Source of the DNA: Halalkalibacter oceani
Lineage (GTDB): Bacteria; Bacillota; Bacilli; Bacillales; Bacillaceae_D
Direction: 5' to 3'
NCBI RefSeq assembly: GCF_023715605.1
Contig: NZ_JAMBOL010000004.1
Coordinates: forward strand, 1 to 64,000
DNA length: 64,000 nucleotides
Part shown: piece after piece, positions 1 to 64,000 of the stretch
How positions within the stretch are numbered: the stretch's first letter is position 1
How the letters are laid out: each line of letters starts with the position of its first letter
Position numbers and translations under genes: made by a program
The notes under the pieces: model-generated
The model's database searches: none
What the model was told of the DNA's origin: nothing
Seen by the model: the letters and a program-made list of their open reading frames with translations, nothing else

Positions 1-131
1 TACGAGTCCTCCTTGGTTACTAATTTAAGGGTCCATTTTTGCTTCGAAGCTTTGGACACCTCGTATAATACCAAGAGGGCTCTTTTTTGTTCAATCCTCA
101 AATTTCTTCATTACAGGAATGCTCCTTTACT
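1..131. other. Gene-poor flank of the insertion sequence
   Basis: No open frame with a ribosome binding site is convincing here. A hairpin with GTCCA/TGGAC ends and a GCTTCGAAGC core lies at about 30-56. With the insertion sequence removed, this flank joins directly to the sequence at 1479 onward and still shows no recognisable gene, so the element probably landed in intergenic DNA. Confidence 0.4.
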
Positions 132-139
132 CGAAAGTT
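132..139. repeat. Left target-site duplication of the ISL3 element
   Basis: The octamer CGAAAGTT lies directly outside the left inverted repeat and is repeated exactly at 1479-1486. ISL3-family elements typically create 8-bp duplications, so this marks the insertion point. Confidence 0.9.
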
Positions 140-1478
140 GGATCTCCCCCAAAAAACGTGCTTGAATCTCCCTTTCTCGTATGATAATGGCTATTTGCTC
201 GGCTGTTGACATTCAAGTCGAATGCGTACCGTCATTTTCTCAAGGCATGGAGTACCGTAACTTCTTCTTTTTAAGGTCTTGATCAAGTTATTTGTCCCTT
301 CCAATTTCGCGTTTGTGATCTTGTAGTGAAAATAGTTTAGAAGCTCTTCCTCCCACTGGATTAGTGTTTTGACAACCTTGGAAACTGCGCTGTTCGGAGA
401 GAATTGATAACGGTTCACCCATGCTTGAAAGGCTTGTTTGGCTTGTTGATAGGTTGGCAGATGATACACGCGTCTGAGCGCTTGAGTGGCTTGGTAAAGT
501 TCCTCTAAGCGCCAGTCATGGGTGAACCAGTGAGCTAGTTTCTCACGTTCTTCCTCCTTGAGCGTAGCGGGAGGAGCCATGAGAAGACGCTTGTGCTGCC
601 GAATGGCAAGGTGCTGGGTCGCATACGTCATGGAGTGTTTGCGTGCCCGGTCTAATGCCTGCGTAAGCAATTGAATCACATGAAACTTATCAATGACGAC
701 AGCTGTTTCTGACCAGACTTCTTTGACCGTTTTTGCCATGCCCGGAGCCATGTCCGTCACGATCGCGGTTGGGGGAGAGAACGGGTAACTACGCAGGAGA
801 GCTTGGAGTTCTTCCCGTTTTTTCCCCATCCCCGTCTTCCACACGTGCCCTGTTTCATGATCTTGGAGGCAGACGCCGTACTGATGTCCTTTGCGCAACG
901 CAAATTCATCGAGACAAACGTAGTCCGGGGCTTGGTGGTCTTCGGGGTGGGGGAGCTGCGTTGGAGCCCAGTCATAAAACCAAGTAGACAGGGTACTTTC
1001 CGCGACGCCTGTTTCTTTTGAGACGAGAGCAAACGTTTTTTGATCACAAAGGTTCACCACTAACTGTCTGAAGGTGCTTGTCACCTTGCCTCTTTGAGGG
1101 ATCTGAGGCCAAGACAGACTCCATGTATGACAACAGTCATTACATCTTTGACGAATGACGGGAACTTGAACAAAGAGGATCCCACGTTCCGGAATCCATA
1201 GATGTTTGAGCCGACGGTCTTTTACACGGGCATGCGTGGTGCTCGGTTTACAACAGAGAGGACAAATGTAGCTTTGCAAAGCCGGTGTAAGGGTCGCCAC
1301 CCATCCTCCTTCGATTGATTCAATGGATTTTACATCAAAGCTTGAAAGTCCGATCAGTTCTCTAGTAAACTTAAGAGACAAGCAGAATCTCTCCTTTCTA
1401 GTTTTGGTGTTGGTACCTCTAACTCTAAAGGGAGATTCTGCTTTTTTCAATGTCAAGCACGGCTTTCTGTGGAGAGCC
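140..1478 (-). mobile_element. ISL3-family insertion sequence, complete
   Basis: The element is 1339 bp and carries one transposase on the minus strand. Its ends are imperfect inverted repeats: reading inward, the left end starts GGATCTCCCCC and the right end GGCTCTCCACAG, and 20 of the first 26 positions agree, including a shared CGTGCTTGA. Both ends are flanked by the octamer CGAAAGTT (132-139 and 1479-1486). Intact ends, an intact duplication and an uninterrupted transposase point to a recent and probably still mobile copy. Family assignment rests on the transposase and the duplication length; the exact IS name cannot be given without a database. Confidence 0.92.
191..1381 (-). CDS. ISL3-family transposase
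   Basis: DDE transposase of 396 residues that moves the surrounding element. The N-terminal part has Cys pairs of a zinc-binding segment (CPLCC, then RCNDCC). The catalytic core shows the three acidic sites in family-typical contexts: YVCLDEFALRKG, AIVTDMAPGM and, near the C-terminus, EGTNNLIKTLKRRSYG. The open frame reaches further upstream to 1498, outside the element, so that start cannot be the native one. A TTG at 1381 is preceded at 9 nt by GGAG and begins MSLKFTRELIG, matching where ISL3 transposases usually start. No frameshift or internal stop is seen. Confidence 0.92.
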   Translation of the reverse strand: MSLKFTRELIGLSSFDVKSIESIEGGWVATLTPALQSYICPLCCKPSTTHARVKDRRLKHLWIPERGILFVQVPVIRQRCNDCCHTWSLSWPQIPQRGKVTSTFRQLVVNLCDQKTFALVSKETGVAESTLSTWFYDWAPTQLPHPEDHQAPDYVCLDEFALRKGHQYGVCLQDHETGHVWKTGMGKKREELQALLRSYPFSPPTAIVTDMAPGMAKTVKEVWSETAVVIDKFHVIQLLTQALDRARKHSMTYATQHLAIRQHKRLLMAPPATLKEEEREKLAHWFTHDWRLEELYQATQALRRVYHLPTYQQAKQAFQAWVNRYQFSPNSAVSKVVKTLIQWEEELLNYFHYKITNAKLEGTNNLIKTLKRRSYGTPCLEKMTVRIRLECQQPSK

Positions 1479-1486
1479 CGAAAGTT
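1479..1486. repeat. Right target-site duplication of the ISL3 element
   Basis: Exact copy of the octamer CGAAAGTT found at 132-139, abutting the right inverted repeat at 1478. Confidence 0.9.
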
Positions 1487-2132
1487 GATTTCTTCCAAAA
1501 TTTTTGGAATCTCGATATTTTATGAAAACTCGGACGCGCTTGCTAACGGCTTGTTGTAAAAAAATTAAAATCTACCATACCCTAACTGATTCGAAAAGAC
1601 AATGAACTTCAGGACCTGCTAAAAACCGACCCGTGCTAGGAAAGAGCATTTGGCTATTTTGTTCTCTTCCCGCTCATATTCCACTTTTTGCTGTCACTTT
1701 CAAATTATTTGTTTATGACCTTTTTGTATTTCATACCATTAACCCTGTTGAGCGGAGAGAGCCGTCCAACAGGGTTACGGTTGCCTTTTAAATGTTAAAT
1801 ATTGATTCTTTTGTTTTTAGATTCTGATTCTGCCTTTCCATTCTGAGAAGACGGTCCAATTCAATTGAAGGGGATTTACAATGATTCTGTTTGTATAGCG
1901 GAGAGACACAAATGTCATCATCTTTCATAAAATGTGTATGGAATTTCAACAATTTGTTCAGCACATAGGAAGGAATAGTGAACCCTTTGTAGGAACAGAC
2001 TGAATGATCATATGTTCAAAGAGATTTTATAATATAAAATCCGGTTTTTTCTTCTTCATCGAATCAGGGCCAACAAAACTTTTCTGGCTCTCACTATTCT
2101 GTTTTTGCCACTATGTTAGTAATGGAGCGCGC
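1487..2132. other. Gene-free stretch between the IS element and the YbjQ gene
   Basis: About 650 bases, AT-rich, with no supported gene. The only clear structure is a hairpin at 1741-1776 with a perfect 10-bp stem (AACCCTGTTG pairing with CAACAGGGTT). It lacks a strong T-run on either side, so it may be a terminator relic or another structured element. Confidence 0.5.
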
Positions 2133-2447
2133 CTATGATAATTTGACAGCAGTACCTGTAGCGACAATCATCATCATGCCATCTCGTAATGTCTCGAAGT
2201 CTAGGTCAATCCCGATTACCGCTTCGGCACCCATACGTCTTGCCTTATTCTCCAACTCTCTTAAAGCTTCCTCTCTCCCTTCTTGCAGCTTGCTTTCGTA
2301 CGCCCCGCTTCTTCCTCCAACAATATCCGTGATTGACGCAAAGAAATCCCTAACGACGTTAGCCCCTAAAATAATTTCACTCGTGACGATCCCCAAATAC
2401 GAACTAACCGGTCTTCCTTCGACGATGGTAGTAGTTGTCATAATCAT
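2133..2447 (-). CDS. YbjQ/UPF0145 family protein
   Basis: Small soluble protein of 104 residues belonging to the widespread YbjQ (UPF0145) family, whose members form pentamer-like beta/alpha assemblies of unsettled function. Family features seen are the start [18 protein letters not shown], the central [20 protein letters not shown], the helix [20 protein letters not shown] and the C-terminal [16 protein letters not shown]. Translation from an upstream frame start at 2510 would add 21 residues the family lacks. The ATG at 2447 is chosen because GAGGAG lies upstream, although at a long spacing of about 13 nt. It has no obvious operon partner. Confidence 0.85.
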
Positions 2448-2533
2448 CGTACTGTCCCCACTCCTCACAATAAGATAAACGTTCCTTAAATTAATTCGCT
2501 TCTCTATCAAAAAAACCCTTCTTGAAATTGGGT

Positions 2534-2713
2534 CTAATTTCCTTCATCGCTCCTGTTTAGCCAATCATACTGGCTGCTGCCTTGATCGGCTTGTGCCGTG
2601 ACGAGGGCTTCAATGAAACGAGCACGCGCTATAACCGAGGTCAGGAAAATCCGGGTTGATTCTGGCTCCATACCGGGATGACTGGGCCAGTATTGCTTAG
2701 CTTGTTTACTTAC
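2534..2713 (-). pseudogene. Unidentified C-terminal gene fragment
   Basis: A minus-strand frame without a start codon of its own reads QAKQYWPSHPGMEPESTR, continues as an amphipathic helical stretch (IFLTSVIARARFIEAL) and ends [12 protein letters not shown] before a TAG at 2534-2536. The composition looks like genuine protein rather than chance. Upstream it runs into the end of the AlkD gene in another frame, so the 5' part of the original gene is missing. I do not recognise the family. It could also be a very short intact ORF from the internal ATG. Confidence 0.35.
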
Positions 2714-3413
2714 CTAAAGCTAAATAAAAATCTCGCGTCTCCTTGTCAAACTTTTCAATCGCATACCTTAATGTTACTCTGGGCATAGTCGCCGCATGTT
2801 TGTCCAAAAAATGTTTTAATGCATGATTATTCTTTTTACCAGCTTCACGAATCCAGCTTCCTACAGCTTTCTGGATCAACTCTTCTTGATCATTGATAAG
2901 GAGCTCAGCTATTTTAAACGTATCTTCTATCTCTCCCTTTTTAATAAATGCATATGTACTGACAATAGCTGTTCTACGTTCCCATAAGTTCTTAGAGTGC
3001 GCCAATTCATATAAAATATCTCTTGGTTTATCGAGAAGATAGATTCCGACCACTGAAGGAGCAGAGCGATCTACAAAATCCCAATTATTAATTCGTTCAT
3101 GTCTGCGAATATACAAATCAAATAATGCCTTTCGTTCATCATTTGAAAGCTTTTTTTGTTTAGCTTGGTAATCCATAATACTGACAGCCCCCATCCTTAC
3201 TTCATAATAAGGACTTTCCAAGACCTTCTCGATCTCAGACAAAGGCATACCGATGAACTGTTTTGCTAACTGAAAAACCGTGCGCATGTTAAGCCCCAAA
3301 CATAATGTATCAGGATCAGAGCTTTTGAAAAATCGTTTCATTTTTTCCACATTCTGCTCATTTCGCTGCTTTTCTAATTCCTTAATAAAGTCATGTGCAT
3401 AATAATCATTCAT
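2706..3413 (-). CDS. AlkD-like DNA alkylation repair glycosylase
   Basis: DNA glycosylase of the AlkD/HEAT-repeat family (235 residues, the usual size), which excises positively charged alkylated purines without base flipping. The whole chain is built of helical repeats. The AlkD active-site pattern is visible: NNWDFVDRSAP contains the Trp/Asp pair equivalent to W109 and D113 of the Bacillus cereus enzyme, and QKAVGSWIREAGK supplies the later Trp. Start: ATG at 3413 with AGGGG upstream. It appears monocistronic. DNA here is AT-richer than in the middle of the window. Confidence 0.85.
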   Translation of the reverse strand: MNDYYAHDFIKELEKQRNEQNVEKMKRFFKSSDPDTLCLGLNMRTVFQLAKQFIGMPLSEIEKVLESPYYEVRMGAVSIMDYQAKQKKLSNDERKALFDLYIRRHERINNWDFVDRSAPSVVGIYLLDKPRDILYELAHSKNLWERRTAIVSTYAFIKKGEIEDTFKIAELLINDQEELIQKAVGSWIREAGKKNNHALKHFLDKHAATMPRVTLRYAIEKFDKETRDFYLALGK

Positions 3414-3520
3414 GTGTGTGACATCCCCTTTCTTTCATAACACCTAACATTATAATAAAAGATTCCGCTAAATATTTATTTTATATTGCGGCGTTCAATA
3501 TAGGATTGAGGACAGCAGCT

Positions 3521-3563
3521 AAAAATCCCGATTTATCTCAGGAAAAACGGATAAAATCGGGAT
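3521..3563 (-). terminator. Rho-independent terminator after the LCP gene
   Basis: The stem ATCCCGATTT (3525-3534) pairs with AAATCGGGAT (3554-3563). On the minus strand it is followed by a run of five U (3521-3525), placing it just after the LCP stop codon at 3591. Confidence 0.75.
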
Positions 3564-3590
3564 CATGTTTTTAAAATAACACCTATTCAA

Positions 3591-4625
3591 TTAATCCCAT
3601 TCTATTTCGTTATTGATTTTTTCCTGCTCGCCTAATTCCAGTTCCTCTTTTAGCCGTTGAGACGTATTGGATAACCCTTCCTCTGTCGGTATGAAATAGT
3701 AAATATTATTTACTCGTTGATCTTCACCATCAATCTTAAACGTTTTTATAGTGGAAGTATTGATTGAGGCATATGTCTGCTGTAAACGGAAAATTTCCAT
3801 CGGGCTCAGGCTCGTCTTAATGTTCTCTCCTAAAATATTTGCAATTTCGCCAATTTTAAAGAGCGTATTTGTTGAAATTACTTCGTCAATGCTCGCCTTA
3901 ATAAATTGCCGTTGCCTTTCTTCACGCGAATAGACATTATTCACTTCACGTTTCCTCATTCGAACGAAGGCCAAAGCTTCCTCACCATCTAATTTCTTCT
4001 TCCCTTTTGTGAAATAAATTCGTTCTTCATCAACTGAATAGAAATTCTTTTCCCAGAACGGTTCCTTAATATCGACGGTTACGCCGCCCAATACATTGAC
4101 AATATCTTTAAATCCATCAAAATTAACAGCGACATATTCGTCAATCGGTATATCAAGCAATTTTTCTACTTTTTCAACGGTAAGTTTATGACCCCCATGG
4201 TCAAACATAGAACCATACATGTACGCGGCATTTATTTTATGAAAGCCTGCATAGGGGCCGGCCTCTTCTGTTGAAAATTCCACCCTAGTATCTCTTGGGA
4301 TCGTTGTCATTGTTATTTGTTTGGTATTCGGGTTTAACGTTACAACTATTAGTGAATCTGCACGACCATTATGACCACTCGGATCGTAATCATCCACTCC
4401 CATTAATAAAATAGATATTGGGTCCTCACTGCCGACTGTCACTGCTTCTTCTCTAAGCTCAGAATTTCCCTCTGGACGCTCTAACTCTACATAGGCTTCT
4501 TTTGTTGCTCCATATATCGTAATTAGAAAATAAGAAATATATATAACGCCTGCAACAGCCAGTAGTAAAATTCCCCATATTACATTCTTTCTCCATTTTT
4601 TACCTTTTGATACGGAAGTACTCAC
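3591..4625 (-). CDS. LytR-CpsA-Psr (LCP) family cell-wall ligase
   Basis: Membrane-anchored phosphotransferase expected to attach teichoic-acid-like glycopolymers to peptidoglycan. One N-terminal transmembrane segment (about residues 14-36) follows a basic cytoplasmic tail. The extracellular LCP domain shows ILLMGVDDYDPSGHNGRADS, the TIPRDTRVEF segment with catalytic Arg residues, and VRMRKREVNNVYSREERQRQF. Start: the GTG at 4625 sits 8 nt after AGGTGG, while the GTG at 4637 overlaps that binding site. It lies just downstream of a NodB-type deacetylase in the same direction (67-bp gap), so co-transcription is likely. Family members include TagT/U/V and LytR; which one this equals is not clear. 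Confidence 0.88.
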   Translation of the reverse strand: MSTSVSKGKKWRKNVIWGILLLAVAGVIYISYFLITIYGATKEAYVELERPEGNSELREEAVTVGSEDPISILLMGVDDYDPSGHNGRADSLIVVTLNPNTKQITMTTIPRDTRVEFSTEEAGPYAGFHKINAAYMYGSMFDHGGHKLTVEKVEKLLDIPIDEYVAVNFDGFKDIVNVLGGVTVDIKEPFWEKNFYSVDEERIYFTKGKKKLDGEEALAFVRMRKREVNNVYSREERQRQFIKASIDEVISTNTLFKIGEIANILGENIKTSLSPMEIFRLQQTYASINTSTIKTFKIDGEDQRVNNIYYFIPTEEGLSNTSQRLKEELELGEQEKINNEIEWD

Positions 4626-4692
4626 GTATACTACCACCTTTAATTCTAGTATAAAACTGCTACTATTTTTCGAAATCGTATTGTTCTTAATG

Positions 4693-5538
4693 TTAAAAGA
4701 ATTGTACAGGTTTCACTGCTTCATCGATTGCCTTCATCTCATACCCATTATCCTGAAAATACGAGAGCAGTTTTTCTAAATGGGCCATAGTAGTTGATTT
4801 CTCATGCATCAACACGACCAACGGCTTTTTGGAAATGTTGTTTACTTGGTTGATTACATGTTCAACGAATTCACCATTAGTCAGCTTCCAATCCTCTGAA
4901 TCAATATTCCAATCCCACAGAATATGTTGTTCACGCTCAATTACTGCCTTGAAAGGGTCTGTAATGTAAGGAAATGAACCAAAAGGAGCTCTTATTAAAC
5001 GTGTTTCTTGGTCCGTTATTTCTCTAATTGAATCAAGCGTCTCATTCATTTCTCTCGCGAAGTCTTCAGGAGATTTATAGACTTGCGCTACATCATGAGT
5101 GATCCCGTGAGCACCGACGGCGTGACCGCTTTCGACCATCTTTCTTACGATCGTTGAGTTATTTTCGATGTTAGGTTTTAGCATAAAAAAGGTTGCTTTT
5201 GCATCGTAACGATTGAGCAAGTTTACAATTTCCTCTGAAATGGTTGGATGGGGTCCATCATCAAATGTTAAATAGACAACTTTTTCCGACTCCTGTGAAA
5301 TGCTAGTATCGGCGCTTTCTTCTTCCCTTGAATTGTTTTCGATTATTTGACTACTTTTCAAAAATGGGGTTTTTTCTTCATAGGATGCCGCTTCATGCAC
5401 GATGTGATTCTTGTCTGTTGCTTCCTGCTTCTGGCCAATTACCATTGCCCCTAATGAAAAACATATATACAGCATCAGTAAAGCTAAAATTGATGCGGCT
5501 AGTTTTCCTTTCTTGTTTAACTTGTACGTTCTTAACAT
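4693..5538 (-). CDS. Polysaccharide (peptidoglycan) deacetylase, NodB domain
   Basis: Carbohydrate esterase family 4 enzyme, 281 residues. An N-terminal membrane anchor (residues ~12-33) and a short linker precede the NodB domain (~85-275). Catalytic motifs are complete: TFDDGPH (base and metal Asp), GAHGITHD (metal His pair), RAPFGSFP, LWDWNIDSEDW and LVVLMHE. Such proteins de-N-acetylate peptidoglycan GlcNAc or MurNAc outside the membrane and often confer lysozyme resistance. Start: ATG at 5538, with AGGAG at 7 nt. Its neighbours (LCP ligase, two-component system) suggest an envelope-modification group. The exact substrate is unknown. Confidence 0.88.
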   Translation of the reverse strand: MLRTYKLNKKGKLAASILALLMLYICFSLGAMVIGQKQEATDKNHIVHEAASYEEKTPFLKSSQIIENNSREEESADTSISQESEKVVYLTFDDGPHPTISEEIVNLLNRYDAKATFFMLKPNIENNSTIVRKMVESGHAVGAHGITHDVAQVYKSPEDFAREMNETLDSIREITDQETRLIRAPFGSFPYITDPFKAVIEREQHILWDWNIDSEDWKLTNGEFVEHVINQVNNISKKPLVVLMHEKSTTMAHLEKLLSYFQDNGYEMKAIDEAVKPVQFF

Positions 5539-5814
5539 TCTCTCACTCCTAAACTTCTTTGACCGGTTAGCAATTCAGGCAAACCAAAATCAGACAAAAT
5601 CTGCTAAATTCGAATATCCTTTACTATAAAGTAAAGTTATCATAGAAGTTTGACCTACTTGTAAACAAAATGTCACAAGATAATAGTGAGCAGAATAACG
5701 GCATCTTTTGGAGGTAGTAAAAAAGCGAAAGTGAAGGAAGGATACTTAGAATGGTGATTGATTTGATAAGGGAGTGTGCCAATAGAAAACTCCTTTTGAC
5801 ACACTGAAGACTGG

Positions 5815-6939
5815 CTAAAATTCGACAATATAAGCCTGGTCACTGCTGTGGATAATTGGTGCTGCTGAGCTTGGACCTTGAATGGAGGAGGTTTGCTTTC
5901 GACCATAGATAAGAAGGTTGTTGCTAGTTGGACTCCAATACATGTCGATTGGAATGATTCCCTGGTAGACGGGCTCCTGATAGATGATGTTTTTCCCTTG
6001 TAATCTTCCGGCATAAATTGTGTCATTATCATACAAGGAATAAGCTATTTTTTTTCGGTCGTTCGATAATTTGAAAGTGGCTACTTTTTCGAGCAAAGAG
6101 GAAAGCTCTCCATTACGGTGATCATATTCGTATAATGTTTCCCCTTGGCCAATAAACATGAACTGGTCATTTGTTAGCCATACAGGCTTCCCGCCGCCTA
6201 TTTGGTTCTTATATTGAATAGTAATGCCGCTTTCAGTAATCTTTCCCATGAAAATAGTAAATTCCTGACGAGCGTGCGGCCAGCTGGTGATCAACAAACC
6301 TTTTCCATTATCAGAGATGGTAACTCCTGTAAGGGATTCATACTCCACCCCATCTAAAGAATATTTGCGATGAGTACCAGAGGCTGTGTCATATATCCCA
6401 ATGGTAGCGTGATTACGGTCTTTACCACCTATCATCAGATAGCTCACATACCGACTATTATTAGACCATGCAACGTCTTGGAAATAACCACGGTTGTTAA
6501 GTTCAAAATCCCTTATTTCTGTTTTATTTCCGTTAGTCAGTGAAAACAAATTTAAGGAGGCTCTCACCGAATCCACGGTTAATCCAACCATCTTCTTTCC
6601 ATCGGGCGACATTGCTAGATTGAACGTGTTTTCGTCAATCTCTTTTAGAAGCTCAGGTTTTTCATAGGGAGCGGAGAGAGAGTAGAGGTCATTTTGTAAT
6701 GACTCTGAAGACTCGTCTTCTCTAAAAACACCAACGACGGAATCGGAAAAGGACCAGCCAAACAGCTGAGTTAAGCTTGGTAACGAATAAATTGTTTTCA
6801 CTTGAAAAAGTTGGCTATGTGACTCTTCTGCATCTTTTTCTTCTAAATCTGGAATAATTATCGTTTCTGATCTTCCTCCATAACACCCGGAAGCCATTAT
6901 GACGAGAAAGAAGAGTACTATAAGATGTCTCTGTTTCAT
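5815..6939 (-). CDS. Beta-propeller lipoprotein (TolB/WD40-like) linked to a two-component system
   Basis: Predicted lipoprotein of 374 residues. The signal peptide ends in the lipobox IMASGC (Cys 19). The rest looks like a TolB/DPP6-type beta-propeller: repeated blades with phrases such as NLAMSPDGKKMVGLT, DVAWSNNSRYVSYL, GVTISDNGKGLLITSW and DMYWSPTSNNLLIYG. Its ATG overlaps the TGA of the upstream histidine kinase by 4 bp (ATGA), so translation is coupled. That suggests a surface partner or ligand sensor for the kinase; this role is inferred. No enzymatic motif is seen. Confidence 0.7.
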   Translation of the reverse strand: MKQRHLIVLFFLVIMASGCYGGRSETIIIPDLEEKDAEESHSQLFQVKTIYSLPSLTQLFGWSFSDSVVGVFREDESSESLQNDLYSLSAPYEKPELLKEIDENTFNLAMSPDGKKMVGLTVDSVRASLNLFSLTNGNKTEIRDFELNNRGYFQDVAWSNNSRYVSYLMIGGKDRNHATIGIYDTASGTHRKYSLDGVEYESLTGVTISDNGKGLLITSWPHARQEFTIFMGKITESGITIQYKNQIGGGKPVWLTNDQFMFIGQGETLYEYDHRNGELSSLLEKVATFKLSNDRKKIAYSLYDNDTIYAGRLQGKNIIYQEPVYQGIIPIDMYWSPTSNNLLIYGRKQTSSIQGPSSAAPIIHSSDQAYIVEF

Positions 6940-8390
6940 GATGAATTCTCCTCCTTATAAGCGAACTCGACATTGACGACAATATGTTCATCCGTGTTGG
7001 AGATTGTAATTGTTCCTCCATGTTCATCAACGATTGTTTTTACAATACTCAGACCGAGGCCCACGCTTCCTTCCTCAGTGATTTTATGAGTTCCCGCGTA
7101 AAAAGGCTGAAAAAGCTTTGAATACTGATCCGTTTCAAGTGGCGTACTTGGATTTTCGAACCGAAAATGGATACTGTCTTCGGCGATACCGGCTTTAACC
7201 AATATACTTGAAAAGGACGAACTGTATTTAATCGCATTGTCTATGAGATTTATAAAAAGTTGCCTTAATCTGTCCGGCTGACCAGACATGTACAAGTTGT
7301 TTTCAATTGCACAATCTATATTCTTCTTATATCTCTCAGCCCGGAAAGCCATTGATTCGCATACATCCTTTAAAGTTTCACCAGCGTCAACTCGTTCAAA
7401 TGAATGGCTGAAGGAGGTTCTTCTGGATACTTCAAGAAGCTTAATGACCAAATCGTGAAGCCGCTGACTTTCTTCTACAATATGGTTCATTCCTTTGTTG
7501 AAAAATGTATGATCAGCATCCCCTTTTTCTTTAATCATTTTGCCATATCCGATAATAGACGTCAGCGGTGTTTTAAGCTCGTGAGTGATATTATCAAAAA
7601 AACGTTTTTCCTGTTCATTAAGCTCCTTTAGCTGATCCCTGTCTCTTTCAATCGTTGATATCTGATCCCTTATTTTGTTGATCATATCATTGAAATTTTC
7701 TGCTAGGCGCCCAATCTCATCCTGTCTGTTAAAATGGATATCAACATCTAAATTGCCTTTTTTTATTTCGGAGGAGGCTTCAGTCAGTTTAATGATTGGT
7801 TTCGTAATATGTCCAGAGAGAATGTAGGAAAAGAGGAACGCTACACCAAAGATCAAAAGGGCGATGTAAAAAATAAAATTCAAAATCCCGCTACTTTGTT
7901 GATAGAGGAGGTTGAAATCTTTCGCAAACCGTAATATGCCTACTTTTGTACCATCAATGATTACCGGATAAGAGAAACGGATCTCAGCCTGATCCTGCAT
8001 ATAGGTAATATGATAAGCAGATTCACCTGCAATAGCCTGTTTAAGATCGTCATCTCTTTTTCCAGAAAACAAAGTCTCCTCTGAAGAAGACAACAAAACA
8101 CCATCCACTGTATAGACACTAACCTCACTGCCTGTGGCATGAGTTAAATCATTAACCATTTCATCAGCCATATCCATGAAATAAAATTCACTAATTGAAT
8201 ACTGATTAATTAAAAATGCCTGACGAACATACACGTTACTATTTTTCTTTAAATCTACCAGGTCTGAGGTAACGATCTTCTGATTATTGGACCAAATCGT
8301 TTCCTTTACAGTATGATTAAGCACGAGAAAAGAAAGGATAAAAATTAGAAAAAAGCCGAGTAAAAATTTTGCTTTGATCGTTCTCAGCAT
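6936..8390 (-). CDS. Sensor histidine kinase (HAMP, HisKA, HATPase)
   Basis: Membrane sensor kinase of 484 residues. TM1 (~8-26) and TM2 (~165-190) bracket an extracellular sensor of about 135 residues. HAMP follows (KPIIKLTEASSEIKKGN), then HisKA with the phospho-acceptor His in FFDNITHELKTPLTSI, and HATPase with N box (LFINLIDNAIKYSS) and G box (GLGLSIVKTIVDEHGG). Start: ATG at 8390, 9 nt after AGGAGG; an upstream TTG at 8432 would read through the end of the regulator gene. It lies directly after an OmpR regulator and before the beta-propeller lipoprotein. The stimulus is unknown; cell-wall stress is plausible from the neighbours. Confidence 0.92.
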   Translation of the reverse strand: MLRTIKAKFLLGFFLIFILSFLVLNHTVKETIWSNNQKIVTSDLVDLKKNSNVYVRQAFLINQYSISEFYFMDMADEMVNDLTHATGSEVSVYTVDGVLLSSSEETLFSGKRDDDLKQAIAGESAYHITYMQDQAEIRFSYPVIIDGTKVGILRFAKDFNLLYQQSSGILNFIFYIALLIFGVAFLFSYILSGHITKPIIKLTEASSEIKKGNLDVDIHFNRQDEIGRLAENFNDMINKIRDQISTIERDRDQLKELNEQEKRFFDNITHELKTPLTSIIGYGKMIKEKGDADHTFFNKGMNHIVEESQRLHDLVIKLLEVSRRTSFSHSFERVDAGETLKDVCESMAFRAERYKKNIDCAIENNLYMSGQPDRLRQLFINLIDNAIKYSSSFSSILVKAGIAEDSIHFRFENPSTPLETDQYSKLFQPFYAGTHKITEEGSVGLGLSIVKTIVDEHGGTITISNTDEHIVVNVEFAYKEENSS

Positions 8391-8394
8391 TTCT

Positions 8395-9105
8395 TTATTC
8401 CTCCTGTTTCTCGAACTTGTAGCCAACACCAAATACAGTTTTAATCAAATCTCCTGCGTTCAGTTTTTTACGGAGTCGTTGAATGTGGGTATCGACCGTT
8501 CGTGTATCTCCTGCAAAGTCATACCCCCAAACTAAATCTAATAATTCTGAACGTCTATAAATTTTCCCCCTGGAATCAATTAATGTTATAAGCAAATCAA
8601 ACTCTTTAGGTGTTAATTCGACTGTTTTTCCTTCTTTCTTGACGAGCCTTTCATCTCGTACTATCGTGAGATGGTTAACTTGTATGACCTGCTTATCATC
8701 TTCTGCTACTTGCTCGCTTGGTTTTGCTAGATGATCAAGCCGTCGAAGGATCGTCCGAATTCTGGCTACAATCTCCCGGACATCAAATGGTTTTGTTATA
8801 TAATCATCAGCGCCGAATTCCAAACCTAGTACTTTGTCTGTAATATCTGATTTTGCTGTGATCATAAGGATAGGTATATTATATTTTTCCGTCACCATTT
8901 TACATAAATCTAAACCGCTACAATCTGGTAGCATCCAGTCAAGAAGAAGAAGATTGGGTTTGAATTGATCCAAATGCCTCATTCCTGCGGCTCCGCTTGT
9001 CGCGATGCAAGTCTGAAAGCCTTCTGCATTCAGTCCATAAGACAGTAAATCAGCGATAGGTTCGTCGTCCTCGATGATGAGAATTTTTGTTTTATTCATG
9101 AACAA
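8395..9105 (-). CDS. OmpR/PhoB-family response regulator
   Basis: DNA-binding response regulator of about 236 residues. The receiver domain has the acidic pair IIEDDE, the phospho-Asp in LLLLDWMLPD, the Thr in MITAKS and the Lys in YITKPFD. The C-terminal winged helix shows ELTPKEFDLL and TRTVDTHIQRLRKKL. The stop codon lies 4 bases before the kinase start, so the pair is one operon. A TTG at 9105 has AAAGGA 8 nt upstream; an ATG two codons later (9099) is the alternative start with poorer spacing. A likely target is the adjoining deacetylase/LCP genes, but no operator could be assigned. Confidence 0.92.
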   Translation of the reverse strand: MFMNKTKILIIEDDEPIADLLSYGLNAEGFQTCIATSGAAGMRHLDQFKPNLLLLDWMLPDCSGLDLCKMVTEKYNIPILMITAKSDITDKVLGLEFGADDYITKPFDVREIVARIRTILRRLDHLAKPSEQVAEDDKQVIQVNHLTIVRDERLVKKEGKTVELTPKEFDLLITLIDSRGKIYRRSELLDLVWGYDFAGDTRTVDTHIQRLRKKLNAGDLIKTVFGVGYKFEKQEE

Positions 9106-9219
9106 GTCACTCTTCCTTTGAAATTTGCAAATATGGGATCATTATAGCAGTCTAAATGAATCTAGTACACCGGCTTAATAGTGAAATAAATGCTGTTTAT
9201 GTACCAACGCGTAAAAATA

Positions 9220-9252
9220 AAAATGACTGAACTAGTAAAGTCCAGTCATTTT
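9220..9252 (-). terminator. Rho-independent terminator of the ECF sigma operon
   Basis: The stem AAAATGACTG(a)ACT pairs with AGT(c)CAGTCATTTT around a short loop. On the minus strand it leads into an A/T-rich tract read as U-rich RNA. It lies 42 bases after the anti-sigma stop codon. Confidence 0.75.
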
Positions 9253-9293
9253 AATGGTTAAAACATACCTTTCTTCGATCACTTCATTGAGTC

Positions 9294-10361
9294 TTACGGC
9301 AATGTCACAATAAAGCTTTCAAACATCACAGCCTGCTGGTGGTGGTAAGTCGTTGTCGTTTCTGAGCTGTCGCTGCTGCCGGAGGTTGTACCGGTCGTCT
9401 CTTCCCTAATAAATGGGGTGATGGTTAATTGCTTCACTGTATCATCAATTGGCGTAAAGACAGTTTTCCCTGAAAATATCGTCTCTTCGTTATTTACCTC
9501 TCCTGAACCGGCTCCTGAAATGACAGAAGTCAATTCTCTTCCTGCATCATCAACGACAGTAAAATCTACAGAGGCAAATAGAGCAGCTTCTGATGGTGAA
9601 ATCAAGTCAAAATGAATAGCGGTTCCACCTAGACCGGTTTCAATTGTTTTGACAACGAGCTCTAAATCTCCAGCTTCTTGTCGCTCGTCTACGTCAATGA
9701 CGACATTGTTCTTTTGTGGCGTAACTGGGAAGGAAAAGTTCCACTTCTCTCCATTGCTACCTTCAAGTGTTAAATCGAGTGTAAATGATTCTGTAGGCAG
9801 AGTATTTTCAGGATAATCGAGCTCGATTTCGAGCACACCGCTTTCCTGCCTATCATCTATTATTTCGTGTTGTGTGATACCACTTGCAACTGCCTTGGGC
9901 GTTTTTCCGTCTATCTTAATCGAGTCAAGCCCAAGCACATAGTTTTCAATCGGAGCGTCCGATTCCGCTCGATACCCGATGCTAAACCGTGTACCATCAT
10001 AGAAAGCTTCGTCGATTACCACGGTAGTTCCATCGCTGTGATCAGACTGGCCAACCACCTGAGAAAGACCTTGCTCGCTGACTTTCTTCAACCCGTCATC
10101 GCCAATCTCGGTGAAAATCGAGCCGATCAGCGGAATTTGCGAGACGACATTGGCCATCGCCGGTGAAACGGAAGCTGAGCCGATCAGCAGCACACCCGCA
10201 AAAACTGCCGCACCTGCACTGTAGAGCCATAGGTGCTTTCTCGATTTTTTTCGAATCGGTTCGGCTTCGTCTACCGTTTTCTCTATAATCGCATCCAGTT
10301 TATCAACTGGAACCTGAATTTGATCGAGCGTTTCTTTAAATGAACGTGGCTCGCTTGTCAT
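9294..10361 (-). CDS. DUF4179 anti-sigma factor-like membrane protein
   Basis: Probable anti-sigma factor partner of the adjacent ECF sigma gene. A short cytoplasmic N-terminus precedes one membrane segment (KHLWLYSAGAAVFAGVLL), followed by the DUF4179 hallmark VSPAMANVVSQIPLIGSIF and a large extracellular beta-rich domain. A Thr/Ser-rich stretch sits close to the C-terminus. The start lies inside the 3' end of the sigma gene (overlap about 26 bp). GTG at 10370, ATG at 10367 and ATG at 10361 are all possible; the last has the longest spacing (10 nt) from AAAGGAG and is shown. Overlap and family imply that it holds the sigma factor inactive until an envelope signal arrives. Confidence 0.82.
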   Translation of the reverse strand: MTSEPRSFKETLDQIQVPVDKLDAIIEKTVDEAEPIRKKSRKHLWLYSAGAAVFAGVLLIGSASVSPAMANVVSQIPLIGSIFTEIGDDGLKKVSEQGLSQVVGQSDHSDGTTVVIDEAFYDGTRFSIGYRAESDAPIENYVLGLDSIKIDGKTPKAVASGITQHEIIDDRQESGVLEIELDYPENTLPTESFTLDLTLEGSNGEKWNFSFPVTPQKNNVVIDVDERQEAGDLELVVKTIETGLGGTAIHFDLISPSEAALFASVDFTVVDDAGRELTSVISGAGSGEVNNEETIFSGKTVFTPIDDTVKQLTITPFIREETTGTTSGSSDSSETTTTYHHQQAVMFESFIVTLP

Positions 10362-10884
10362 CTCCATCACTCTCCTTTAATTTTCCGCGCAAAAGCTGTA
10401 ACGCTCTATGAATGTTTGTTTTGACCGTGCCTTCCGGATGGTTGAGCAAGGAAGCAATCTGCTTCACCGTGTAGTCTTCATAAAAACGCAGGAACAGGAC
10501 GGTTTTATACTTTTCATCGAGCTTTCCGAGCGCATCGAGTAAGTCGAGCTGATCCTCAGGCTGAACTTCATTGCGGGCGCTCGCCAGGCTGTCGAATATT
10601 TCTTCGTTCATTGGCACAACGCGCTGCTTTTTTCTTAAATAATCAAGCGAAGTGTTGATAAGTATTCGAGTGAGCCACGTTGAAAAATACTGCTCCTGTT
10701 TCAAGTCGGCGATCGCTATAAGCGCCTTATATACCGTCTCCTGAAAAATCTCCAGCGCTTCGTCTTCATTGCGGACATAAATGTATGCCAGCTTATAAAG
10801 CTTGCTCTTCTCCTCCTCCATCAGCTCCTGAAAGGCTTGCTTATCTCCTCTTTTTGCTCGTTTGATTTGCGTTAGCTTTTTCAA
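10336..10884 (-). CDS. ECF-type RNA polymerase sigma factor
   Basis: Sigma-70 family member of 182 residues with region 2 (LYKLAYIYVRNEDEALEIFQETVYKAL, quoted here only as landmarks LYKLAYIYV and EIFQETVYKAL) and region 4 (ALGKLDEKYKTVLFLRFYED and IASLLNHPEGTVKTNIHRAL as helix-turn-helix). It redirects RNA polymerase, probably to envelope-stress genes. Start: TTG at 10884, 10 nt after AGGAGG. It is followed by an overlapping DUF4179 anti-sigma gene. TGAAAC, a common ECF -35 hexamer, occurs about 50 bases upstream but without a convincing -10, so autoregulation is only a suggestion. Confidence 0.9.
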   Translation of the reverse strand: MKKLTQIKRAKRGDKQAFQELMEEEKSKLYKLAYIYVRNEDEALEIFQETVYKALIAIADLKQEQYFSTWLTRILINTSLDYLRKKQRVVPMNEEIFDSLASARNEVQPEDQLDLLDALGKLDEKYKTVLFLRFYEDYTVKQIASLLNHPEGTVKTNIHRALQLLRGKLKESDGDDKRATFI

Positions 10885-10946
10885 ATGCCTTGAACCTCCT
10901 TTCGTCCTCTATTAGAGAGTTGAGAATGACAAAACGTTTCAATTTA

Positions 10947-12698
10947 TTATTGATTAAATTGCTGCTCTGCCAGTTTTCGATAGAGAGGATGCTCTGCAAG
11001 CAGTTCTTCATGCTTGCCAATTCCGGTAATGGAGCCTTTTTCCAGCATAATAATCTGATCGGCATTGATAACGGTCGACAGTCGATGGGCAATCGCAATT
11101 GTCGTGCGTCCCTTCATTAACGTTTGCAAAGCTTTCTGAATAACGCGTTCGGATTCACTGTCCAAGCTGGAGGTCGCTTCGTCAAGCATCAGGATTTTTG
11201 GATCGCGGATCAGTGCTCTGGCAATGGCGATCCGTTGTCTTTGACCGCCTGATAATTTCATCCCGCGCTCCCCGACCTTCGTTTCAAAGCCATTCGGGAA
11301 ACCATCGATGAAATCAGCGGCATACGCCAATTCGGCAGCCTGCCTTACCTGCTCATCTGGCACATTTTCCAACCCATAGCAAATATTTTCGCGAATTGTC
11401 CCATCCATTAAAGGGCTTTCCTGTGAGACGTAGCCAATTTGATTTCTCCAATCTGAAAGCTTTACATCCTGGAGGCTCGCACTGCCATAAAGGATATCTC
11501 CTTCAACCGGCTGATAAAATCGTTCCAGTAAACCAAACATCGTTGTCTTCCCGCTGCCGCTCGGCCCGACGACAGCTGTTACTTTTCCGGCTGGAATCGT
11601 ACAGTTAATATCGGTAAGCACCCGCTCTTCTTCCTGTTGTGCTGAGGGGTAATAGAACGACACATGCTGGAAGTGGATATCCTGTTCTTCTGCCGGAATT
11701 GGCGTATATGTTTTTATCTGTTCCTCGGCTTGCAGCTCATCTGCATCTGAAAACAGCTTCTGAATCCGCTCAGTGGCTCCCATCGCCTTTTGAAACTCAG
11801 TAAAAAATGATGTCAGCTGCGTGAAAGGGAAGATCAGCTGGAACAAATAGAGCATCATCATCACCATCGTTCCGGCAGTTAAAGCACCAGAGGCAACCTG
11901 GGATCCGCCGTAGCCGATCAGTAGGACGAGCACAATCATCATCACCATTGTCATCAGAGGGCTGATGATCGCTAAAATTTTTGCCTGTCTGATTCCGAAG
12001 CGAAATAAACGGTCGACGGCGCTCGTTCCACGGCTTCCTTCCTCCGCTTCGGCATTATACGCTTTGACTAACCGGATATCACCGAGCACTCGCGCCATTC
12101 CTGCCGAGAAGGAGGCCATTTCATCCTGTGTTTTCAGCGAGACCTGATACATTTTTTGTCCGGCGGGGTGGAGAACAACGATTGCCAGCGGTACGACAAG
12201 CAGCATCAAAAGCATCATTTTCCAATCAATGATTAGCAAAATAATAGCTGCCCCGAGCACCGTAATAATCCCGGAGACGAATGATACAAGCTGATCGGTA
12301 ATCAGTCGTTTCAATGTATCTGTATCATGGGTCATCCGGCTCATCGTTTCCCCAGACGGAGAAGCATCGAAATAAGAGATCGGCAAGTGCAAAATTCGCC
12401 GCCAAAGCTGCTTCCGCACATCGGCTACGACCCATTCCCCCATATAACTCATTAAATAATACGAAACTGCCCCCGCTACCGCCTGTAATACGAAAGCTCC
12501 GATTAAAACGGCAATAAGTAGAACATTCAGCTGGCCGAGCGCAAACTGGTCAACAATATCACCTGTAAATACGGGAACGATCAGAATTCCTGCTGTCTCG
12601 ATCAAGCTCAATAGTAGGGCAACGGCTATCATCCATTTCGGAATTTTCGCCTGTTTAATATAAGATAAAAACACGTTCCAATTATTCTGTTGTTTCAT
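10947..12698 (-). CDS. Homodimer-type multidrug ABC exporter (BmrA/LmrA-like)
   Basis: Half-transporter with an N-terminal six-helix exporter domain (~15-305) and a C-terminal nucleotide-binding domain (~335-575). The ATPase motifs are canonical: Walker A GPSGSGKT, signature LSGGQRQR, Walker B ILMLDEATSSLD with catalytic Glu, and H-loop IAHRLS. With a full set of catalytic residues it can act as a homodimer exporting lipids or drugs. Start: ATG at 12698, 7 nt after GGGGAGG; an ATG two codons upstream lies too close. A MerR-type promoter about 150 bp upstream suggests drug-inducible expression. The downstream sigma gene is close (62 bp) but has its own binding site. Confidence 0.9.
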   Translation of the reverse strand: MKQQNNWNVFLSYIKQAKIPKWMIAVALLLSLIETAGILIVPVFTGDIVDQFALGQLNVLLIAVLIGAFVLQAVAGAVSYYLMSYMGEWVVADVRKQLWRRILHLPISYFDASPSGETMSRMTHDTDTLKRLITDQLVSFVSGIITVLGAAIILLIIDWKMMLLMLLVVPLAIVVLHPAGQKMYQVSLKTQDEMASFSAGMARVLGDIRLVKAYNAEAEEGSRGTSAVDRLFRFGIRQAKILAIISPLMTMVMMIVLVLLIGYGGSQVASGALTAGTMVMMMLYLFQLIFPFTQLTSFFTEFQKAMGATERIQKLFSDADELQAEEQIKTYTPIPAEEQDIHFQHVSFYYPSAQQEEERVLTDINCTIPAGKVTAVVGPSGSGKTTMFGLLERFYQPVEGDILYGSASLQDVKLSDWRNQIGYVSQESPLMDGTIRENICYGLENVPDEQVRQAAELAYAADFIDGFPNGFETKVGERGMKLSGGQRQRIAIARALIRDPKILMLDEATSSLDSESERVIQKALQTLMKGRTTIAIAHRLSTVINADQIIMLEKGSITGIGKHEELLAEHPLYRKLAEQQFNQ

Positions 12699-12854
12699 GT
12701 CCATTCCTCCCCATTGTGGCGGTTATCTGCATACCTGACCGCCGCTGCATATCGTAGACGAGTCCGATCTGCTCGCATTGGTGTCATCAAAAAAGGTTTT
12801 CATCGTCACTCCCGTCAAATTCGCTGCAACGTAAAGCGGCTCCCCGTACATAAA

Positions 12855-12885
12855 ACAATAGACCCTTACGTAAGGTAAGAGTCAA
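12855..12885 (-). promoter_or_regulatory. MerR-family-type promoter upstream of the ABC exporter
   Basis: On the minus strand the -35 hexamer TTGACT (12880-12885) and the -10 hexamer TATTGT (12855-12860) are separated by exactly 19 bp. The spacer carries a dyad: CTTAC and GTAAG arms within GAC(T)CTTAC...GTAAG(G)GTC, around CCTTACGTAAGG. A 19-bp spacer with a central dyad is the signature of promoters untwisted by MerR-family activators such as BmrR, Mta and TipA. No merR gene is visible in the window, so the regulator would act in trans. Confidence 0.7.
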
Positions 12886-13042
12886 TGTTTATTTTGATAT
12901 TCTATTGAATTCATGCTTGTAAAACATTAAAGAACCAGGTCATTCCGAGTCCACTGAAAAACTTCCTTTTTCGTAACTCGAAGAAGAGTAATGGCTCCGC
13001 ACGTTGCGCGCCTTGCTTCGACAAACTCATTTGTAGCAAGGC
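12886..13042. other. Intergenic DNA with hairpins
   Basis: No gene seen. A hairpin formed by GCCTTGCT (about 13010) and AGCAAGGC (about 13035) precedes the dispersed repeat at 13043-13116. Confidence 0.4.
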
Positions 13043-13116
13043 TTCAAAATCAGGCAACGGCTACGCTCATTACTTAAAAGCTGCTGAAAAAATATGATTT
13101 TCACTTTTCAGCAGCT
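13043..13116. repeat. Dispersed repeat copy 1, ending in a terminator hairpin
   Basis: A block starting TTCAAAATCAGGCAACGGCT and ending in the hairpin AGCTGCTGAAAA...TTTTCAGCAGCT (13079-13116) recurs almost identically at 51995-52071. The two copies differ at about 4 of the first 48 positions. The hairpin lies 10 bp beyond the chemoreceptor stop codon and probably terminates it. Confidence 0.75.
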
Positions 13117-13126
13117 CCGTCATTTC

Positions 13127-15091
13127 TCAAATTTTAAATCGTTTCATTTTTTCATTCAGTTCTTGAACTAGCTGGTCTAATGTATCAGTATTTTGCGCAA
13201 TTTGTTCAATTGAACTTGCGGTTTGCTGAGTCGAAGCGGTTGTTTGCTCAATCCCCGCCGCTGATTCCTCGGAAATCGAGGCGATATGGTCAATAAATTG
13301 CTGCATGTCTTCCGAGTCCTGTTCAATCATTTTCAAGTCTGACGTATTTTGATTAATTTTTGTAATCATTTCGGCTATCGCAGCCGTCATTTCATTCAAT
13401 GTTTGACCGGTAGCATCAATCTGCTTCGTCCCAAGCTCGACCTGTGAGTAACTGGAGCGCAAGGCGTCCGTTGCCTGCCTGGATTCCGTTTGAATTCCGG
13501 AGACGATCGCTTTAATATCCTCCGTGGAGTGAGCGGCCTGTTCAGCAAGCTTGCGAACCTCATCTGCCACAACGGCAAAGCCGCGACCGTGCTCACCGGC
13601 GCGCGCCGCTTCAATCGCCGCATTTAACGCAAGCAGGTTCGTCTGCTCGGCCACCGCTTGAATCATGTTAACAAGATTAGTAATGTCGCTCGACTTCTGC
13701 TCCAGACTAACGACCTTCGTCACTGCTTCATCAACTCGCTGGTGAATCGTGTCCATTTGCGTAATCGACGTATCCATTCTTTCTTTTCCTGCTTCCGTCA
13801 GCTTAAGCACATTACTGGCTGTTGAGGCGAGATCATCTCCGGTTTTGCTTGCTGATGTTATTTTTGCAGAATACGATTGCATCGTTTCCGTTAAATCAAC
13901 TGTAGCGGAAGCTTGTGATTCCGCTCCATTCGACAATTCCTGCATCGTCATTGAGATTTGCTGACTGCCATTCATGATTTCCTCGGATGATTGTCTCAGC
14001 ATCGCCGATTGCTGATTGACCCGCCCCGTTAAGTGAGCTAATGTCTGAATGATCTCGCGTAAATGCATTTTTGTCTCATTTACCGATTTGAACAATTTTC
14101 CGATCTCATCTTTTCTGCTTTTTGTCGTCAATGCAGCGGTGAGATTGCCTTTTGCAATTTCATCCATCACTTCCGTCACGTCCTGGATTGGCTTCGAAAA
14201 GCTTCTGCTGATTGCCCAGGCGATGAACGAGATCGCCAAAACCGTTATCCCTAACACGAGAAAAAGGATAAGGACGATTCTGTTTTGAAATTGTCCGATG
14301 ATCGATTCATCCTGATTAAAATTAATAATCCCGATCACCTCGGACTGGGTAGGGTCAAAGAGAGGAATGTAGGTTTCTCTCAAATTGCCCCTATCCTCTG
14401 TCACCTCTTCTCCGCGCATGACTTTTTCAATAAGCGGCTCATTGAGTCTGCTGTCAATCACATCATCATGCGAAGAGACCATGATCTCTCCGTCCGTATT
14501 AAAAATGTTTAAATCAACTCGCTGTAATGAGTCAGTAATCGAATTGAGAAATGTACTGCTCAGACCAGTCTGAAGAGTCCCGATTGTTTCGTTATCAACT
14601 TTGATTGGCACAAAAGCACGAACGGCCAGGCCGCTGTTCCCAAATTCAAAGCCTGCTAGTTCCTCCCCATTCAAAGCGGATTGAATCACAGCCATCCCGC
14701 TTTTATCATCGCCGAACTTTTCGGGGTTATGGGCTCTGTAGAAGACGTTTCCGTCCGAATCGCCAAATTCAAATACGTCGATCCCGTGCTCGGCTTGTAA
14801 GCGAGTATACATCTGTTGCATGCTGAGATGAAGCTGCTCCCGGTCGTGATTTAAAAAGGCTTCCTTCAATTCCACATCATTAGCATAAAGTGAAGTGAGG
14901 GTGAGTAAATCCGTCGCGGCCTGATTTAGCTGAAGCGAGACGGTCGCTTTTGTTTCATTTTTGTTCTCTGTTAATAAACGAGAGAACCCGCTTTGCATTT
15001 CTGTGTAAAAAAAGATGCTTACACATAATAAAGGAACGAGGGAAACGAGTAAAAAGATAGTAAATAATTTAGAACGAATAGACGTAAACAA
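13127..15091 (-). CDS. Methyl-accepting chemotaxis protein with extracellular Cache sensor
   Basis: Transmembrane chemoreceptor of 654 residues. TM1 (~9-30), a periplasmic-side Cache-type sensor (~40-275, including [15 protein letters not shown] and [15 protein letters not shown]), TM2 (~278-300), HAMP ([19 protein letters not shown]) and a signalling domain with the invariant hairpin tip [19 protein letters not shown]. It relays ligand binding to CheA/CheW. The receptor ends KRFKI without a CheR-docking pentapeptide. Start: TTG at 15091, 8 nt after GGAGG. Ligand unknown. Confidence 0.92.
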
Positions 15092-15222
15092 CTAGTGCGC
15101 CTCCTACTTCATGATGGATTCTTCGATATGACTAGATTAGTATATGATAATTCGACAAAATTTGCTATAAGCAGTATAAAAAATGATTTTTTGGAAGTTC
15201 ATCTCGCAAAACGCAGCAAAAA

Positions 15223-15253
15223 CTCCCATTTGCAGCATAGCTGCAAGTGGGAG
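15223..15253 (-). terminator. Rho-independent terminator after the LysR gene
   Basis: CTCCCATTTGCAG pairs with CTGCAAGTGGGAG (one mismatch) around the loop CATAG. On the minus strand it is followed by UUUUUG, 37 bases after the LysR stop. Confidence 0.75.
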
Positions 15254-15289
15254 CAAGTCATAATCTATAATATATCTACTTTTCTATCG

Positions 15290-16171
15290 TCACACGCTCC
15301 GAAACACATCGGTCATAAACTCCTGCATCAACGGACTGATCGGACGGTCATGCCGGTAGATCACTGAGATCGACCGGTCGTGAATGAAGTTTGGTAACGG
15401 CCGGACGGCAAGCTTGTTTTGTTTTACTTCTTCCTCCACTGCTCGCTCCGATAAAATCGTCGCCCCCGTACCGAGAATGACCATCTGCTTGATCGCCTCA
15501 ATACTCGTTAATTCCATTTGAATATGTAAGTCAAGCTTCTCGCGCTCCGCCCATTTATCAATGATTTGGCGCGTGGAACCGGACTGGTGAATATAAATCG
15601 GGACTTGTTCGATATCTTCGAGCGTTATCTGCTCTTTCTCCGCTAAAGGATGCTCGGGGGAATGAACGAAGACGAGACGATCCGGGACAATCGCTTTACA
15701 TAGCAGCAATGAATGCTGGAGAGGTTGAATCGAGACGATGCCGAAATCGACCTGCTTTGCTTCGACCATCTTGATGATCGTAGGGGCTGAATGAACATGG
15801 AGCGTAATTTGGACGTTCGGCCGCTTCACATGGAACTGACTGCAAATCGGCGGTAACAGATAGCTTGCCGGAATCGTACTCGCCCCGATTTGCAGCTCGC
15901 CTCTTTTATACGATTGATAATCCTTCATCACCCGCTCGGCTTCCGATACGAGCAGAAGAATTTTCTCCGCATACTGGTAAAGCATCGAACCAGCCGAGGT
16001 TAAGACGATTTCTTCCCCCTTTTGTTCATATAAGATCACCCCTAAAGACTCCCGCAGCTTTTTCAAGTGGAAAGAGACGGTTGGCTGCTTTAATTTCATC
16101 GCGCGCGCGACTTTTGTGACATTTTTCGATTGGCAAAACCGATAATAAATATCGAGCTGCTGCAAGTTCAT
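15290..16171 (-). CDS. LysR-family transcriptional regulator
   Basis: Regulator of 293 residues. N-terminal winged helix (residues 1-60: FCQSKNVTKVARAMKLKQPTVSFHLKKL landmarks FCQSKNVTKVA and QPTVSFHLKKL) and a two-lobed effector-binding domain (~88-290) beginning ELQIGASTIPASYLLPP. It is transcribed divergently from the FbpABC-like importer operon at 16330, the standard arrangement for a LysR regulator and its target, so control of that operon is likely. Start: ATG at 16171 following a GGGGGAGAGAGGG binding site. Effector unknown. Confidence 0.9.
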   Translation of the reverse strand: MNLQQLDIYYRFCQSKNVTKVARAMKLKQPTVSFHLKKLRESLGVILYEQKGEEIVLTSAGSMLYQYAEKILLLVSEAERVMKDYQSYKRGELQIGASTIPASYLLPPICSQFHVKRPNVQITLHVHSAPTIIKMVEAKQVDFGIVSIQPLQHSLLLCKAIVPDRLVFVHSPEHPLAEKEQITLEDIEQVPIYIHQSGSTRQIIDKWAEREKLDLHIQMELTSIEAIKQMVILGTGATILSERAVEEEVKQNKLAVRPLPNFIHDRSISVIYRHDRPISPLMQEFMTDVFRSV

Positions 16172-16329
16172 TGTAAACCCTCTCTCCCCCTTATAGATTA
16201 ATTCTATCGTATCATGAGTAATTCATTGAAATTATTAATTATACGTTAAAAATTTATTAATACTCTATTAATATTTGACCGTTATCGTAGTCAGTAAGAA
16301 AGATAGTTTACAAGAGAGGAGAGCTGTGA
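16172..16329. promoter_or_regulatory. Divergent LysR/importer promoter region
   Basis: The 158-bp gap between divergent genes is very AT-rich and carries direct/inverted ATTAAT units (ATTAATAC then ATTAATAT, around 16255-16275), of the T-N11-A style used by LysR proteins. No Fur-type or Pho-box pattern was found. The exact operator and start points cannot be fixed by eye. Confidence 0.4.
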
Positions 16330-17424
16330 TTGAAAATTGAATTGCGCGCCATTCAAAAATCGTTCGGTTCCCTGGAGGCGTTAAAGCCCTTTTCCCTGAC
16401 GATCCCTTCTGGCACATTTGTCAGCCTGTTAGGACCTTCGGGCTGTGGGAAAACGACCTTGCTTCGGATTATTGCCGGGCTGGAAGAAGCGGATAGCGGA
16501 ACGATCAAAATGAACGACCAGATCATCTATTCGAACGAAAAGAATATTCACCTCCCTCCGCAAAAGCGCGGAATCGGGATGGTCTTTCAGGATTTTGCCT
16601 TATGGCCGCATATGACCGTCTTTGAAAATGTCGCCTACAGTCTAAAAGCAACCGGAAAGAAAAAAGGACTGCGCGAAAAAGTCGATCAAGCCCTGGAAAA
16701 TGTCCAGCTTGGCGACTATCGGGAGCGCTATCCCCACCAGCTGTCCGGCGGGCAGCAGCAACGCGTGGCGATTGCCCGGGCGATCGCCAATGATCCGGCT
16801 GTCATTTTAATGGACGAGCCATTAAGCGCCTTAGATGCCACGTTGCGGGATGAGATGAGAATTTTATTGCAATCGCTTGTCAAACGGCTGAACATGACCG
16901 CGATTTACGTTACCCATGATCAGAATGAAGCGATGTCGATGTCGGACTATGTCGTTGTGATGAATGCGGGCACATTGCTGCAGGAAGGAACGCCTGAGGA
17001 CATTTACCGTTATCCGCAGACGAAGGAAGTCGCCGCGTTTATTGGGAAAGGGACAATTTGGGACGGGCATCTGCAGACACAGGGAGACGAAACCTATCTC
17101 AAGGTCGAAGCGGACTTGTGCTTTCCCTTAACGAACAACACGGCGAAGATCATTCATAATGAGCCATGCACGATTGTCGTCAGGCCGGAGCATGTCCGTC
17201 TGTCACAGCTAATGTTTAACGGCGCACAGACCGGCGTGATCGAATCTGTCAGCTTTTTAGGAGAACGCTATGAAGTTACGTTTCGTGTCGGTCAGAAGGA
17301 AAAGCGCCTATTTGCCTATTCCTACGAACGCTTTACACCCGGGCAGCAAATTTATTTTACGATTCTCGCTGACTCGATTCATTTTATTCAACCATTAGGA
17401 GGGATTACCAATGAAACAGCTTAA
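16330..17424 (+). CDS. ABC importer ATP-binding protein (FbpC/PotA type)
   Basis: ATPase of 364 residues energising the importer encoded by the next two genes. Motifs: Walker A GPSGCGKTT, Q-loop VFQDFALWPHM, signature LSGGQQQR, Walker B ILMDEPLSALDA and H-loop VTHDQNEA. A C-terminal TOBE-like domain (~240-355) has IVVRPEHVRLS. Closest in style to Fe3+ (FbpC) and spermidine or phosphonate importers. Start: TTG at 16330, 9 nt after the AGAGGAGAG binding site. Its 3' end overlaps the binding-protein gene by 14 bp, indicating tight operon coupling. Confidence 0.88.
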   Translation: MKIELRAIQKSFGSLEALKPFSLTIPSGTFVSLLGPSGCGKTTLLRIIAGLEEADSGTIKMNDQIIYSNEKNIHLPPQKRGIGMVFQDFALWPHMTVFENVAYSLKATGKKKGLREKVDQALENVQLGDYRERYPHQLSGGQQQRVAIARAIANDPAVILMDEPLSALDATLRDEMRILLQSLVKRLNMTAIYVTHDQNEAMSMSDYVVVMNAGTLLQEGTPEDIYRYPQTKEVAAFIGKGTIWDGHLQTQGDETYLKVEADLCFPLTNNTAKIIHNEPCTIVVRPEHVRLSQLMFNGAQTGVIESVSFLGERYEVTFRVGQKEKRLFAYSYERFTPGQQIYFTILADSIHFIQPLGGITNETA

Positions 17425-18487
17425 AGGAATTCTGATTTTAACAATTGTTATGTTTGTTCTAACAGCTTGTGCGCAAACCGGACAGGAAGTACAGTCCAAT
17501 CAACCAGAGCAGGAAAATGAAGCATCCGCACCGGAGGACAATCACGATGCCAGTCCCGCAGCCGAAGCAAATGGCGGTGATGGCACGTTGACCATTTACA
17601 CCGCCGGGCCGGCAGGACTCGCTGAACAATTGGCAGATGTGTTTTCAGAAGAAACCGGAATTGAAGTGGATCTGTTTCAAGGAACAACCGGTGATATCCT
17701 TGGCCGCCTTGAAGCCGAGGAAAGCAACCCGATCACTGATGTCGTTGTGTTGGCCTCCCTGCCGCCGGCAGTTGAATATAAGGAAAGAGGGTTGACACTC
17801 GCCTATGAATCACCACATGCCGCCTCCCTCCATGACGGCTGGTACGATGATGAGTTTCATTATTACGGCTTCAGCGCTTCGGCTTTAGGATTAAGCTATA
17901 ACACGAATGTAGTCACTGAACCGCCGACAGACTGGTCCGACCTGACTGCGGCTGAATATAGCGGTCAGCTCGCGATTCCAGATCCGACACAATCGGGTAC
18001 AGCACGTGACTTTATCGCCGCCTTTATTAACCAGGAAGGGGAAGCCGGCTGGGAGCTGCTTGAGCAATTAAAGGAAAACGGCCTGCAAATGGAAGGGGCC
18101 AATAACCCGGCTCTCCAAACGGTCATTTCAGGAGCGAATTCTGTTGTCATGGCCGGAGTTGACTATATGGTGTACAGCAATAAAGCAAATGGCGAGCCTG
18201 TTGATATTGTCTTCCCGAAAAGTGGCACGATGATTACACCGCGTCCCGCTTTCATTTTAGAAAGCTCGCAAAATGTGGAGGCTGCGAAGCAATACATTGA
18301 CTTTATTTTATCGGAAGCCGGTCAGGAAATTATCGCGGAAGCGTATTTAATTCCAGGACGAGCGGATATTGAAGCGGCTGACATCGCCGTCGGCATTGAA
18401 GACATTCCGACGCTTGAGTATGACTGGACCTATCTTGAAGAGCATACGCAGGAAATTTTAGAGCGCTTCATGGAGCTGATCCGATAA
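17411..18487 (+). CDS. Substrate-binding lipoprotein (FbpA/PhnS type)
   Basis: Lipoprotein of 358 residues with the lipobox MFVLTACAQ (lipid Cys at about 20) and an acidic, Pro/Ala-rich linker. The solute-binding domain starts LTIYTAGPAGLAEQLADVF and has the hinge-type motifs typical of ferric-iron, thiamin or phosphonate binding proteins (YGFSASALGLSYNTN, FPKSGTMITPRPAF). A Tyr pair for direct Fe3+ binding, as in FbpA, is not evident, so iron is not established as the ligand. Operon: ATPase upstream (overlapping), permease downstream (3-bp gap). Confidence 0.85.
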   Translation: MKQLKGILILTIVMFVLTACAQTGQEVQSNQPEQENEASAPEDNHDASPAAEANGGDGTLTIYTAGPAGLAEQLADVFSEETGIEVDLFQGTTGDILGRLEAEESNPITDVVVLASLPPAVEYKERGLTLAYESPHAASLHDGWYDDEFHYYGFSASALGLSYNTNVVTEPPTDWSDLTAAEYSGQLAIPDPTQSGTARDFIAAFINQEGEAGWELLEQLKENGLQMEGANNPALQTVISGANSVVMAGVDYMVYSNKANGEPVDIVFPKSGTMITPRPAFILESSQNVEAAKQYIDFILSEAGQEIIAEAYLIPGRADIEAADIAVGIEDIPTLEYDWTYLEEHTQEILERFMELIR

Positions 18488-18490
18488 CGA

Positions 18491-20155
18491 ATGAACAGAA
18501 AACCTAGCTTACAGTCACTTAACAGCAGTATTGGATTGCTTCTGTTAATCGTCCTCGTCATGATGCCGCTTTTGTTTGTCTTCATGCGTGGTGTTATGCC
18601 TGATGGGACGTTCGAGGGACTGGCGCCGTTTCGCCTCTTAGCCGAGGAACGGTACTGGTCGATCTTTCTCAATTCCATTTTACTCGGGCTTGGAGTTGTC
18701 ATCGGGGCGTCACTATTGGCGGCGCCCCTTGCCTTCTTCATGGCGCGGACTGAAATGAAGAAGCAGCGCTGGATTGATGTCGTGCTAATCATTCCGTTTA
18801 TGACACCGCCATACATTGGTGCAATGGGCTGGATATTATCGATGCAGCCAAATGGGTATGCCGAGCAGCTGCTTCCATTCCTGGCAGCTGTCACTCCTTA
18901 TTTTTTCTCGTATTTTGGCATGGTGCTCGTGATGAGTCTTCATCTCTTCCCTTTTATTTATTTAATTATGAGAAACAATCTTGAAAATATTGGCGGACGG
19001 CTGGAAGAAGCGGGAATCGTACACGGCGGCTCTTTTTTTAATCGAATACGACGGATTATTGTTCCGCTTTTTTTATCCGGCTACAGTATGGGAGCCCTGC
19101 TCGTCTTTGTTAAAACGATTGGTGAATTCGGCACTCCTGTAACACTCGGCAACCGGATCGGTTATTATGTGCTGACATCGGAAATTCACCGCTATACGTC
19201 GATCTGGCCGCTTGACTTCGGAACAGCGGCGATTTTATCAACGATGCTGTTATCCGTCAGCATGCTGATCTGGTTCGTTCAGCAATGGCTTGTCAGCCGG
19301 CGTCATGATCAGGTTGTCACCGGAAAAGGACAGACCGAGGCAATCACCTATTTAGGAAAAAAGCGCATTTTTGCCTGGCTTTACTTAGCTGCTGTCCTGC
19401 TTCTGTCGATTGGTGTCCCTTATTTTGCCGTAGCATCAACAGCGCTGCTGGACATTCAGGGAAATGGACTCAGCTTTACGAATTTGACGATTCGCCATTT
19501 CGTCGACCTCTTTACCGGAAGCGGACGCCAAGCGCTGTGGAACAGTGTCTGGCTGGCGGCGCTCGCGGCAACGATCAGCGCGAGCATCGGCATTTGGGTC
19601 GCGCTTCTCATTATGAAAAAGAAGCAGGGAATCAAGGAAAAAACGATGGATTTTCTCTCGCTTGCTCCGAATACAGTACCAGGAATTGTCGTCGTTGTCG
19701 GTCTGATTTTATTTTGGAATGCCTATTGGAATCCGGCGCCGATATATAATACGTGGATGATGCTCGTCTTAACATACGTCATCCTGTACTTGCCTTTTAC
19801 CGTGCAAAACATTAAAGCCGTCTACGGACAGCTTGGTAATTCTCTCTTTCAGGCAGCGAAAATGAGCGGTGCTTCGTCCTTTTACATGATCAGGACCGTT
19901 TTGATTCCGTTGCTGATCCCGGGGATTTTGGCCGGCTGGATGATGACCTTTACGATCTCAATGAGGGAACTCGTCGGCTCGCTCATTCTCAGACCGCCGA
20001 ACATGCATACGTCAGCTACCTTTATTTATGCCCAGTTTGAACAAGGCACTCCTGCTCTTGGAATGGCGATGGCACTCGTGTCCGTAGGGCTGACGACAGT
20101 GATGCTGATGATGATTGAACAGATGAAAGCACGCTCGCAACATTACAAAATGTAA
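18491..20155 (+). CDS. Fused double-domain ABC permease (FbpB type)
   Basis: Membrane protein of 554 residues with two homologous permease halves, about 12 segments, as in FbpB-type ferric importers. Each half carries an EAA-type loop for ATPase docking: EEAGIVHGGSFFNRIRRIIVP (first, landmark EEAGIVHGG) and QAAKMSGASSFYMIRTVLIP (second). It completes an importer with the two preceding genes. Start ATG at 18491, three bases after the binding-protein stop. Substrate unassigned. Confidence 0.88.
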   Translation: MNRKPSLQSLNSSIGLLLLIVLVMMPLLFVFMRGVMPDGTFEGLAPFRLLAEERYWSIFLNSILLGLGVVIGASLLAAPLAFFMARTEMKKQRWIDVVLIIPFMTPPYIGAMGWILSMQPNGYAEQLLPFLAAVTPYFFSYFGMVLVMSLHLFPFIYLIMRNNLENIGGRLEEAGIVHGGSFFNRIRRIIVPLFLSGYSMGALLVFVKTIGEFGTPVTLGNRIGYYVLTSEIHRYTSIWPLDFGTAAILSTMLLSVSMLIWFVQQWLVSRRHDQVVTGKGQTEAITYLGKKRIFAWLYLAAVLLLSIGVPYFAVASTALLDIQGNGLSFTNLTIRHFVDLFTGSGRQALWNSVWLAALAATISASIGIWVALLIMKKKQGIKEKTMDFLSLAPNTVPGIVVVVGLILFWNAYWNPAPIYNTWMMLVLTYVILYLPFTVQNIKAVYGQLGNSLFQAAKMSGASSFYMIRTVLIPLLIPGILAGWMMTFTISMRELVGSLILRPPNMHTSATFIYAQFEQGTPALGMAMALVSVGLTTVMLMMIEQMKARSQHYKM

Positions 20156-20174
20156 CCGGCTAGGAGGATGTTGT

Positions 20175-21356
20175 TTGAACGTAACCTTTTTAGGTGGAGT
20201 AAATGAGTATGGCCGCTCCTGCTTCCACCTGCAAATGAACCAGATTTCGCTTCTTGTAGATTGCGGTATTATGAAAAATGAGACGCATGCTGCAAAGCGT
20301 TATCCGCTACTAACAAAAGAACTCGCTGAAAATTTGGACGCTGTCTTTCTCACCCATTCCCATGAGGATCATACAGCCGCCCTGCCCCACTTGTACCAGC
20401 TTGGCTTTAAAGGGAAGATTTATGCGACGGCGGCGACGATCAACGAGACAAGCCGCCTCTTCACCCCCGTTTGCACTAGAGTTGTAGCATTGGACTCCTT
20501 TCCAAGACGGAGGTGGCTTCCTTTTTCCGCTGATACGTCGCTTGAATTCCAGTATGGCTATAGTGGGCACACGCTTGGCTCGATTTGGTTCCTATTTCGG
20601 CTGAACGGCGCGCAAATTTTCTTTTCCGGTGATTATTCCACGGAATCGCCCGTCTTCATTGCCGAGGAGCCAATCATTGATCAGCCTGTTGACATCGCGA
20701 TCCTCGACGGGGCGTATGGGAAAGAAACCAAAGCGCAGCACACCTATTTAAACGAAATCTATCGGACCATTGACCAAGCTCTTCGTGAAAAGAAAAAAGT
20801 CCTTCTTCACGGACCTACATATGGAAAATTACAAGACTTGCTCATTTATTTTCAGCAATACAGGACCGATTTTTTGGAGCGGACCGTTATCAGTCCGGAA
20901 ATTGCAGCAAGTTTTGAGAGATATGCGCAGTACCCGTGCAACCTGAAAGAACCGACACTTTCCAATTTTGCAGCACTGTCAAAACAAGTCAGGACGACCC
21001 CGCTCCCGGCATGGCTGAACGATGATGAACATTCAATCGGCTTCGTTACCGAGCAGGAGCTGTTACACCAGTTCGCTGCACAAAGAAAGGAAAACCTGCT
21101 TATTTTATGCACTGGTCCTTTTTTACAGGACATTCTTTCGCTGACCGACGCAGTCGAGACAACCGATTACGTTCAAAAGCGCTACAAAGTCCATCCGGGC
21201 GCCGCTGAATTGCGCGCACAAGTTCAACAGCTGCGGCCACGGAAAATCATTTTCTCACATAGTCCAAATGAAAAAATTAAAGAGCTGCAAAAATGGTTCA
21301 GCGCGTTGGGCGAGGAAGTCGAGCTTGCATGCGTTGGTGAAAAATTACGACTATAA
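20175..21356 (+). CDS. MBL-fold hydrolase with probable beta-CASP region
   Basis: Metallo-beta-lactamase-fold protein of 393 residues. Metal-binding motifs are present in order: THSHEDH (~58-64), YSGHTLGS, FFSGDYS, and a late His in IIFSHSPNEK. The region from about 170 to 330 resembles the beta-CASP insert of RNase J/CPSF-type nucleases, so an RNA/DNA or small phosphoester substrate is possible. Start: TTG at 20175 after TAGGAGGATG. Only 19 bp separates it from the importer permease, so it belongs to that operon. A hydrolase in an importer operon suggests processing of the imported compound; this is inference. Confidence 0.75.
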   Translation: MNVTFLGGVNEYGRSCFHLQMNQISLLVDCGIMKNETHAAKRYPLLTKELAENLDAVFLTHSHEDHTAALPHLYQLGFKGKIYATAATINETSRLFTPVCTRVVALDSFPRRRWLPFSADTSLEFQYGYSGHTLGSIWFLFRLNGAQIFFSGDYSTESPVFIAEEPIIDQPVDIAILDGAYGKETKAQHTYLNEIYRTIDQALREKKKVLLHGPTYGKLQDLLIYFQQYRTDFLERTVISPEIAASFERYAQYPCNLKEPTLSNFAALSKQVRTTPLPAWLNDDEHSIGFVTEQELLHQFAAQRKENLLILCTGPFLQDILSLTDAVETTDYVQKRYKVHPGAAELRAQVQQLRPRKIIFSHSPNEKIKELQKWFSALGEEVELACVGEKLRL

Positions 21357-21361
21357 AAAAC

Positions 21362-21505
21362 TGAGCATGAGACAAAACTAGCTCTTTGCTCTATTGTCAA
21401 TGGCTACACACGCTAAAAGTCCGCTGTGAGAAACCCACTCACACCGGACTTTAAAAGGCTCCGAACATTGCAGGCGTAATAAACAACCATTTGTCCAGCC
21501 CACGT
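21362..21505. repeat. Dispersed hairpin repeat, copy A
   Basis: Contains GAGACAAAACTAGCT near 21370, then a strong hairpin and the tail AAACAACCATTTGTCCAGCC. A second copy in the opposite orientation lies at about 30060-30243. It sits between two convergent genes. Confidence 0.7.
21416..21452. terminator. Bidirectional terminator inside the repeat
   Basis: AAAGTCCG and TGTGAG pair with CTCACA and CGGACTTT around the loop AAACCCA. It lies between the hydrolase (plus) and coat protein (minus) stops and probably serves both. Confidence 0.65.
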
Positions 21506-21506
21506 A

Positions 21507-21821
21507 CTATTGCTGGATATCGGTCTGGTTCACTTGTTGCAATGTGGCTTGAGTAGCTGCCATGTCGACCTGGTACTGTTCATTCATATTGTACGGATGG
21601 TAATACCCCTTCTTCATCATATAATCGGTAATTTGTCCGTGAAATTGAACAGCCTGTTCCAGCTCCTGCTGTAATGCGTTTCTCACTTCCGGCGTCGCTG
21701 CTTCCGTAATCGCGACCGCACAGTTTTTGACAGCGGTTTTGGCGGAGATTAGCAAATCTGTTGCGATGACCTGTTCCGTCATTCCGCCCATACCCGTCAT
21801 GTTTTGCACCATCTGATTCAT
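21507..21821 (-). CDS. CotF-family spore coat protein
   Basis: Small helical protein of 104 residues with the Coat_F domain (ferritin-like helices): EQVIATDLLISAKTAVKNCA, followed by ATPEVRNALQQELEQAVQFHGQ and the family-typical end MMKKGYYHPYN (landmark GYYHPYN). Homologues such as YraG are assembled into the coat of Bacillus spores. It follows a second coat-type gene with a 15-bp gap and is probably expressed with it in the mother cell. Start ATG at 21821. Confidence 0.85.
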   Translation of the reverse strand: MNQMVQNMTGMGGMTEQVIATDLLISAKTAVKNCAVAITEAATPEVRNALQQELEQAVQFHGQITDYMMKKGYYHPYNMNEQYQVDMAATQATLQQVNQTDIQQ

Positions 21822-21836
21822 TTTGTTCCCTCCTTA

Positions 21837-22028
21837 TTATTGTTGGATCAGTGATTGAATTTGTTGAATGCTTCGAGTACCTGCCTGGATATCCTGCTGT
21901 AACAATGAACGTAATTCCTGATCATTAACAAGTCCCATCATCACTGTTGATTTAGTCACACAAAGGTTTTTAAATGTCATAAGCTCATGCAACTCCAGAC
22001 CTTCATGAATCCCTAATTTACCTTCCAT
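21837..22028 (-). CDS. YraF/YraD-like spore coat-associated protein
   Basis: Protein of 63 residues: GLELHELMTFKNLCVTKS, then DQELRSLLQQDIQAGTRSIQ. This is the short N-terminal half of the coat-F-like fold found in YraD/YraF proteins, which accompany YraG. Start: ATG at 22028, 8 nt after GGTGG; a longer frame to 22067 adds residues without family similarity. Upstream gene of the coat pair. Confidence 0.75.
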   Translation of the reverse strand: MEGKLGIHEGLELHELMTFKNLCVTKSTVMMGLVNDQELRSLLQQDIQAGTRSIQQIQSLIQQ

Positions 22029-22100
22029 TTTGTTCACCACCTTTCTACCTGACATAGAATTCCCCAAGTCTGTCCATTTAGCCTGGTAATCATTACAAAC

Positions 22101-22127
22101 ACTTCCTGCTCCTTTCCTTCATATAGT
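22101..22127 (+). promoter_or_regulatory. Possible mother-cell sigma (SigK/SigE) promoter
   Basis: CATATAGT at 22120-22127 fits the CATANNNT -10 of SigE/SigK promoters, with an AC 17 bp upstream (22101-22102). It precedes the small Cys-rich gene at 22158 and lies next to coat genes. By-eye match only. Confidence 0.35.
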
Positions 22128-22157
22128 GCCTAAGAGCAATCTTTTGGAGGCGATGTG

Positions 22158-22355
22158 ATGAACATTAAAAGAGTGCCAACATATTATGGATACGACTTAT
22201 TAATTAATAACATTTTGCATAAGCGTTGCTTATGCTGCAAAAACTGGTACGAGTTCGACGGCATCCACGGTTACTGCGAAGACTGTTTATTCCAAAGTTC
22301 TACTTGCAATCATGATCAGCATCATGAAGCCGGCGAAGATCACACGATTCAATAG
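22158..22355 (+). CDS. Small Cys-rich putative zinc-ribbon protein
   Basis: Protein of 65 residues with CLCC and CEDC pairs spaced like a zinc ribbon, then an acidic His-rich tail (CNHDQHHEAGEDH). I do not recognise the family. Start: ATG at 22158, 7 nt after TGGAGG; a GTG one codon upstream is too close. Divergent from the coat genes and behind a possible sporulation promoter, so a sporulation role is possible but unproven. Confidence 0.65.
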   Translation: MNIKRVPTYYGYDLLINNILHKRCLCCKNWYEFDGIHGYCEDCLFQSSTCNHDQHHEAGEDHTIQ

Positions 22356-22446
22356 GAACAAAGAAAATAAGCGCACATCGCTATTTCAACGACTCGGAAA
22401 GGGTTTTCCTTTGAACGAAAAGAAAAAAGCATGAGTCAAAATGCTT

Positions 22447-22492
22447 AGGGGCTCGATCAAAAGGTTGTTTTTTACCTTTTGACCGAGCCCCT
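22447..22492. terminator. Long perfect hairpin terminator
   Basis: AGGGGCTCG and TCAAAAGGT pair with ACCTTTTGA and CGAGCCCCT around a T-rich loop. It belongs to the CAAAAGGT hairpin family also seen at 30069, 37762 and 55051, and lies between convergent genes. Confidence 0.7.
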
Positions 22493-22593
22493 CGCAAGAT
22501 AGCGATAATAGATGTCCCAATTGTGTTAAACCATAAAAGTGTCCTTCAGAGTTGATGGACCCTAAAAAAAGAACATCTGATGAAGAAGCCTCG

Positions 22594-23595
22594 CTACATC
22601 GTGATTTCATATCTTTTTCGCTTCGAAAATCCGACGATGCTTGTGTACTGATTACGGCGTAGAAGCTCGATCGACTGTTCGATGTTGGTGCCTACATCAT
22701 CGGGGAAATGGGCATCTGATGAGAGCGTGAACGGAATGACGTGACGAGCTAATATTTGCAAATAAGCCGGGCTTGGGCACGCTTCCTTAACGGGATAGCG
22801 ATAAGCGAGGCCGGTATTGACCTCGGTTGCGACGTCGTGCCGCTGCAACGTCTCGGCAATCCGTGTGTAGTTTTCAAGCAGGAGCGCTTCCTCCGGCCGG
22901 TATGAAAATACTTTCAAGTTATCGAGGTGGGCGATTAAATCAAATAGCTGTGACGAGATCGCCTGGCAGACATAGTCGGTATGCGTGTGGTACAGCTCAG
23001 CTAAATCCTCCTGCTCGAAGCGACCTGCGGTGTATTTGTTATCGAAGCCCCAGCCGCGGACAAAATGAACAGAACCGATGACATAATCCCACGGCTTATT
23101 GGCAAGCAGTGCTTCAAGCTCCGCCTCGCCGTGCGGGAAAAAGTCGGCTTCAATTCCGAGAGACAACGTAACACCGTGGTTGTTCCACTTCTCCTGCTGT
23201 GATTGTATGAAATCAATAAATTGGTTCATCGAGGGGATCGTTGCCACCCGCTCGAGCCAACTCATTTGGAGTTTTCCAAGTTCATCATTTGCCAAATGCA
23301 TATGCGCTTCAAAATAGCGGCGGCATTCTTGAAAGCGGTATAAATGTTCGACAAGCCCGACCTCTTTTAATCCGAGCTGGATGGCCCGTTCCAGATAAAG
23401 GTCCAGCCATGCTTCTGAGTAACAGCCTTCCTCAACGCGGTTATGGAGCCGCTTCGTCAGCTGCTCGATTTGAGCGAGGGAATTGCGTACTTGCGCATCT
23501 TTTTCAGAAAAGAAAGCTAATGCTTTTGCCGTCCGTGCCAGCCAATTAACCGAATAAGGCCCTTCTTCTAAGTGAACATGATAGTCTACGCTCAA
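22594..23595 (-). CDS. PHP-family phosphoesterase (histidinol-phosphatase-like)
   Basis: Protein of 333 residues with the PHP metal motifs: DYHVHLEE, GLVEHLYR, LGIEADF, IGSVHFVRGW, IAHLDNLKVF and SSDAHFPDD. The family hydrolyses small phosphate mono- or cyclic esters in the cytoplasm using three metals. It is larger than HisK histidinol phosphatase and there is no his operon around it. It is the last gene of the seven-gene Pho-box operon (13 bp after the DeoR stop), so release of phosphate from an imported organophosphate is the likely role. Start TTG at 23595 with AGGAAG upstream. Confidence 0.82.
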   Translation of the reverse strand: MSVDYHVHLEEGPYSVNWLARTAKALAFFSEKDAQVRNSLAQIEQLTKRLHNRVEEGCYSEAWLDLYLERAIQLGLKEVGLVEHLYRFQECRRYFEAHMHLANDELGKLQMSWLERVATIPSMNQFIDFIQSQQEKWNNHGVTLSLGIEADFFPHGEAELEALLANKPWDYVIGSVHFVRGWGFDNKYTAGRFEQEDLAELYHTHTDYVCQAISSQLFDLIAHLDNLKVFSYRPEEALLLENYTRIAETLQRHDVATEVNTGLAYRYPVKEACPSPAYLQILARHVIPFTLSSDAHFPDDVGTNIEQSIELLRRNQYTSIVGFSKRKRYEITM

Positions 23596-23608
23596 AGTAA
23601 CACTTCCT

Positions 23609-24394
23609 TTAGTCTGCTATAATCCAATTAATATTTTGAAACAGCTTGCTTTCCTTCCAGGAGCCAGGCATATCCGTCGTGCAGACGATTGCATTGACGT
23701 CTTCGATCGGGCATATTTTGCAAAAGGCATCCACACCTAATTTCGAATGATCGGAAAGGACGATAATCTCTTTTGCCGCTTCAATCATCGCCTTCGACAT
23801 CATCGCCTCATTCATGTCATAGTCCGTAATGCCATTTTTCAGCGAGACACCGCCGACAGAGATAAAGGCCTGATCGACAATAAAGTTGCCGAGTACCATT
23901 TCAGTCAAGCGCCCCGTCAGCGAATATTGAGCCGGATTGATTTGTCCGCCTAGCAAAATAACGTCGCCGCTAAAGTCTTTACGATTTAATGCTTCTACAA
24001 GAATCGTAGCGACCGGCAATGAATTTGTGAGGATCGTAATATTTTCTTTGTTTTTAATCGCGCTGGCCAGCTCGAGGACGGTCGTGCCGACATCAATCGC
24101 GATTGTCGTGCCATCCTGAATGAGATCGGCTGCTTTTTTGCCGATTCGCCTCTTTTCTTTTTCCATAATGCTCTTGCGGTTTGGCAGTGAAGGCTCTCCG
24201 TGTGGGTATCTCGTCAGCACCGCCCCGCCGTATACCCGCTTGACGACACCTTCTTTTTCGAGCACATCAAGATCGCGCCGAATCGTCTCCGTTGTGACGG
24301 CAAAATGCTCTGAAAGGGTTGTCACCTGTACTTTGCCGTTCGATTTCAGCTGGTCCAAAATATACTGCTTCCGCTCTTCCGGGAACCACTCCAT
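23609..24394 (-). CDS. DeoR/GlpR-family transcriptional regulator
   Basis: Regulator of 261 residues. N-terminal winged helix EERKQYILDQLKSNGKV with TTETIRRDLDVLEKEG recognition helix, and a C-terminal sugar-phosphate-sensing DeoRC domain with AIDVGTTVLELA, LGGQINPAQYSLTG and LSDHSKLGVDAF. DeoR proteins normally sense phosphorylated intermediates, fitting an organophosphate operon. Start: ATG at 24394 right after GGAGGAGG. It lies within the operon, 17 bp after the ATPase gene, so autoregulation is likely. Confidence 0.9.
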   Translation of the reverse strand: MEWFPEERKQYILDQLKSNGKVQVTTLSEHFAVTTETIRRDLDVLEKEGVVKRVYGGAVLTRYPHGEPSLPNRKSIMEKEKRRIGKKAADLIQDGTTIAIDVGTTVLELASAIKNKENITILTNSLPVATILVEALNRKDFSGDVILLGGQINPAQYSLTGRLTEMVLGNFIVDQAFISVGGVSLKNGITDYDMNEAMMSKAMIEAAKEIIVLSDHSKLGVDAFCKICPIEDVNAIVCTTDMPGSWKESKLFQNINWIIAD

Positions 24395-24411
24395 TTTTCC
24401 TCCTCCTTCCG

Positions 24412-25425
24412 CTATAATGGAATGCATGCCTCCTTTGGGAGCATGAGATCGACAAGATCACCTTCCTGGTAGCTCCCGCCCCCTCTGTTCACCTCTTCAA
24501 CGACGAGATGTTTGACGCTCGTTTTAACTTTGTAGCTAAGCATGCTTCCATTTAATGTTTTCATCTCGATTTTTCCTTTGATCACATAATAATCGGAAGA
24601 GCTTCCTTCTTGATCGCTCCCAGTAAGCAGAATGCTTTCCGGCCGGACGGCCATATCCTGAAATGGGGCTTTGAGCTCGTGACCGCTGCACTGCTCCCAT
24701 TCTGATTTTGAAAAGAGATTATAGGCGCCGATGAAGCCTGCGACGAACTTGTTTTGCGGCTTCGTATAAATCTCTTCCGGCGTCCCGGCCTGCTCAACTT
24801 TTCCTTGATTCATTACATAAATCGTGTCACTCAAAATCATCGCTTCCTTCTGGTCATGCGTCACAAAAATCGTCGTGATCTCCAGCTCCTTCTGGATGCG
24901 CTTCACTTCCTCCTGCAATGACTTCCGTATTTTTGCATCAAGGGCGCTGAAAGGTTCATCAAGCAATAGCACCGTCGGCTTCATAATTAGCGAACGGGCA
25001 AAGGCGACCCGTTGCTGTTGACCGCCGGACAGTTCATGAGGGTAGCGGGCTTCCAGTCCTTCGAGTCCCATCATTTCAATCATTTTTCTCACTTCGGCTT
25101 CAATATTGCGCTGTTTCTTCAGCTTCGGCCCATAGGAAATATTTTGGTGAACGGTGAGGTTCGGGAATAACGCATATGATTGAAAAACCATCCCGATTCC
25201 TCTTTGTCTCGATGGAAGATTCGTAATATCGCGGCCATTGACGACAATTTGTCCTTCATCAATTTGCGTGATTCCGGCCAAAGAGCGGAGCAAGGTGCTT
25301 TTCCCGCACCCGCTTTGCCCAAGCAGCGTCACAAACTCGCCTTTTTCAATCGAAAAAGTAATTTGATCCAGGACTGTTTTCTCTTCATAGCGTTTCATTA
25401 ACGAATTCACACTTACATAGCTCAT
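24412..25425 (-). CDS. ABC importer ATP-binding protein (PotA/UgpC/PhnT type)
   Basis: ATPase of 337 residues: Walker A GQSGCGKST, Q-loop VFQSYALFPNL, signature LSGGQQQR, Walker B LLLDEPFSALDA, H-loop VTHDQKEA, then a C-terminal TOBE-like regulatory domain (VRPESILLTG). Start ATG at 25425 overlaps the preceding permease stop by 4 bp (ATGA). It powers the importer formed by the two permeases and binding protein of this operon. Confidence 0.9.
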   Translation of the reverse strand: MSYVSVNSLMKRYEEKTVLDQITFSIEKGEFVTLLGQSGCGKSTLLRSLAGITQIDEGQIVVNGRDITNLPSRQRGIGMVFQSYALFPNLTVHQNISYGPKLKKQRNIEAEVRKMIEMMGLEGLEARYPHELSGGQQQRVAFARSLIMKPTVLLLDEPFSALDAKIRKSLQEEVKRIQKELEITTIFVTHDQKEAMILSDTIYVMNQGKVEQAGTPEEIYTKPQNKFVAGFIGAYNLFSKSEWEQCSGHELKAPFQDMAVRPESILLTGSDQEGSSSDYYVIKGKIEMKTLNGSMLSYKVKTSVKHLVVEEVNRGGGSYQEGDLVDLMLPKEACIPL

Positions 25426-26285
25426 GTTATTTCTCCTTCAGCCACAGTTTTTTTCGCCGAATGACCGAGTCCTTTGCGCAATCGGCCGCGTTCCCGCTTT
25501 GCCTGCTTCTCTCCTTTTGAGGCCTGGAAATTTAACAGCAGACCGGTAATGATCATAATCATCGTGTAATACGTGATGACGATCGCGCTTGTTAAATGGC
25601 CGTTTTTGCTCATTTGCTGATATAAATAAATTTGCAATGTTTCAAACCGTCCGCCGACAAGCAGGTTGGCCAGGGCGAATTCGCCGAACAGCATCGAAAT
25701 CGAAAGCAGCGTCGCTGACAAAATCCCTTTTGAAATATTCGGCAAGACGACCGATGTGATCGCCTGCCATTTTGTCGCCCCAAGGATTTCAGCAGCCTGG
25801 ATCAGCTCTATTGCATCAATTGTGTAAATGCTGTTGCGGATGCTTTGATAGACAAATGGCATAATGATCACGGCATAAACCCCAAATAAAATCCACGGCG
25901 TGCCGACAATTTGAATCGAGGAAGACGAATAGAGATTTAACAGACCGATGGCGGCGGCGACAGCCGGTACCCCGTAAGGCAGCATCGAGATCACCTTCAG
26001 CACATTGGCCTGTTTCGGAAAGTAAAGCAGCATCACAAACATCGCCAAAAGCATCATGATCACACAAAGCGTGACGGAAACGGTAATGACGAGGGCCGAT
26101 CTGGCTAAAGCGGCGAGAAAGCGCTCATCCGAAAAGAGCTGAATGTACCACGAAAACGTCCACGCTTGCGGCAGGATCGTCGTACTCCAGTTTTCTGCAA
26201 ATGAATAAAGCAACGTTCCGGCGAGCGGCAATAAAAGATAAAATGCTAACGCAACAACGATCAAGCCATGTTTATTCCATTTCAT
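25422..26285 (-). CDS. ABC importer permease, second subunit
   Basis: Membrane permease of 287 residues with six predicted segments and the EAA loop QAAEILGATKWQAITSVVLP for ATPase docking. The C-terminus is basic and cytoplasmic. It overlaps both neighbours by 4 bp (26282-26285 and 25422-25425), so translation of the importer subunits is coupled. Similar to PotC/PhnV-type permeases. Confidence 0.88.
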   Translation of the reverse strand: MKWNKHGLIVVALAFYLLLPLAGTLLYSFAENWSTTILPQAWTFSWYIQLFSDERFLAALARSALVITVSVTLCVIMMLLAMFVMLLYFPKQANVLKVISMLPYGVPAVAAAIGLLNLYSSSSIQIVGTPWILFGVYAVIIMPFVYQSIRNSIYTIDAIELIQAAEILGATKWQAITSVVLPNISKGILSATLLSISMLFGEFALANLLVGGRFETLQIYLYQQMSKNGHLTSAIVITYYTMIMIITGLLLNFQASKGEKQAKRERGRLRKGLGHSAKKTVAEGEIT

Positions 26286-27124
26286 TTCAAGTCCCGCCTT
26301 ACTTTTCGCATAATCTGTTCATTGAGCCATAACGCTCCGAGCATAATCGCCGCCAACACGACCCCAAAGGCGCTTGCCAAATTCGGATTCAAGAACACAT
26401 CCCCGGCGATGAGCGAGCCGATTTGCAGCGGAATTAAATTGTACGTCGACCCGACGAGCGCGTAAGCAGTCGCATACGCACCAAGAGAATTGGCCAGTAA
26501 AATGGTAAACGTGCCAAATATCCCCGGAATCAGCACGGGTAGCCCGATGCGGACCCAATAGTGAAAAGACGTCCCGCCCAGTAGATTTGAAGCGTAGCTC
26601 CACTCATCGTTCAGCCCTTGATACGTAGGAAGCAGCAGCATAATCGCAAATGGCACCTGGAAATAGACATAGACCGTTACGAGACCGACCCAGGAATACA
26701 GGTTAAAGCCATCGAGGACAGAGAAGCCGAGCTGGGAAAACAAAAGGGTAAACAACCCGTTGTTGCCGAGCAGAACAATAAAGGAAAACGCCAAAGGCAG
26801 CCCTTCAAAATAGGACGTCATATTGGTGATCATGACCATGTATCGATTTCCGCGCCCGGCCAGCCGGCTAATCGAATATCCTCCAATCGCCGCAATCACA
26901 ATCGCAATTGACGCGGACAGAAAGGAGATCGTTAAACTGTTTTTAATCGCCTGTACATAAAACGGGTCTTGAAAGATAATCGCAAATTGTTCGAAGCCGA
27001 ATGCTCCGTCGTTTGTCTGCACGCTTTGCACAACCATATTGACAAGCGGCGCCAGTAAAAACCCGCAAACGAATAAACCGAGCGGTAAAAGACCTGCATA
27101 AGCAAGCAGCTTTGAGTGTTTCAC
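26282..27124 (-). CDS. ABC importer permease, first subunit
   Basis: Membrane permease of about 280 residues, six segments, PotB/PhnU-like. The EAA-type loop is YASNLLGGTSFHYWVRIGLP. Start: GTG at 27124, 9 nt after AAGGAGG; the frame extends to 27169 but would add a non-hydrophobic lead without a binding site. It follows the phosphodiesterase-like gene by 28 bp and overlaps the next permease by 4 bp. Confidence 0.87.
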   Translation of the reverse strand: MKHSKLLAYAGLLPLGLFVCGFLLAPLVNMVVQSVQTNDGAFGFEQFAIIFQDPFYVQAIKNSLTISFLSASIAIVIAAIGGYSISRLAGRGNRYMVMITNMTSYFEGLPLAFSFIVLLGNNGLFTLLFSQLGFSVLDGFNLYSWVGLVTVYVYFQVPFAIMLLLPTYQGLNDEWSYASNLLGGTSFHYWVRIGLPVLIPGIFGTFTILLANSLGAYATAYALVGSTYNLIPLQIGSLIAGDVFLNPNLASAFGVVLAAIMLGALWLNEQIMRKVRRDLK

Positions 27125-27152
27125 CGACTGCTCCCTCCTTCCCTGCCTGCAC

Positions 27153-27986
27153 TCACCGCCCGCTGACAAGCGCGGCTGCCTGTTGCGGGAGGGGAATCAT
27201 CTTTTCTGATGTTGAAATGTTCAATAGCTTGCACATAAGCGGCGCAAACGCCAGCTGGGGCAAGGTGATATCATGAATGCCTGTTTCAACCTGATCACTT
27301 ATTACATAAAGCGGGACAAGCCGCTCTTCGTCTGTCGTTCCGCCATGCAGACGCCATTCCGACATACCGTGATCCGACGTAACGACGATCTGATAGCCTT
27401 CCTTTTTCCATAGCGGAATGAGCTCGGATAAAAGGTTGTCCACCGTCAAAATTTTCTGGCGATATTCCGTTGAATTCGGTCCGAATTTATGCCCGTCATC
27501 ATCGACATTCATGGAATGAATATAGAGGAAGTCAGGATGGACCTCGCGCCGTAATGACTCCCCATCCAGAAACAGGTGGCTGTCCGGATAATGATCCTCC
27601 CAGTAGAAGCGACCATGCTGAATCGGCTTCTCCTGATGATGCTGGTCGCGATCCTCCAAAAAGTGAAAAGGAGCGCGATTATACAGTTCACTCACCCAGT
27701 AATATGACGCCGTCGCATTGACGAGTCCGTGCTCTTTCGTTAAATGAAACAGGCTTTTTTGCTGCGACAAACGGACAGCGCCATTGCTCGCGATTCCGTT
27801 GTATGAGCTTGGTGTACCTGTCAGCAGCACTTCATAGAGTGGTCGCGATAAGCTTGGCAGCTCCGATTTTACCCGGCAGCGGGCTGCCTGCCCGCTCGCC
27901 GCCAGATGTTCCATATAGCCTAAATTTTCAATCGCAGAGTCATAGCGCATGCCATCGACCACAACGACAATCAATTTAGTTGACAT
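27153..27986 (-). CDS. Alkaline phosphatase-superfamily phosphodiesterase-like enzyme
   Basis: Protein of 277 residues of the nucleotide pyrophosphatase/phosphodiesterase branch of the alkaline phosphatase superfamily. Metal sites: VVVVDGMRYD (N-terminal Asp), ELPSLSRPLYEVLLTG (Ser/Thr nucleophile region), SMNVDDDGHKFG and TSDHGMSEW with a later HGG. No signal peptide, so it is cytoplasmic and would act on an imported substrate. Start: ATG at 27986, 9 nt after GAGG; it overlaps the binding-protein stop by 11 bp. Phosphonoacetate hydrolase (PhnA) is a relative, so phosphonate cleavage is an alternative to diester cleavage. Confidence 0.78.
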   Translation of the reverse strand: MSTKLIVVVVDGMRYDSAIENLGYMEHLAASGQAARCRVKSELPSLSRPLYEVLLTGTPSSYNGIASNGAVRLSQQKSLFHLTKEHGLVNATASYYWVSELYNRAPFHFLEDRDQHHQEKPIQHGRFYWEDHYPDSHLFLDGESLRREVHPDFLYIHSMNVDDDGHKFGPNSTEYRQKILTVDNLLSELIPLWKKEGYQIVVTSDHGMSEWRLHGGTTDEERLVPLYVISDQVETGIHDITLPQLAFAPLMCKLLNISTSEKMIPLPQQAAALVSGR

Positions 27987-29085
27987 GAATGAGAACCTCG
28001 CTCTGCCATAGTCTAGGCAGTTCCTTAGCCGTCTCTTCCCAAGCATTATGGTCATTGACCGGAACCGCGTTTTGATATTGTTCGTGTGGAATCATCATTT
28101 CTGCCACCTCTGCCGGCAGCTCGACGGAATCACGGATTGGACGAGCATACCCTTTGGCAAGATTGATTTGCCCCGCGTCACTTAAAATGTACTCGCGCGT
28201 CAGCATCGCCGCATGCGGCTGCTTGGCATATTTGTTAATAATCGTCGCATAGCCGCTGACAATCGATCCTTCTTCCGGAATCGTCACTTCATAACGGTCA
28301 CGGTCGACTTCATCAGCATAGCCGAGCGAGTTGAAATCCCACATAATCCCAACCTGCATTTCGCCTGTTTCCATTCCTGAGACGCTCAGATTATTAGCTG
28401 TGCTTAGACGGCCCTGCTTCGCCAGTTCGGCAAAAAACTCCAATCCCGGCTGAAGATTCGTTTCATCACCACCGTGCGCCACGGCAGCGGCCAACACCGC
28501 CATTTGGCTTTGTGTTCCCGTTTGAACATCGCCAACCGATACCATATAATCTCCTTCCAGCAAATCCTGCCATGAACGAGGAACTTCATTTACCTGGTTT
28601 TTATCGGCAATAAACGAAATTGTTCCTTGGTAGCCGACAACCCAATGACCTTCGTCATCCTTTGCCCAATCAGGAATTTCATCCCAGTAGGACGTTTTAT
28701 ATGGAAGGGTAATGTCTTTTTCCTTGGCGATCGGGCCAAATGAAATCCCGACATCCCCGATATCGGCTGTCGCATTTTCGCCCTCCGATTCCATTTTGGC
28801 AATTTCCTCGGCACTCGACATATCCGTATCAGAATGCTCAAGTCCGTAAAGCTCCGTTAGATCATCCCATGTATCCTTCCAGTTCGCCCATGAATCAGGC
28901 ATGCCGACACTGTATACAGCGCCTTCCTCCTGCGCCTTTTCCTCAATTTCTTCTAACGTAAGAGTGCTCGGGTCAAGGGCACCCCCATCATTACCTGCAT
29001 CGTTAGAACCGCACGCAGCCAAGCTTAAAAGCCCTGCTCCCAAAACCAAACCGCGAATCATATTTCGTTTGCGTAGAAAAGCCAT
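27976..29085 (-). CDS. Importer substrate-binding lipoprotein of the Pho-box operon
   Basis: Lipoprotein of 369 residues with signal peptide ending LLSLAACGS and an acidic Gly/Asn linker. The binding domain is of the PotD/PhnS-like cluster (GMPDSWANWKDTWDDL, YKTSYWDEIPDW, GVGD-type lobes). Start: ATG at 29085, 9 nt after AGGAGG; the frame continues to 29178 through an A/C-rich leader that is untranslated. First gene of the operon, directly under the Pho box. Substrate not identified; an organophosphate or phosphonate is inferred. Confidence 0.85.
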   Translation of the reverse strand: MAFLRKRNMIRGLVLGAGLLSLAACGSNDAGNDGGALDPSTLTLEEIEEKAQEEGAVYSVGMPDSWANWKDTWDDLTELYGLEHSDTDMSSAEEIAKMESEGENATADIGDVGISFGPIAKEKDITLPYKTSYWDEIPDWAKDDEGHWVVGYQGTISFIADKNQVNEVPRSWQDLLEGDYMVSVGDVQTGTQSQMAVLAAAVAHGGDETNLQPGLEFFAELAKQGRLSTANNLSVSGMETGEMQVGIMWDFNSLGYADEVDRDRYEVTIPEEGSIVSGYATIINKYAKQPHAAMLTREYILSDAGQINLAKGYARPIRDSVELPAEVAEMMIPHEQYQNAVPVNDHNAWEETAKELPRLWQSEVLIHVN

Positions 29086-29151
29086 ATTCAACTTCCTCCT
29101 CTTTGCTTTCATTTTGTTTTTGTTTGTATTTTGTTGTTTTTGCTTGTCTTC

Positions 29152-29215
29152 ACTATACGAGTTTAGTATTAATAACATTTAAAGCTGATGTTAAATAGTG
29201 TGAACGTTTTGTAAA
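29152..29215 (-). promoter_or_regulatory. Candidate PhoP (Pho box) promoter
   Basis: Reading the minus strand, hexamers TTTACA (29215), TTCACA (29204), TTAACA (29194) and TTTAAA (29183) recur at 11, 10 and 11 bp, as in the TT(A/T/C)ACA repeats bound by PhoP in Bacillus. A -10-like TATAGT follows at 29157-29152, 20 bp after the last repeat. The leader from there to the binding-protein gene is CAA-rich and unstructured. Confidence 0.65.
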
Positions 29216-29221
29216 GATGAC

Positions 29222-29253
29222 AAAAAAGGATCTTCTACAAAGACCCTTTTTTT
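29222..29253 (-). terminator. Terminator after the amidase gene
   Basis: AAAAAGG(A)TCTT pairs with AAGACCCTTTTT; the minus-strand transcript ends CCUUUUUUG, 17 bases after the amidase stop. Confidence 0.7.
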
Positions 29254-29269
29254 GCTGATTTGCAAGTCA

Positions 29270-29941
29270 CTATGTTCCTGCTTTCTGCTTATATTCTTTA
29301 ATTGCTTCAACGATAGAATTAGCGACCCGATTTTGAAAATCGTCTGTCCACATTTTTGCTTCATCATCAGGGTTTGTTAAGTAGCCGATTTCAACCAAAG
29401 CCGCTGGCATCTGCGTATCCTTTACAACAAACAAATCTTTTTTCATAATTCCCCGATCCCGAAATCCGGTAGCATGACTTACATGCTCCTGGATTGTCTT
29501 GGCCAAAAGCCGTGAATTCTCATGATAATAATACGTTTCCGTGCCTGTCACCTCAGGATCGAAAAACGTATTTCCGTGAATCGAAATAAATAAGTCCGCG
29601 TTGAGCTGATTCGCATAATTTGGTCTGTAGCGGCTCTCCTGTGAGATGAAGCGGTCTTCTGTTCTTGTCATAAAAACGTCGATGTGAGCTTCCGCTTTCA
29701 GAAGCTTTTCCACCTTTTTCGCCACACATAATGTAAAGTCCTTTTCAAACTGACCGCTCACCCCTGTTGCTCCGCCATCTTTACCGCCATGCCCTGGATC
29801 AAGAACAACCTTTAAGGCCGGCTGACTGTTTATCCCATGATCGGAATCTGCGCTTCTCATAAAACCCGGCTCGCTTGTGCAGGCTGTTAAAACGATCATT
29901 GAAAATAAGAACAATGTCGTGAATACTAATCTCTTTACCAT
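29270..29941 (-). CDS. N-acetylmuramoyl-L-alanine amidase lipoprotein (Amidase_3)
   Basis: Zn-dependent peptidoglycan amidase of 223 residues, CwlD/AmiC fold. Signal peptide with lipobox MIVLTACTS. Catalytic motifs: LDPGHGGKDGGATG (Zn His), a Zn Glu in FEKDFTL, ISIHGN (Zn His) and ALVEIGYLTN (catalytic Glu). It cleaves the bond between MurNAc and L-Ala outside the membrane. Start ATG at 29941, 7 nt after GAAGG. Convergent operon neighbours are other envelope genes. Whether it acts in sporulation like CwlD is unknown; CwlD is not usually a lipoprotein. Confidence 0.88.
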   Translation of the reverse strand: MVKRLVFTTLFLFSMIVLTACTSEPGFMRSADSDHGINSQPALKVVLDPGHGGKDGGATGVSGQFEKDFTLCVAKKVEKLLKAEAHIDVFMTRTEDRFISQESRYRPNYANQLNADLFISIHGNTFFDPEVTGTETYYYHENSRLLAKTIQEHVSHATGFRDRGIMKKDLFVVKDTQMPAALVEIGYLTNPDDEAKMWTDDFQNRVANSIVEAIKEYKQKAGT

Positions 29942-30059
29942 GTGTCTGCCTTCTTTCTCTTTGTTAATCTAGAACGAACTTCCTGGAAGCCGCCCTTGCT
30001 ACTACTGCTAGATTAATAGACAGAGATCAAGACAAGGTAAAGACGGTATCGATATCATT

Positions 30060-30243
30060 TAAATAATGAAGGGGTTGTGACAAAAGGTTGTTTTTTTTAC
30101 CTTTTGCCCAGCCCCTAAGCAATGAGCGGAACCGCCACGATCTTTTTTTAAAAGCCCGTTGTGAGTGGGTTTCTCACAACGGGCTTGTGGCGTATGAAGC
30201 CATTGCCAGTAGGTCCAAAGCTAGTTTTGTCTCAAGCTCCTTA
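30060..30243. repeat. Dispersed hairpin repeat, copy B (inverted relative to copy A)
   Basis: On the minus strand it reads GAGCTTGAGACAAAACTAG, then the hairpin and the CAAAAGGT hairpin tail. It matches copy A at 21362-21505. Two strong stems are present: 30069-30114 (CAAAAGGT/ACCTTTTG) and 30152-30186 (14-bp perfect stem AAGCCCGTTGTGAG with CTCACAACGGGCTT). Confidence 0.75.
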
Positions 30244-30261
30244 ATCGGCTTCATTCCTTTT

Positions 30262-31404
30262 TTATTGTGAAGGAGTGAGCTCCCTCCACTTCCTTCTTTT
30301 CGCACCGTAACGGATTGGCTGCTCGATAAACCGCCAAGACAACGTGGCAACCACAAGCGTAATCCCCATTTGGATCAACATCCAAATGAGCCGATTTTCT
30401 CCATTTCCTGCCGGAAAGAACAAAACGATAATCGGATAATGCCATAAATAAATACCGTATGAACGAATGCCGAACCACCGTAGCCACTTCCATTCGAAAA
30501 CACGATTGATCCAAGTAGAGGGGTGAACGGCAGCGACGATCAAGCCAGCTGCCGCCAATGACTGCAGCACCATACCACCGCGGTACAGGAAAGCATCGTA
30601 CTCGGTCGTCTTCCACATCATCCAAAGCAAGCCGGCCAGACTGACAGTCCCGATAAAATTGAGGGCAAGACGCGCCCCTTTACGGTCTGTCAGCTTCTCC
30701 TTGACGATATGACTCGGTACACATAGCGCCAGTGCTGCTCCGATCAGAAGAGAGAAGGCACGGGTATCTGTCCCGAAATAGACTCTGCTAGTATCGAGTA
30801 GCCCCGGTTGATAGAGCGCTGCCATTCCAACGATTGAAGCCAGAGCTCCGAAGAGGATGAAACCAGTGAGAAGTTTGCGGTTGCGAACAAACCGAAGACC
30901 AAGTAAAAGCAACACTGGCCAAACGAGATAAAACTGCTCCTCAACAGCGAGCGACCAGAAATGCAAGAGCGGAGATGGCTGTCCGAAATTAGAAAAATAG
31001 CCGATATCGTTAAAGATGAACCACCAGTTCGTCATATAAAAAAGTGATGCGAACCAGTCCCCCCACAGCTCCGCTAATTGCAGAGGATGAAACAGCGCTG
31101 TCCATAGCGCGACAGCCAGTAAGACGACAAGCTGGGTAGGAAGCAGACGCTTGATTCGCCGGATCCAAAACTGGCGAAAATCAATCCGGTTAGTATACTT
31201 CCACTCCATCATGAGAAGGTCTGTAATGAGATACCCGGATAAGACAAAAAATACGCCGACACCTAAAAAACCACCAGAGACCGCTTCCAGATTGAGATGG
31301 TAGGCGATCACTGCAAACAAAGCGAACGCTCTGATCCCATTCAGCCCCGGTATATAGCCGGATTTCTTGCTTGCATCGGTGGTCATGTCCACTCTAGCCT
31401 TCAT
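30262..31404 (-). CDS. Acyltransferase family 3 membrane protein (OatA-like membrane half)
   Basis: Integral membrane acyltransferase of 380 residues with about ten segments. Family motifs: GLNGIRAFALFAVIAYHLN with the conserved His, FFVLSGYLITDLL, WIRRIKRLLPTQL and HFWSLAVEEQFYLVWP. Such proteins carry acetyl groups across the membrane for O-acetylation of peptidoglycan or polysaccharides. OatA proteins have a fused extracellular SGNH esterase-fold domain; here that domain is absent and is encoded by the overlapping upstream gene. Start: ATG at 31404, just after AAGGGGG, overlapping that gene by 11 bp. Confidence 0.88.
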   Translation of the reverse strand: MKARVDMTTDASKKSGYIPGLNGIRAFALFAVIAYHLNLEAVSGGFLGVGVFFVLSGYLITDLLMMEWKYTNRIDFRQFWIRRIKRLLPTQLVVLLAVALWTALFHPLQLAELWGDWFASLFYMTNWWFIFNDIGYFSNFGQPSPLLHFWSLAVEEQFYLVWPVLLLLGLRFVRNRKLLTGFILFGALASIVGMAALYQPGLLDTSRVYFGTDTRAFSLLIGAALALCVPSHIVKEKLTDRKGARLALNFIGTVSLAGLLWMMWKTTEYDAFLYRGGMVLQSLAAAGLIVAAVHPSTWINRVFEWKWLRWFGIRSYGIYLWHYPIIVLFFPAGNGENRLIWMLIQMGITLVVATLSWRFIEQPIRYGAKRRKWRELTPSQ

Positions 31405-32047
31405 CCCGTCCCCCTTGAATTTCATTTGCAATATGATTCAGGAAAAGCGGATAAAACTCATCCTTGAAGTGAACGCCATCCCCATCATGCAACTCTTCTT
31501 TCCCTTCAAATAGCGGTGATAAATCAATAAAGCCTACTCCTTTGGCTTCAGTCATGCTTTCAAGCGCTTCATTATAATCGGGAATATCCTGATAACGTGG
31601 TTCAATTGCAAGCGTTTCGCTCGTCACTTCTGGAACGGACAAGACGTATATCTCAGCGTTTGGCAGCTTCTCGTTTATCTGTTCCAGTAAGGTAGCGTAA
31701 TGACTCACTGAATCTTCAATCGGATCATCAACCGGCATTAGTAAATCACTAGATCCTAACAGCGTAAAAACTCTTTCAGGCTCGATGATTGCCAGACTCT
31801 CCACTTCTTTCAGGGCGAACATCGCGGTCGCTCCCGCGTTACTAATAATCTGAGAGTCATTTAACACCTCCGTTAATCCCACTAGCATAGAGTCACCTAA
31901 AAAAGCACTTTGTTGATAAGCCGAAGCAACATCATCACTCGTTCCCCCATTAGAAATCGTTCCGGACTCACCCTTATCGTTTCCACAAGCTGTAACAAGC
32001 AGTAAAAGCACCCCAATCAACATCGTCAAAAAAACATGTTTTCCCAT
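31394..32047 (-). CDS. SGNH/GDSL-type lipoprotein (OatA-like extracellular half)
   Basis: Lipoprotein of 217 residues, signal peptide ending LLLVTACGN. The SGNH fold is shown by block I AFLGDSMLVGL (nucleophile Ser), a later block with LLGSSDLL and the catalytic pair DGDGVHFKDEFY. It is transcribed directly before, and overlaps, the acyltransferase-3 gene. I infer that the two work as a split OatA-type O-acetyltransferase. Start ATG at 32047, 8 nt after AGGAGG. Confidence 0.82.
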   Translation of the reverse strand: MGKHVFLTMLIGVLLLLVTACGNDKGESGTISNGGTSDDVASAYQQSAFLGDSMLVGLTEVLNDSQIISNAGATAMFALKEVESLAIIEPERVFTLLGSSDLLMPVDDPIEDSVSHYATLLEQINEKLPNAEIYVLSVPEVTSETLAIEPRYQDIPDYNEALESMTEAKGVGFIDLSPLFEGKEELHDGDGVHFKDEFYPLFLNHIANEIQGGRDEG

Positions 32048-32163
32048 TTCATCTTCCTCCTAATACAAATTAATTAACCGTACAAAGGAAGAATAATTGA
32101 AAGAGATAAAGATGAAATCCAGATCATATCGATATTAGTTAAAAAATTTACTGACAAACGAAA

Positions 32164-32203
32164 GAAGCCATTCGTTCAATTTCCACATAGAACGAATGGC
32201 TTC
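32164..32203 (-). terminator. Hairpin after the second sensor kinase gene
   Basis: A perfect 14-bp stem GAAGCCATTCGTTC with GAACGAATGGCTTC lies 8 bases past the kinase stop. The U-tract is weak, so termination or mRNA 3'-end protection are both possible. Confidence 0.6.
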
Positions 32204-32210
32204 CAGCTCT

Positions 32211-33989
32211 CTAGATTTTTTTATTTAAAGTAAAGAAAAACAACACGCCATCTTCGGTATTTGCAGCGCCATACTCCACCCCATGCAGCTCCAGTATATT
32301 TTTTGAAATAGCAAGACCTAATCCGGTACCGTCCTTTGAGTGATGCTGATCTATATGGCCCCGATAGAAGCGGTCCCAGATTTTTTGCAAATGCTCCTGC
32401 TCGATATGAGCTCCTTTGTTTTCAACACAAACTTTTACGCGAGTATCTTCTTCAATCGTCGATAAGATGATTTTATGATCTACCGGCGTGTAGCGAATGG
32501 CATTCGTCATAAAGTTCGTCACCACTTGTTCGATCCGATCCTGATTAGCAACGACCTGGCTGCCGGAAAGCTGTTTGACCAGCTCAAGCTGCTTGTTGGC
32601 AATCTCTAAAGCCAATTTCTCGCATATATGCTCAATAAGCTGATCGATCGAAAAGACATCCATTTTCATTTTATACGTCCCGGACTCGAATTTTGCCAGT
32701 TCAAGCATCTCCACGATCAGCCGGTCCATTTTATCGACCTCTTTTATCATCGCCTGGAAATAATAGTCCTTTTTATTATTGGCTATTCCATCCTCCAAAA
32801 TGGAGAGACAGCTTTTCAAAACGCTCAAAGGCGTCTTCAATTCATGAGAAACCCCGGAAATAAATTCCTTTCGTGTCCTTTCCAGCTGTTTTTCTTTCTC
32901 AATATCCTCTTGCAATTGCTGAATGTAGGAATGGAGCGTAGTAGAAAGTGTATTAATGTTATGAGATAAAGCTCCGATTTCATCCTTTGAGGCAACCGGG
33001 ATTTTTTCGGAAAAATCCAACCTGGCCATCCGGCCTGCCGTCTCATTTATTTGCAGCAAAGGTTTTGCGATCTTTTTTGAATAGTAGAGGGAAACAAGAA
33101 TAATAAGCAGAAGGACAAAGATAAGTAAGTATGCGTAATAATCTTTTACCATTTGCACCGCTTCATCGACAGGCTGTAATGACGTCATCGCAAACAGATA
33201 AACTGTCTCTTCGGCCTCGTTCGTTACAGGACGGATGAAAATTTTATATTGAATACCATTTTCCTCATAGTCAAGCGTTTCAGCAGAACTGCTTTGATCA
33301 TCATTTATGATTAGGTTTGCTTGAAATTGCTTTATCCTTTCAATAAAAACACGATTCGTGTAAAGGGCTGAACCTGCTGCGCCAACTGGCAATTGTAATT
33401 CTTTAATTTCTCCCGACACATATAAGCTGTCCATCCGGGATGTCTCTACCTCGGCGTTTGGACCGTAAAGCCTATCTGACAAGTGCCGATTCTCCAGTAC
33501 TTTATTCGCATCTTTCACCGTTAAAATAGACGGGATGATGTCATGCCCTTCTATGAGTCCATCGATCAGAAGATGTTTTCCCGGTGCTAAATAAAACTTT
33601 TCCCGCTCAACTTCCTCCAACTCCATAAAGCTGTATAAGGGGATCGTGATGACTTGGTTGGAGAGCTGCTGATTTTGAGTAGCGTTCACCTGAAGGGTTA
33701 CAGAAAAATCGTCTGCGAATTTTATATTTCCGAGATGATCTAACGGTGTAATCCAGGTTTGATTGGCCTGATAGAACTCTTCCTGCAGCTTTTGAATCGT
33801 TGCTGGATCGCCCTCAGCATTTATAAAGTCGATCTCAAATGATTGCATACTCGCTTGAATCTCATTTACCTTTTGATTAGCATAAAATTGCTTAAAAAAG
33901 ATCGTCTGTCCGACAAAAATAACGAGTAAAATAAGCATGCATAATAAGGTCGTCAGGATAAATAACTTTGGGACAATTCCTACCTTCAT
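32211..33989 (-). CDS. Sensor histidine kinase with large extracellular domain
   Basis: Sensor kinase of 592 residues. TM1 (~8-30), extracellular region of about 240 residues, TM2 (~280-302), HAMP (SKKIAKPLLQINETAGRMA), HisKA with phospho-His in FISGVSHELKTPLSVL and HATPase with N box (VVTNFMTNAIRYTP) and G box (GTGLGLAISKNILELHG). Its ATG overlaps the regulator stop by 4 bp. It precedes the SGNH/acyltransferase pair on the same strand, suggesting control of cell-wall modification, though 160 bp and a hairpin lie between. Confidence 0.92.
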   Translation of the reverse strand: MKVGIVPKLFILTTLLCMLILLVIFVGQTIFFKQFYANQKVNEIQASMQSFEIDFINAEGDPATIQKLQEEFYQANQTWITPLDHLGNIKFADDFSVTLQVNATQNQQLSNQVITIPLYSFMELEEVEREKFYLAPGKHLLIDGLIEGHDIIPSILTVKDANKVLENRHLSDRLYGPNAEVETSRMDSLYVSGEIKELQLPVGAAGSALYTNRVFIERIKQFQANLIINDDQSSSAETLDYEENGIQYKIFIRPVTNEAEETVYLFAMTSLQPVDEAVQMVKDYYAYLLIFVLLLIILVSLYYSKKIAKPLLQINETAGRMARLDFSEKIPVASKDEIGALSHNINTLSTTLHSYIQQLQEDIEKEKQLERTRKEFISGVSHELKTPLSVLKSCLSILEDGIANNKKDYYFQAMIKEVDKMDRLIVEMLELAKFESGTYKMKMDVFSIDQLIEHICEKLALEIANKQLELVKQLSGSQVVANQDRIEQVVTNFMTNAIRYTPVDHKIILSTIEEDTRVKVCVENKGAHIEQEHLQKIWDRFYRGHIDQHHSKDGTGLGLAISKNILELHGVEYGAANTEDGVLFFFTLNKKI

Positions 33990-34675
33990 ACGTCACCCTC
34001 AAACTTATAACCAACTCGAATAACAGTCACTATAGCCTTTGCTCTATTTCCTAATTTATGACGTAAATTACGGATATGACTGTTGATAGTCCGGTCATCA
34101 CCGGCAAACTCATACCCCCAAATTTTTGTAATGAGCTGTTCTCTCGTGATAATCATTCCAGCATTACGCATTAAGTAGGCTAAAATTTCAAACTCTGTAT
34201 GAGTCAAATGGATAGTTTCTCCCTCTGCTGACACGGTCCGCGAAGCAAGGTCGAGACAAATTCCATTACCTGTTAATCTCTCTTCTTCCGCCAACGTACC
34301 TTTGGCAGAATTACGGCTTTCTAGTAGGCGTTTTACCCTCGCCAACAAAATCGGCGGACTATAAGGTTTTGTTACATAATCATCTGCCCCAAGCTCAAAG
34401 CCAAGTAGCGTATCGTCTTCATCAGCGCGGGCTGTCAGCATAATAACAGCTACATCGGAAGACGTTTTTCGGATCCGTCTGCAAACAGACCAGCCATCCA
34501 ACTTCGGCAGCATAATATCCAAAATGATTAAATCGACCGGGTGTTCTTCAAACATCACTAAAGCTTCGTTCCCATCTGCCGCTTCTATTACGTTGTATCC
34601 TTCATTCAGCAAATAGTCTTTTACGATTTCTCGTAAAATGTCTTCGTCTTCTACAATTAACACTGTTTTCGCCAT
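33986..34675 (-). CDS. OmpR/PhoB-family response regulator
   Basis: Regulator of 229 residues: receiver with IVEDED, phospho-Asp in LIILDIMLPKLDGW, Thr in MLTARAD and Lys in YVTKPYS; winged helix with HLTHTEFEILAYL and DRTINSHIRNLRHKLG. Translation is coupled to the following kinase. Start ATG at 34675 after GAGGGG. Divergent from the UxaA-family gene across a 380-bp gap. Confidence 0.93.
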   Translation of the reverse strand: MAKTVLIVEDEDILREIVKDYLLNEGYNVIEAADGNEALVMFEEHPVDLIILDIMLPKLDGWSVCRRIRKTSSDVAVIMLTARADEDDTLLGFELGADDYVTKPYSPPILLARVKRLLESRNSAKGTLAEEERLTGNGICLDLASRTVSAEGETIHLTHTEFEILAYLMRNAGMIITREQLITKIWGYEFAGDDRTINSHIRNLRHKLGNRAKAIVTVIRVGYKFEGDV

Positions 34676-35054
34676 TTTTTCCCCTCACAATATGCAATGT
34701 GCGCTTCTTATGAAAAGCATAGCATAAAGAGATAAAGATGAGATGAAGATGGGAGGCAGTACGACGTAAAAGTTAATTTTCACCTTTCGCCCAATTAGTC
34801 TTTTCTTCGGGTGACACAACCTTACATGAACGATGGTCATTCTTTGAACATAATATAGGAAAGAACTGTTTATAAGAAAATATCAGCCGTTTTTTTCATT
34901 CTGTGATAAAATATGTACATGAGCTCATCTATGCTAAAAACGGGACTTCGATTTTTATTAAAAAATTTATAAAACGCTTTCAAGCTTTTTGAGCATCGTT
35001 TTAGCCATGATGATAGATTGTTGATAGAAATCTACAGTAAGGAGTTTGAAAACT
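34676..35054. other. Divergent intergenic region upstream of the UxaA-family gene
   Basis: No gene. AT-rich, with a cre-like site at 34969-34982 and the AAGGAG binding site for the UxaA-family gene at 35039-35044. No tight promoter hexamers could be chosen with confidence. Confidence 0.5.
34969..34982. promoter_or_regulatory. Candidate cre (CcpA) site, UxaA-family gene
   Basis: On the minus strand TGAAAGCGTTTTAT matches the cre consensus TGWAANCGNTNWCA except at the last positions. It lies about 73 bp upstream of the start codon. Weakest of the three cre candidates in this window. Confidence 0.45.
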
Positions 35055-37757
35055 ATGAATTTATCTTACAAATTTGATGAAGTTGCTAGACTTCCGTTAC
35101 CGGAAGATAATGTCGCAGTGGCGACGCGTCAGCTCGATGCTGGTACGGTGATTCACTATCAGGGGCAGGAGCTGACTTTGGATTATACAGTCATGGAAGG
35201 GCACCGCTTTGCGGTAAAACCAATTGCGCCGGGCGATGATATGCTTTCGTGGGCACTGCCATTTGGCGTCGCGCAGAAGGAAATCCAGCCTGGAAATTAC
35301 GTGATTAACGAGGGAGTGCTTGAGGCGCTGAGTGTGCGTGGGCTTGACTTCGCCTTGCCGCCGGAGCCGAATTTTTCCGACGATGTACCGGAATTTGTTC
35401 TTGATGAGGAAAGCTTCCAGCCTGCCCCTGCCCTGCCCACGTATAAGGAAACACGGACGTTCATGGGCTATCGTCGCAGCAAAGCACGCGGGGTCGGAAC
35501 AAGAAATATGGTCGTTTTATTAGGCACAACTTCACGTACCGGCAGTTATGTAAAGCAGCTGGCTGCGCGCCTGAAAGGCGAACTGCCGAATTATCCGCAA
35601 ATTGACGGAATTGTCCCGGTCGCTCATACAGAAGGAGACACAAAACAGCCGAACAACCTTCCATTGTTATTACGGACCCTTTCCGGATTTATGGTCAACC
35701 CAAACGTCGGTGCCGTTCTGCTCGTCGATTACGGAAATGAAGGCGTTACCAACAAAATGGTTGAAGAATATGCAAGAAGCCACGATTACCCGGTTGACGA
35801 TGTTCTGCACCGCTTCCTTTCTATCCAGGATGGATTTGAAGAAAGCTTGGCCAAAGGGGAAGAAATTGTCCGACAATGGTTGCCGGCTGTAAATGCAATC
35901 GAACGGACACCCGAGTCAATCAGCCATCTTAAAATCGCTTTGCAGTGCGGTGGTTCCGACTCCTTCTCCGGCATTTCCGCCAATCCGTTGCTCGGCTGGA
36001 TTTCAAAGGAGTTAATCCAGTATGGCGGCGCTGCCAACCTTGCGGAAACGGATGAACTAATCGGAGCTGAACCGTATGTTCTGCAGAAAGTTCGCGACGT
36101 CGAGACGGCACGCAAGTTTTTAACGTTAGTCGATGAGTTTAAGACACGGACGGCCTGGCATGGGGCGAATGCCGAAGGGAATCCATCAGGCGGAAATAAA
36201 TTCCGCGGACTCTATAATATTTATTTGAAGTCGATTGGTGCCGCCCGCAAAAAAGATCCGGATATGCGTCTTGATTATGCGATTGATTACGGTGCGCCAA
36301 TGCACGATTCAGGATTTCATTTCATGGACAGTCCGGGGAACGATCTTGAAAGTATCGCCGGCCAGGTTGCCTCCGGCTGTAATCTGATTTTCTTTACAAC
36401 AGGAAATGGCTCTGTGACCAACTTTCCGTTTGTGCCGACGCTTAAGGTCGTGACGACTTCCCGCCGGTTCGAGCTGCTTTCAAAGGATATGGATATTAAT
36501 GCCGGTCTGTATCAGGATGGCATGCCGATGGATGAGCTCGGCAAGCAAACATTTGAATTAATGTTGAAAACAGCCTCCGGTCAACGCAGTGTCGGGGAAA
36601 GAGCAGGCCATGCGCAAGTACAAATTTGGCGCAACTGGCAGCAGACCGATGCGAGCAAACTTAAAGAGCTGCTCACTAAGCCGGAGCCGACTGGTGAGCC
36701 GATTGCCATCCGCACAGACGGAGCAGTCAACCCATCTGTCACATTCAGCTTTACGCGTCAGGACGATCATCTCGCCAGTGACGCCATCGGCTTAATTTTA
36801 CCGACGAGTCTCTGTTCCGGTCAGGTCGCCAATATGATCGCCAAGCGTCTGAATGAAAAAGAGCTCGGTCAGGAAAAAGGTCTGTCCCGCTTTGTGGCAT
36901 TGGCTCATACGGAAGGCTGTGGGAACTCGGCTGGTCAGCCTGAACAGATGTATGCCCGCACGATGATGGGCTATCTCCGTCATCCTCTTGTTAAACATTG
37001 CCTTCTGCTGGAGCATGGCTGTGAGAAAACACATAATGACTTTATGAAAAATCAAATGAAAGAGAATGACATCGACCCGAGCCGGCTCGGCTTTGCCAGC
37101 ATTCAGCTTGATGGCGGCATTAAAAAAGTAACGGAAAAGGTCGAAGCTTGGTTTACCGAGCAATTGGCCGTCACTCCGCCGCGAAAAGAAGAAGTGGTCG
37201 GGCTTGAAGGGTTGCGCGTCGGCATTATCACTGATGGTTCCGTCACTGATGTTGATGGAGAGCAGTTAGCTGCTTTAACAAAAATGATTGTCAGTGCTGG
37301 CGGTTTGGTGGTGCTTCCTGACAATAGCCAATTACTTGAAACAGAAGCTTATCATAAGCAAGTATTCACATCAGCTGATATCGAGCCGTCGCTATCTTAC
37401 GGAGAACATGCACGCAAAAACGGTTTCCATATTATGGAGGCGCCCACTACGCACTGGGTTGAAACGATCACAGGATTAGCTGCAACGGGTGTCGAGCTCT
37501 TTATTGCCTTGACGAATGAACAACCAATGCAGACCCACCCGTTTGTGCCAATGCTGCAAATCTCTTCGAACCTGACAATGCAGCAACGATTCGCCAACGA
37601 TTTGGACCTTGTCCTAAGCGGTGATCCATCCATCTGGACAGAACAAATTTTAGAACGTTGTAAGCAAACAATCGAGCACAATTATACGCCACGCCTTTTC
37701 AAACAAGGGAATATCGATTTTCAATTTACCCGTGGTTTGCTAGGTATCTCTTTATAA
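35055..37757 (+). CDS. Long UxaA/GarD-family sugar-acid dehydratase with duplicated core
   Basis: Protein of 900 residues, much longer than the ~500 of UxaA altronate dehydratase. An N-terminal SAF-like domain (~15-100) precedes a UxaA core with ALQCGGSDSFSG (~296) and FHFMDSPGNDLESIAG (~421). From about 570 a second, diverged copy follows, with AHTEGCGNS (~616), LEHGCEKTH (~653) and FHIMEAP (~790). The first copy has lost the HTEGCG and GCE cysteines (it reads AHTEGDTK and DYGNEG), while the second has lost the CGGSD motif, so one composite active site is possible. Start: ATG at 35055, 10 nt after AAGGAG. A cre-like site upstream suggests carbon catabolite control. Substrate unknown. Confidence 0.8.
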   Translation: MNLSYKFDEVARLPLPEDNVAVATRQLDAGTVIHYQGQELTLDYTVMEGHRFAVKPIAPGDDMLSWALPFGVAQKEIQPGNYVINEGVLEALSVRGLDFALPPEPNFSDDVPEFVLDEESFQPAPALPTYKETRTFMGYRRSKARGVGTRNMVVLLGTTSRTGSYVKQLAARLKGELPNYPQIDGIVPVAHTEGDTKQPNNLPLLLRTLSGFMVNPNVGAVLLVDYGNEGVTNKMVEEYARSHDYPVDDVLHRFLSIQDGFEESLAKGEEIVRQWLPAVNAIERTPESISHLKIALQCGGSDSFSGISANPLLGWISKELIQYGGAANLAETDELIGAEPYVLQKVRDVETARKFLTLVDEFKTRTAWHGANAEGNPSGGNKFRGLYNIYLKSIGAARKKDPDMRLDYAIDYGAPMHDSGFHFMDSPGNDLESIAGQVASGCNLIFFTTGNGSVTNFPFVPTLKVVTTSRRFELLSKDMDINAGLYQDGMPMDELGKQTFELMLKTASGQRSVGERAGHAQVQIWRNWQQTDASKLKELLTKPEPTGEPIAIRTDGAVNPSVTFSFTRQDDHLASDAIGLILPTSLCSGQVANMIAKRLNEKELGQEKGLSRFVALAHTEGCGNSAGQPEQMYARTMMGYLRHPLVKHCLLLEHGCEKTHNDFMKNQMKENDIDPSRLGFASIQLDGGIKKVTEKVEAWFTEQLAVTPPRKEEVVGLEGLRVGIITDGSVTDVDGEQLAALTKMIVSAGGLVVLPDNSQLLETEAYHKQVFTSADIEPSLSYGEHARKNGFHIMEAPTTHWVETITGLAATGVELFIALTNEQPMQTHPFVPMLQISSNLTMQQRFANDLDLVLSGDPSIWTEQILERCKQTIEHNYTPRLFKQGNIDFQFTRGLLGISL

Positions 37758-37761
37758 AATA

Positions 37762-37803
37762 TAGGGCGGGGCAAAAGGTAAAAAAACCTTTTGCCCCGCC
37801 CTA
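37762..37803 (+). terminator. Perfect long-stem terminator after the UxaA-family gene
   Basis: TAGGGCGGGGCAAAAGG pairs perfectly with CCTTTTGCCCCGCCCTA around an A-rich loop, 4 bases past the stop. Member of the CAAAAGGT hairpin family. Confidence 0.75.
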
Positions 37804-37945
37804 TTACGCTTCAAAGTTTGCTTGAAGGCGTATTTGTCCGCAGCGTGCCACATGCAAAATTGTTGCTCAAAATCTTGCTAAAATTAAAAGCCGCTAGTAA
37901 CGACAAATTGTATCGTTATTGAATAATACAATTATATTGCTGAGC

Positions 37946-38099
37946 TTAAGCCTCAATTTGTAGAATCATATCTCCACGTTTATTTCCTTCGTCAACATAT
38001 CGGTGGGCTTCAACAACTTGATACATCTCTTAAGGATTATAGCTATAGTACATCAGGTCCACCATGACACTCATAAACAACCGCCTTCATAGCAACCAT
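37946..38099 (-). pseudogene. Relic of a zinc-type alcohol dehydrogenase/quinone oxidoreductase
   Basis: From an ATG at 38099, 9 nt after AGGGAGG, the minus strand reads MVAMKAVVYECHGGPDVL and then stops. This is the characteristic N-terminus of quinone oxidoreductase-like medium-chain dehydrogenases. Downstream a frame reads YQVVEAHRYVDEGNKRGD and ends MILQIEA before TAA at 37946-37948, the characteristic C-terminus. About 280 residues in between are gone, so an internal deletion has left only the two ends. Confidence 0.8.
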
Positions 38100-38216
38100 T
38101 TCATATTGCCTCCCTCAGTTAATTTTTATTTATATCGTTACATTTTTTCGGTGTTCGGATTATCGTGTGGAAAATACGTTTAACAATAAAAACTTAACAC
38201 GACATCATTTATTTTA

Positions 38217-38275
38217 TTGACGTCATCTTCAATGTAGTTTATTATTACGTTATACGATATAACGTTTAACGTAAT
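38217..38275 (+). promoter_or_regulatory. PadR promoter with overlapping palindromic operator
   Basis: TTGACG (38217-38222), a 17-bp spacer and TATTAT (38240-38245) form a good vegetative promoter. Immediately after, from 38244 to 38275, ATTACGTTA and TAACGTAAT arms enclose an inner dyad GTTATA-CGA-TATAAC. A palindrome at the transcription start is well placed for autorepression by the PadR protein encoded next. Confidence 0.65.
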
Positions 38276-38298
38276 AATTGTTGGAAAGGAGTGGAAAT

Positions 38299-38604
38299 AT
38301 GGTTAAGAAAAACAGATTTTCTGAACCTTCATTGTTGATATTAATAAGTCTTGCTGAAAAAAACCGTCATGGCTATGCGATTATGGAAGACATTGAAAAA
38401 AATTATGACATTAAGCTAGGTCCAGGTACATTATATGGAGCCATATCACGTTTAGAGAAAGCAGGGTATATAAGTGTCCTTGAATCACAAGAACGTAAAA
38501 AGCCTTACAAGCTGACAAAGGAAGGACAAATCTTTTTAACTGAGCAAATTAAAGAAATTCAGAAAGTTGCCTCACTTGGTATGAAAAGGCTTGGTTTATT
38601 ATGA
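38299..38604 (+). CDS. PadR-family transcriptional regulator
   Basis: Winged-helix regulator of 101 residues: SLLILISLAEKNRHGYAIME, the PadR hallmark LGPGTLYGAISRLEKAGYI, and the wing KKPYKLTKEGQIFLTEQI. Start: ATG at 38299, 7 nt after AAAGGAG. It overlaps the following membrane-protein gene by 4 bp (ATGA). The DNA is clearly AT-richer than its neighbours, suggesting acquisition with its partner gene. It likely represses its own operon through the palindrome upstream. Confidence 0.92.
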   Translation: MVKKNRFSEPSLLILISLAEKNRHGYAIMEDIEKNYDIKLGPGTLYGAISRLEKAGYISVLESQERKKPYKLTKEGQIFLTEQIKEIQKVASLGMKRLGLL

Positions 38605-39044
38605 AGTGGTTTATATATCTCTATCCTAAAAGTTGGAGAAGACGCTATGGCAATGAGTTGATTGAGGTATTAACACAAACAGATAGGTCATTCAAAACAA
38701 TAGTTGACTTACTTTTAGGCATAATTGATGCTTGGCACATGGAACTACGTGAAAGGGAGATCTATGGATTTCGTATGAGTCAAGTATTGGCTTTTATTAG
38801 CTTAATTAATGTCCTAATTATTTCGAAATTGATATCATTAAGGGAGGTTATTTTGTTGGAACAAATTGCGTTGATAGTTGCTATGCTATCTTTTTTCTTA
38901 GCAATTGTTGTTTTAATAGTGAATATGTTCAAAGTTGGAATTTTACCAGCCTTTTCGATTAAAACGAGGTTAGCTAAAGTATCAGTTGGTTTAATGGGAT
39001 CTTATGCGATCTTTTTTATAACCTTTTTAGTCTTAGCAAATTAA
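38601..39044 (+). CDS. PadR-associated small membrane protein
   Basis: Protein of 147 residues. The start WFIYLYPKSWRRRYGNELIEVL is the pattern found in membrane proteins that accompany PadR regulators in Firmicutes, followed by three predicted membrane segments (FRMSQVLAFISLINVL, IALIVAMLSFFLAIVV and KVSVGLMGSYAIFF). No catalytic motif. Translation is coupled to padR. The function is not known; such pairs often respond to envelope-active compounds. Confidence 0.75.
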   Translation: MKWFIYLYPKSWRRRYGNELIEVLTQTDRSFKTIVDLLLGIIDAWHMELREREIYGFRMSQVLAFISLINVLIISKLISLREVILLEQIALIVAMLSFFLAIVVLIVNMFKVGILPAFSIKTRLAKVSVGLMGSYAIFFITFLVLAN

Positions 39045-39102
39045 TTAGTTATTCATGCAAACATTGAGTTACTATTGTAAAACGCCAACGGAGCCAAAAA
39101 AT

Positions 39103-39146
39103 AACTGCACCTCAATGTTCATGTCACTAACATGTGAGGTGCAGTT
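39103..39146. terminator. Bidirectional terminator between convergent genes
   Basis: AACTGCACCTCA pairs with TGAGGTGCAGTT, with a further ATGTT/AACAT inner stem, between the PadR partner (plus) and the MFS exporter (minus). Confidence 0.75.
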
Positions 39147-39239
39147 TGAATTCGCCGCGTTATTCATTTATTTTTGCAACGATTTGGACACATCTTCAAA
39201 TTTCAGTTATGGTCAAGTCCATTGATGCTATCATGTCCG

Positions 39240-40685
39240 TTAATGAAGGGCCCCTTCCCTCTGAGCTCCTCCATCCGGACTGATTGCTTTTTTCATAAAA
39301 AAAGCAATCAACAACGCGACCACGCTTAAGGCAATTGCAAACCAGTATGCATGATGAACGCCGATTGTCATCGCTTCATCGAGCATTTGCTCGGTAACAG
39401 GACCGGTCTGCGATTCAATAAAACGGTTACTGCCCTGTGAAACGATGCTGACAAAGATCGAAACACCTAACGCACCAGCAATCGGCTGCAACGTCGTCGC
39501 AATCGCAGTTCCATGTGGATATAAATGAACAGGTAAATCATTTAATGCGTTCGTTTCAGCCGGCATCATAATCGAGGTAATCGCCACCATCAGCACTAGA
39601 TAAACCGCCATGAATGTCCACGCTGAAAGCGACGGGTCAATTGTGCTGAAGAAAATCATCACTGCGACTAATACAATCGAACCCGGTATAATTAGTTTTC
39701 TTGGACCAAAGCGGTCAAACAACGTGCCCATCACCGGAGAAAGTAATCCGCTTAACAACGCTCCAGGCAAAAGTAGTAACCCGGCGAGCTTCGCCGAGAA
39801 GCCTAGAGGACCTTGTAAATACATTGGCATGACGATTTCAGAGGCGAACATCGCCATTACGACAATGACAAAAATACTGACGCCTTGGGCATAATTCCGA
39901 TACTTGAACACACGAACATCAAGAAGCGGCTCCTCCAGCTTTAGCTGGCGAAGGATGAAGAAAATTAGCGATAGCAGACTGATCACGATAATTGTTAGCA
40001 CGGTTGCTGACATAAAGCCTTGTCCGCTTTCTCCGGCGCTGCTAAAAGCATACACAATTCCACCGATTCCGATGCTTGAAAGTATTATTGAAGGAATATC
40101 GGCTTTTGGACGGGTGACCTCGCCGACATTTTGTAAATATTTCAGCGCGAATAAAATTGAGAATACGGCAAACGGAATAACAGAGATGAATAACCAGCGC
40201 CAGCCAAGCAAATCAACGATCACTCCCGATAAAGTCGGACCGAGCGCCGGCGCGAACATAATCACAAGTCCGAATGTCCCCATAATTTTCCCGCGCACTT
40301 CCACTGGATAGATCAGCAGCAAAGCATTAAAGATAACCGGGATCAACAGCCCTGTTCCGACAGCCTGAACCATTCGGCCCACCAATAACATCGGAAAATT
40401 AAAGGCACAAGCGGCGATTGTCGTCCCTAGTAAAAAAATCGACATGACACCTATAAACATTTGTCTTGTCGTAAACCATTGAATCAACAAAGCGGACACA
40501 GGCATTAATACGCCCATTACGAGCATAAATCCGGTCGCCATCCATTGGACGGTATGGGCCTCTATTGAAAAGACATCCATTAATTCCGTTAAAGCAATAT
40601 TGAGCAATGTTTCGTTTAAAATAGCAAAGAATGCCCCGATCATAAACGTGATCAGGATCGGCTTCGTCTTCATAGTAGGGTTCAT
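39240..40685 (-). CDS. MFS multidrug exporter, DHA2 (14-TM, EmrB/LmrB-like)
   Basis: Drug:H+ antiporter of 481 residues with about 14 membrane segments. Family motifs: FAILNETLLNIALTELM (TM1), QWMATGFMLVMGVLMP, the antiporter motif C region GLVIMFAPALGPTLSGVIVD and LFDRFGPRKLI (motif A-like). LmrB-type pumps export lincosamides and other drugs. Start: ATG at 40685, 5 nt after GGAGG; a TTG at 40697 lies inside that binding site. Its leader has a terminator hairpin and a 5-codon ORF, suggesting attenuation control. Confidence 0.9.
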   Translation of the reverse strand: MNPTMKTKPILITFMIGAFFAILNETLLNIALTELMDVFSIEAHTVQWMATGFMLVMGVLMPVSALLIQWFTTRQMFIGVMSIFLLGTTIAACAFNFPMLLVGRMVQAVGTGLLIPVIFNALLLIYPVEVRGKIMGTFGLVIMFAPALGPTLSGVIVDLLGWRWLFISVIPFAVFSILFALKYLQNVGEVTRPKADIPSIILSSIGIGGIVYAFSSAGESGQGFMSATVLTIIVISLLSLIFFILRQLKLEEPLLDVRVFKYRNYAQGVSIFVIVVMAMFASEIVMPMYLQGPLGFSAKLAGLLLLPGALLSGLLSPVMGTLFDRFGPRKLIIPGSIVLVAVMIFFSTIDPSLSAWTFMAVYLVLMVAITSIMMPAETNALNDLPVHLYPHGTAIATTLQPIAGALGVSIFVSIVSQGSNRFIESQTGPVTEQMLDEAMTIGVHHAYWFAIALSVVALLIAFFMKKAISPDGGAQREGALH

Positions 40686-40710
40686 TGGCTCCTCCAATTA
40701 GTAAATAAAA

Positions 40711-40741
40711 TAAAAAAACTCCTGTCATTTCTGAACAGGAG
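40711..40741 (-). terminator. Leader terminator (candidate attenuator) before the MFS exporter
   Basis: On the minus strand CTCCTGT and ACAGGAG form a hairpin followed at once by seven U (40718-40712) and only about 26 nt before the exporter start codon. A strong intrinsic terminator between promoter and gene is the hallmark of attenuation. Confidence 0.65.
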
Positions 40742-40815
40742 GATAACCATGCGTATATACAGGCAGCAATATAACAGACAAACCCGGACAAGGGAAATGT
40801 CTTGTGATCTACTAA

Positions 40816-40833
40816 CTATATGAAAAACACCAT
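40816..40833 (-). CDS. Five-codon leader peptide ORF (MVFFI)
   Basis: ATG at 40833 is preceded by GGAG at 5 nt and reads MVFFI before TAG. It lies about 75 nt upstream of the leader terminator of the MFS exporter. Ribosome stalling on such a peptide by an antibiotic would let transcription pass the terminator, as known for several resistance genes. The antiterminator pairing was not proven, so its role is inferred. Confidence 0.4.
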   Translation of the reverse strand: MVFFI

Positions 40834-41014
40834 GATTGCTCCAATCCTATTCAAAAAACAACAAACGCACAAAGGCGACTGTCTTTTTCTTTAGAAGATA
40901 TTATAAGCTCTTCTATCAATAGGATTAGTAAATCATGGTAACCACCCTTCCGGCTTTTAATCATCATAATCATAGCGAGTGCTATTAGAAATGTCAAGTA
41001 CTTTTTTGAGTGAA

Positions 41015-41060
41015 AATGACAGACCGGTTAATTGTTAATCCAGCAGCCAACTGTCATTTT
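41015..41060 (+). terminator. Hairpin upstream of the LysM/GH18 gene
   Basis: AAAATGACAG pairs with CTGTCATTTT and runs into T's, 50 bases before the GH18 start codon. No gene on the plus strand ends just before it, so it may be a terminator of an unseen transcript or part of the leader. Confidence 0.45.
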
Positions 41061-41109
41061 TTGTAGAAGGCGGCATATAGTAGACAATAATGTTGATGGA
41101 GGGGCTGCT

Positions 41110-42519
41110 ATGATCATTCATGTCGTTCGGAGCGGAGAAACGCTTTGGACAATTGCCGGCTACTACAATGTGAACATCCAGACGATCATCGAATTGAATC
41201 AGATCGAGGAGCCGAATCTGCTTGTTAACGGCCAGGCTCTGATCATTCCCGCCGTAGGAAGTTCCTATGTCATTAAAGCTGGTGATACGCTTTGGACAAT
41301 TGCCACCCAATTCGGTTTATCGGTCCAGGCGATCATCGCTGCTAATCCGTTACTCAATCCGAATCTGATTTACCCCGGGGAGACAATCATTATCCCCCCT
41401 ATTCACTATGTCGTCCAACCTCAGGATACCCTTTGGCATATCGCCAATCGTTTTGGCACTACAGTCGAAGCACTTGTAGCAGAAAACCAGCTTTCCAATG
41501 GGAATTTGATTTACCCAGGTTATCCATTGATCATCCCCCGACCGCGACCAGTTATTGAAGTCAATGCGTACACTTATCAGGAAGATCAGGACGCGGCCCA
41601 AACGATCGCTTCCCTTAGCCCGCTGCTTACCTATATGAGTCCATTCGCATATATGATAACGGAAACTGGAGAGCTCGAGCCGGTTGAGGATGAGCTGACG
41701 ATCGCTGCAGCCTGGCAAAATCAGGTGATCCCAATGATGGCCGTTACAAATTTCACGGCAACAGAAGCAGGTTCCAATTTAGCTCATACGATTTTGGCGA
41801 GCGCCGACTTGCAGGAGCAGCTGCTCACAAACATTGTGACAATTATGAGAGAAAAAGGGTACAGTGGCGTAAATATTGATTTTGAAAATGTTCTGCCCGA
41901 TGATCGGGAATTGTATAATCAATTTCTCGAACGGGCTGTTGCACGCCTTCATCCGGATGGTTATTTTGTGTCAACCACAGTCGCTCCGAAAACAAGTGGC
42001 GCTCAGGCCGGCTTGCTGTATGAGGCTCATGATTATGAGGCCCATGGCCGGATCGTTGATTTCGTCATCTTAATGACCTATGAATGGGGCTACCGGCTTG
42101 GACCGCCCCAAGCGATTTCACCGCTATCCAATATGAGACAGGTCGTTGAATATGCTTTGTCTGTTATGCCGCCTGAGAAGGTTTTTTTAGGGTTTCAAAT
42201 TTATGCGCGTGACTGGCTAATCCCTCATGTCGAGGGTCAGGAAGCAGAAACATTCAGTCCACAGGAAGCTGTGCAACGAGCGATTCGGTATCGTGCACCG
42301 ATCCACTATGATGCCCTCGCCCAGTCTCCGTTTTTCCGTTATACGGATGAAAACGGGCAAGCTCATGAAGTATGGTTTGAGGATGCCCGCAGCGCCCAGG
42401 CGAAATTTGACTTGATCAAAGAGTTTCAGCTGCGGGTAGTCAGCTACTGGGCGTTGGGCTATCCTTATCCGCAAAACTGGGCGCTATTAGAGGCGAACTT
42501 TACGATTCGAAAAAGGTAG
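41110..42519 (+). CDS. Spore cortex-lytic type hydrolase: three LysM domains plus GH18
   Basis: Protein of 469 residues with three LysM domains (~2-46, 51-95 and 100-144; each with GETLWTIA or DTLWHIA starts and NP/NQ-L loops) and a glycoside hydrolase 18 domain (~155-465). The GH18 catalytic motif is GVNIDFENV with the acid Glu, followed by ILMTYEWGYRLGPP. Architecture equals YaaH/SleL, peptidoglycan N-acetylglucosaminidases acting on the spore cortex at germination. No signal peptide, typical of spore-coat-located SleL. Start ATG at 41110, 5 nt after GGAGGGG. Confidence 0.9.
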   Translation: MIIHVVRSGETLWTIAGYYNVNIQTIIELNQIEEPNLLVNGQALIIPAVGSSYVIKAGDTLWTIATQFGLSVQAIIAANPLLNPNLIYPGETIIIPPIHYVVQPQDTLWHIANRFGTTVEALVAENQLSNGNLIYPGYPLIIPRPRPVIEVNAYTYQEDQDAAQTIASLSPLLTYMSPFAYMITETGELEPVEDELTIAAAWQNQVIPMMAVTNFTATEAGSNLAHTILASADLQEQLLTNIVTIMREKGYSGVNIDFENVLPDDRELYNQFLERAVARLHPDGYFVSTTVAPKTSGAQAGLLYEAHDYEAHGRIVDFVILMTYEWGYRLGPPQAISPLSNMRQVVEYALSVMPPEKVFLGFQIYARDWLIPHVEGQEAETFSPQEAVQRAIRYRAPIHYDALAQSPFFRYTDENGQAHEVWFEDARSAQAKFDLIKEFQLRVVSYWALGYPYPQNWALLEANFTIRKR

Positions 42520-42532
42520 AAGGTGACACCAT

Positions 42533-43309
42533 TCAAGATGAAGCGCCGCGGATCGCGGCGATCCCTTGCTTGACGGCCTGCTGGTACAGCCAGACATCAC
42601 CTGAATAAGCGATAAAGCGGTAGCCTTTTTCTTTCCAGTGAATCGCAGCTTCCACATCCGAGACAAAACAGCCTGCTGCTTTGCCGTGCTTCTCACAAAC
42701 TTCAACGACCTGCTCCATCGCCTGAATTAAACGTGGATGGTCATATTGCCCGCTAATGCCCATCGATTGCGAAAGATCAAGGTTTCCGACAAACACGACA
42801 TCAACACCTTCCGTAGCTGTAATTTCCTCGACATTACTCAGCCCGGTTTCGTTCTCGATTTGAGCGATAATCAACGTTTCCTGATTGCTTCTTTTCATTT
42901 TCTCTGAAATGTCACCGCCAATATAATCATCGTGAGCAAGGCTGAAGGCTGTTCCTCTTTTGCCAAGGGGTCCATATTTCGTTGCGGCGATAATTTGTTC
43001 AGCCTGTTCTTTTGATTCAACAAAGGGAATCATCAACCCCATTGCACCGATATCGAGAATCCGGCTCAAATGGCTATACTGGCTATCCGGCACCCGAACA
43101 AAAGGAAGAATAGAAGCGCCACGATTATAGCTCATCAATTGGCGCATCGAGTCCATTCCGATGCCGCTATGCTCCATGTCATAAATAATAAAATCCGAAC
43201 CGGTTTGCTCCAAAATCGCGGCAACCCCCGGGGTGTTAAACTCAAAAACCATCGTGCCAATCGTCGTTTTCCCTGCTGTAAGTTCTTCTTTCACCTGATT
43301 TTTTCTCAT
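42533..43309 (-). CDS. HpcH/HpaI-family aldolase
   Basis: Class II pyruvate-type aldolase of 258 residues. The metal-binding Glu is in IIAQIENETGL, the Asp in VVFVGNLDLSQSMG, and the catalytic His/Arg region in YDMEHSGIGMDSMR. The family cleaves 2-keto-3-deoxy sugar acids or 4-hydroxy-2-oxo acids to pyruvate and an aldehyde. It follows a 2-hydroxyacid dehydrogenase with a 35-bp gap holding a cre-like site. Together with the window's dehydratases it suits sugar-acid catabolism: dehydratase product in, pyruvate out. Start ATG at 43309 after AAAAGGAG. Confidence 0.88.
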   Translation of the reverse strand: MRKNQVKEELTAGKTTIGTMVFEFNTPGVAAILEQTGSDFIIYDMEHSGIGMDSMRQLMSYNRGASILPFVRVPDSQYSHLSRILDIGAMGLMIPFVESKEQAEQIIAATKYGPLGKRGTAFSLAHDDYIGGDISEKMKRSNQETLIIAQIENETGLSNVEEITATEGVDVVFVGNLDLSQSMGISGQYDHPRLIQAMEQVVEVCEKHGKAAGCFVSDVEAAIHWKEKGYRFIAYSGDVWLYQQAVKQGIAAIRGASS

Positions 43310-43328
43310 TATACTGACTCCTTTTCTG

Positions 43329-43342
43329 CGTAAACGCTTTCA
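43329..43342. promoter_or_regulatory. Candidate cre (CcpA) site before the aldolase
   Basis: On the minus strand TGAAAGCGTTTACG differs from the cre consensus TGWAANCGNTNWCA only in the final base. It lies 20 bp upstream of the aldolase ATG, between the two operon genes, where bound CcpA could block elongation. Confidence 0.6.
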
Positions 43343-43344
43343 AA

Positions 43345-44385
43345 TTATTGTTGATTCATAGCTTGATAGTGGGCGAGTTTTTGCTGAAAGCCTGGACGCG
43401 TAATTGCTTCCGGGTTGACGACGCTGTCTGGAATAAGACCTTGGGATAGACGAATGAGCCCGCGAATATCCTCTTCGCCAAGTCCGCGGAATAATTCATC
43501 GGTAAAACCGATCGCATGCGGGGCGAGCACGACATTATCAAGCCGGGTTAATGGGTCATTCGGGTCAAGCGGTTCTGTTTCAAACACATCAAGTGCAGCC
43601 CCCTGAATACGGCGTTCCTGGAGACAGACGGTGAGCGCCTGCTGATCGATGACCGGGCCGCGTGATGTATTAATGAGAAACGCCGTTGGTTTCATCAACG
43701 AGAGCTCACGTCCCCCAATTAAATGATAAGTAGAGTCGAGCAACGGACAGCTGACACTGACAAAATCAGCCTGCTGTAACAAAGTATCCAATTCAACCAG
43801 CTCCACTCCGAGCGCCTGCGCCTCCTCCTTTGAAACAAAAGGGTCATAAGCGATCGCCTTGAATTTTAACGGCTTGGCGATCGAAAAGAATTCCCGTGCA
43901 ATTCCCCCGAGCCCGATCGAGCCAACGACTTTGTTGACGAGTCCGATTCCCATGTAATTCGGCGTTTCCTCCCACGTTCCTTGACGGACAATGCGGTCTT
44001 TTTCCATCACTCTTGAGCTTAACGTAAGCAAAAACGTCAAAATCGAAACAGCCATCGGTCGCCGGACCGCTTTTGGAGCAGTAAAGCAAATAAGATCAGA
44101 CTCGGTACAGGCCGTTAAATCGACATTGTTATAGCCGACCCCGGCACGGGCAATCGCCGCCAGGCGCGTCACACCGTTGAAGGAATCCTTCGTATAGCTT
44201 GGATACAGGCTGATCACCGCATCATATCCCATTAATTGATCCGGCGTTACGATACTCTTATATTCTTTGAAAAATTCATATTCGATTTGAGGATGCTGAT
44301 CAAGTAATTCCAGTCCGATATCCGCTTTCAATTCCCCGTCCGGGTTCAGAAAATCTCTCGTAATCCCAATTTTAAACGTGGCCAA
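43345..44385 (-). CDS. D-isomer-specific 2-hydroxyacid dehydrogenase
   Basis: NAD(P)-dependent oxidoreductase of 346 residues. The Rossmann motif is VGSIGLGGIAREFFSI with the acceptor loop at YDPF; catalytic Arg is in NTSRGPVIDQQAL, the Glu in ALDVFETEPL and the His in VVLAPHAIGFT. It interconverts 2-hydroxy and 2-keto acids. Placed before the HpaI aldolase on the same strand, it may reduce or supply a keto-acid of the sugar-acid route. Specific substrate unknown. Start ATG at 44385. Confidence 0.88.
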   Translation of the reverse strand: MATFKIGITRDFLNPDGELKADIGLELLDQHPQIEYEFFKEYKSIVTPDQLMGYDAVISLYPSYTKDSFNGVTRLAAIARAGVGYNNVDLTACTESDLICFTAPKAVRRPMAVSILTFLLTLSSRVMEKDRIVRQGTWEETPNYMGIGLVNKVVGSIGLGGIAREFFSIAKPLKFKAIAYDPFVSKEEAQALGVELVELDTLLQQADFVSVSCPLLDSTYHLIGGRELSLMKPTAFLINTSRGPVIDQQALTVCLQERRIQGAALDVFETEPLDPNDPLTRLDNVVLAPHAIGFTDELFRGLGEEDIRGLIRLSQGLIPDSVVNPEAITRPGFQQKLAHYQAMNQQ

Positions 44386-44563
44386 TACTGTCTCCCCTCA
44401 CTTTCGTCAATTTAATATGTAATATATCACTTTACAGACGAAAACTCAACTTCTGATTGCAAGCAGCGGCGGCCAAGAACGAGGCTGAAGAAATGGATGA
44501 GGCCGAGCAAAAGCTGAAAAAACAACCTTTCGTCCCAGCCCCATGAACAAAAACCGTAAACTG
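44386..44563. other. Intergenic region with a repeat relic
   Basis: No gene. A segment reading AAAAAACAACCTTTCGTCCC then AGCCCC (about 44518-44543) resembles the tail of the dispersed repeats at 21362 and 30060, but without the full hairpin. Confidence 0.4.
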
Positions 44564-46264
44564 TTACATTTTAGCAGCCGCAGCGGCCTGCTTTTGCACC
44601 GTGCCAGCTTCAATAAGCTTATTCACAGCGCTGAATAGCGCTCTGACCGATGACGTCATAATATCAACATCAATTCCGCATCCCCAGTAGACCGTGCCGT
44701 CTTCTGCCGTGATTCCGACATAAGAGGCTGCGCGTGATTCTGAGCCGGTTTCTAAGGCGTGCTCCTTGTAGACCAAATTCGAATAGCGAATGCCGAGCTT
44801 CGTCTGAAGGGCATTGCTGATTGCATCAAGTCTTCCGTTGCCAACTCCCTGCATCTCTTCTACGCGACCATCCTTTTTCATTTGCACGGTCGTTTCAAAG
44901 TCATCGTGCTGGGTGAAGCTGTAGGTGATAAATTCGATTGGCGCCGTAAGATTGACGTATTCTTTTAAGTAAATGTCATAAATCTCGGCTGGAAGCAGCT
45001 CTTTATGCTGACGGTCGGATACTTGCTTAATCCGGTAACCGAAGTTCTCACGCATTTTTGCCGGCAGGTCGAAGCCGTATTGCTGCTCCATCACATAGCC
45101 GATTCCGCCCTTCCCTGACTGGCTGTTAATTCGAATGATGTCTCCTTCATATTCACGACCGATGTCTTTCGGATCAATTAACAAGTAAGGGACATTCCAT
45201 GTCGCGTCTTCGTGCTCTTCGCGCCATTTCATTCCTTTGGCGATCGCATCCTGATGCGAACCCGAAAAAGCAGTGAACACAAGGTCGCCTCCGTAAGGGT
45301 GACGCTCATGAACCTTCATTCTCGTTAACGGTTCATATGCAGCAATAATCTCACGAATATTGCCGAAATCAAGCTTTGGATCGACACCATGAGAATACAT
45401 GTTCAGCGCAAGGGTGACTATATCGACGTTCCCTGTTCGTTCACCGTTGCCGAATAACGTCCCTTCGACCCGCTGCGCTCCGGCAAGCATCGCAAGCTCC
45501 GCATCAGCGACCCCGGTCCCGCGGTCATTGTGAGGATGAACCGAGACAATGACATTCTCCCGGAAATGTAAGTTGTCGCTCATATACTCAATTTGGCTGG
45601 CGTACACATGCGGCATGGAAAACGAGACGGTCGCCGGTAAATTGATGATCACCGGCTGATCAGCGGTCGGCTGCCACACATCAAGCACGCGGTTACAGAT
45701 TTCAAGCGCGAATTCCATTTCCGTCCCGGTAAAGCTTTCCGGTGAATATTGGAACATGAAATTTCCTTCCGTTTCTGCCGCATATTTCTGAAGAAGCTTC
45801 GCGCCGGATACGGCAATCTCGATAATTTCCTCTTTCGACTTTCGGAAGACCTGTTCACGCTGAGCGACAGAGGTGGAATTATATAAATGAACAACTGCCT
45901 TTTTTGCCCCGCGTAACGATTCAAATGTTTTCTTAATAATATGGTCGCGCGATTGGGTCAAAACCTGGATCGTCACATCATCCGGAATCAGATTTTCTTC
46001 AATCAGCGTCCGTAAAAACGTATACTCCGTTTCAGAAGCAGCCGGGAAGCCGACCTCAATCTCCTTAAAGCCGATATCGACCAATAATTGAAAATATTTC
46101 AGCTTCTCTTCCAGATTCATTGGCACAACAAGCGCCTGATTTCCATCACGCAAATCAACACTGCACCAGACCGGCGCCTCTGTAATATACTCCTTCTCGC
46201 TCCATTTCATGCTCGTTACCGGCGGGACGAAATACCCTCTGGCATATTTGTTTACATTTTTCAT
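44564..46264 (-). CDS. leuA: 2-isopropylmalate synthase (LeuA type 2)
   Basis: First enzyme of leucine biosynthesis, condensing acetyl-CoA with 2-oxoisovalerate. 566 residues, of the long LeuA type 2 class. The catalytic domain has WCSVDLRDGNQAL (metal Asp), GFKEIEVGFPAAS, SVHPHNDRGTG (metal His pair) and GTLFGNGERTGNVD. The C-terminal LeuA dimer/regulatory domain (~430-550) contains DAISNALQTKLGI and SRAASYVGITAEDG. Start: ATG at 46264, 7 nt after GGGTGG. The frame extends to 46375 but that part is the T-box leader. No other leu/ilv genes follow. Confidence 0.93.
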   Translation of the reverse strand: MKNVNKYARGYFVPPVTSMKWSEKEYITEAPVWCSVDLRDGNQALVVPMNLEEKLKYFQLLVDIGFKEIEVGFPAASETEYTFLRTLIEENLIPDDVTIQVLTQSRDHIIKKTFESLRGAKKAVVHLYNSTSVAQREQVFRKSKEEIIEIAVSGAKLLQKYAAETEGNFMFQYSPESFTGTEMEFALEICNRVLDVWQPTADQPVIINLPATVSFSMPHVYASQIEYMSDNLHFRENVIVSVHPHNDRGTGVADAELAMLAGAQRVEGTLFGNGERTGNVDIVTLALNMYSHGVDPKLDFGNIREIIAAYEPLTRMKVHERHPYGGDLVFTAFSGSHQDAIAKGMKWREEHEDATWNVPYLLIDPKDIGREYEGDIIRINSQSGKGGIGYVMEQQYGFDLPAKMRENFGYRIKQVSDRQHKELLPAEIYDIYLKEYVNLTAPIEFITYSFTQHDDFETTVQMKKDGRVEEMQGVGNGRLDAISNALQTKLGIRYSNLVYKEHALETGSESRAASYVGITAEDGTVYWGCGIDVDIMTSSVRALFSAVNKLIEAGTVQKQAAAAAKM

Positions 46265-46305
46265 CGTTAAACCACCCTTTCTAATCTGCGTTAGTAAAAC
46301 AAAAA

Positions 46306-46578
46306 AGCCTTCCATCCCTATCGACAATAGAGACGAAAGACTGTGACATCTTACGCGGTACCACTCTGATTTCATACCGAAAACCGGTATGCAGCTTTAA
46401 CAGATACGGGGCTGTTTGCCCTTATATCCTCCTATTATAACGGATAGGAACCGTCTCCACCTACTATCATTTCAGCGAGCTACTTCAAGGCGAGTTCTGA
46501 TTTTTTCCACGGCTGTTTTGCACCAACCAACAGCTCTCTGAGCGCTTCTAAAATCGTACTATTCCTCTTCGTCGTATT
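46306..46578 (-). promoter_or_regulatory. T-box riboswitch controlling leuA (leucine specifier)
   Basis: The T-box core GAAATCAGAGTGGTACCGCG is at 46373-46354 (minus strand). Downstream a 16-bp stem (46327-46342 with 46306-46321) followed by six U forms the terminator. Upstream, stem I begins around 46578 (GACGAAGAGGAATAGTA) and its specifier loop contains GAACTCGCC, giving a CUC (leucine) codon at 46494-46492. Uncharged tRNA-Leu would stabilise the antiterminator and switch leuA on. Confidence 0.93.
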
Positions 46579-46662
46579 TTAAGTGTTGGCAAAATCATAC
46601 TACATCCTCAAAAGCTTTTCAAGTTTATTTTTTGAAAATTTCATCATGGGCTGCGAAATCGT

Positions 46663-47664
46663 TTATGTTTGTTCACTGACAATGACCGACCATCCTTTCC
46701 CTTCGTAATCATTGTAACCTTTTGTTTTGCAGTAAGCGATTATTTTCGGTTTTCCTTCCACTGTCTCATGCTGATAGCCGATCGTTGCCTTCCCCTGCTT
46801 AAGCAGCTGTACGGCAGTTAAGGAGCCTAGATCTTTATTCAAAATGTCTTCCCTCTGCTTGGAAGCAATCACGATCCCGTCTTTATTAATTAAATACAGC
46901 TCCGACTGTTCATCAATTTTCACTGCATCAATAATGTCATAAATGTACTCCCAGTTAAACCACGTCGTCAAAACGCCGATTGCATTGTTGGAATCATCGA
47001 ATATCGGAGCGGCATAGTTCATCGTAAAGCCCTGGACAGCAGGGGCGTGATACATATCCGAAGCGTATACCTTCCCTGATTCAAGCGCCTGTTGAAACCA
47101 TGTCTCCCTCGAAAAATCAAGCCCTGTCAGCTGGGCATTGCTTCCCGAAGCGACAACAATTCCGTCAAGATTGACAATCGTTAAATCATAATAGACCGTA
47201 TAAATCTTTTGCAGCTGACCGAGCAGCGTCTCCGCTTCTGAAATCGTCTCCGGCCCCGGCAAAAGCAAGCAATGTTTAACCGCTGTAAAGGTTGTCCATG
47301 CCTGTACATCACAATTGCGCTCAAATAAGTTCCGATCAATTTTATCAATCGTATCAAAAGCTACATCGACGGTACGTACTGCTATCACTTCATTTGTCTT
47401 TTCCTGAATCGTGCGAATCAGCTGATTATTGATCGTATTCGCTTTAAGATTGTCATCGGCAAATTTTTTAATTTCGTTTGCCACGACAGAAAAGCCGCGT
47501 CCTGCTTCCCCTGCTCTTGCGGCTTCAATGCCTGAATTAAGGGCCAGCAAATTAGCATGCGTCGAAATACGGTTCGTCGTTTTAATCGACCCTTCCATTT
47601 GACTATATAGCTCTTTAAGCTCACTCCACAGCTTGGATACATTGAGCTGTTTTTCTCCAATCAC
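46663..47664 (-). CDS. Soluble chemoreceptor-like protein with C-terminal Cache domain
   Basis: Protein of 333 residues without a membrane segment. The N-terminal ~100 residues are a truncated MCP signalling hairpin with the conserved tip [24 protein letters not shown]. The rest (~110-325) is a Cache-type sensor ([51 protein letters not shown]). This is the reverse order of ordinary receptors, and HAMP is missing. Start: GTG at 47664, 6 nt after GGGGGG; the ATG at 47670 directly abuts that site. Likely a cytoplasmic sensor for CheA/CheW or a related partner. Confidence 0.75.
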
Positions 47665-47871
47665 GGTCATCCCCCCAAAAAGTTCTATCAAACTACTTAT
47701 TTTGACAAAAGAAAACAAATCCCTTTTGCAAAACCAAAAACCGTGTAAGGTTATCTAACACGAAAAATCCCGTGACTGAGAGTGTAAGGTGGAGGGATAA
47801 GATTGATGCTGAATTTCGGAAAAAAATAAAAGCCTTACTCCCGTTGCTTTGTCCTTACTCGCAGGAAATCT

Positions 47872-48096
47872 TTAATCATCATCTCCGTTGTCTCCGTCGT
47901 CCCAATAGCCGGTATCATCTCTGGGAGAGCCGGAATCGTTACTATTCCCTGTTAGTCCCAATTGATTTAAAATAACAATTATTACGATCCCCACCACTAC
48001 TGTGTTCACTCAATGGGAATCAATAAAAGCCAAAGATAAAAAAGCGAGAAATAACATCGTGATAATAACAAATAAACGTCGTACTACTTTTTTCAT
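47872..48096 (-). pseudogene. Small two-TM membrane protein gene interrupted by an in-frame TGA
   Basis: From an ATG at 48096 with AGGTGGTGAAATTG before it, the frame reads MKKVVRRLFVIITMLFLAFL and on to a TGA at 48012-48010. The same frame continues from GTG at 48009: NTVVVGIVIIVILNQLGL followed by an acidic tail rich in Asp (DDGDNGDDD) to TAA at 47872. The halves give two membrane segments and an acidic end, as expected for one 74-residue protein. A nonsense mutation is most likely; two separate tiny genes are possible. Confidence 0.45.
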
Positions 48097-48330
48097 CAAT
48101 TTCACCACCTAATGAATGGAATGAAAAGCTATTCTTTATCTAGCAGGGAAATCCCTCTTTTAGACATAAGAAAATCGCCACAGCCGGCTTTCCCAGCGCT
48201 TGTAGGGAATCAGATAGCCATCGTTTACATCCAACCTCTTTTATTTTTTTTGAAAATAGTTTATCTTCTCAAAAATAAGCTATGATAAAAGAGCTTTCAT
48301 AGACGGGGAAACCATATCAGGAGGCACGTC
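48097..48330. other. Intergenic region before the ABC exporter pair
   Basis: No gene seen. AT-rich from 48240; contains the TCAGGAGGCACGTC binding site of the following gene. Confidence 0.4.
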
Positions 48331-50070
48331 ATGAACAAATTATTATCGTTTGTCACGCGTTATCGGCTAAGCGTCGGCCTTGCTCTTGCGCTTATGATGT
48401 TCGAGCTTGTCGCCGAGCTTGTTCTGCCGTTGTTTTTAGCGAAAATGATTGATGAAGGCATTGTCGCTCAGGATCTCAGCGTCGTGCTCAAATGGGGCGG
48501 TCTTATGCTGGGGCTTTCGTGTTTATCGTTTATCGCCGGAATTGCGAATTCTTTTTACGCTGCTCATGTCAGTCAAAACACTGGATATGATCTGCGCAAT
48601 TTTCTCTATCGTAAGTCTCAATTTCTATCAGCCGAACAAGCCCATGCGTTTTCCAGCTCTTCTTTAATCACGCTGCTGACAAATGATGTGCTGCAAATTC
48701 AAACAACGATTTTTATGAGTCTTAGAATTATGCTAAGAGCTCCCCTTTTAATTATCGGCGGAGTGGTGATGGCATTACTGGTGAATAGCAGAGTCGCTCT
48801 TATTCTTCTTATTTGTATCCCGCTGCTCGTCTTTTTTCTCGTCTGGATGTTAAAAAAGGGGGCTCGGCTGTTCTCTCAAGTGCAGATGAGACTGGATCGG
48901 GTCAACCACAGCATTTATGAAAATTTAGCCGGAATGAAGCTCATTAAAGCCTTTGTCCGCTCCTCCCATGAAGAAAAACGGTTCTCAACGCGCAACGAAG
49001 CTCTCATGACGGACACGATACGGGCATTGCGTCTCATGGAAATGACGATGCCTCTCCTCTTATTAGTGATGAACAGCGCTATCCTGCTTATTCTCTGGTT
49101 CGGCACCGTTCACATTCAAACCGGCGGGGCGCAAATCGGAGAGGTCGTAGCAATCGTCAATTATGCGACGAGGATTGCGTCGGCGCTCCATGTATTTTCG
49201 ATGATTATTCTCGCCTTTTCCCGTGCCCGGGCGTCAGCGGGCAGGCTTGTTGAACTGCTTGACGTGGAGGTTGATGTTGAACGCAATTCCTCCTCTTCTC
49301 CTCCCGTGACAAGAGCGCTGCCTATTCAATGCAAAGAAATTGGCTTCCGCTATCCCGCCGCCTCATGCAATGCCCTGACGGAAATAACGGCAGACATTAA
49401 GGCTGGTGAAACGATCGCGATCCTTGGCGCGACCGGCTCCGGCAAAACAAGCTTTTTGCAGCTGATACCGCGGCTCCATGATGCCACTGCTGGTGAGATC
49501 ATCATCGGCGGACGCCATATTCGTGAGTGGAACCTGAAGGACTTACGGATGACGATTGGCTATGTACCACAGGATGTTACGCTTTTTTCGAGGACGATTA
49601 AGGAAAACATTACCTGGGGGAAGCAAGCTGCGACAATGGATGAGGTTCATGCCGCAGCAGAGGCGGCTCAGCTTGTCGAAACGATCGCGGCAATGCCTGA
49701 CGGCTATGAGACCGTCGTCGCCCAGCGCGGTGTGAGCTTGTCCGGCGGGCAGAAGCAGCGAATTTCCATTGCCCGCGCCTTAATCCGCCGCCCCTCCATT
49801 TTGTTACTTGATGATAGCACGAGTGCGCTTGATACGAAAACGGAAGCTGCATTACTGCATGCTCTGGCCTCGTATTCCTGCACAACCTTGCTCGTCACTC
49901 AGAAAGTGAGCACAGCGCGACAGGCGGATCAAATATGGATTTTGGAGGATGGCCAGCTTATCGAGACAGGCACGCATGATCAATTATATGAAGCTTCCTC
50001 TTATTATCAGCGACTTTACCAGTCTCAAACGAAAGGAGATGCTTTCGGTCATGTCCAATCCCTTTACTAA
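48331..50070 (+). CDS. Heterodimeric ABC multidrug exporter, degenerate-site subunit (BmrC/YheI-like)
   Basis: Half-transporter of 579 residues: six-helix exporter domain (~10-310) and nucleotide-binding domain (~330-570). Walker A GATGSGKT and signature LSGGQKQR are standard, but after Walker B the catalytic Glu is replaced by Asp (LLLDDSTSALD), and the H-loop His is replaced (LLVTQKVST instead of AHRLS). These are typical of the inactive ATP site in exporters such as BmrCD, TM287/288 and LmrCD. It overlaps its partner gene by 20 bp. Start ATG at 48331, 8 nt after AGGAGG. Confidence 0.9.
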   Translation: MNKLLSFVTRYRLSVGLALALMMFELVAELVLPLFLAKMIDEGIVAQDLSVVLKWGGLMLGLSCLSFIAGIANSFYAAHVSQNTGYDLRNFLYRKSQFLSAEQAHAFSSSSLITLLTNDVLQIQTTIFMSLRIMLRAPLLIIGGVVMALLVNSRVALILLICIPLLVFFLVWMLKKGARLFSQVQMRLDRVNHSIYENLAGMKLIKAFVRSSHEEKRFSTRNEALMTDTIRALRLMEMTMPLLLLVMNSAILLILWFGTVHIQTGGAQIGEVVAIVNYATRIASALHVFSMIILAFSRARASAGRLVELLDVEVDVERNSSSSPPVTRALPIQCKEIGFRYPAASCNALTEITADIKAGETIAILGATGSGKTSFLQLIPRLHDATAGEIIIGGRHIREWNLKDLRMTIGYVPQDVTLFSRTIKENITWGKQAATMDEVHAAAEAAQLVETIAAMPDGYETVVAQRGVSLSGGQKQRISIARALIRRPSILLLDDSTSALDTKTEAALLHALASYSCTTLLVTQKVSTARQADQIWILEDGQLIETGTHDQLYEASSYYQRLYQSQTKGDAFGHVQSLY

Positions 50071-51862
50071 AACATGGCAGAAGCGGGGAGATCCATCCTC
50101 CTCCAAACGACAGCCGATACGGAACTGGTCGGGTACATTGAAGCGGCTCTGGACCTATTTGGCTGTTTTCCGAAAGCAGCTTCTGGTCGTGCTCGGTCTC
50201 GTCTGTCTCAGCTCCTTGTGCGCCCTGCTCGGTCCGCTTTTTATCGGCTGGCTGCTTGATCATTATGTTCTTTTAGGTCAGTATGAGGGGTTGCTTTTTT
50301 TCCTCGTTCTGTTATTTAGTCTTTATACAGTTGGCTCGGCTTCCGTTTGGCTGCAAAATACCCTGATGATTCGTCTTGCCCAGAAAACCATATTTGCCCT
50401 GCGGAAGGATTTGTTTCATCATGTTCATGCCCTGCCACTCTCTTACTTCCAGAAGAAGAAGCATGGGGACGTGATGAGCCGGTTGACGAATGATATTGAA
50501 AATATTAGTGCGACATTGAACAGCTCTTTCATTCAAATTCTATCCAGCATCCTGACGTTCATCGGTATTTTGACGGTGATGCTCTGGCTCAGCCCATTGC
50601 TGACAGTACTAACGTTAACCGTTGTTCCGGCAATGATCGTTGGGATGAAATGGATAACAAACAGGACAGGTCCTTATTTCAAGGAACAGCAGCGTCAAAT
50701 GGGAGAAGTAAATGGCTTTATTGAAGAAACGATTTCCGGCCGCGCTGTCATTCAGACATTTTCGCGCGAGGACGAGATGATTGCTGCTTTTCAAAGCAAA
50801 AATGCCCACTTAAAAAAAGCCGGCTTTTGGGCGCAAACGTATTCCGGATTTATTCCGAAACTGATGAATTTGTTAAACAGCATCAGCTTTGCGATTATCG
50901 CCGGCATCGGCGGCATTCTCGCTTTACGGGAATTGGTGACAATCGGCACGATTGTCATTTTTGCGGAATACGCCCGCCAGTTCACCCGCCCTTTAAACGA
51001 TTTGGCGAATCAGTTTAATACGATGCTTTCGGCCGTCGCCGGCGCAGAACGGGTCTTTGACCTGATGGATCAGGAGGGAGAATGTGATGATTCCGAGAAA
51101 GCCGTCAGTCTTGCCACAGTCCGCGGTGAAGTTTGCTTTCAAAATGTATCTTTTTCTTATCAAAAAGAAGATTCCGGCAAAACGGTTTCGGATATTCATT
51201 TTTCCGTTTCCCCTGGTGAGACGATCGCCTTAGTCGGTCCGACCGGGGCGGGCAAAACAACGATCCTCCAGCTGCTTGCCCGATTTTATGAGGTTGATGA
51301 TGGAACGATTTCGATTGATCGCCACGACACACAGCGGCTCAAGCTCGCCAATCTTCGGCAGCACATTGGCTTTGTGCTTCAGGACACCTTTTTGTTTGAG
51401 GCGACGATCCGGGAAAATATTCGCTATGGGCGCCTCAATGCAACGGATCAAGACATTGAAGAAGCGGCGCGTCTCGCCAATGCCCATTCCTTTATTTCGC
51501 AGCTGCCGGACCAGTATGACACCTTGCTCAAGGAAGGCGGCCGCGGAATCAGTGAAGGTCAAAAGCAGCTTCTGGCAATTGCGCGGGTGATTCTGGCCAA
51601 TCCGGCGATTTTAGTGCTTGATGAAGCGACAAGCAGCATCGACACGTTGACGGAAATCAACATTCAGCAAGCGCTCGCTACTCTAATGAAAGGACGCACG
51701 AGCTTTATCATTGCCCACCGGCTGCAAACGATTGAAAAAGCTGACCGGATCCTCGTTCTCCAACATGGACGGATCGTTCAGCAAGGAACCCATCAAGCCC
51801 TCCTGCAACAGGACGGACTCTACCGGGAGCTTTTTCAGAAAGCGGCAACGGAAACCGGATAG
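50051..51862 (+). CDS. Heterodimeric ABC multidrug exporter, catalytic subunit (BmrD/YheH-like)
   Basis: Half-transporter of 603 residues. Walker A GPTGAGKTT, Walker B ILVLDEATSSID with catalytic Glu and H-loop IAHRLQT are intact, whereas the signature reads ISEGQKQ instead of LSGGQ. The altered signature would face the degenerate site of the partner, so the pair has one good and one poor ATP site. Start: ATG at 50051, 12 nt after AAAGGAG, inside the 3' end of the first gene; a longer frame to 49949 would overlap the partner heavily and is rejected. Confidence 0.9.
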   Translation: MSNPFTKTWQKRGDPSSSKRQPIRNWSGTLKRLWTYLAVFRKQLLVVLGLVCLSSLCALLGPLFIGWLLDHYVLLGQYEGLLFFLVLLFSLYTVGSASVWLQNTLMIRLAQKTIFALRKDLFHHVHALPLSYFQKKKHGDVMSRLTNDIENISATLNSSFIQILSSILTFIGILTVMLWLSPLLTVLTLTVVPAMIVGMKWITNRTGPYFKEQQRQMGEVNGFIEETISGRAVIQTFSREDEMIAAFQSKNAHLKKAGFWAQTYSGFIPKLMNLLNSISFAIIAGIGGILALRELVTIGTIVIFAEYARQFTRPLNDLANQFNTMLSAVAGAERVFDLMDQEGECDDSEKAVSLATVRGEVCFQNVSFSYQKEDSGKTVSDIHFSVSPGETIALVGPTGAGKTTILQLLARFYEVDDGTISIDRHDTQRLKLANLRQHIGFVLQDTFLFEATIRENIRYGRLNATDQDIEEAARLANAHSFISQLPDQYDTLLKEGGRGISEGQKQLLAIARVILANPAILVLDEATSSIDTLTEINIQQALATLMKGRTSFIIAHRLQTIEKADRILVLQHGRIVQQGTHQALLQQDGLYRELFQKAATETG

Positions 51863-51994
51863 CCGTTTATCGCTTAACGGAAACTCGTCAATGAGGTGAC
51901 CCAGTAAGGAAAAAATGGAATAGAAGCGAGTAATGAAAACAAGGAGATTTTGGCGAAGGAGCTGAATACTGACAAACGCCAATTGAACGGACCT

Positions 51995-52071
51995 TTCAAA
52001 ATCAGGCAACGGCTACACTTATTACGAAAAAGCTGCTGAAAAAGTGGAAAACGACCTTTTTCAGCAGCTTT
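51995..52071. repeat. Dispersed repeat copy 2, ending in a terminator hairpin
   Basis: Near-identical to 13043-13116: TTCAAAATCAGGCAACGGCT, then AAAGCTGCTGAAAAAG pairing with CTTTTTCAGCAGCTTT (about 52028-52071). It probably ends the ABC exporter transcript. Confidence 0.75.
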
Positions 52072-52186
52072 ATCCATTAGTCACTCATTCCATTACAAGG
52101 ACAGGTTGTGACAATGATCCGTTTGCTCGGTTACACACTAAGAAATACAGATATTTTAGGATTATGAGCTGTCTGACAGGCCCAAA

Positions 52187-52242
52187 AAGCGGCGAGCGAG
52201 CTCTGCGCATTTTCACATGCCCAAAATTCAACTCGCCGCTTT
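52187..52242 (-). terminator. Hairpin after the YczE-like gene
   Basis: AAAGCGGCGAG pairs with CTCGCCGCTTT over a 34-base loop, 20 bases beyond the YczE-like stop; minus-strand readout then gives a U-rich stretch. Confidence 0.55.
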
Positions 52243-52262
52243 CCATGCAGAAACTATCACAT

Positions 52263-52928
52263 TTACGATGACATCGGCGTCTTTGCCGCAGCTGCGGTTG
52301 CTTTCTCATCGAGCTTCGCGACCTGCGCTCGCCAGAAAAATAGCGAGGATTGGATCAAAGGTCCAATCAGCACGACTGCCAGGAAGGTTCCTACAAAGAC
52401 CGGGCCGCCCCCAAGAAGCCAGCCACAGCCCAGCGCTGTCGCTTCAATCACCGTTCTCGTCAAACGAATCGACCAGTTCAGTCTGGCCGCGAGCGCCAAT
52501 GTAAAGCCGTCCCGCGGGCCGGCGCCGATTCCTGAACCGACATACATCCCTGAGCCAAACCCCATCAATAAAATTCCGACTACAAGCAGCAAAATATGGA
52601 GCCACAGCTGCCCGCCATCTGGGAGAAGGCCACTGGCCAAAATCAGGTTGAGAAAGACTCCGACCAGGATCGCATTTAAAAAGGTTCCAATTTGCGGCCA
52701 TTCTCTGTCCAATTGATACTTCATCCCAATTAAAAGCATACCGATAATAATGACACCGAGCCCAATGGAAATTGGAAATTTAGCAGCTAACCCCGTGTGA
52801 AGCACATCCCACGTTGATACCCCCAGCTCAGCCTGAATCATACAGGCACAGCCCAGCGCCAGCAGGAACGTCCCCAAAATAAAGAGGACCCATTTCTGCC
52901 AGCTTTTATATTTCGATAATTTTCTCAT
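52263..52928 (-). CDS. yczE: YczE-like multi-spanning membrane protein
   Basis: Integral membrane protein of 221 residues with five or six predicted segments. Family features: ALGCACMIQAELGVSTWDVL near the N-terminus and GSGMYVGSGIGAGPRDGF in the middle. YczE/YyaS proteins are widespread in Firmicutes and of uncertain role; Bacillus subtilis YczE influences bacillomycin/surfactant synthesis. Start ATG at 52928. Nothing in the context points to a substrate. Confidence 0.85.
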   Translation of the reverse strand: MRKLSKYKSWQKWVLFILGTFLLALGCACMIQAELGVSTWDVLHTGLAAKFPISIGLGVIIIGMLLIGMKYQLDREWPQIGTFLNAILVGVFLNLILASGLLPDGGQLWLHILLLVVGILLMGFGSGMYVGSGIGAGPRDGFTLALAARLNWSIRLTRTVIEATALGCGWLLGGGPVFVGTFLAVVLIGPLIQSSLFFWRAQVAKLDEKATAAAAKTPMSS

Positions 52929-52992
52929 CTCTCCCGTTTTCCTTTCTCGTTACCTCAATAGCCAGGATCTTCCTGATCTGCTTGGCCTGCCA

Positions 52993-53486
52993 TTAGCGAT
53001 AATTGATAAACTGGACATCAATCGCCAGATCAGCTTCCTTCACAGCTGTAATCACGGCCTGGAGATCATCGCGGTTTTTGCCGGTTACCCGGATTTGATC
53101 ATCCTGAACCTGGCTCTTAACTTTTAAACCGCTATTTTTAATAAGGGCTGTAATTTTCTTCGCTGTTTCCTTGTCAATGCCTTGAATGAGCTTGGCGCGT
53201 TGACGAACCGTTCCCCCGGAAGCGTTTTCGAGATCTTGCCGTAATCCAGGCTTTTGACGGAGATACCGCGCTTAATCAGCTTAGATAAAAGAACGTCCTT
53301 CAGCTGTTCAAGCTTATATTCATCGTCAGATACGAGCACAATTTCTTCCTTTTCAAGCGCCAGGCTGCTTTTGCTCCCTTTAAAATCATAACGGTTTTGA
53401 ATTTCTTTCGTCGCCATCGTCACGGCATTTGTAATCTCCGCCGTGTCAACCTGAGATACAATATCAAATGAACTGTCCTTTGCCAT
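52993..53486 (-). pseudogene. yajQ: yajQ-like nucleotide-binding protein gene with frameshift
   Basis: The start [14 protein letters not shown] at 53486 and the core ([12 protein letters not shown]) match YajQ, a 163-residue nucleotide/cyclic-di-GMP binding protein. The frame is lost near 53228-53236: it goes on as [10 protein letters not shown] and would stop at 53124. In another frame the expected continuation [20 protein letters not shown] follows and runs to QFINYR before TAA at 52993. The span of 494 bp is exactly 164 codons plus 2, consistent with a TC duplication in GATCTCGAAAAC. Either a true pseudogene or a sequence error. Confidence 0.88.
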
Positions 53487-53529
53487 ATCTCTGATCCCCT
53501 CCATTTTTTTCGTAAGTTCTGCCAGTTGA

Positions 53530-53688
53530 TTAGTGTGTTGAAATCGGGCTGTCGGTTAGCCTTGGCGGTTCATCCTCATGGCTGTCACCGCTTTCCTGAC
53601 CGTTTGTGATCAGAATGTTCAAGATAATAAACGAAACAACAATCAGCCAGATCCACCATTTTTTCCAAAGCGGTTTCTTTTCTGCCAT
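53530..53688 (-). CDS. Small single-TM protein, 52 residues
   Basis: Begins [20 protein letters not shown], followed by a hydrophobic segment (IILNILITN) and an acidic polar tail ending DSPISTH. Start: ATG at 53688, 9 nt after GAGG. A basic Trp-rich start, one membrane segment and a short acidic tail resemble many small Bacillus membrane proteins; no family is recognised. It lies 44 bp upstream of the yajQ start on the same strand. Confidence 0.6.
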
Positions 53689-53872
53689 ATATGTATTCCT
53701 CACTTTTCACCTTCAGCTATCTCCAGTATATCACAAAATGAGCTTGTCCCAAGTTATGGAATCATCCTCGGGTTTTGTCGCAACTCTTTACATGAGTAGA
53801 TAAAAGCAGGCAGGAAAAAACGTGCTTTTCTGCCCGCCTTCTGTGTTTCAGGCAAGAAAATTGGAATGGTAC

Positions 53873-54154
53873 TTACCAGAAAAACGGAATAAAAAATAGT
53901 GAAGCAATCGCGCCAAGAGCGAGTCCGGTCGCAAAGCCGCCCCAGCCATATCCGCCGCCCCAGCCGTAACCACCCCAGCCATAGCCATAGCTGTAGCCGC
54001 CAAATCGACTTCCTCCCCCTAATGGGCGAAGATAAACATGGTCGCGGGTAACCCGTTCAATAATTCCGCGATGCACTCCTCCGTCCTTTGTTTGAATGTG
54101 GACCGCTCTGCCGATCCCCTGTTGGCACATGCGATAGTAATTTGCTGAACTCAT
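53873..54154 (-). CDS. Small protein with Gly/Tyr/Trp-rich repeats
   Basis: 93 residues. The N-terminal half (YYRMCQQGIGRAVHIQTKDG, then HRGIIERVTRDHVYLRPL) looks like a small beta-barrel similar to those in spore-associated proteins. Then comes a GYG/WGG-rich repeat (about 50-70) and a hydrophobic C-terminus LALGAIASLFFIPFFW. Start: ATG at 54154, 5 nt after GAGAGG. The composition resembles spore coat or surface proteins, but the function is not recognised. Confidence 0.65.
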   Translation of the reverse strand: MSSANYYRMCQQGIGRAVHIQTKDGGVHRGIIERVTRDHVYLRPLGGGSRFGGYSYGYGWGGYGWGGGYGWGGFATGLALGAIASLFFIPFFW

Positions 54155-54328
54155 GCAATCCTCTCCATTCATAAAATAAGAGTTTCACTCCATTTCAGCA
54201 TATGTAATGAATCCTTTTTTGAATGGACAAGAGCACAAGGCGCATGTGGAAATGTGAAAGAAAGGATCGGACATTTTCGTTGGAAAGGCATAGGATAACA
54301 TATAAATTGGCTTGAAGGAGAGATACAC

Positions 54329-55048
54329 GTGCCGACATATCATGATGCTCTGGCTTTTTACCGCATTCCCGCAGCTCATCCCGGGGGGATGGCTTTAACG
54401 AAGCAACTGCTTGACAAGGAAACAATTCCAGCTACTACCCGGATTCTTGATGCCGGATGCGGACTTGGAACGACATCAATCTACCTGGCAAACACATACG
54501 AGGCCGAGGTGACCGCTCTTGACCTTAACCACGAGATGCTGCGGCTGACAGAGGAAGCCTGCCGTCAAGCGGCTGCTGAGGTCAGCCTTTGCCACGCCTC
54601 AATCGAAGCGTTACCTTTCCCGGAGAATACGTTTGATTTCGTTATTGCCGAATCGGTGACCGCGTTCGCCGATTATGAAGCAGCATTGACAGAATACAAA
54701 AGAGTGCTTAAGCCGGGCGGCATCGTCCTATCAATTGATATGCTGCAAAAGCAACCAATCTCGCCAACAGAGCTTGAAGAGGTGACCGGCTTTTACGGCA
54801 TCAAACAGCTTCTAAACGAAACGCAATGGCTGGATGTTTTCCAACAGGCCGGATTTCGCGAAGTAAAAACACTTCTCTCCCTCTCGATTGCTGAATATTT
54901 GCAGCAGGCCACCGATGAGGAAATGACTGCTTCCCCGCACGACTTTTCCGCGTCTCCTGCAATGGCTGCGATCATCGAAAAGCATTATCAGCTTACGCTA
55001 ACGCACCTCGACAATCTCGGCTACGGTGTTTTTCGCGCGCAAAAATGA
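54329..55048 (+). CDS. Class I SAM-dependent methyltransferase
   Basis: Protein of 239 residues. Motif I ILDAGCGLGTTSIYLA and the acidic residue of motif II (VTALDLNHEML) show the SAM site; later motifs are FDFVIAESVTAFADY and LKPGGIVLSIDM. Similar to UbiE/menaquinone-type and small-molecule methyltransferases. Start: GTG at 54329, 8 nt after AAGGAG. No pathway neighbours, so the acceptor is unknown. Confidence 0.87.
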   Translation: MPTYHDALAFYRIPAAHPGGMALTKQLLDKETIPATTRILDAGCGLGTTSIYLANTYEAEVTALDLNHEMLRLTEEACRQAAAEVSLCHASIEALPFPENTFDFVIAESVTAFADYEAALTEYKRVLKPGGIVLSIDMLQKQPISPTELEEVTGFYGIKQLLNETQWLDVFQQAGFREVKTLLSLSIAEYLQQATDEEMTASPHDFSASPAMAAIIEKHYQLTLTHLDNLGYGVFRAQK

Positions 55049-55050
55049 AA

Positions 55051-55082
55051 AGACAAAAGGGTAGCTTTTTTCCCTTTTGTCT
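55051..55082 (+). terminator. Terminator after the methyltransferase
   Basis: AGACAAAAGGG pairs with CCCTTTTGTCT around a T-rich loop, just past the stop. Shares the CAAAAGG core of the hairpin family. Confidence 0.75.
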
Positions 55083-55127
55083 CAGTCTCGCAGGTGGAGA
55101 TAGTACCCGCTCATTTCTCTGCCCTTC

Positions 55128-55709
55128 CTACGTTTGCTGCTCGGTCAGAAATGTTTTTACTGACGGAGGCTGATATGTATGAAGCTGATCAATGAGTCCT
55201 GCCGCTGTCGTATCGACCATCGTCATCGAACGGAATTTCTCCTGCAAAAATTGCTGATCGGCCATATGATTAAAGAACGCGACAAGCGGATCATAATAAT
55301 TAGCGATATTCAACAGGCCAAATGGCTTTTGATGCAGACCGAGCTGCGCCCAGGTGAAAATTTCAAAAAACTCCTCCATCGTCCCGGCGCCCCCCGGCAA
55401 AACAATAAACCCTTCGGCTAATTGCTCCATCTTCGCTTTTCTCTCATGCATCGACTCTACATAAATAAGCTCTGTCAAGCCAAGATGGGAAACTTCACGC
55501 GGCTCCATAAAGCGCGGCAGTACGCCGATCGCTTTTCCTCCGGCCTTTAGCACCGCATCAGCGACAGCTCCCATTAAGCCAACGCTTGCCCCGCCGTAGA
55601 CGAGCGTAATATTTCGTTTAGCGAGCTCCTGGCCAAGGGCGATCGCCCCTTGACGGTACACTTCAGATGCTCCGTTACTTGAACCACAAAAAACAGCTAA
55701 TGTCTTCAT
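55128..55709 (-). CDS. LOG-family (TIGR00730) Rossmann-fold nucleotide phosphoribohydrolase
   Basis: 193 residues with the LOG signature: LAVFCGSSNGA, LVYGGASVGLMG and the catalytic PGGAGTMEEFFEIFTW. LOG enzymes release bases from cytokinin-type nucleoside 5'-monophosphates; in Bacillus (YvdD) they may clear damaged or unusual nucleotides. Start: ATG at 55709 after AGGAGGAG. Last gene of a three-gene operon with a glutaredoxin and an aminotransferase. Confidence 0.9.
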   Translation of the reverse strand: MKTLAVFCGSSNGASEVYRQGAIALGQELAKRNITLVYGGASVGLMGAVADAVLKAGGKAIGVLPRFMEPREVSHLGLTELIYVESMHERKAKMEQLAEGFIVLPGGAGTMEEFFEIFTWAQLGLHQKPFGLLNIANYYDPLVAFFNHMADQQFLQEKFRSMTMVDTTAAGLIDQLHTYQPPSVKTFLTEQQT

Positions 55710-55728
55710 CTCTTTTCTCTCCTCCTGA

Positions 55729-55974
55729 TCAGCCTTGATCACGTACAGCTTTCACTAATTTTTGCAAATCGGGGGTCAAACCTTTAATCGCCTGCTCCTT
55801 GAAGACGGTCACTGGTACGCCTAAATAGCCGTAGGCCTGAACTTCCTGCTCATATTCGGGGTTGTCTTTAATATTTTTCGTCAGAAACGCAATTCCTTCC
55901 GATTCAAGAAATCGTTTGACGTACTCGCATTCAATGCAGTCATCTGTAGTATAGACGAGCACTTGAGAGCTCAT
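55729..55974 (-). CDS. Glutaredoxin/NrdH-like thiol protein
   Basis: 81 residues, thioredoxin fold. Active site CIEC at about 13-16 (VYTTDDCIECEYVKRFLE), cis-Pro region GVPVTVFKEQ and the following helix. Start ATG at 55974 overlaps the aminotransferase stop by 4 bp, so translation is coupled. Probably a redox partner or thiol-disulfide reductant in the cytoplasm; its client is unknown. Confidence 0.85.
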   Translation of the reverse strand: MSSQVLVYTTDDCIECEYVKRFLESEGIAFLTKNIKDNPEYEQEVQAYGYLGVPVTVFKEQAIKGLTPDLQKLVKAVRDQG

Positions 55975-57158
55975 AAAGACTGTTTCCCCCTTTCAAGCAA
56001 ATCGCTTTCTTTCAGATTGAGAACCGCTTTTTCTAAAAGCTTCTTTTCCTGGGCGAGCGAAATTCGGACATAGCCTTCCCCGCCCGCGCCAAAAGCAACG
56101 CCTGGGGTGACGACGATTCCCGCTTCGTCCATCATGGCATAGGTGAAATCCGTCGACTGAAAGCCTTCGGGAACACGGGCCCATAAAAACATCGAAGCGG
56201 GAGGCTCGTTGACATCCCAGCCGATCGAACGAAATCCTTGGACTAAGCAGTCCCGCCGTTCCTTATAGATCGCCCGCAAATCATCGCTAAAGCTGGATGT
56301 CTCCGTCAAGGCGCGAATCGCTGCTTTTTGAATCGGCAAAAACACACCGTAATCGAGATTCGTTTTGAGCCGCTGTAAGCCCTCTATCACTGTTTCATTG
56401 CCAACGACGTAACCAATCCGGCAACCCGCCAGGTTAAAGCTTTTTGATAAGGAATTAAATTCAATTCCTACTTCCTCTGCGCCGTCAACAGATAAGAAGC
56501 TGATCGGCTTCTGCTCATAATATAGTTCAGAATAGGCAAAATCATGCAGGACAATAATTTGATGCTTCCGTGCAAAAGCGACCACCTGTGCAAAGAACTC
56601 GTGTGTAGCAAGGGCAGGAACAGGGTTGCCAGGAAAATTAAGAATCAGCAGCTTTGCCTTTTGGCAAATTTCTTCAGGAATTTGCTCCAGATCCGGCAGA
56701 AAATGATTTTCTTCCTGCAAAGCCATCGGATAAAGGGTTGCCTCAGCAAGAGAAATACCGGCAGCGTACGCTGTATAGCCCGGATCAGGGACTAAAACTA
56801 CATCGCCGGGATTTGTCACAACTAATGGCAAATGAACGAGACCATCCTGGGAGCCCATTGTCATCAGCACTTGCTTATGAGCGGAAAGCGTGACGCCATA
56901 TCTCCGCTCATAATAAGCGGCAATCGCCTGAAGCAGCTCAGGTGTCCCTTCTAACGAATACCGGTACAACGAAGGATCTTGAACAGAGCGGCTCAGCTCT
57001 TCCATCACGTAATCAGGCGGTGGCAGATCCGGGCTGCCGATACTCAAGTCAATCATCCGCTGACCTGCTTCTACTTTCTTCCGCTTGTAAACCGCTAATT
57101 CGGTGAAAATGCTTTTTTGAAAACGAGCCATTTTTTCAGCTAATTGAATGGTCTTCAC
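55971..57158 (-). CDS. PLP-dependent class I/II aminotransferase (DapL/PatA-like)
   Basis: 395 residues. The PLP lysine is in FNSLSKSFNLAGCRIGY; other fold-type I markers are IDLSIGSPDLPPP, VPDPGYTAYA, LNFPGNPVPA and the C-terminal Arg in EGYVRISLA. The sequence is closest in style to LL-diaminopimelate and related aminotransferases of Firmicutes, but Bacillus makes lysine by the acetylated route, so substrate is open. Start: GTG at 57158, 10 nt after AAAGG. First gene of the operon with glutaredoxin and LOG. Confidence 0.88.
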   Translation of the reverse strand: MKTIQLAEKMARFQKSIFTELAVYKRKKVEAGQRMIDLSIGSPDLPPPDYVMEELSRSVQDPSLYRYSLEGTPELLQAIAAYYERRYGVTLSAHKQVLMTMGSQDGLVHLPLVVTNPGDVVLVPDPGYTAYAAGISLAEATLYPMALQEENHFLPDLEQIPEEICQKAKLLILNFPGNPVPALATHEFFAQVVAFARKHQIIVLHDFAYSELYYEQKPISFLSVDGAEEVGIEFNSLSKSFNLAGCRIGYVVGNETVIEGLQRLKTNLDYGVFLPIQKAAIRALTETSSFSDDLRAIYKERRDCLVQGFRSIGWDVNEPPASMFLWARVPEGFQSTDFTYAMMDEAGIVVTPGVAFGAGGEGYVRISLAQEKKLLEKAVLNLKESDLLERGKQSL

Positions 57159-57356
57159 ATCGATCCAACCTTTCCTCTATAATGCTTTTATTATAACAGG
57201 AATGAAAGATGCGAAACATCCCTGAAAGCATCAGCCACTAACAGCAAGATGAAAAGACAAGTGGCGATTTGTCCTTTTAGAACCGGAAAAATATTGAAAG
57301 AAGCCGTAGTATGACGTGAATGAAATCTATTTTTATGGTACACTAGATTCGTAATT

Positions 57357-57370
57357 TCAAAGCGCTTTCA
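57357..57370. promoter_or_regulatory. Strong cre (CcpA) site before the D-xylonate dehydratase
   Basis: TGAAAGCGCTTTGA (minus reading) is a near-perfect match to the palindromic cre core TGAAAGCGCTTTCA. It lies 55 bp upstream of the dehydratase start, just after a TACACT -10-like hexamer, a position typical for repression. Confidence 0.75.
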
Positions 57371-57424
57371 ACCTTTCACTTAAAAACTAAGTTTTATATT
57401 ATCGAACAAAAGGGGTCTAACACA

Positions 57425-59404
57425 ATGAGCAAACATTTAGAGTACATTATCGGTTCAAATGAAGATCTTTATGAGGTGCAGACAAATGCGGCGGGGCCGG
57501 AGGGGTCTCTCCCTCTTACTCCTGATATGCTCCTGCATTCACCGAGCGGGGATTTGTTCGGTCTCTCGCAAAATGTCGGGATGGGCTGGAATCCGAGCGA
57601 ATTAAACGGCAAGCAATTTCTCCTGCTAAGCACACAAGGCGGGATGCGCGGTGAAGACGGAAAGCCGATTGCGCTCGGCTACCATACCGGGCATTGGGAA
57701 GTCGGACTGCTTATGAAAGCGGCCGCAGAGGAAATTAAAGCGAAGGGCGGCGTTCCGTTTGCCGGCTATGTCAGCGACCCGTGTGACGGTCGTTCTCAAG
57801 GAACGACCGGTATGTTTGATTCCTTCCCTTACCGCAACGATGCGGCTCTTGTCTACCGGAGACTGATCCGCTCGTTACCGACAAGAAAAGCGGTGATCGG
57901 GATTGCGACCTGTGACAAAGGCTTGCCGGCTACGATGATCGCCTTGGCGGCGATGCATGATTTGCCGACGATCATCGTTCCTGGAGGCGTGACGCTTCCA
58001 CCGACTTCCGGCGAGGATGCCGGTAAAGTGCAAACAATCGGCGCCCGTTATGCCAATGATGAATTAACGCTTGAAGAAGCGGCCGACCTTGGCTGCCGTG
58101 CCTGTGCCACACCTGGAGGAGGCTGTCAGTTCCTCGGAACAGCGGCCACATCACAGGTTGTCGCTGAAGCATTGGGCATGTCTCTCCCCCACTCGGCGCT
58201 CGCCCCGTCCGGTCAGCCAATTTGGGAAGAGATGGCGCGCCAATCAGCAAGAGCGGCGATTACGATGGAGAAGTTGAAGCTGACAACGAAGGATATTATC
58301 ACCGATGATTCGATCTATAATGCGATGGTCGTTCATGCGGCGTTTGGCGGCTCGACGAATCTGCTGCTGCATATTCCGGCCATCGCCCATGCGGCAAAAT
58401 GCCGCATCCCTACAGTGGAAGACTGGAATCAAATTAATCGCAAGGTGCCGCGGATCGTCAGCGTTCTGCCAAACGGTCCGGAGCATCATCCAACCGTACG
58501 TGCTTTCCTGGCGGGTGGCGTGCCGGAAGTCATGCTTCACCTTCGGAAGCTCGGATTGCTGAAAGAAAATGCGCTTACCGTTACCGGGGAGACGCTTGGT
58601 GCTGTTCTTGATTGGTGGGAGACATCCGAAAGACGGAAAGCGATTAAGCAGCGCCTGATTGATGCCGACGGCATTCAACCGGAAGATGTGATTATGAGTC
58701 CTGAACAGGCAAAGGCCCGTGGATTAACGTCCACGTTCACCTTCCCTGTCGGCAACCTCGCCCCGGAAGGCTCGGTCATTAAATCAACGTCGATCGACCC
58801 TTCTGTCGTCGATGAAGACGGTGTTTACCGCCATACAGGAAAAGTGAAAGTGTTTACGACGGAAAAATCAGCGATTAACGCGATTAAAACAGGCGGGATT
58901 GAAAAAGGCGACATCATGGCTGTCATCGGCCGCGGCCCTTCCGGAACAGGAATGGAAGAAACGTATCAGCTGACGTCCGCCCTGAAGCATTTGTCTTACG
59001 GGAAATATGTTTCATTAATTACCGACGCGCGTTTTTCCGGCGTTTCAACCGGGGCGTGTATCGGCCATATCGGACCGGAAGCGCTTGCTGACGGACCGAT
59101 TGGCAAGCTGCGCGACGGTGATGTTGTCGAAATTATCGTTGACCGCAATGAATTAAACGGAAGTCTCAACTTTATCGGCGAAGATCCAGATGCTCCTCTC
59201 TCTTATGAAGAAGCAGAAAAAGTATTGGCAGCCCGTGACTCTCACCCCGATCTGGCGCCTGATGCCGATCTTCCGGATGATACCCGGCTCTGGGCTGCGC
59301 TCCAGGCGGCGAGTGGCGGCACGTGGAAAGGCAGCGTCTATGATGTTGACCGGATTATTGAAACACTTGAAGCTGGAAAAGAAGCGTTAAAAAACCGCAA
59401 ATAG
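57425..59404 (+). CDS. yjhG: D-xylonate dehydratase, YjhG/YagF family
   Basis: Iron-sulphur sugar-acid dehydratase of the IlvD/Edd superfamily, 659 residues, matching the 655 of Escherichia coli YjhG. Cluster and metal ligands: [20 protein letters not shown] and [12 protein letters not shown]; the catalytic region is [20 protein letters not shown]. It converts D-xylonate or a related aldonate to a 2-keto-3-deoxy acid, substrate for an aldolase like the one at 42533. Start ATG at 57425 after AAAGGGG. A strong cre site upstream supports repression by preferred sugars. Confidence 0.88.
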
Positions 59405-59411
59405 AACCGAG

Positions 59412-59455
59412 AAAGGGTTGACTTTATAGGCTTCGGCTTATCTAGTCAACTCTTT
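59412..59455 (+). terminator. Terminator after the xylonate dehydratase
   Basis: AAAG(G)GTTGACT pairs with AGTCAAC(T)CTTT, with an inner GGCTTCGGCTT turn, followed by ATTTTAAAA. Confidence 0.7.
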
Positions 59456-59573
59456 TATTTTAAAACAACTTAGTATGTGAAATGATAATTTCACTATTTC
59501 GTAAGGCGAAATGATATAAGTTGTGATACAATTAAGAAGATTAGAAATTAGTTAGTGATAAGGGAGTTCGCCT

Positions 59574-60638
59574 ATGAACGCAACAGGAATACGATTAACA
59601 GAAACATTACTTATTGGTTTTTTAGGCGGCCTGGTGTTCTCATCGCTCCATCTTCCCCTTCCGTGGATGATGGGAGCTCTCGTTTTTGTGATGGTGTGGC
59701 AAGGGGTAACAAAGCGGGAGGCTCACTGGCCGTCCACCTTACGTGATAGTGGTTTGGTTGTACTTGGAATTTATTTCGGGCTTTATTTCACCGCGGAAAC
59801 TTTTTTGAGCGTCGGGCCATATTTTTTACCATATTTAGTTGTCACGATTGTTTTGATCAGTGCCAGTATTTTCATCAGTACGTTAGTGACCCATTGGATT
59901 GATGTCGACAAAATGACGAGTGTATTCGGCTCCATTCCTGGGGGATTAAGTGAAATGGTGATCGCGAGCGAGTCTGTCCATGCCCGCTCGTCGCTCGTTG
60001 CGATTTTTCAAACGGTACGTCTCGTTACCGTTTTGTTTGTCGTGCCGACATCTATTTTATTTTATTTCACCGAACGTGGCGCCGCCAACACGGTGACTCC
60101 CTTTCAGGCTTTCACCTTTGAAGGATGGACATATTTATGGTTTGCGCTGCCGATCGTCGCCGGAATTTGGTTGCGCGACAGAATTCCGGCCGGGATCGTC
60201 ATTGGTGCCCTTGTCGTCACCGCAACCTTGAATATCAGTCCGGTTGAATTAGCGGCAATGCCTCCACAGCTGCTGATGGCTGCCCAGCTGGCAGTCGGAA
60301 TCGGGATTGGCAAAAATATTTCATTTGCTGATTTAAAAATCGGCGGAAAATACTGCTTCGTTTATTTTATTACCTCACTCCTGCTCATTTTGGTTTCCTT
60401 CGGCTTAGGCGCGACCCTTGCCTATTTCACTCCCCTCACCTTGCCGACCGCTCTATTGAGCATTGCACCGGGCGGTTTAGTGGAGATGGCTCTGACGGCT
60501 TCTGCCGTCGGCGGAGACCCGGCGGTTGTCAGCGCCTTTCAGCTGACGCGCATTGTTGTGATTATCCTCTTTGTGCCCCCTTTTTTAAAATGGTACTTCA
60601 GCTCCAAGCAGGAAGCAGAACAGCGGATGACGAACTAA
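59574..60638 (+). CDS. AbrB-type duplicated membrane protein (COG3180)
   Basis: 354 residues, about ten membrane segments in two related halves. Each has the family motif: FGSIPGGLSEMVIASES and LSIAPGGLVEMALTASA. This is not the DNA-binding AbrB; the membrane family is widespread, of uncertain role and sometimes mis-called ammonia monooxygenase. Start ATG at 59574, 7 nt after AAGGGAG. No operon partner. Confidence 0.85.
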   Translation: MNATGIRLTETLLIGFLGGLVFSSLHLPLPWMMGALVFVMVWQGVTKREAHWPSTLRDSGLVVLGIYFGLYFTAETFLSVGPYFLPYLVVTIVLISASIFISTLVTHWIDVDKMTSVFGSIPGGLSEMVIASESVHARSSLVAIFQTVRLVTVLFVVPTSILFYFTERGAANTVTPFQAFTFEGWTYLWFALPIVAGIWLRDRIPAGIVIGALVVTATLNISPVELAAMPPQLLMAAQLAVGIGIGKNISFADLKIGGKYCFVYFITSLLLILVSFGLGATLAYFTPLTLPTALLSIAPGGLVEMALTASAVGGDPAVVSAFQLTRIVVIILFVPPFLKWYFSSKQEAEQRMTN

Positions 60639-60665
60639 GAAGGAGCGGTCTCGCCTCTCCTTCTT
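60637..60665 (+). terminator. Hairpin at the end of the AbrB-type gene
   Basis: AAGAAGGAG pairs with CTCCTTCTT at the stop codon; weak T-tail. Confidence 0.55.
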
Positions 60666-60752
60666 ACCACTTCTTCACGATTTCTCGGTACAACACAGGA
60701 GATAAAAAATCATAATAGACACAAACTGCGAATCAACTTGAGGAGGAGTTAT

Positions 60753-60932
60753 ATGAATTCATTTATCGAGGTAACGGATAAGAAGTCAAAAGAAAAAATA
60801 CTGATTAATACCTTGTTAATCGTAGACGTAAGAGGAAATTGCATCACAACAACGTTAGGTTTTACGATATACAAATACAAAACTTTAGAGACCTATGAAG
60901 AAATCATTCAAAAATTAACGACCAAACTATAA
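60753..60932 (+). CDS. Small FlbD-like hypothetical protein
   Basis: 59 residues: FIEVTDKKSKEKILINTLLI, VDVRGNCITTTLGFTIYKYK, and the end YEEIIQKLTTKL. The pattern (beta strands followed by a C-terminal helix, and the order of charged and hydrophobic residues) recalls the small FlbD protein of flagellar loci, but no flagellar genes are near. Start: ATG at 60753 after GAGGAGGAG. AT-rich relative to neighbours. Function unknown. Confidence 0.5.
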   Translation: MNSFIEVTDKKSKEKILINTLLIVDVRGNCITTTLGFTIYKYKTLETYEEIIQKLTTKL

Positions 60933-61066
60933 CCTTGAAGAGGCCGGGACATAGCTAAACATCAAACAAAATCATCCCACGGCGCAAACTTTTTCAAAAG
61001 CGATACTTGCACATCCGCTATCATTTGTTAGGCTATTCACCTTTGGTCCCGGCTTCCATGTTATGG

Positions 61067-61453
61067 TTAACGCACTGGCTCCACCAGCTGTAGGAGCTCA
61101 CCGTTTGGTCCGGTGAAAAAGCTTGTTTTCGCTCCGTCAATCGCCACATTCGGTTTGTCCGTATGAAACTCGATTCCTTTCCCTTCATAAAAACGAACCG
61201 CTTCCTCCATATTTTCAACCGTAAATGCTAAATGATTGACGATCCCCGCTGCCGCATACTCTGCCTCGGGCTGCAAATCCTCGATCAGCTCAATTTCATG
61301 AGCCGGGTCCGTTTCAAAATATAAAAATGCCATTGATCGCTGCTTATTATCTCCCTTCGTTCGTAGGGACATCCCGAAAATCGTCGTATAATAGTGAATG
61401 GATTCCTCTAAATTTTTGACGATAATCGCCGTGTGTTCAATTTTTTTAATCAT
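61067..61453 (-). CDS. VOC/glyoxalase-fold protein
   Basis: 128 residues of the vicinal oxygen chelate superfamily. Metal-ligand-type positions: EHTAIIVKNLEESIHYY (His), ASEHEIELIEDLQP-like region reading AHEIELIEDL (Glu), NHLAFTVENMEEAVRFY (His) and TGPNGELLQLVEP (Glu). The set fits lactoylglutathione lyase or methylmalonyl-CoA epimerase-like enzymes. Start: ATG at 61453 after GAGGAG. Substrate not evident. Confidence 0.85.
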   Translation of the reverse strand: MIKKIEHTAIIVKNLEESIHYYTTIFGMSLRTKGDNKQRSMAFLYFETDPAHEIELIEDLQPEAEYAAAGIVNHLAFTVENMEEAVRFYEGKGIEFHTDKPNVAIDGAKTSFFTGPNGELLQLVEPVR

Positions 61454-61482
61454 GTTCTTCTCCTCTTTTCTTCCTTATATTG

Positions 61483-62892
61483 TTAATGAATCAAGTAAAC
61501 AAACACTATTCCGATTACAAACATTGAAGCGATATAAATACCATTCCAGCGCAGCCCAACGATCACACCCGGTTTTCCTACCGAGCTGCTGACAAGCAAA
61601 TTAAATGGATTAACGGGACTGAGCGCCGCCGACATCGACCAGCTCATCATAAAAAGCAGCGCGAGAACGGCTGGTGACGTCCCGATAACAGCTGGGTCCA
61701 TCTGGATGATCAGGACGGTCACGACAACAATCGTATGAATGCCGATAAACGTCAGCAACAAAATCATCAGAACAACCGTAACCGAAAATAGCAGAAAGGA
61801 TTCAGATGCGATCAGATTTAACCACTGATTAATGGATGCCGCAAATGCGGTATCAGATAATGCCGTGGCAAAGACGCCTGCACTGATAAACATTACGACT
61901 TCATTATTCATCGAGCGCTCCATGTTCCGGCGATACTCGGCAAACGGTTGATTCAGTGCCTTCCATTTCCGGTTCAGGATGCTCCAGACGACCGGAAACA
62001 AAATCGCCACAAGACTGACGAGCAGCATCATCGGCCATCTCGTCATATATTCAAGCAGGAAAATAATCGTCATTAGCAGCACGAGCAGCCCGACAAGACG
62101 GAGCATTTTCCGGAGATAGTAGGCGGCTGAACCGCTATTTGCAATTGTTGCTTGTTCCGACTCGGGCTCTTCTTTTGGCGTGTAGCGCTGCCATTTTTTA
62201 TAATAAAGAGCATATAGAAGATTGCCGACGACTAATTGAATCAGCGCAAAGCTTATCCCGAGCAACATGTAATCGGTAACATTTAGCTCCAAATAATAAA
62301 GCACAAGAGCCACTGAGGCAAAATACGGAGACCAGAGAATCACCGTTGAAAACCCGACTAAATAAGCTTTGCCGAGTAACACGGGATGTAATTTCAAATC
62401 GTTGACCATATCATGGACAACGCGGATCGAGCCGAGATTTAAAATCGGGCCAAAACAAAACAAAAAAAGCGAGATGCTGGCAAACAGCTTCTTTGAATCA
62501 GCGACCATCTTCTGTAAATAATAGTGAATCGCCTGAAAATACCCTCCAAGCTTAAACGGAATGGAGAGCAGGGGAACGAGCAGCACTAATGTTAAAAGCG
62601 GCAAGTTCATCAGCACGCCATCGGACATCGAACGAAGATCCTCTCCCCGCATAAAGGCAAGAAAAAAACCGACGGCAAACATCATCGAAGCAAAATAGCG
62701 TGGAAACGGGCTTGCCTTTGGCAGACATAGAAAGAAAGCAGCCATTGTCAGCAATGTCATTCCATACTGTAAAACAAGAATCGGCACAAAGAAATGGACA
62801 AGATAGAAAAAGCACATGCTCAGCAGCAGCCCTGACTTCAGCGTCAGTGCTCTTGGTGTTACTTGAGATTCTGCTTTCACGTGAGCCTGCAT
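61483..62892 (-). CDS. Multi-spanning transporter-like membrane protein, first of a tandem pair
   Basis: About 469 residues with 11-12 predicted segments. Organisation resembles the ion-transporter/ArsB-DASS-like fold: two halves each with a GF/GIHT or WSPYFASVAL turn. Start: ATG at 62892, 8 nt after GGTGG; a GTG at 62904 lies in that site. A related gene follows upstream on the same strand (63147 onward; compare GFSTVILWSPYFASVAL with GFSLALAWSPMEIIVAL). I cannot name the substrate; anion or carboxylate transport is a guess. Confidence 0.65.
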   Translation of the reverse strand: MQAHVKAESQVTPRALTLKSGLLLSMCFFYLVHFFVPILVLQYGMTLLTMAAFFLCLPKASPFPRYFASMMFAVGFFLAFMRGEDLRSMSDGVLMNLPLLTLVLLVPLLSIPFKLGGYFQAIHYYLQKMVADSKKLFASISLFLFCFGPILNLGSIRVVHDMVNDLKLHPVLLGKAYLVGFSTVILWSPYFASVALVLYYLELNVTDYMLLGISFALIQLVVGNLLYALYYKKWQRYTPKEEPESEQATIANSGSAAYYLRKMLRLVGLLVLLMTIIFLLEYMTRWPMMLLVSLVAILFPVVWSILNRKWKALNQPFAEYRRNMERSMNNEVVMFISAGVFATALSDTAFAASINQWLNLIASESFLLFSVTVVLMILLLTFIGIHTIVVVTVLIIQMDPAVIGTSPAVLALLFMMSWSMSAALSPVNPFNLLVSSSVGKPGVIVGLRWNGIYIASMFVIGIVFVYLIH

Positions 62893-63146
62893 ACCTATCG
62901 CCACCTTACAATGTCAGAAAGTTAGCACTTCTTTCTTCGTGATCAGAGTCATTATGACCTCCCTTCGTTTGCCTCACCCCCTGCTATGAAACAGGGAATC
63001 TTCGAAAGTAAGCGTTCTCGCGTTCTCCCAACGAACGACAAAAGCCCTCTTTCTATCATACATGAGTGCTTCTCAATGCACAATCTCTCTTCATTCGGCG
63101 ATTCGCCCGGAAAGGAGCTGACAGCTCCCCTCCGGCCCTGTCGCTT

Positions 63147-64000
63147 TTACAAGAGCAGATACCCGAGCAAGACGCCCATCCCCCCATATACAAGGGCAAA
63201 AGGCAAATTCGCCCATGTTACGCGGTACGGGTTTTGCTTCGTGATCATCGACGTCATTGTGACTGTAACGCCGTATACGCCGACCGCGGCAGTAGGCAGG
63301 GCACCCGTAATCAATACCATTCCGATGCTTAATGGATTCATAATGTCATAGAGCGGCTGCAGCACTTCGACCAGGATGCCGATTGTCGCAATCGGATGAA
63401 CGCCGATCATGCTCAAGACCAAATAAGTGAGCTGAATCAAAATCAGGATCAAGAGCGGATATTCGGAAGCGGCAAAAAACGGCTGTTGAATATAGTGCAA
63501 AAAAGGCGTCTCATTCAGCGCGCTGGAAAAGAACGCCAGCGAGAGGAAAAGCACGACGAAATTTTGCATATGATTCGTCCGTACCTTCCACGTCCGCCAG
63601 CCAATCGTAATAAAGCTGTTCCATCTTTTCAACAAAATCGACCAGATAAAGGAAAAGGGCAGGATGACAAGGGTAACCGATAAAATAAAGTTCAGCTGAA
63701 AGACGTTTCCAATCGTCACGACAGCGACTAAAAAAACCGATAAAGCAAGAAATAATTTGACAATTTGGCCAACAAGCCGCCGTGGTTGCAGAGAGCGGGC
63801 AGCGCCTGTACCGCTCGGCTCATAGCTGATCGACTGATATTTTTTACGGCCCCACAGCCAGTCGGCGAGCAGCACTGTTACCGAACAAATAATCAGCCAC
63901 GGCAAGTAAGTCATGTAGCTGACCCCTGTCGCATCGACGGTGAGCGCGACGATGATCTCCATCGGGCTCCACGCCAATGCGAGAGAGAAGCCGCGTAATG
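63147..64000 (-). CDS. Paralogous multi-spanning transporter-like protein, 5' end outside window
   Basis: C-terminal part (at least 284 residues) of a protein like the previous one: shared blocks GFSLALAWSPMEIIVAL, SVFLVAVVTIGNVF and IGVHPIATIGILVEVLQP. The frame is open to the last base of the window, so the start lies beyond position 64000; the TTG at 63977 is not the real start. The two genes are separated by about 250 bp without an obvious terminator. Confidence 0.75.
   Translation of the reverse strand, partial: LRGFSLALAWSPMEIIVALTVDATGVSYMTYLPWLIICSVTVLLADWLWGRKKYQSISYEPSGTGAARSLQPRRLVGQIVKLFLALSVFLVAVVTIGNVFQLNFILSVTLVILPFSFIWSILLKRWNSFITIGWRTWKVRTNHMQNFVVLFLSLAFFSSALNETPFLHYIQQPFFAASEYPLLILILIQLTYLVLSMIGVHPIATIGILVEVLQPLYDIMNPLSIGMVLITGALPTAAVGVYGVTVTMTSMITKQNPYRVTWANLPFALVYGGMGVLLGYLLL

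Follow-up and report, generated by a model that had tools for sequence, protein, structure and literature searches.

A seven-gene operon of Halalkalibacter oceani preceded by a Pho-box array is predicted to import and break down a small phosphodiester

Described organophosphate import systems and the H. oceani operon

The organic phosphorus compounds that starved bacteria import whole are poorly mapped. The UgpQ enzyme of Escherichia coli cleaves inside the cell. It forms part of Ugp (UgpBAEC plus UgpQ), which combines Pho-induced import of glycerophosphodiesters with a diesterase (PMC4415409). The seven genes described here lie in the window, that is, the whole stretch of 64,000 nucleotides analysed (positions 1 to 64,000 of contig NZ_JAMBOL010000004.1; Table 1). 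They resemble Ugp in joining predicted Pho-type import of a diester to a predicted diesterase. Pho-controlled organophosphate import is not new in itself, but the binding protein and the enzyme pair differ from those of Ugp. The window operon has an SBP_bac_6 binding protein, its diesterase belongs to PF01663 with no GDPD-family diesterase present, and its ATPase scores below the UgpC cut-off (296 vs 432).

The same binding-protein family, PF13343, contains the 2-aminoethylphosphonate transporters AepX and AepS, and the synthesis of AepX, AepS and PhnS is called phosphate-insensitive in the abstract of PMC8316502. The window operon shares with these transporters a PF13343 binding protein and a related ATPase and permeases. 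Unlike PhnSTUV and PhnS2/T2/U2, its components fall short of the family cut-offs (binding protein 45.1 vs 310, ATPase 367 vs 457.7, permeases 85.6 vs 358.7 and 77.5 vs 593.25), and it is accompanied by a diesterase and a PHP enzyme, not by PhnWX.

The nearest named case is the cj0727-cj0732 operon of Campylobacter jejuni, a member of the phosphate regulon under PhosR control that includes a phosphodiesterase-type gene and ends in a HAD hydrolase gene. The closest solved chain to the window binding protein is 5t1p (E 1.9e-131), presumably Cj0727. The two operons have this binding protein and a phosphodiesterase-type gene in common; they differ in the last gene, which encodes a HAD hydrolase in C. 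jejuni and not a PHP protein. A 2020 paper lists cj0727-cj0732 without an assigned function (PMC7176700). No description of the operon's function was found in the literature outside subscription papers and preprints, and the available portions of PMC7793946, PMC6098018, PMC5082522, PMC4744853, PMC10132767 and PMC2527321 contain nothing on its function or induction. If the reading developed below is right, a function would be assigned to a widespread operon for which none was found in the literature, its versions in Campylobacter and on enterococcal plasmids would gain a testable substrate, and one diesterase would join the catabolism of membrane-lipid debris to that of phosphonates.

The initial annotation had described a seven-gene operon at 22594-29085 with overlapping or abutting genes, and this description holds. 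The overlaps are 11 nt between the binding-protein and diesterase genes (with the diesterase start at 27986), 17 nt between the diesterase and PermA, 4 nt for both PermA/PermB and PermB/ATPase, and 16 nt for ATPase/DeoR; DeoR and PHP are separated by 13 nt. The lipobox supports the assignment of the binding protein as a lipoprotein. The best NCBIfam match of PermA, TIGR03262, is the one far below its cut-off noted above, and its Pfam BPD_transp_1 score is 21.1 bits, below 26.4.

A second transporter cluster occupies 15290-21356 of the window and encodes a PhnT2-like ATPase, a PhnS-like binding protein and a PhnU2-like fused permease, all below the cut-offs. A gene for a metallo-beta-lactamase-fold enzyme carrying RMMBL comes next, and a LysR gene is divergent from the cluster. 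The interval separating the cluster from the LysR gene contains AT-rich TTAATA repeats in steps of 11 bases (16233-16273).

Table 1. Features of the operon and its upstream region, in window coordinates. SBP, solute-binding protein.
Feature	Position	Strand	Basis
Hexamer 1, TTTACA	29215-29210	-	sequence reading
Hexamer 2, TTCACA	29204-29199	-	sequence reading
Hexamer 3, TTAACA	29194-29189	-	sequence reading
Hexamer 4, TTTAAA	29183-29178	-	sequence reading
Hexamer 5, TTAATA (beyond the four of the initial annotation)	29172-29167	-	sequence reading
Whole Pho-box array, five hexamers, steps 11/10/11/11	29167..29215	-	consensus score, similar arrays in other Bacilli
-10-like TATAGT, exactly nine bases after the fifth hexamer (absent from the initial annotation)	29152..29157	-	sequence reading, spacing statistics
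Ribosome-binding site AGGAGG before the binding-protein start	29095..29100	-	direct reading
14-bp terminator-like hairpin behind the amidase gene that lies upstream, before the array	29222..29252	-	hairpin scan
Lipoprotein SBP, SBP_bac_6 (PF13343), 369 aa, lipobox LAAC	27976..29085	-	family search
NPP-type phosphodiesterase (PF01663), 277 aa from likely start 27986; open frame from 28055	27153..27986	-	family search, model
ABC permease A (PermA)	26282..27169	-	family search
ABC permease B (PermB)	25422..26285	-	family search
ABC ATPase, PhnT2-like, 367 bits, below cut-off 457.7	24412..25425	-	family search
DeoR-family regulator, HTH_DeoR + DeoRC	23609..24427	-	family search
PHP-family phosphatase, NF005235	22594..23595	-	family search, model

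The Pho-box array and its conservation

The four hexamers first read at steps of 11/10/11 bases were confirmed on the minus strand of 29152-29215 (TTTACA, TTCACA, TTAACA and TTTAAA) and agree with the consensus TT(A/C/T)ACA at 23 of 24 positions. Nothing else in the 64-kb window scores above 20 against the hexamer consensus on either strand, and when the 200 nt upstream were dinucleotide-shuffled 2000 times, a score of 23 was never reached. The terminator-like hairpin at 29252-29222 likely marks the upstream border of the operon; taken alone it is weak evidence, as it is one of five such hairpins in 8 kb and shuffles average 8.8.

Across the 4.47-Mb genome the pattern has limits. The exact three-hexamer pattern has two matches, the window site included, vs one for a reversed control, and with one mismatch allowed there are 13 vs 5, so that enrichment is weak. 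Because the reversed control pattern matches too, three hexamers alone are weak evidence; what counts is that the array is fourfold and conserved. In front of pstS stands an array of four hexamers that scores 21, and the pstC near it is above the TIGR02138 cut-off. Other matches are at plausible Pho genes: a Na/Pi cotransporter-PhoU gene has an upstream three-hexamer site with one mismatch and no four-hexamer array of at least 20, and a metallophosphoesterase gene has a match of score 20. Further matches lie before or near genes for a chemotaxis receptor, a Band 7 protein, a DUF1801 protein and an ABC_sub_bind protein, and before or near a gene of 228 aa that follows one for a D-Ala-D-Ala carboxypeptidase; such matches show how limited the pattern is. 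A candidate PhoR-like kinase is also encoded in this genome; it carries an sCache_like domain, a mark of PhoR. Its gene (L145, 399-2217; L numbers denote loci) is followed directly after the stop codon by a score-21 array, before the Band 7 gene. Near the operon, at 32211-34675 of the window, is a two-component pair that is PhoB-/WalK-like and scores under the curated cut-offs of the listed matches.

Arrays of this type are found before related operons. Upstream regions of 110 loci (L010-L119, including the window's own, L010) were compared, of which 96 were left after removal of near-duplicates, defined by a common 60-mer. A four-hexamer array of at least 19 is present in 39 of the 96 non-redundant regions (44 of 108 with near-duplicates). 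In the 39 strong arrays, agreement with TATAAT downstream of the final hexamer averages 3.54 of 6 positions at a distance of nine bases and at most 2.72 of 6 at every other distance from 0 to 24; the peak is unchanged when near-duplicates are kept (44 arrays). Eighty named loci, the best 80 of 517 relatives, were also scored with near-duplicates kept and kinship ignored, together with control regions free of genes of the system. On that footing, 13 of 18 loci from Bacilli outside the Paenibacillaceae reach 19, as do 4 of 14 remaining loci and 3 of 238 control regions (1 of 48 within the 18 Bacilli loci). Among Paenibacillus/Cohnella-type loci, a class in which operon layout placed L085 and L087, both named Bacillus sp., only 1 of 48 has such an array by this consensus. 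These counts indicate a real array that one part of the operon family conserves and that, judged by this consensus, another part lacks.

Four gamma-proteobacterial loci were scored for arrays of the PhoB type. Oceanospirillum L118 has a heptamer array with exact 11-base steps (four units, 19/28, equalled in 0 of 500 shuffles), and its best two-unit PhoB box is ordinary (equalled in 42 of 500). The array of Halomonas L202, also with exact 11-base steps, scores 20/28, by score alone. Those of Salinivibrio L116 (16/28, 12 of 500 shuffles) and the Pseudomonas aeruginosa plasmid locus L201 (17/28, by score alone) are weak, and no array of the hexamer (18.0) or PhoB-like heptamer type was found upstream of the Enterococcus faecium operon L200. 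The missing arrays of the Paenibacillus/Cohnella-type and E. faecium loci and the weak ones of L116 and L201, with the ordinary two-unit box of L118, count against the explanation preferred here. The conserved array, the fixed -10 spacing and the array before pstS favour the Pho-type control that had been proposed for the operon. An ABC operon for iron, polyamine or sugar whose hexamers stand in array by chance is a very improbable alternative: solved structures related to the binding protein do include iron-binding proteins, but the conservation and -10 spacing of the array, and two phosphoesterase genes inside the operon, argue against it.

Predicted enzymes and candidate ligands

Low phosphate would lead activated PhoP to bind the five-hexamer array and bring RNA polymerase to the -10 element nine bases downstream. 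By family membership, the lipoprotein would take the ligand, and the two permeases and the ATPase would bring it in. The NPP-type enzyme would convert a diester to a phosphomonoester and an alcohol, and the PHP enzyme would then free phosphate from the monoester, an order suggested by substitutions in relatives. The DeoR protein may respond to the monoester or to a sugar phosphate, fine-tuning expression. This general mechanism is considered probable. The fuller statement, in which a phosphate-starvation operon imports and intracellularly breaks down small phosphodiesters with an aminoethyl-like group as the leading head group, is favoured by a narrow margin over its being wrong. The head group itself is tentative; with it, glycerophosphoethanolamine or a close amino-alcohol diester would be converted through phosphoethanolamine to ethanolamine and phosphate.

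The diesterase is NPP-like. It scores 81.4 against PF01663 (Pfam gathering threshold 23), and its model (mean pLDDT 97.3) has Xac NPP, ENPP5 and ENPP6 as best structural matches. It resembles ENPP6, a choline-specific glycerophosphodiesterase according to the PDB entry, in its fold and in its PSLS-P motif, PSLSRP aligning over PSLSYP of ENPP6; it differs in length (277 vs ~392 residues), and identity in the structural alignment is 13-14%. No signal peptide was seen by inspection. In a residue alignment of 52 of the 72 distinct diesterase sequences, the window's included, D11, S47, D162, D205, H206 and H214 are present in all 52 and H166 in 50. These seven positions, placed by alignment, are presumably the two-metal ligands and the Ser/Thr nucleophile of the family, so that the catalytic residues appear to be kept. 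Three cousins (L196, L197 and L198) are 540-571 aa long, have an N-terminal hydrophobic stretch and are 31-32% identical.

Since nucleotide pyrophosphatases/phosphodiesterases are the top folds, the operon might instead salvage nucleotides or dinucleotides, the NPP-type enzyme yielding a nucleoside monophosphate from which the PHP enzyme takes off phosphate. This is improbable: no nucleoside-metabolism gene was found among the family-searched neighbours, a minority of the flanking ORFs, and AepX, of the same binding-protein family, binds 2-aminoethylphosphonate (PMC8316502).

The second enzyme belongs to NF005235 (PRK06740; 470.8 bits, above the cut-off of 442). It misses the HisJ cut-off (PRK08123, 44.6 vs 133) and exceeds those of the subfamily models NF005596 (204.9 vs 202) and TIGR01856 (103.6 vs 90.2); its model (mean pLDDT 90.6) matches histidinol-phosphate phosphatases. 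Some relatives have another enzyme in place of a window-type PHP. HAD-IB proteins are found in L116, L118 and the plasmid locus L201 (178, 191 and 201, all below the histidinol-phosphatase cut-off of 280), and for them as for the window PHP the best NCBIfam match is a histidinol-phosphatase-named family. HAD-IA proteins, nearest to phosphoglycolate phosphatase and below its cut-off, occur in L117 and L119. E. faecium L200 has a divergent gene of another PHP family, NF005597 (named hypothetical protein), and L177, on the same contig as L073, has a PF00245 alkaline phosphatase after the ATPase. Because some relatives swap the PHP for a HAD or another PHP protein, the logic is likely diesterase first, monoesterase second. 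An adjacent monoesterase is not universal, since 17 of the best 80 of 517 loci, L073 included, have the diesterase and lack DeoR, the window PHP and both HAD types, a count in which other phosphatase types are unscored and some loci end early. Import of an organophosphate and its hydrolysis in two cytoplasmic steps, as first proposed, agree with the gene content and with the substitutions in relatives.

A second, metabolite-level control of the operon is plausible. A GntR-UTRA gene stands divergent in the gamma-proteobacterial loci L116 and L118, and relatives of this gene are in L201 and L202; the L202 protein is nearest to PhnR and below its cut-off (247.5 vs 296.75). DeoR regulators are usually sensors of sugar phosphates, and for that reason a glycerol-phosphate product would fit better, which counts against the main reading.

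The head group is suggested by the contexts of two relatives, one locus each. In L178, on a contig of a Tepidanaerobacteraceae metagenome bin whose genome also holds L177/L073 on another contig, the order is SBP-PermA-PermB-ATP-diesterase-PhnX-PbfA-PhnW, and PhnX, PbfA and PhnW are all above the cut-off. Its diesterase is 50% identical to that of the window and keeps Y95, E100, Y102, R113, Y128, D131, Y133 and R222, whereas W97 is replaced by F; on conservation, read without coordinates, these eight kept residues are a guess at the pocket. In Labrenzia, a cousin 32-34% identical adjoins TmpA and TmpB, both above the cut-off, and differs at Y95, W97, E100, R113, D131 and R222; three plasmid records carry the same diesterase, and the neighbourhood is from one of them. 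TmpA and TmpB are enzymes for the trimethyl analogue (PMC10574752). An ester hydrolase in these two contexts would yield an aminoalkyl phosphonate, and the phosphate counterpart of that product is phosphoethanolamine or phosphocholine. The ethanolamine-type diester was inferred from these contexts together with the GDPD genes in related transporter operons (below), the AepX/AepS family, the histidinol-phosphatase-named best matches of the window PHP and the HAD-IB proteins, and the lack of a phosphonatase above the cut-off in the H. oceani genome (a search confined to families other than C-P lyase). Against it count the single-locus contexts, the residue differences of the Labrenzia cousin, the HAD-IB scores below the cut-offs, the HAD-IA and NF005597 assignments and the cousins without such neighbours: in Pararhizobium, two Shinella and two Phyllobacterium replicons, annotation shows no phosphonate-enzyme genes near the other alphaproteobacterial diesterases. 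In the rhizobial loci L206, L207 and L209 the cousin follows an ABC binding-protein gene of ~527 codons, and a divergent gene is annotated as a PLP-dependent aminotransferase.

The same two contexts, the binding-protein family common to AepX and PhnS, and the phosphonoacetate hydrolases 3szy and 1ei6 among the sequence relatives of the diesterase would also fit a phosphonate system, in which the enzyme splits phosphonate esters or, in the manner of PhnA, a C-P bond. This too is improbable. The genome's lack of a phosphonatase speaks against it, PHP or HAD monoesterases would have no work, and tblastn with PhnX, PbfA, PhnW, TmpA and TmpB gave a match in L178 only among 95 loci (a set with L203 outside it). 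The nucleophile position is serine in 52 of 52 diesterases, and that of PhnA is said to be likely threonine (PMC10574752). The initial annotation had left the ligand as an organophosphate or phosphonate; on this evidence a phosphodiester has become likelier and a phosphonate less so.

A different glycerophosphodiester handled by the same mechanism (glycerophosphocholine, -glycerol or -inositol), or a cut on the opposite side giving glycerol-3-phosphate sensed by a DeoR/GlpR-like protein, is possible though doubtful. In the related transporter operons L181 and L185, distant relatives by their binding proteins, the ATPase gene is followed by one for a GDPD, L188 encodes a glycerol-3-phosphate-oxidase-like DAO protein (242.3 vs a cut-off of 460), the window operon includes a DeoR regulator, and ENPP6 is among the top folds. 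The binding proteins of L181, L185 and L188 are only 33-42% identical, however, and these loci have no NPP-type diesterase. As to the opposite-side cut, the product in L178 and Labrenzia must retain the aminoethyl- or trimethylaminoethyl-phosphonate, which requires alcohol-side cleavage there. Xylose-isomerase-like TIM-barrel genes accompany binding-protein relatives (32-50% identical) in L180, L184, L186 and L188, with FGGY kinases and BtpA proteins in addition in L184 and L186.

Returning to the aminoethyl-type diester, a broader and more speculative reading, rather unlikely as a whole, is that the operon family is dedicated to salvage of aminoethyl phosphodiesters, namely glycerophosphoethanolamine and its phosphonate analogues, by a module coupled either to PHP/HAD or to PhnW/PbfA/PhnX. 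A diesterase cousin would then serve TmpA/TmpB on choline-type phosphonates, and the module, carried on enterococcal plasmids, would in several lineages be controlled by Pho.

Distribution and gene order

The gene set, for which no described equal had been known to the initial annotation, is not unique to this genome. Among the best 80 of 517 related loci, a search for the same order in other genomes, which had been proposed as a check, found it in 16, and 20 have the order SBP-PermA-PermB-ATP-DeoR-PDE-PHP. The same seven genes are present in 36 of these 80 loci by ORF list; by tblastn, diesterase, PHP and DeoR occur together in 37, the additional one being L041, where the PHP position is absent from the ORF list. 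The diesterase was found by tblastn in 72 of the 80 and DeoR in 56; a window-type PHP was not found in 43 and DeoR not in 24, counts that include some loci that end early. By this comparison the seven genes form a conserved operon.

The binding protein is found at E <= 1e-40 in 34 of 397 genomes within the order and 15 of 398 within the phylum, the H. oceani genome included in both, and within the genus in one of the 13 genomes examined, H. oceani itself. The neighbouring amidase has only 37-45% identical relatives in these 13 genomes. Among 60 relatives including H. oceani, the diesterase has a strong match in H. oceani only; the next is partial (E 5.4e-8). To judge from these comparisons, the operon segment is likely accessory or horizontally transferred. 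No match to the binding protein was found in phage records. Diesterase relatives at E <= 1e-20 are encoded in 198 of 72,556 plasmid records, 179 of the 198 from Enterococcus. The E. faecium plasmid locus L200, the one in which the arrangement was read, carries the transporter-diesterase module with the divergent PHP gene. The Enterococcus plasmid records with the diesterase are, among the matches listed, mostly from people.
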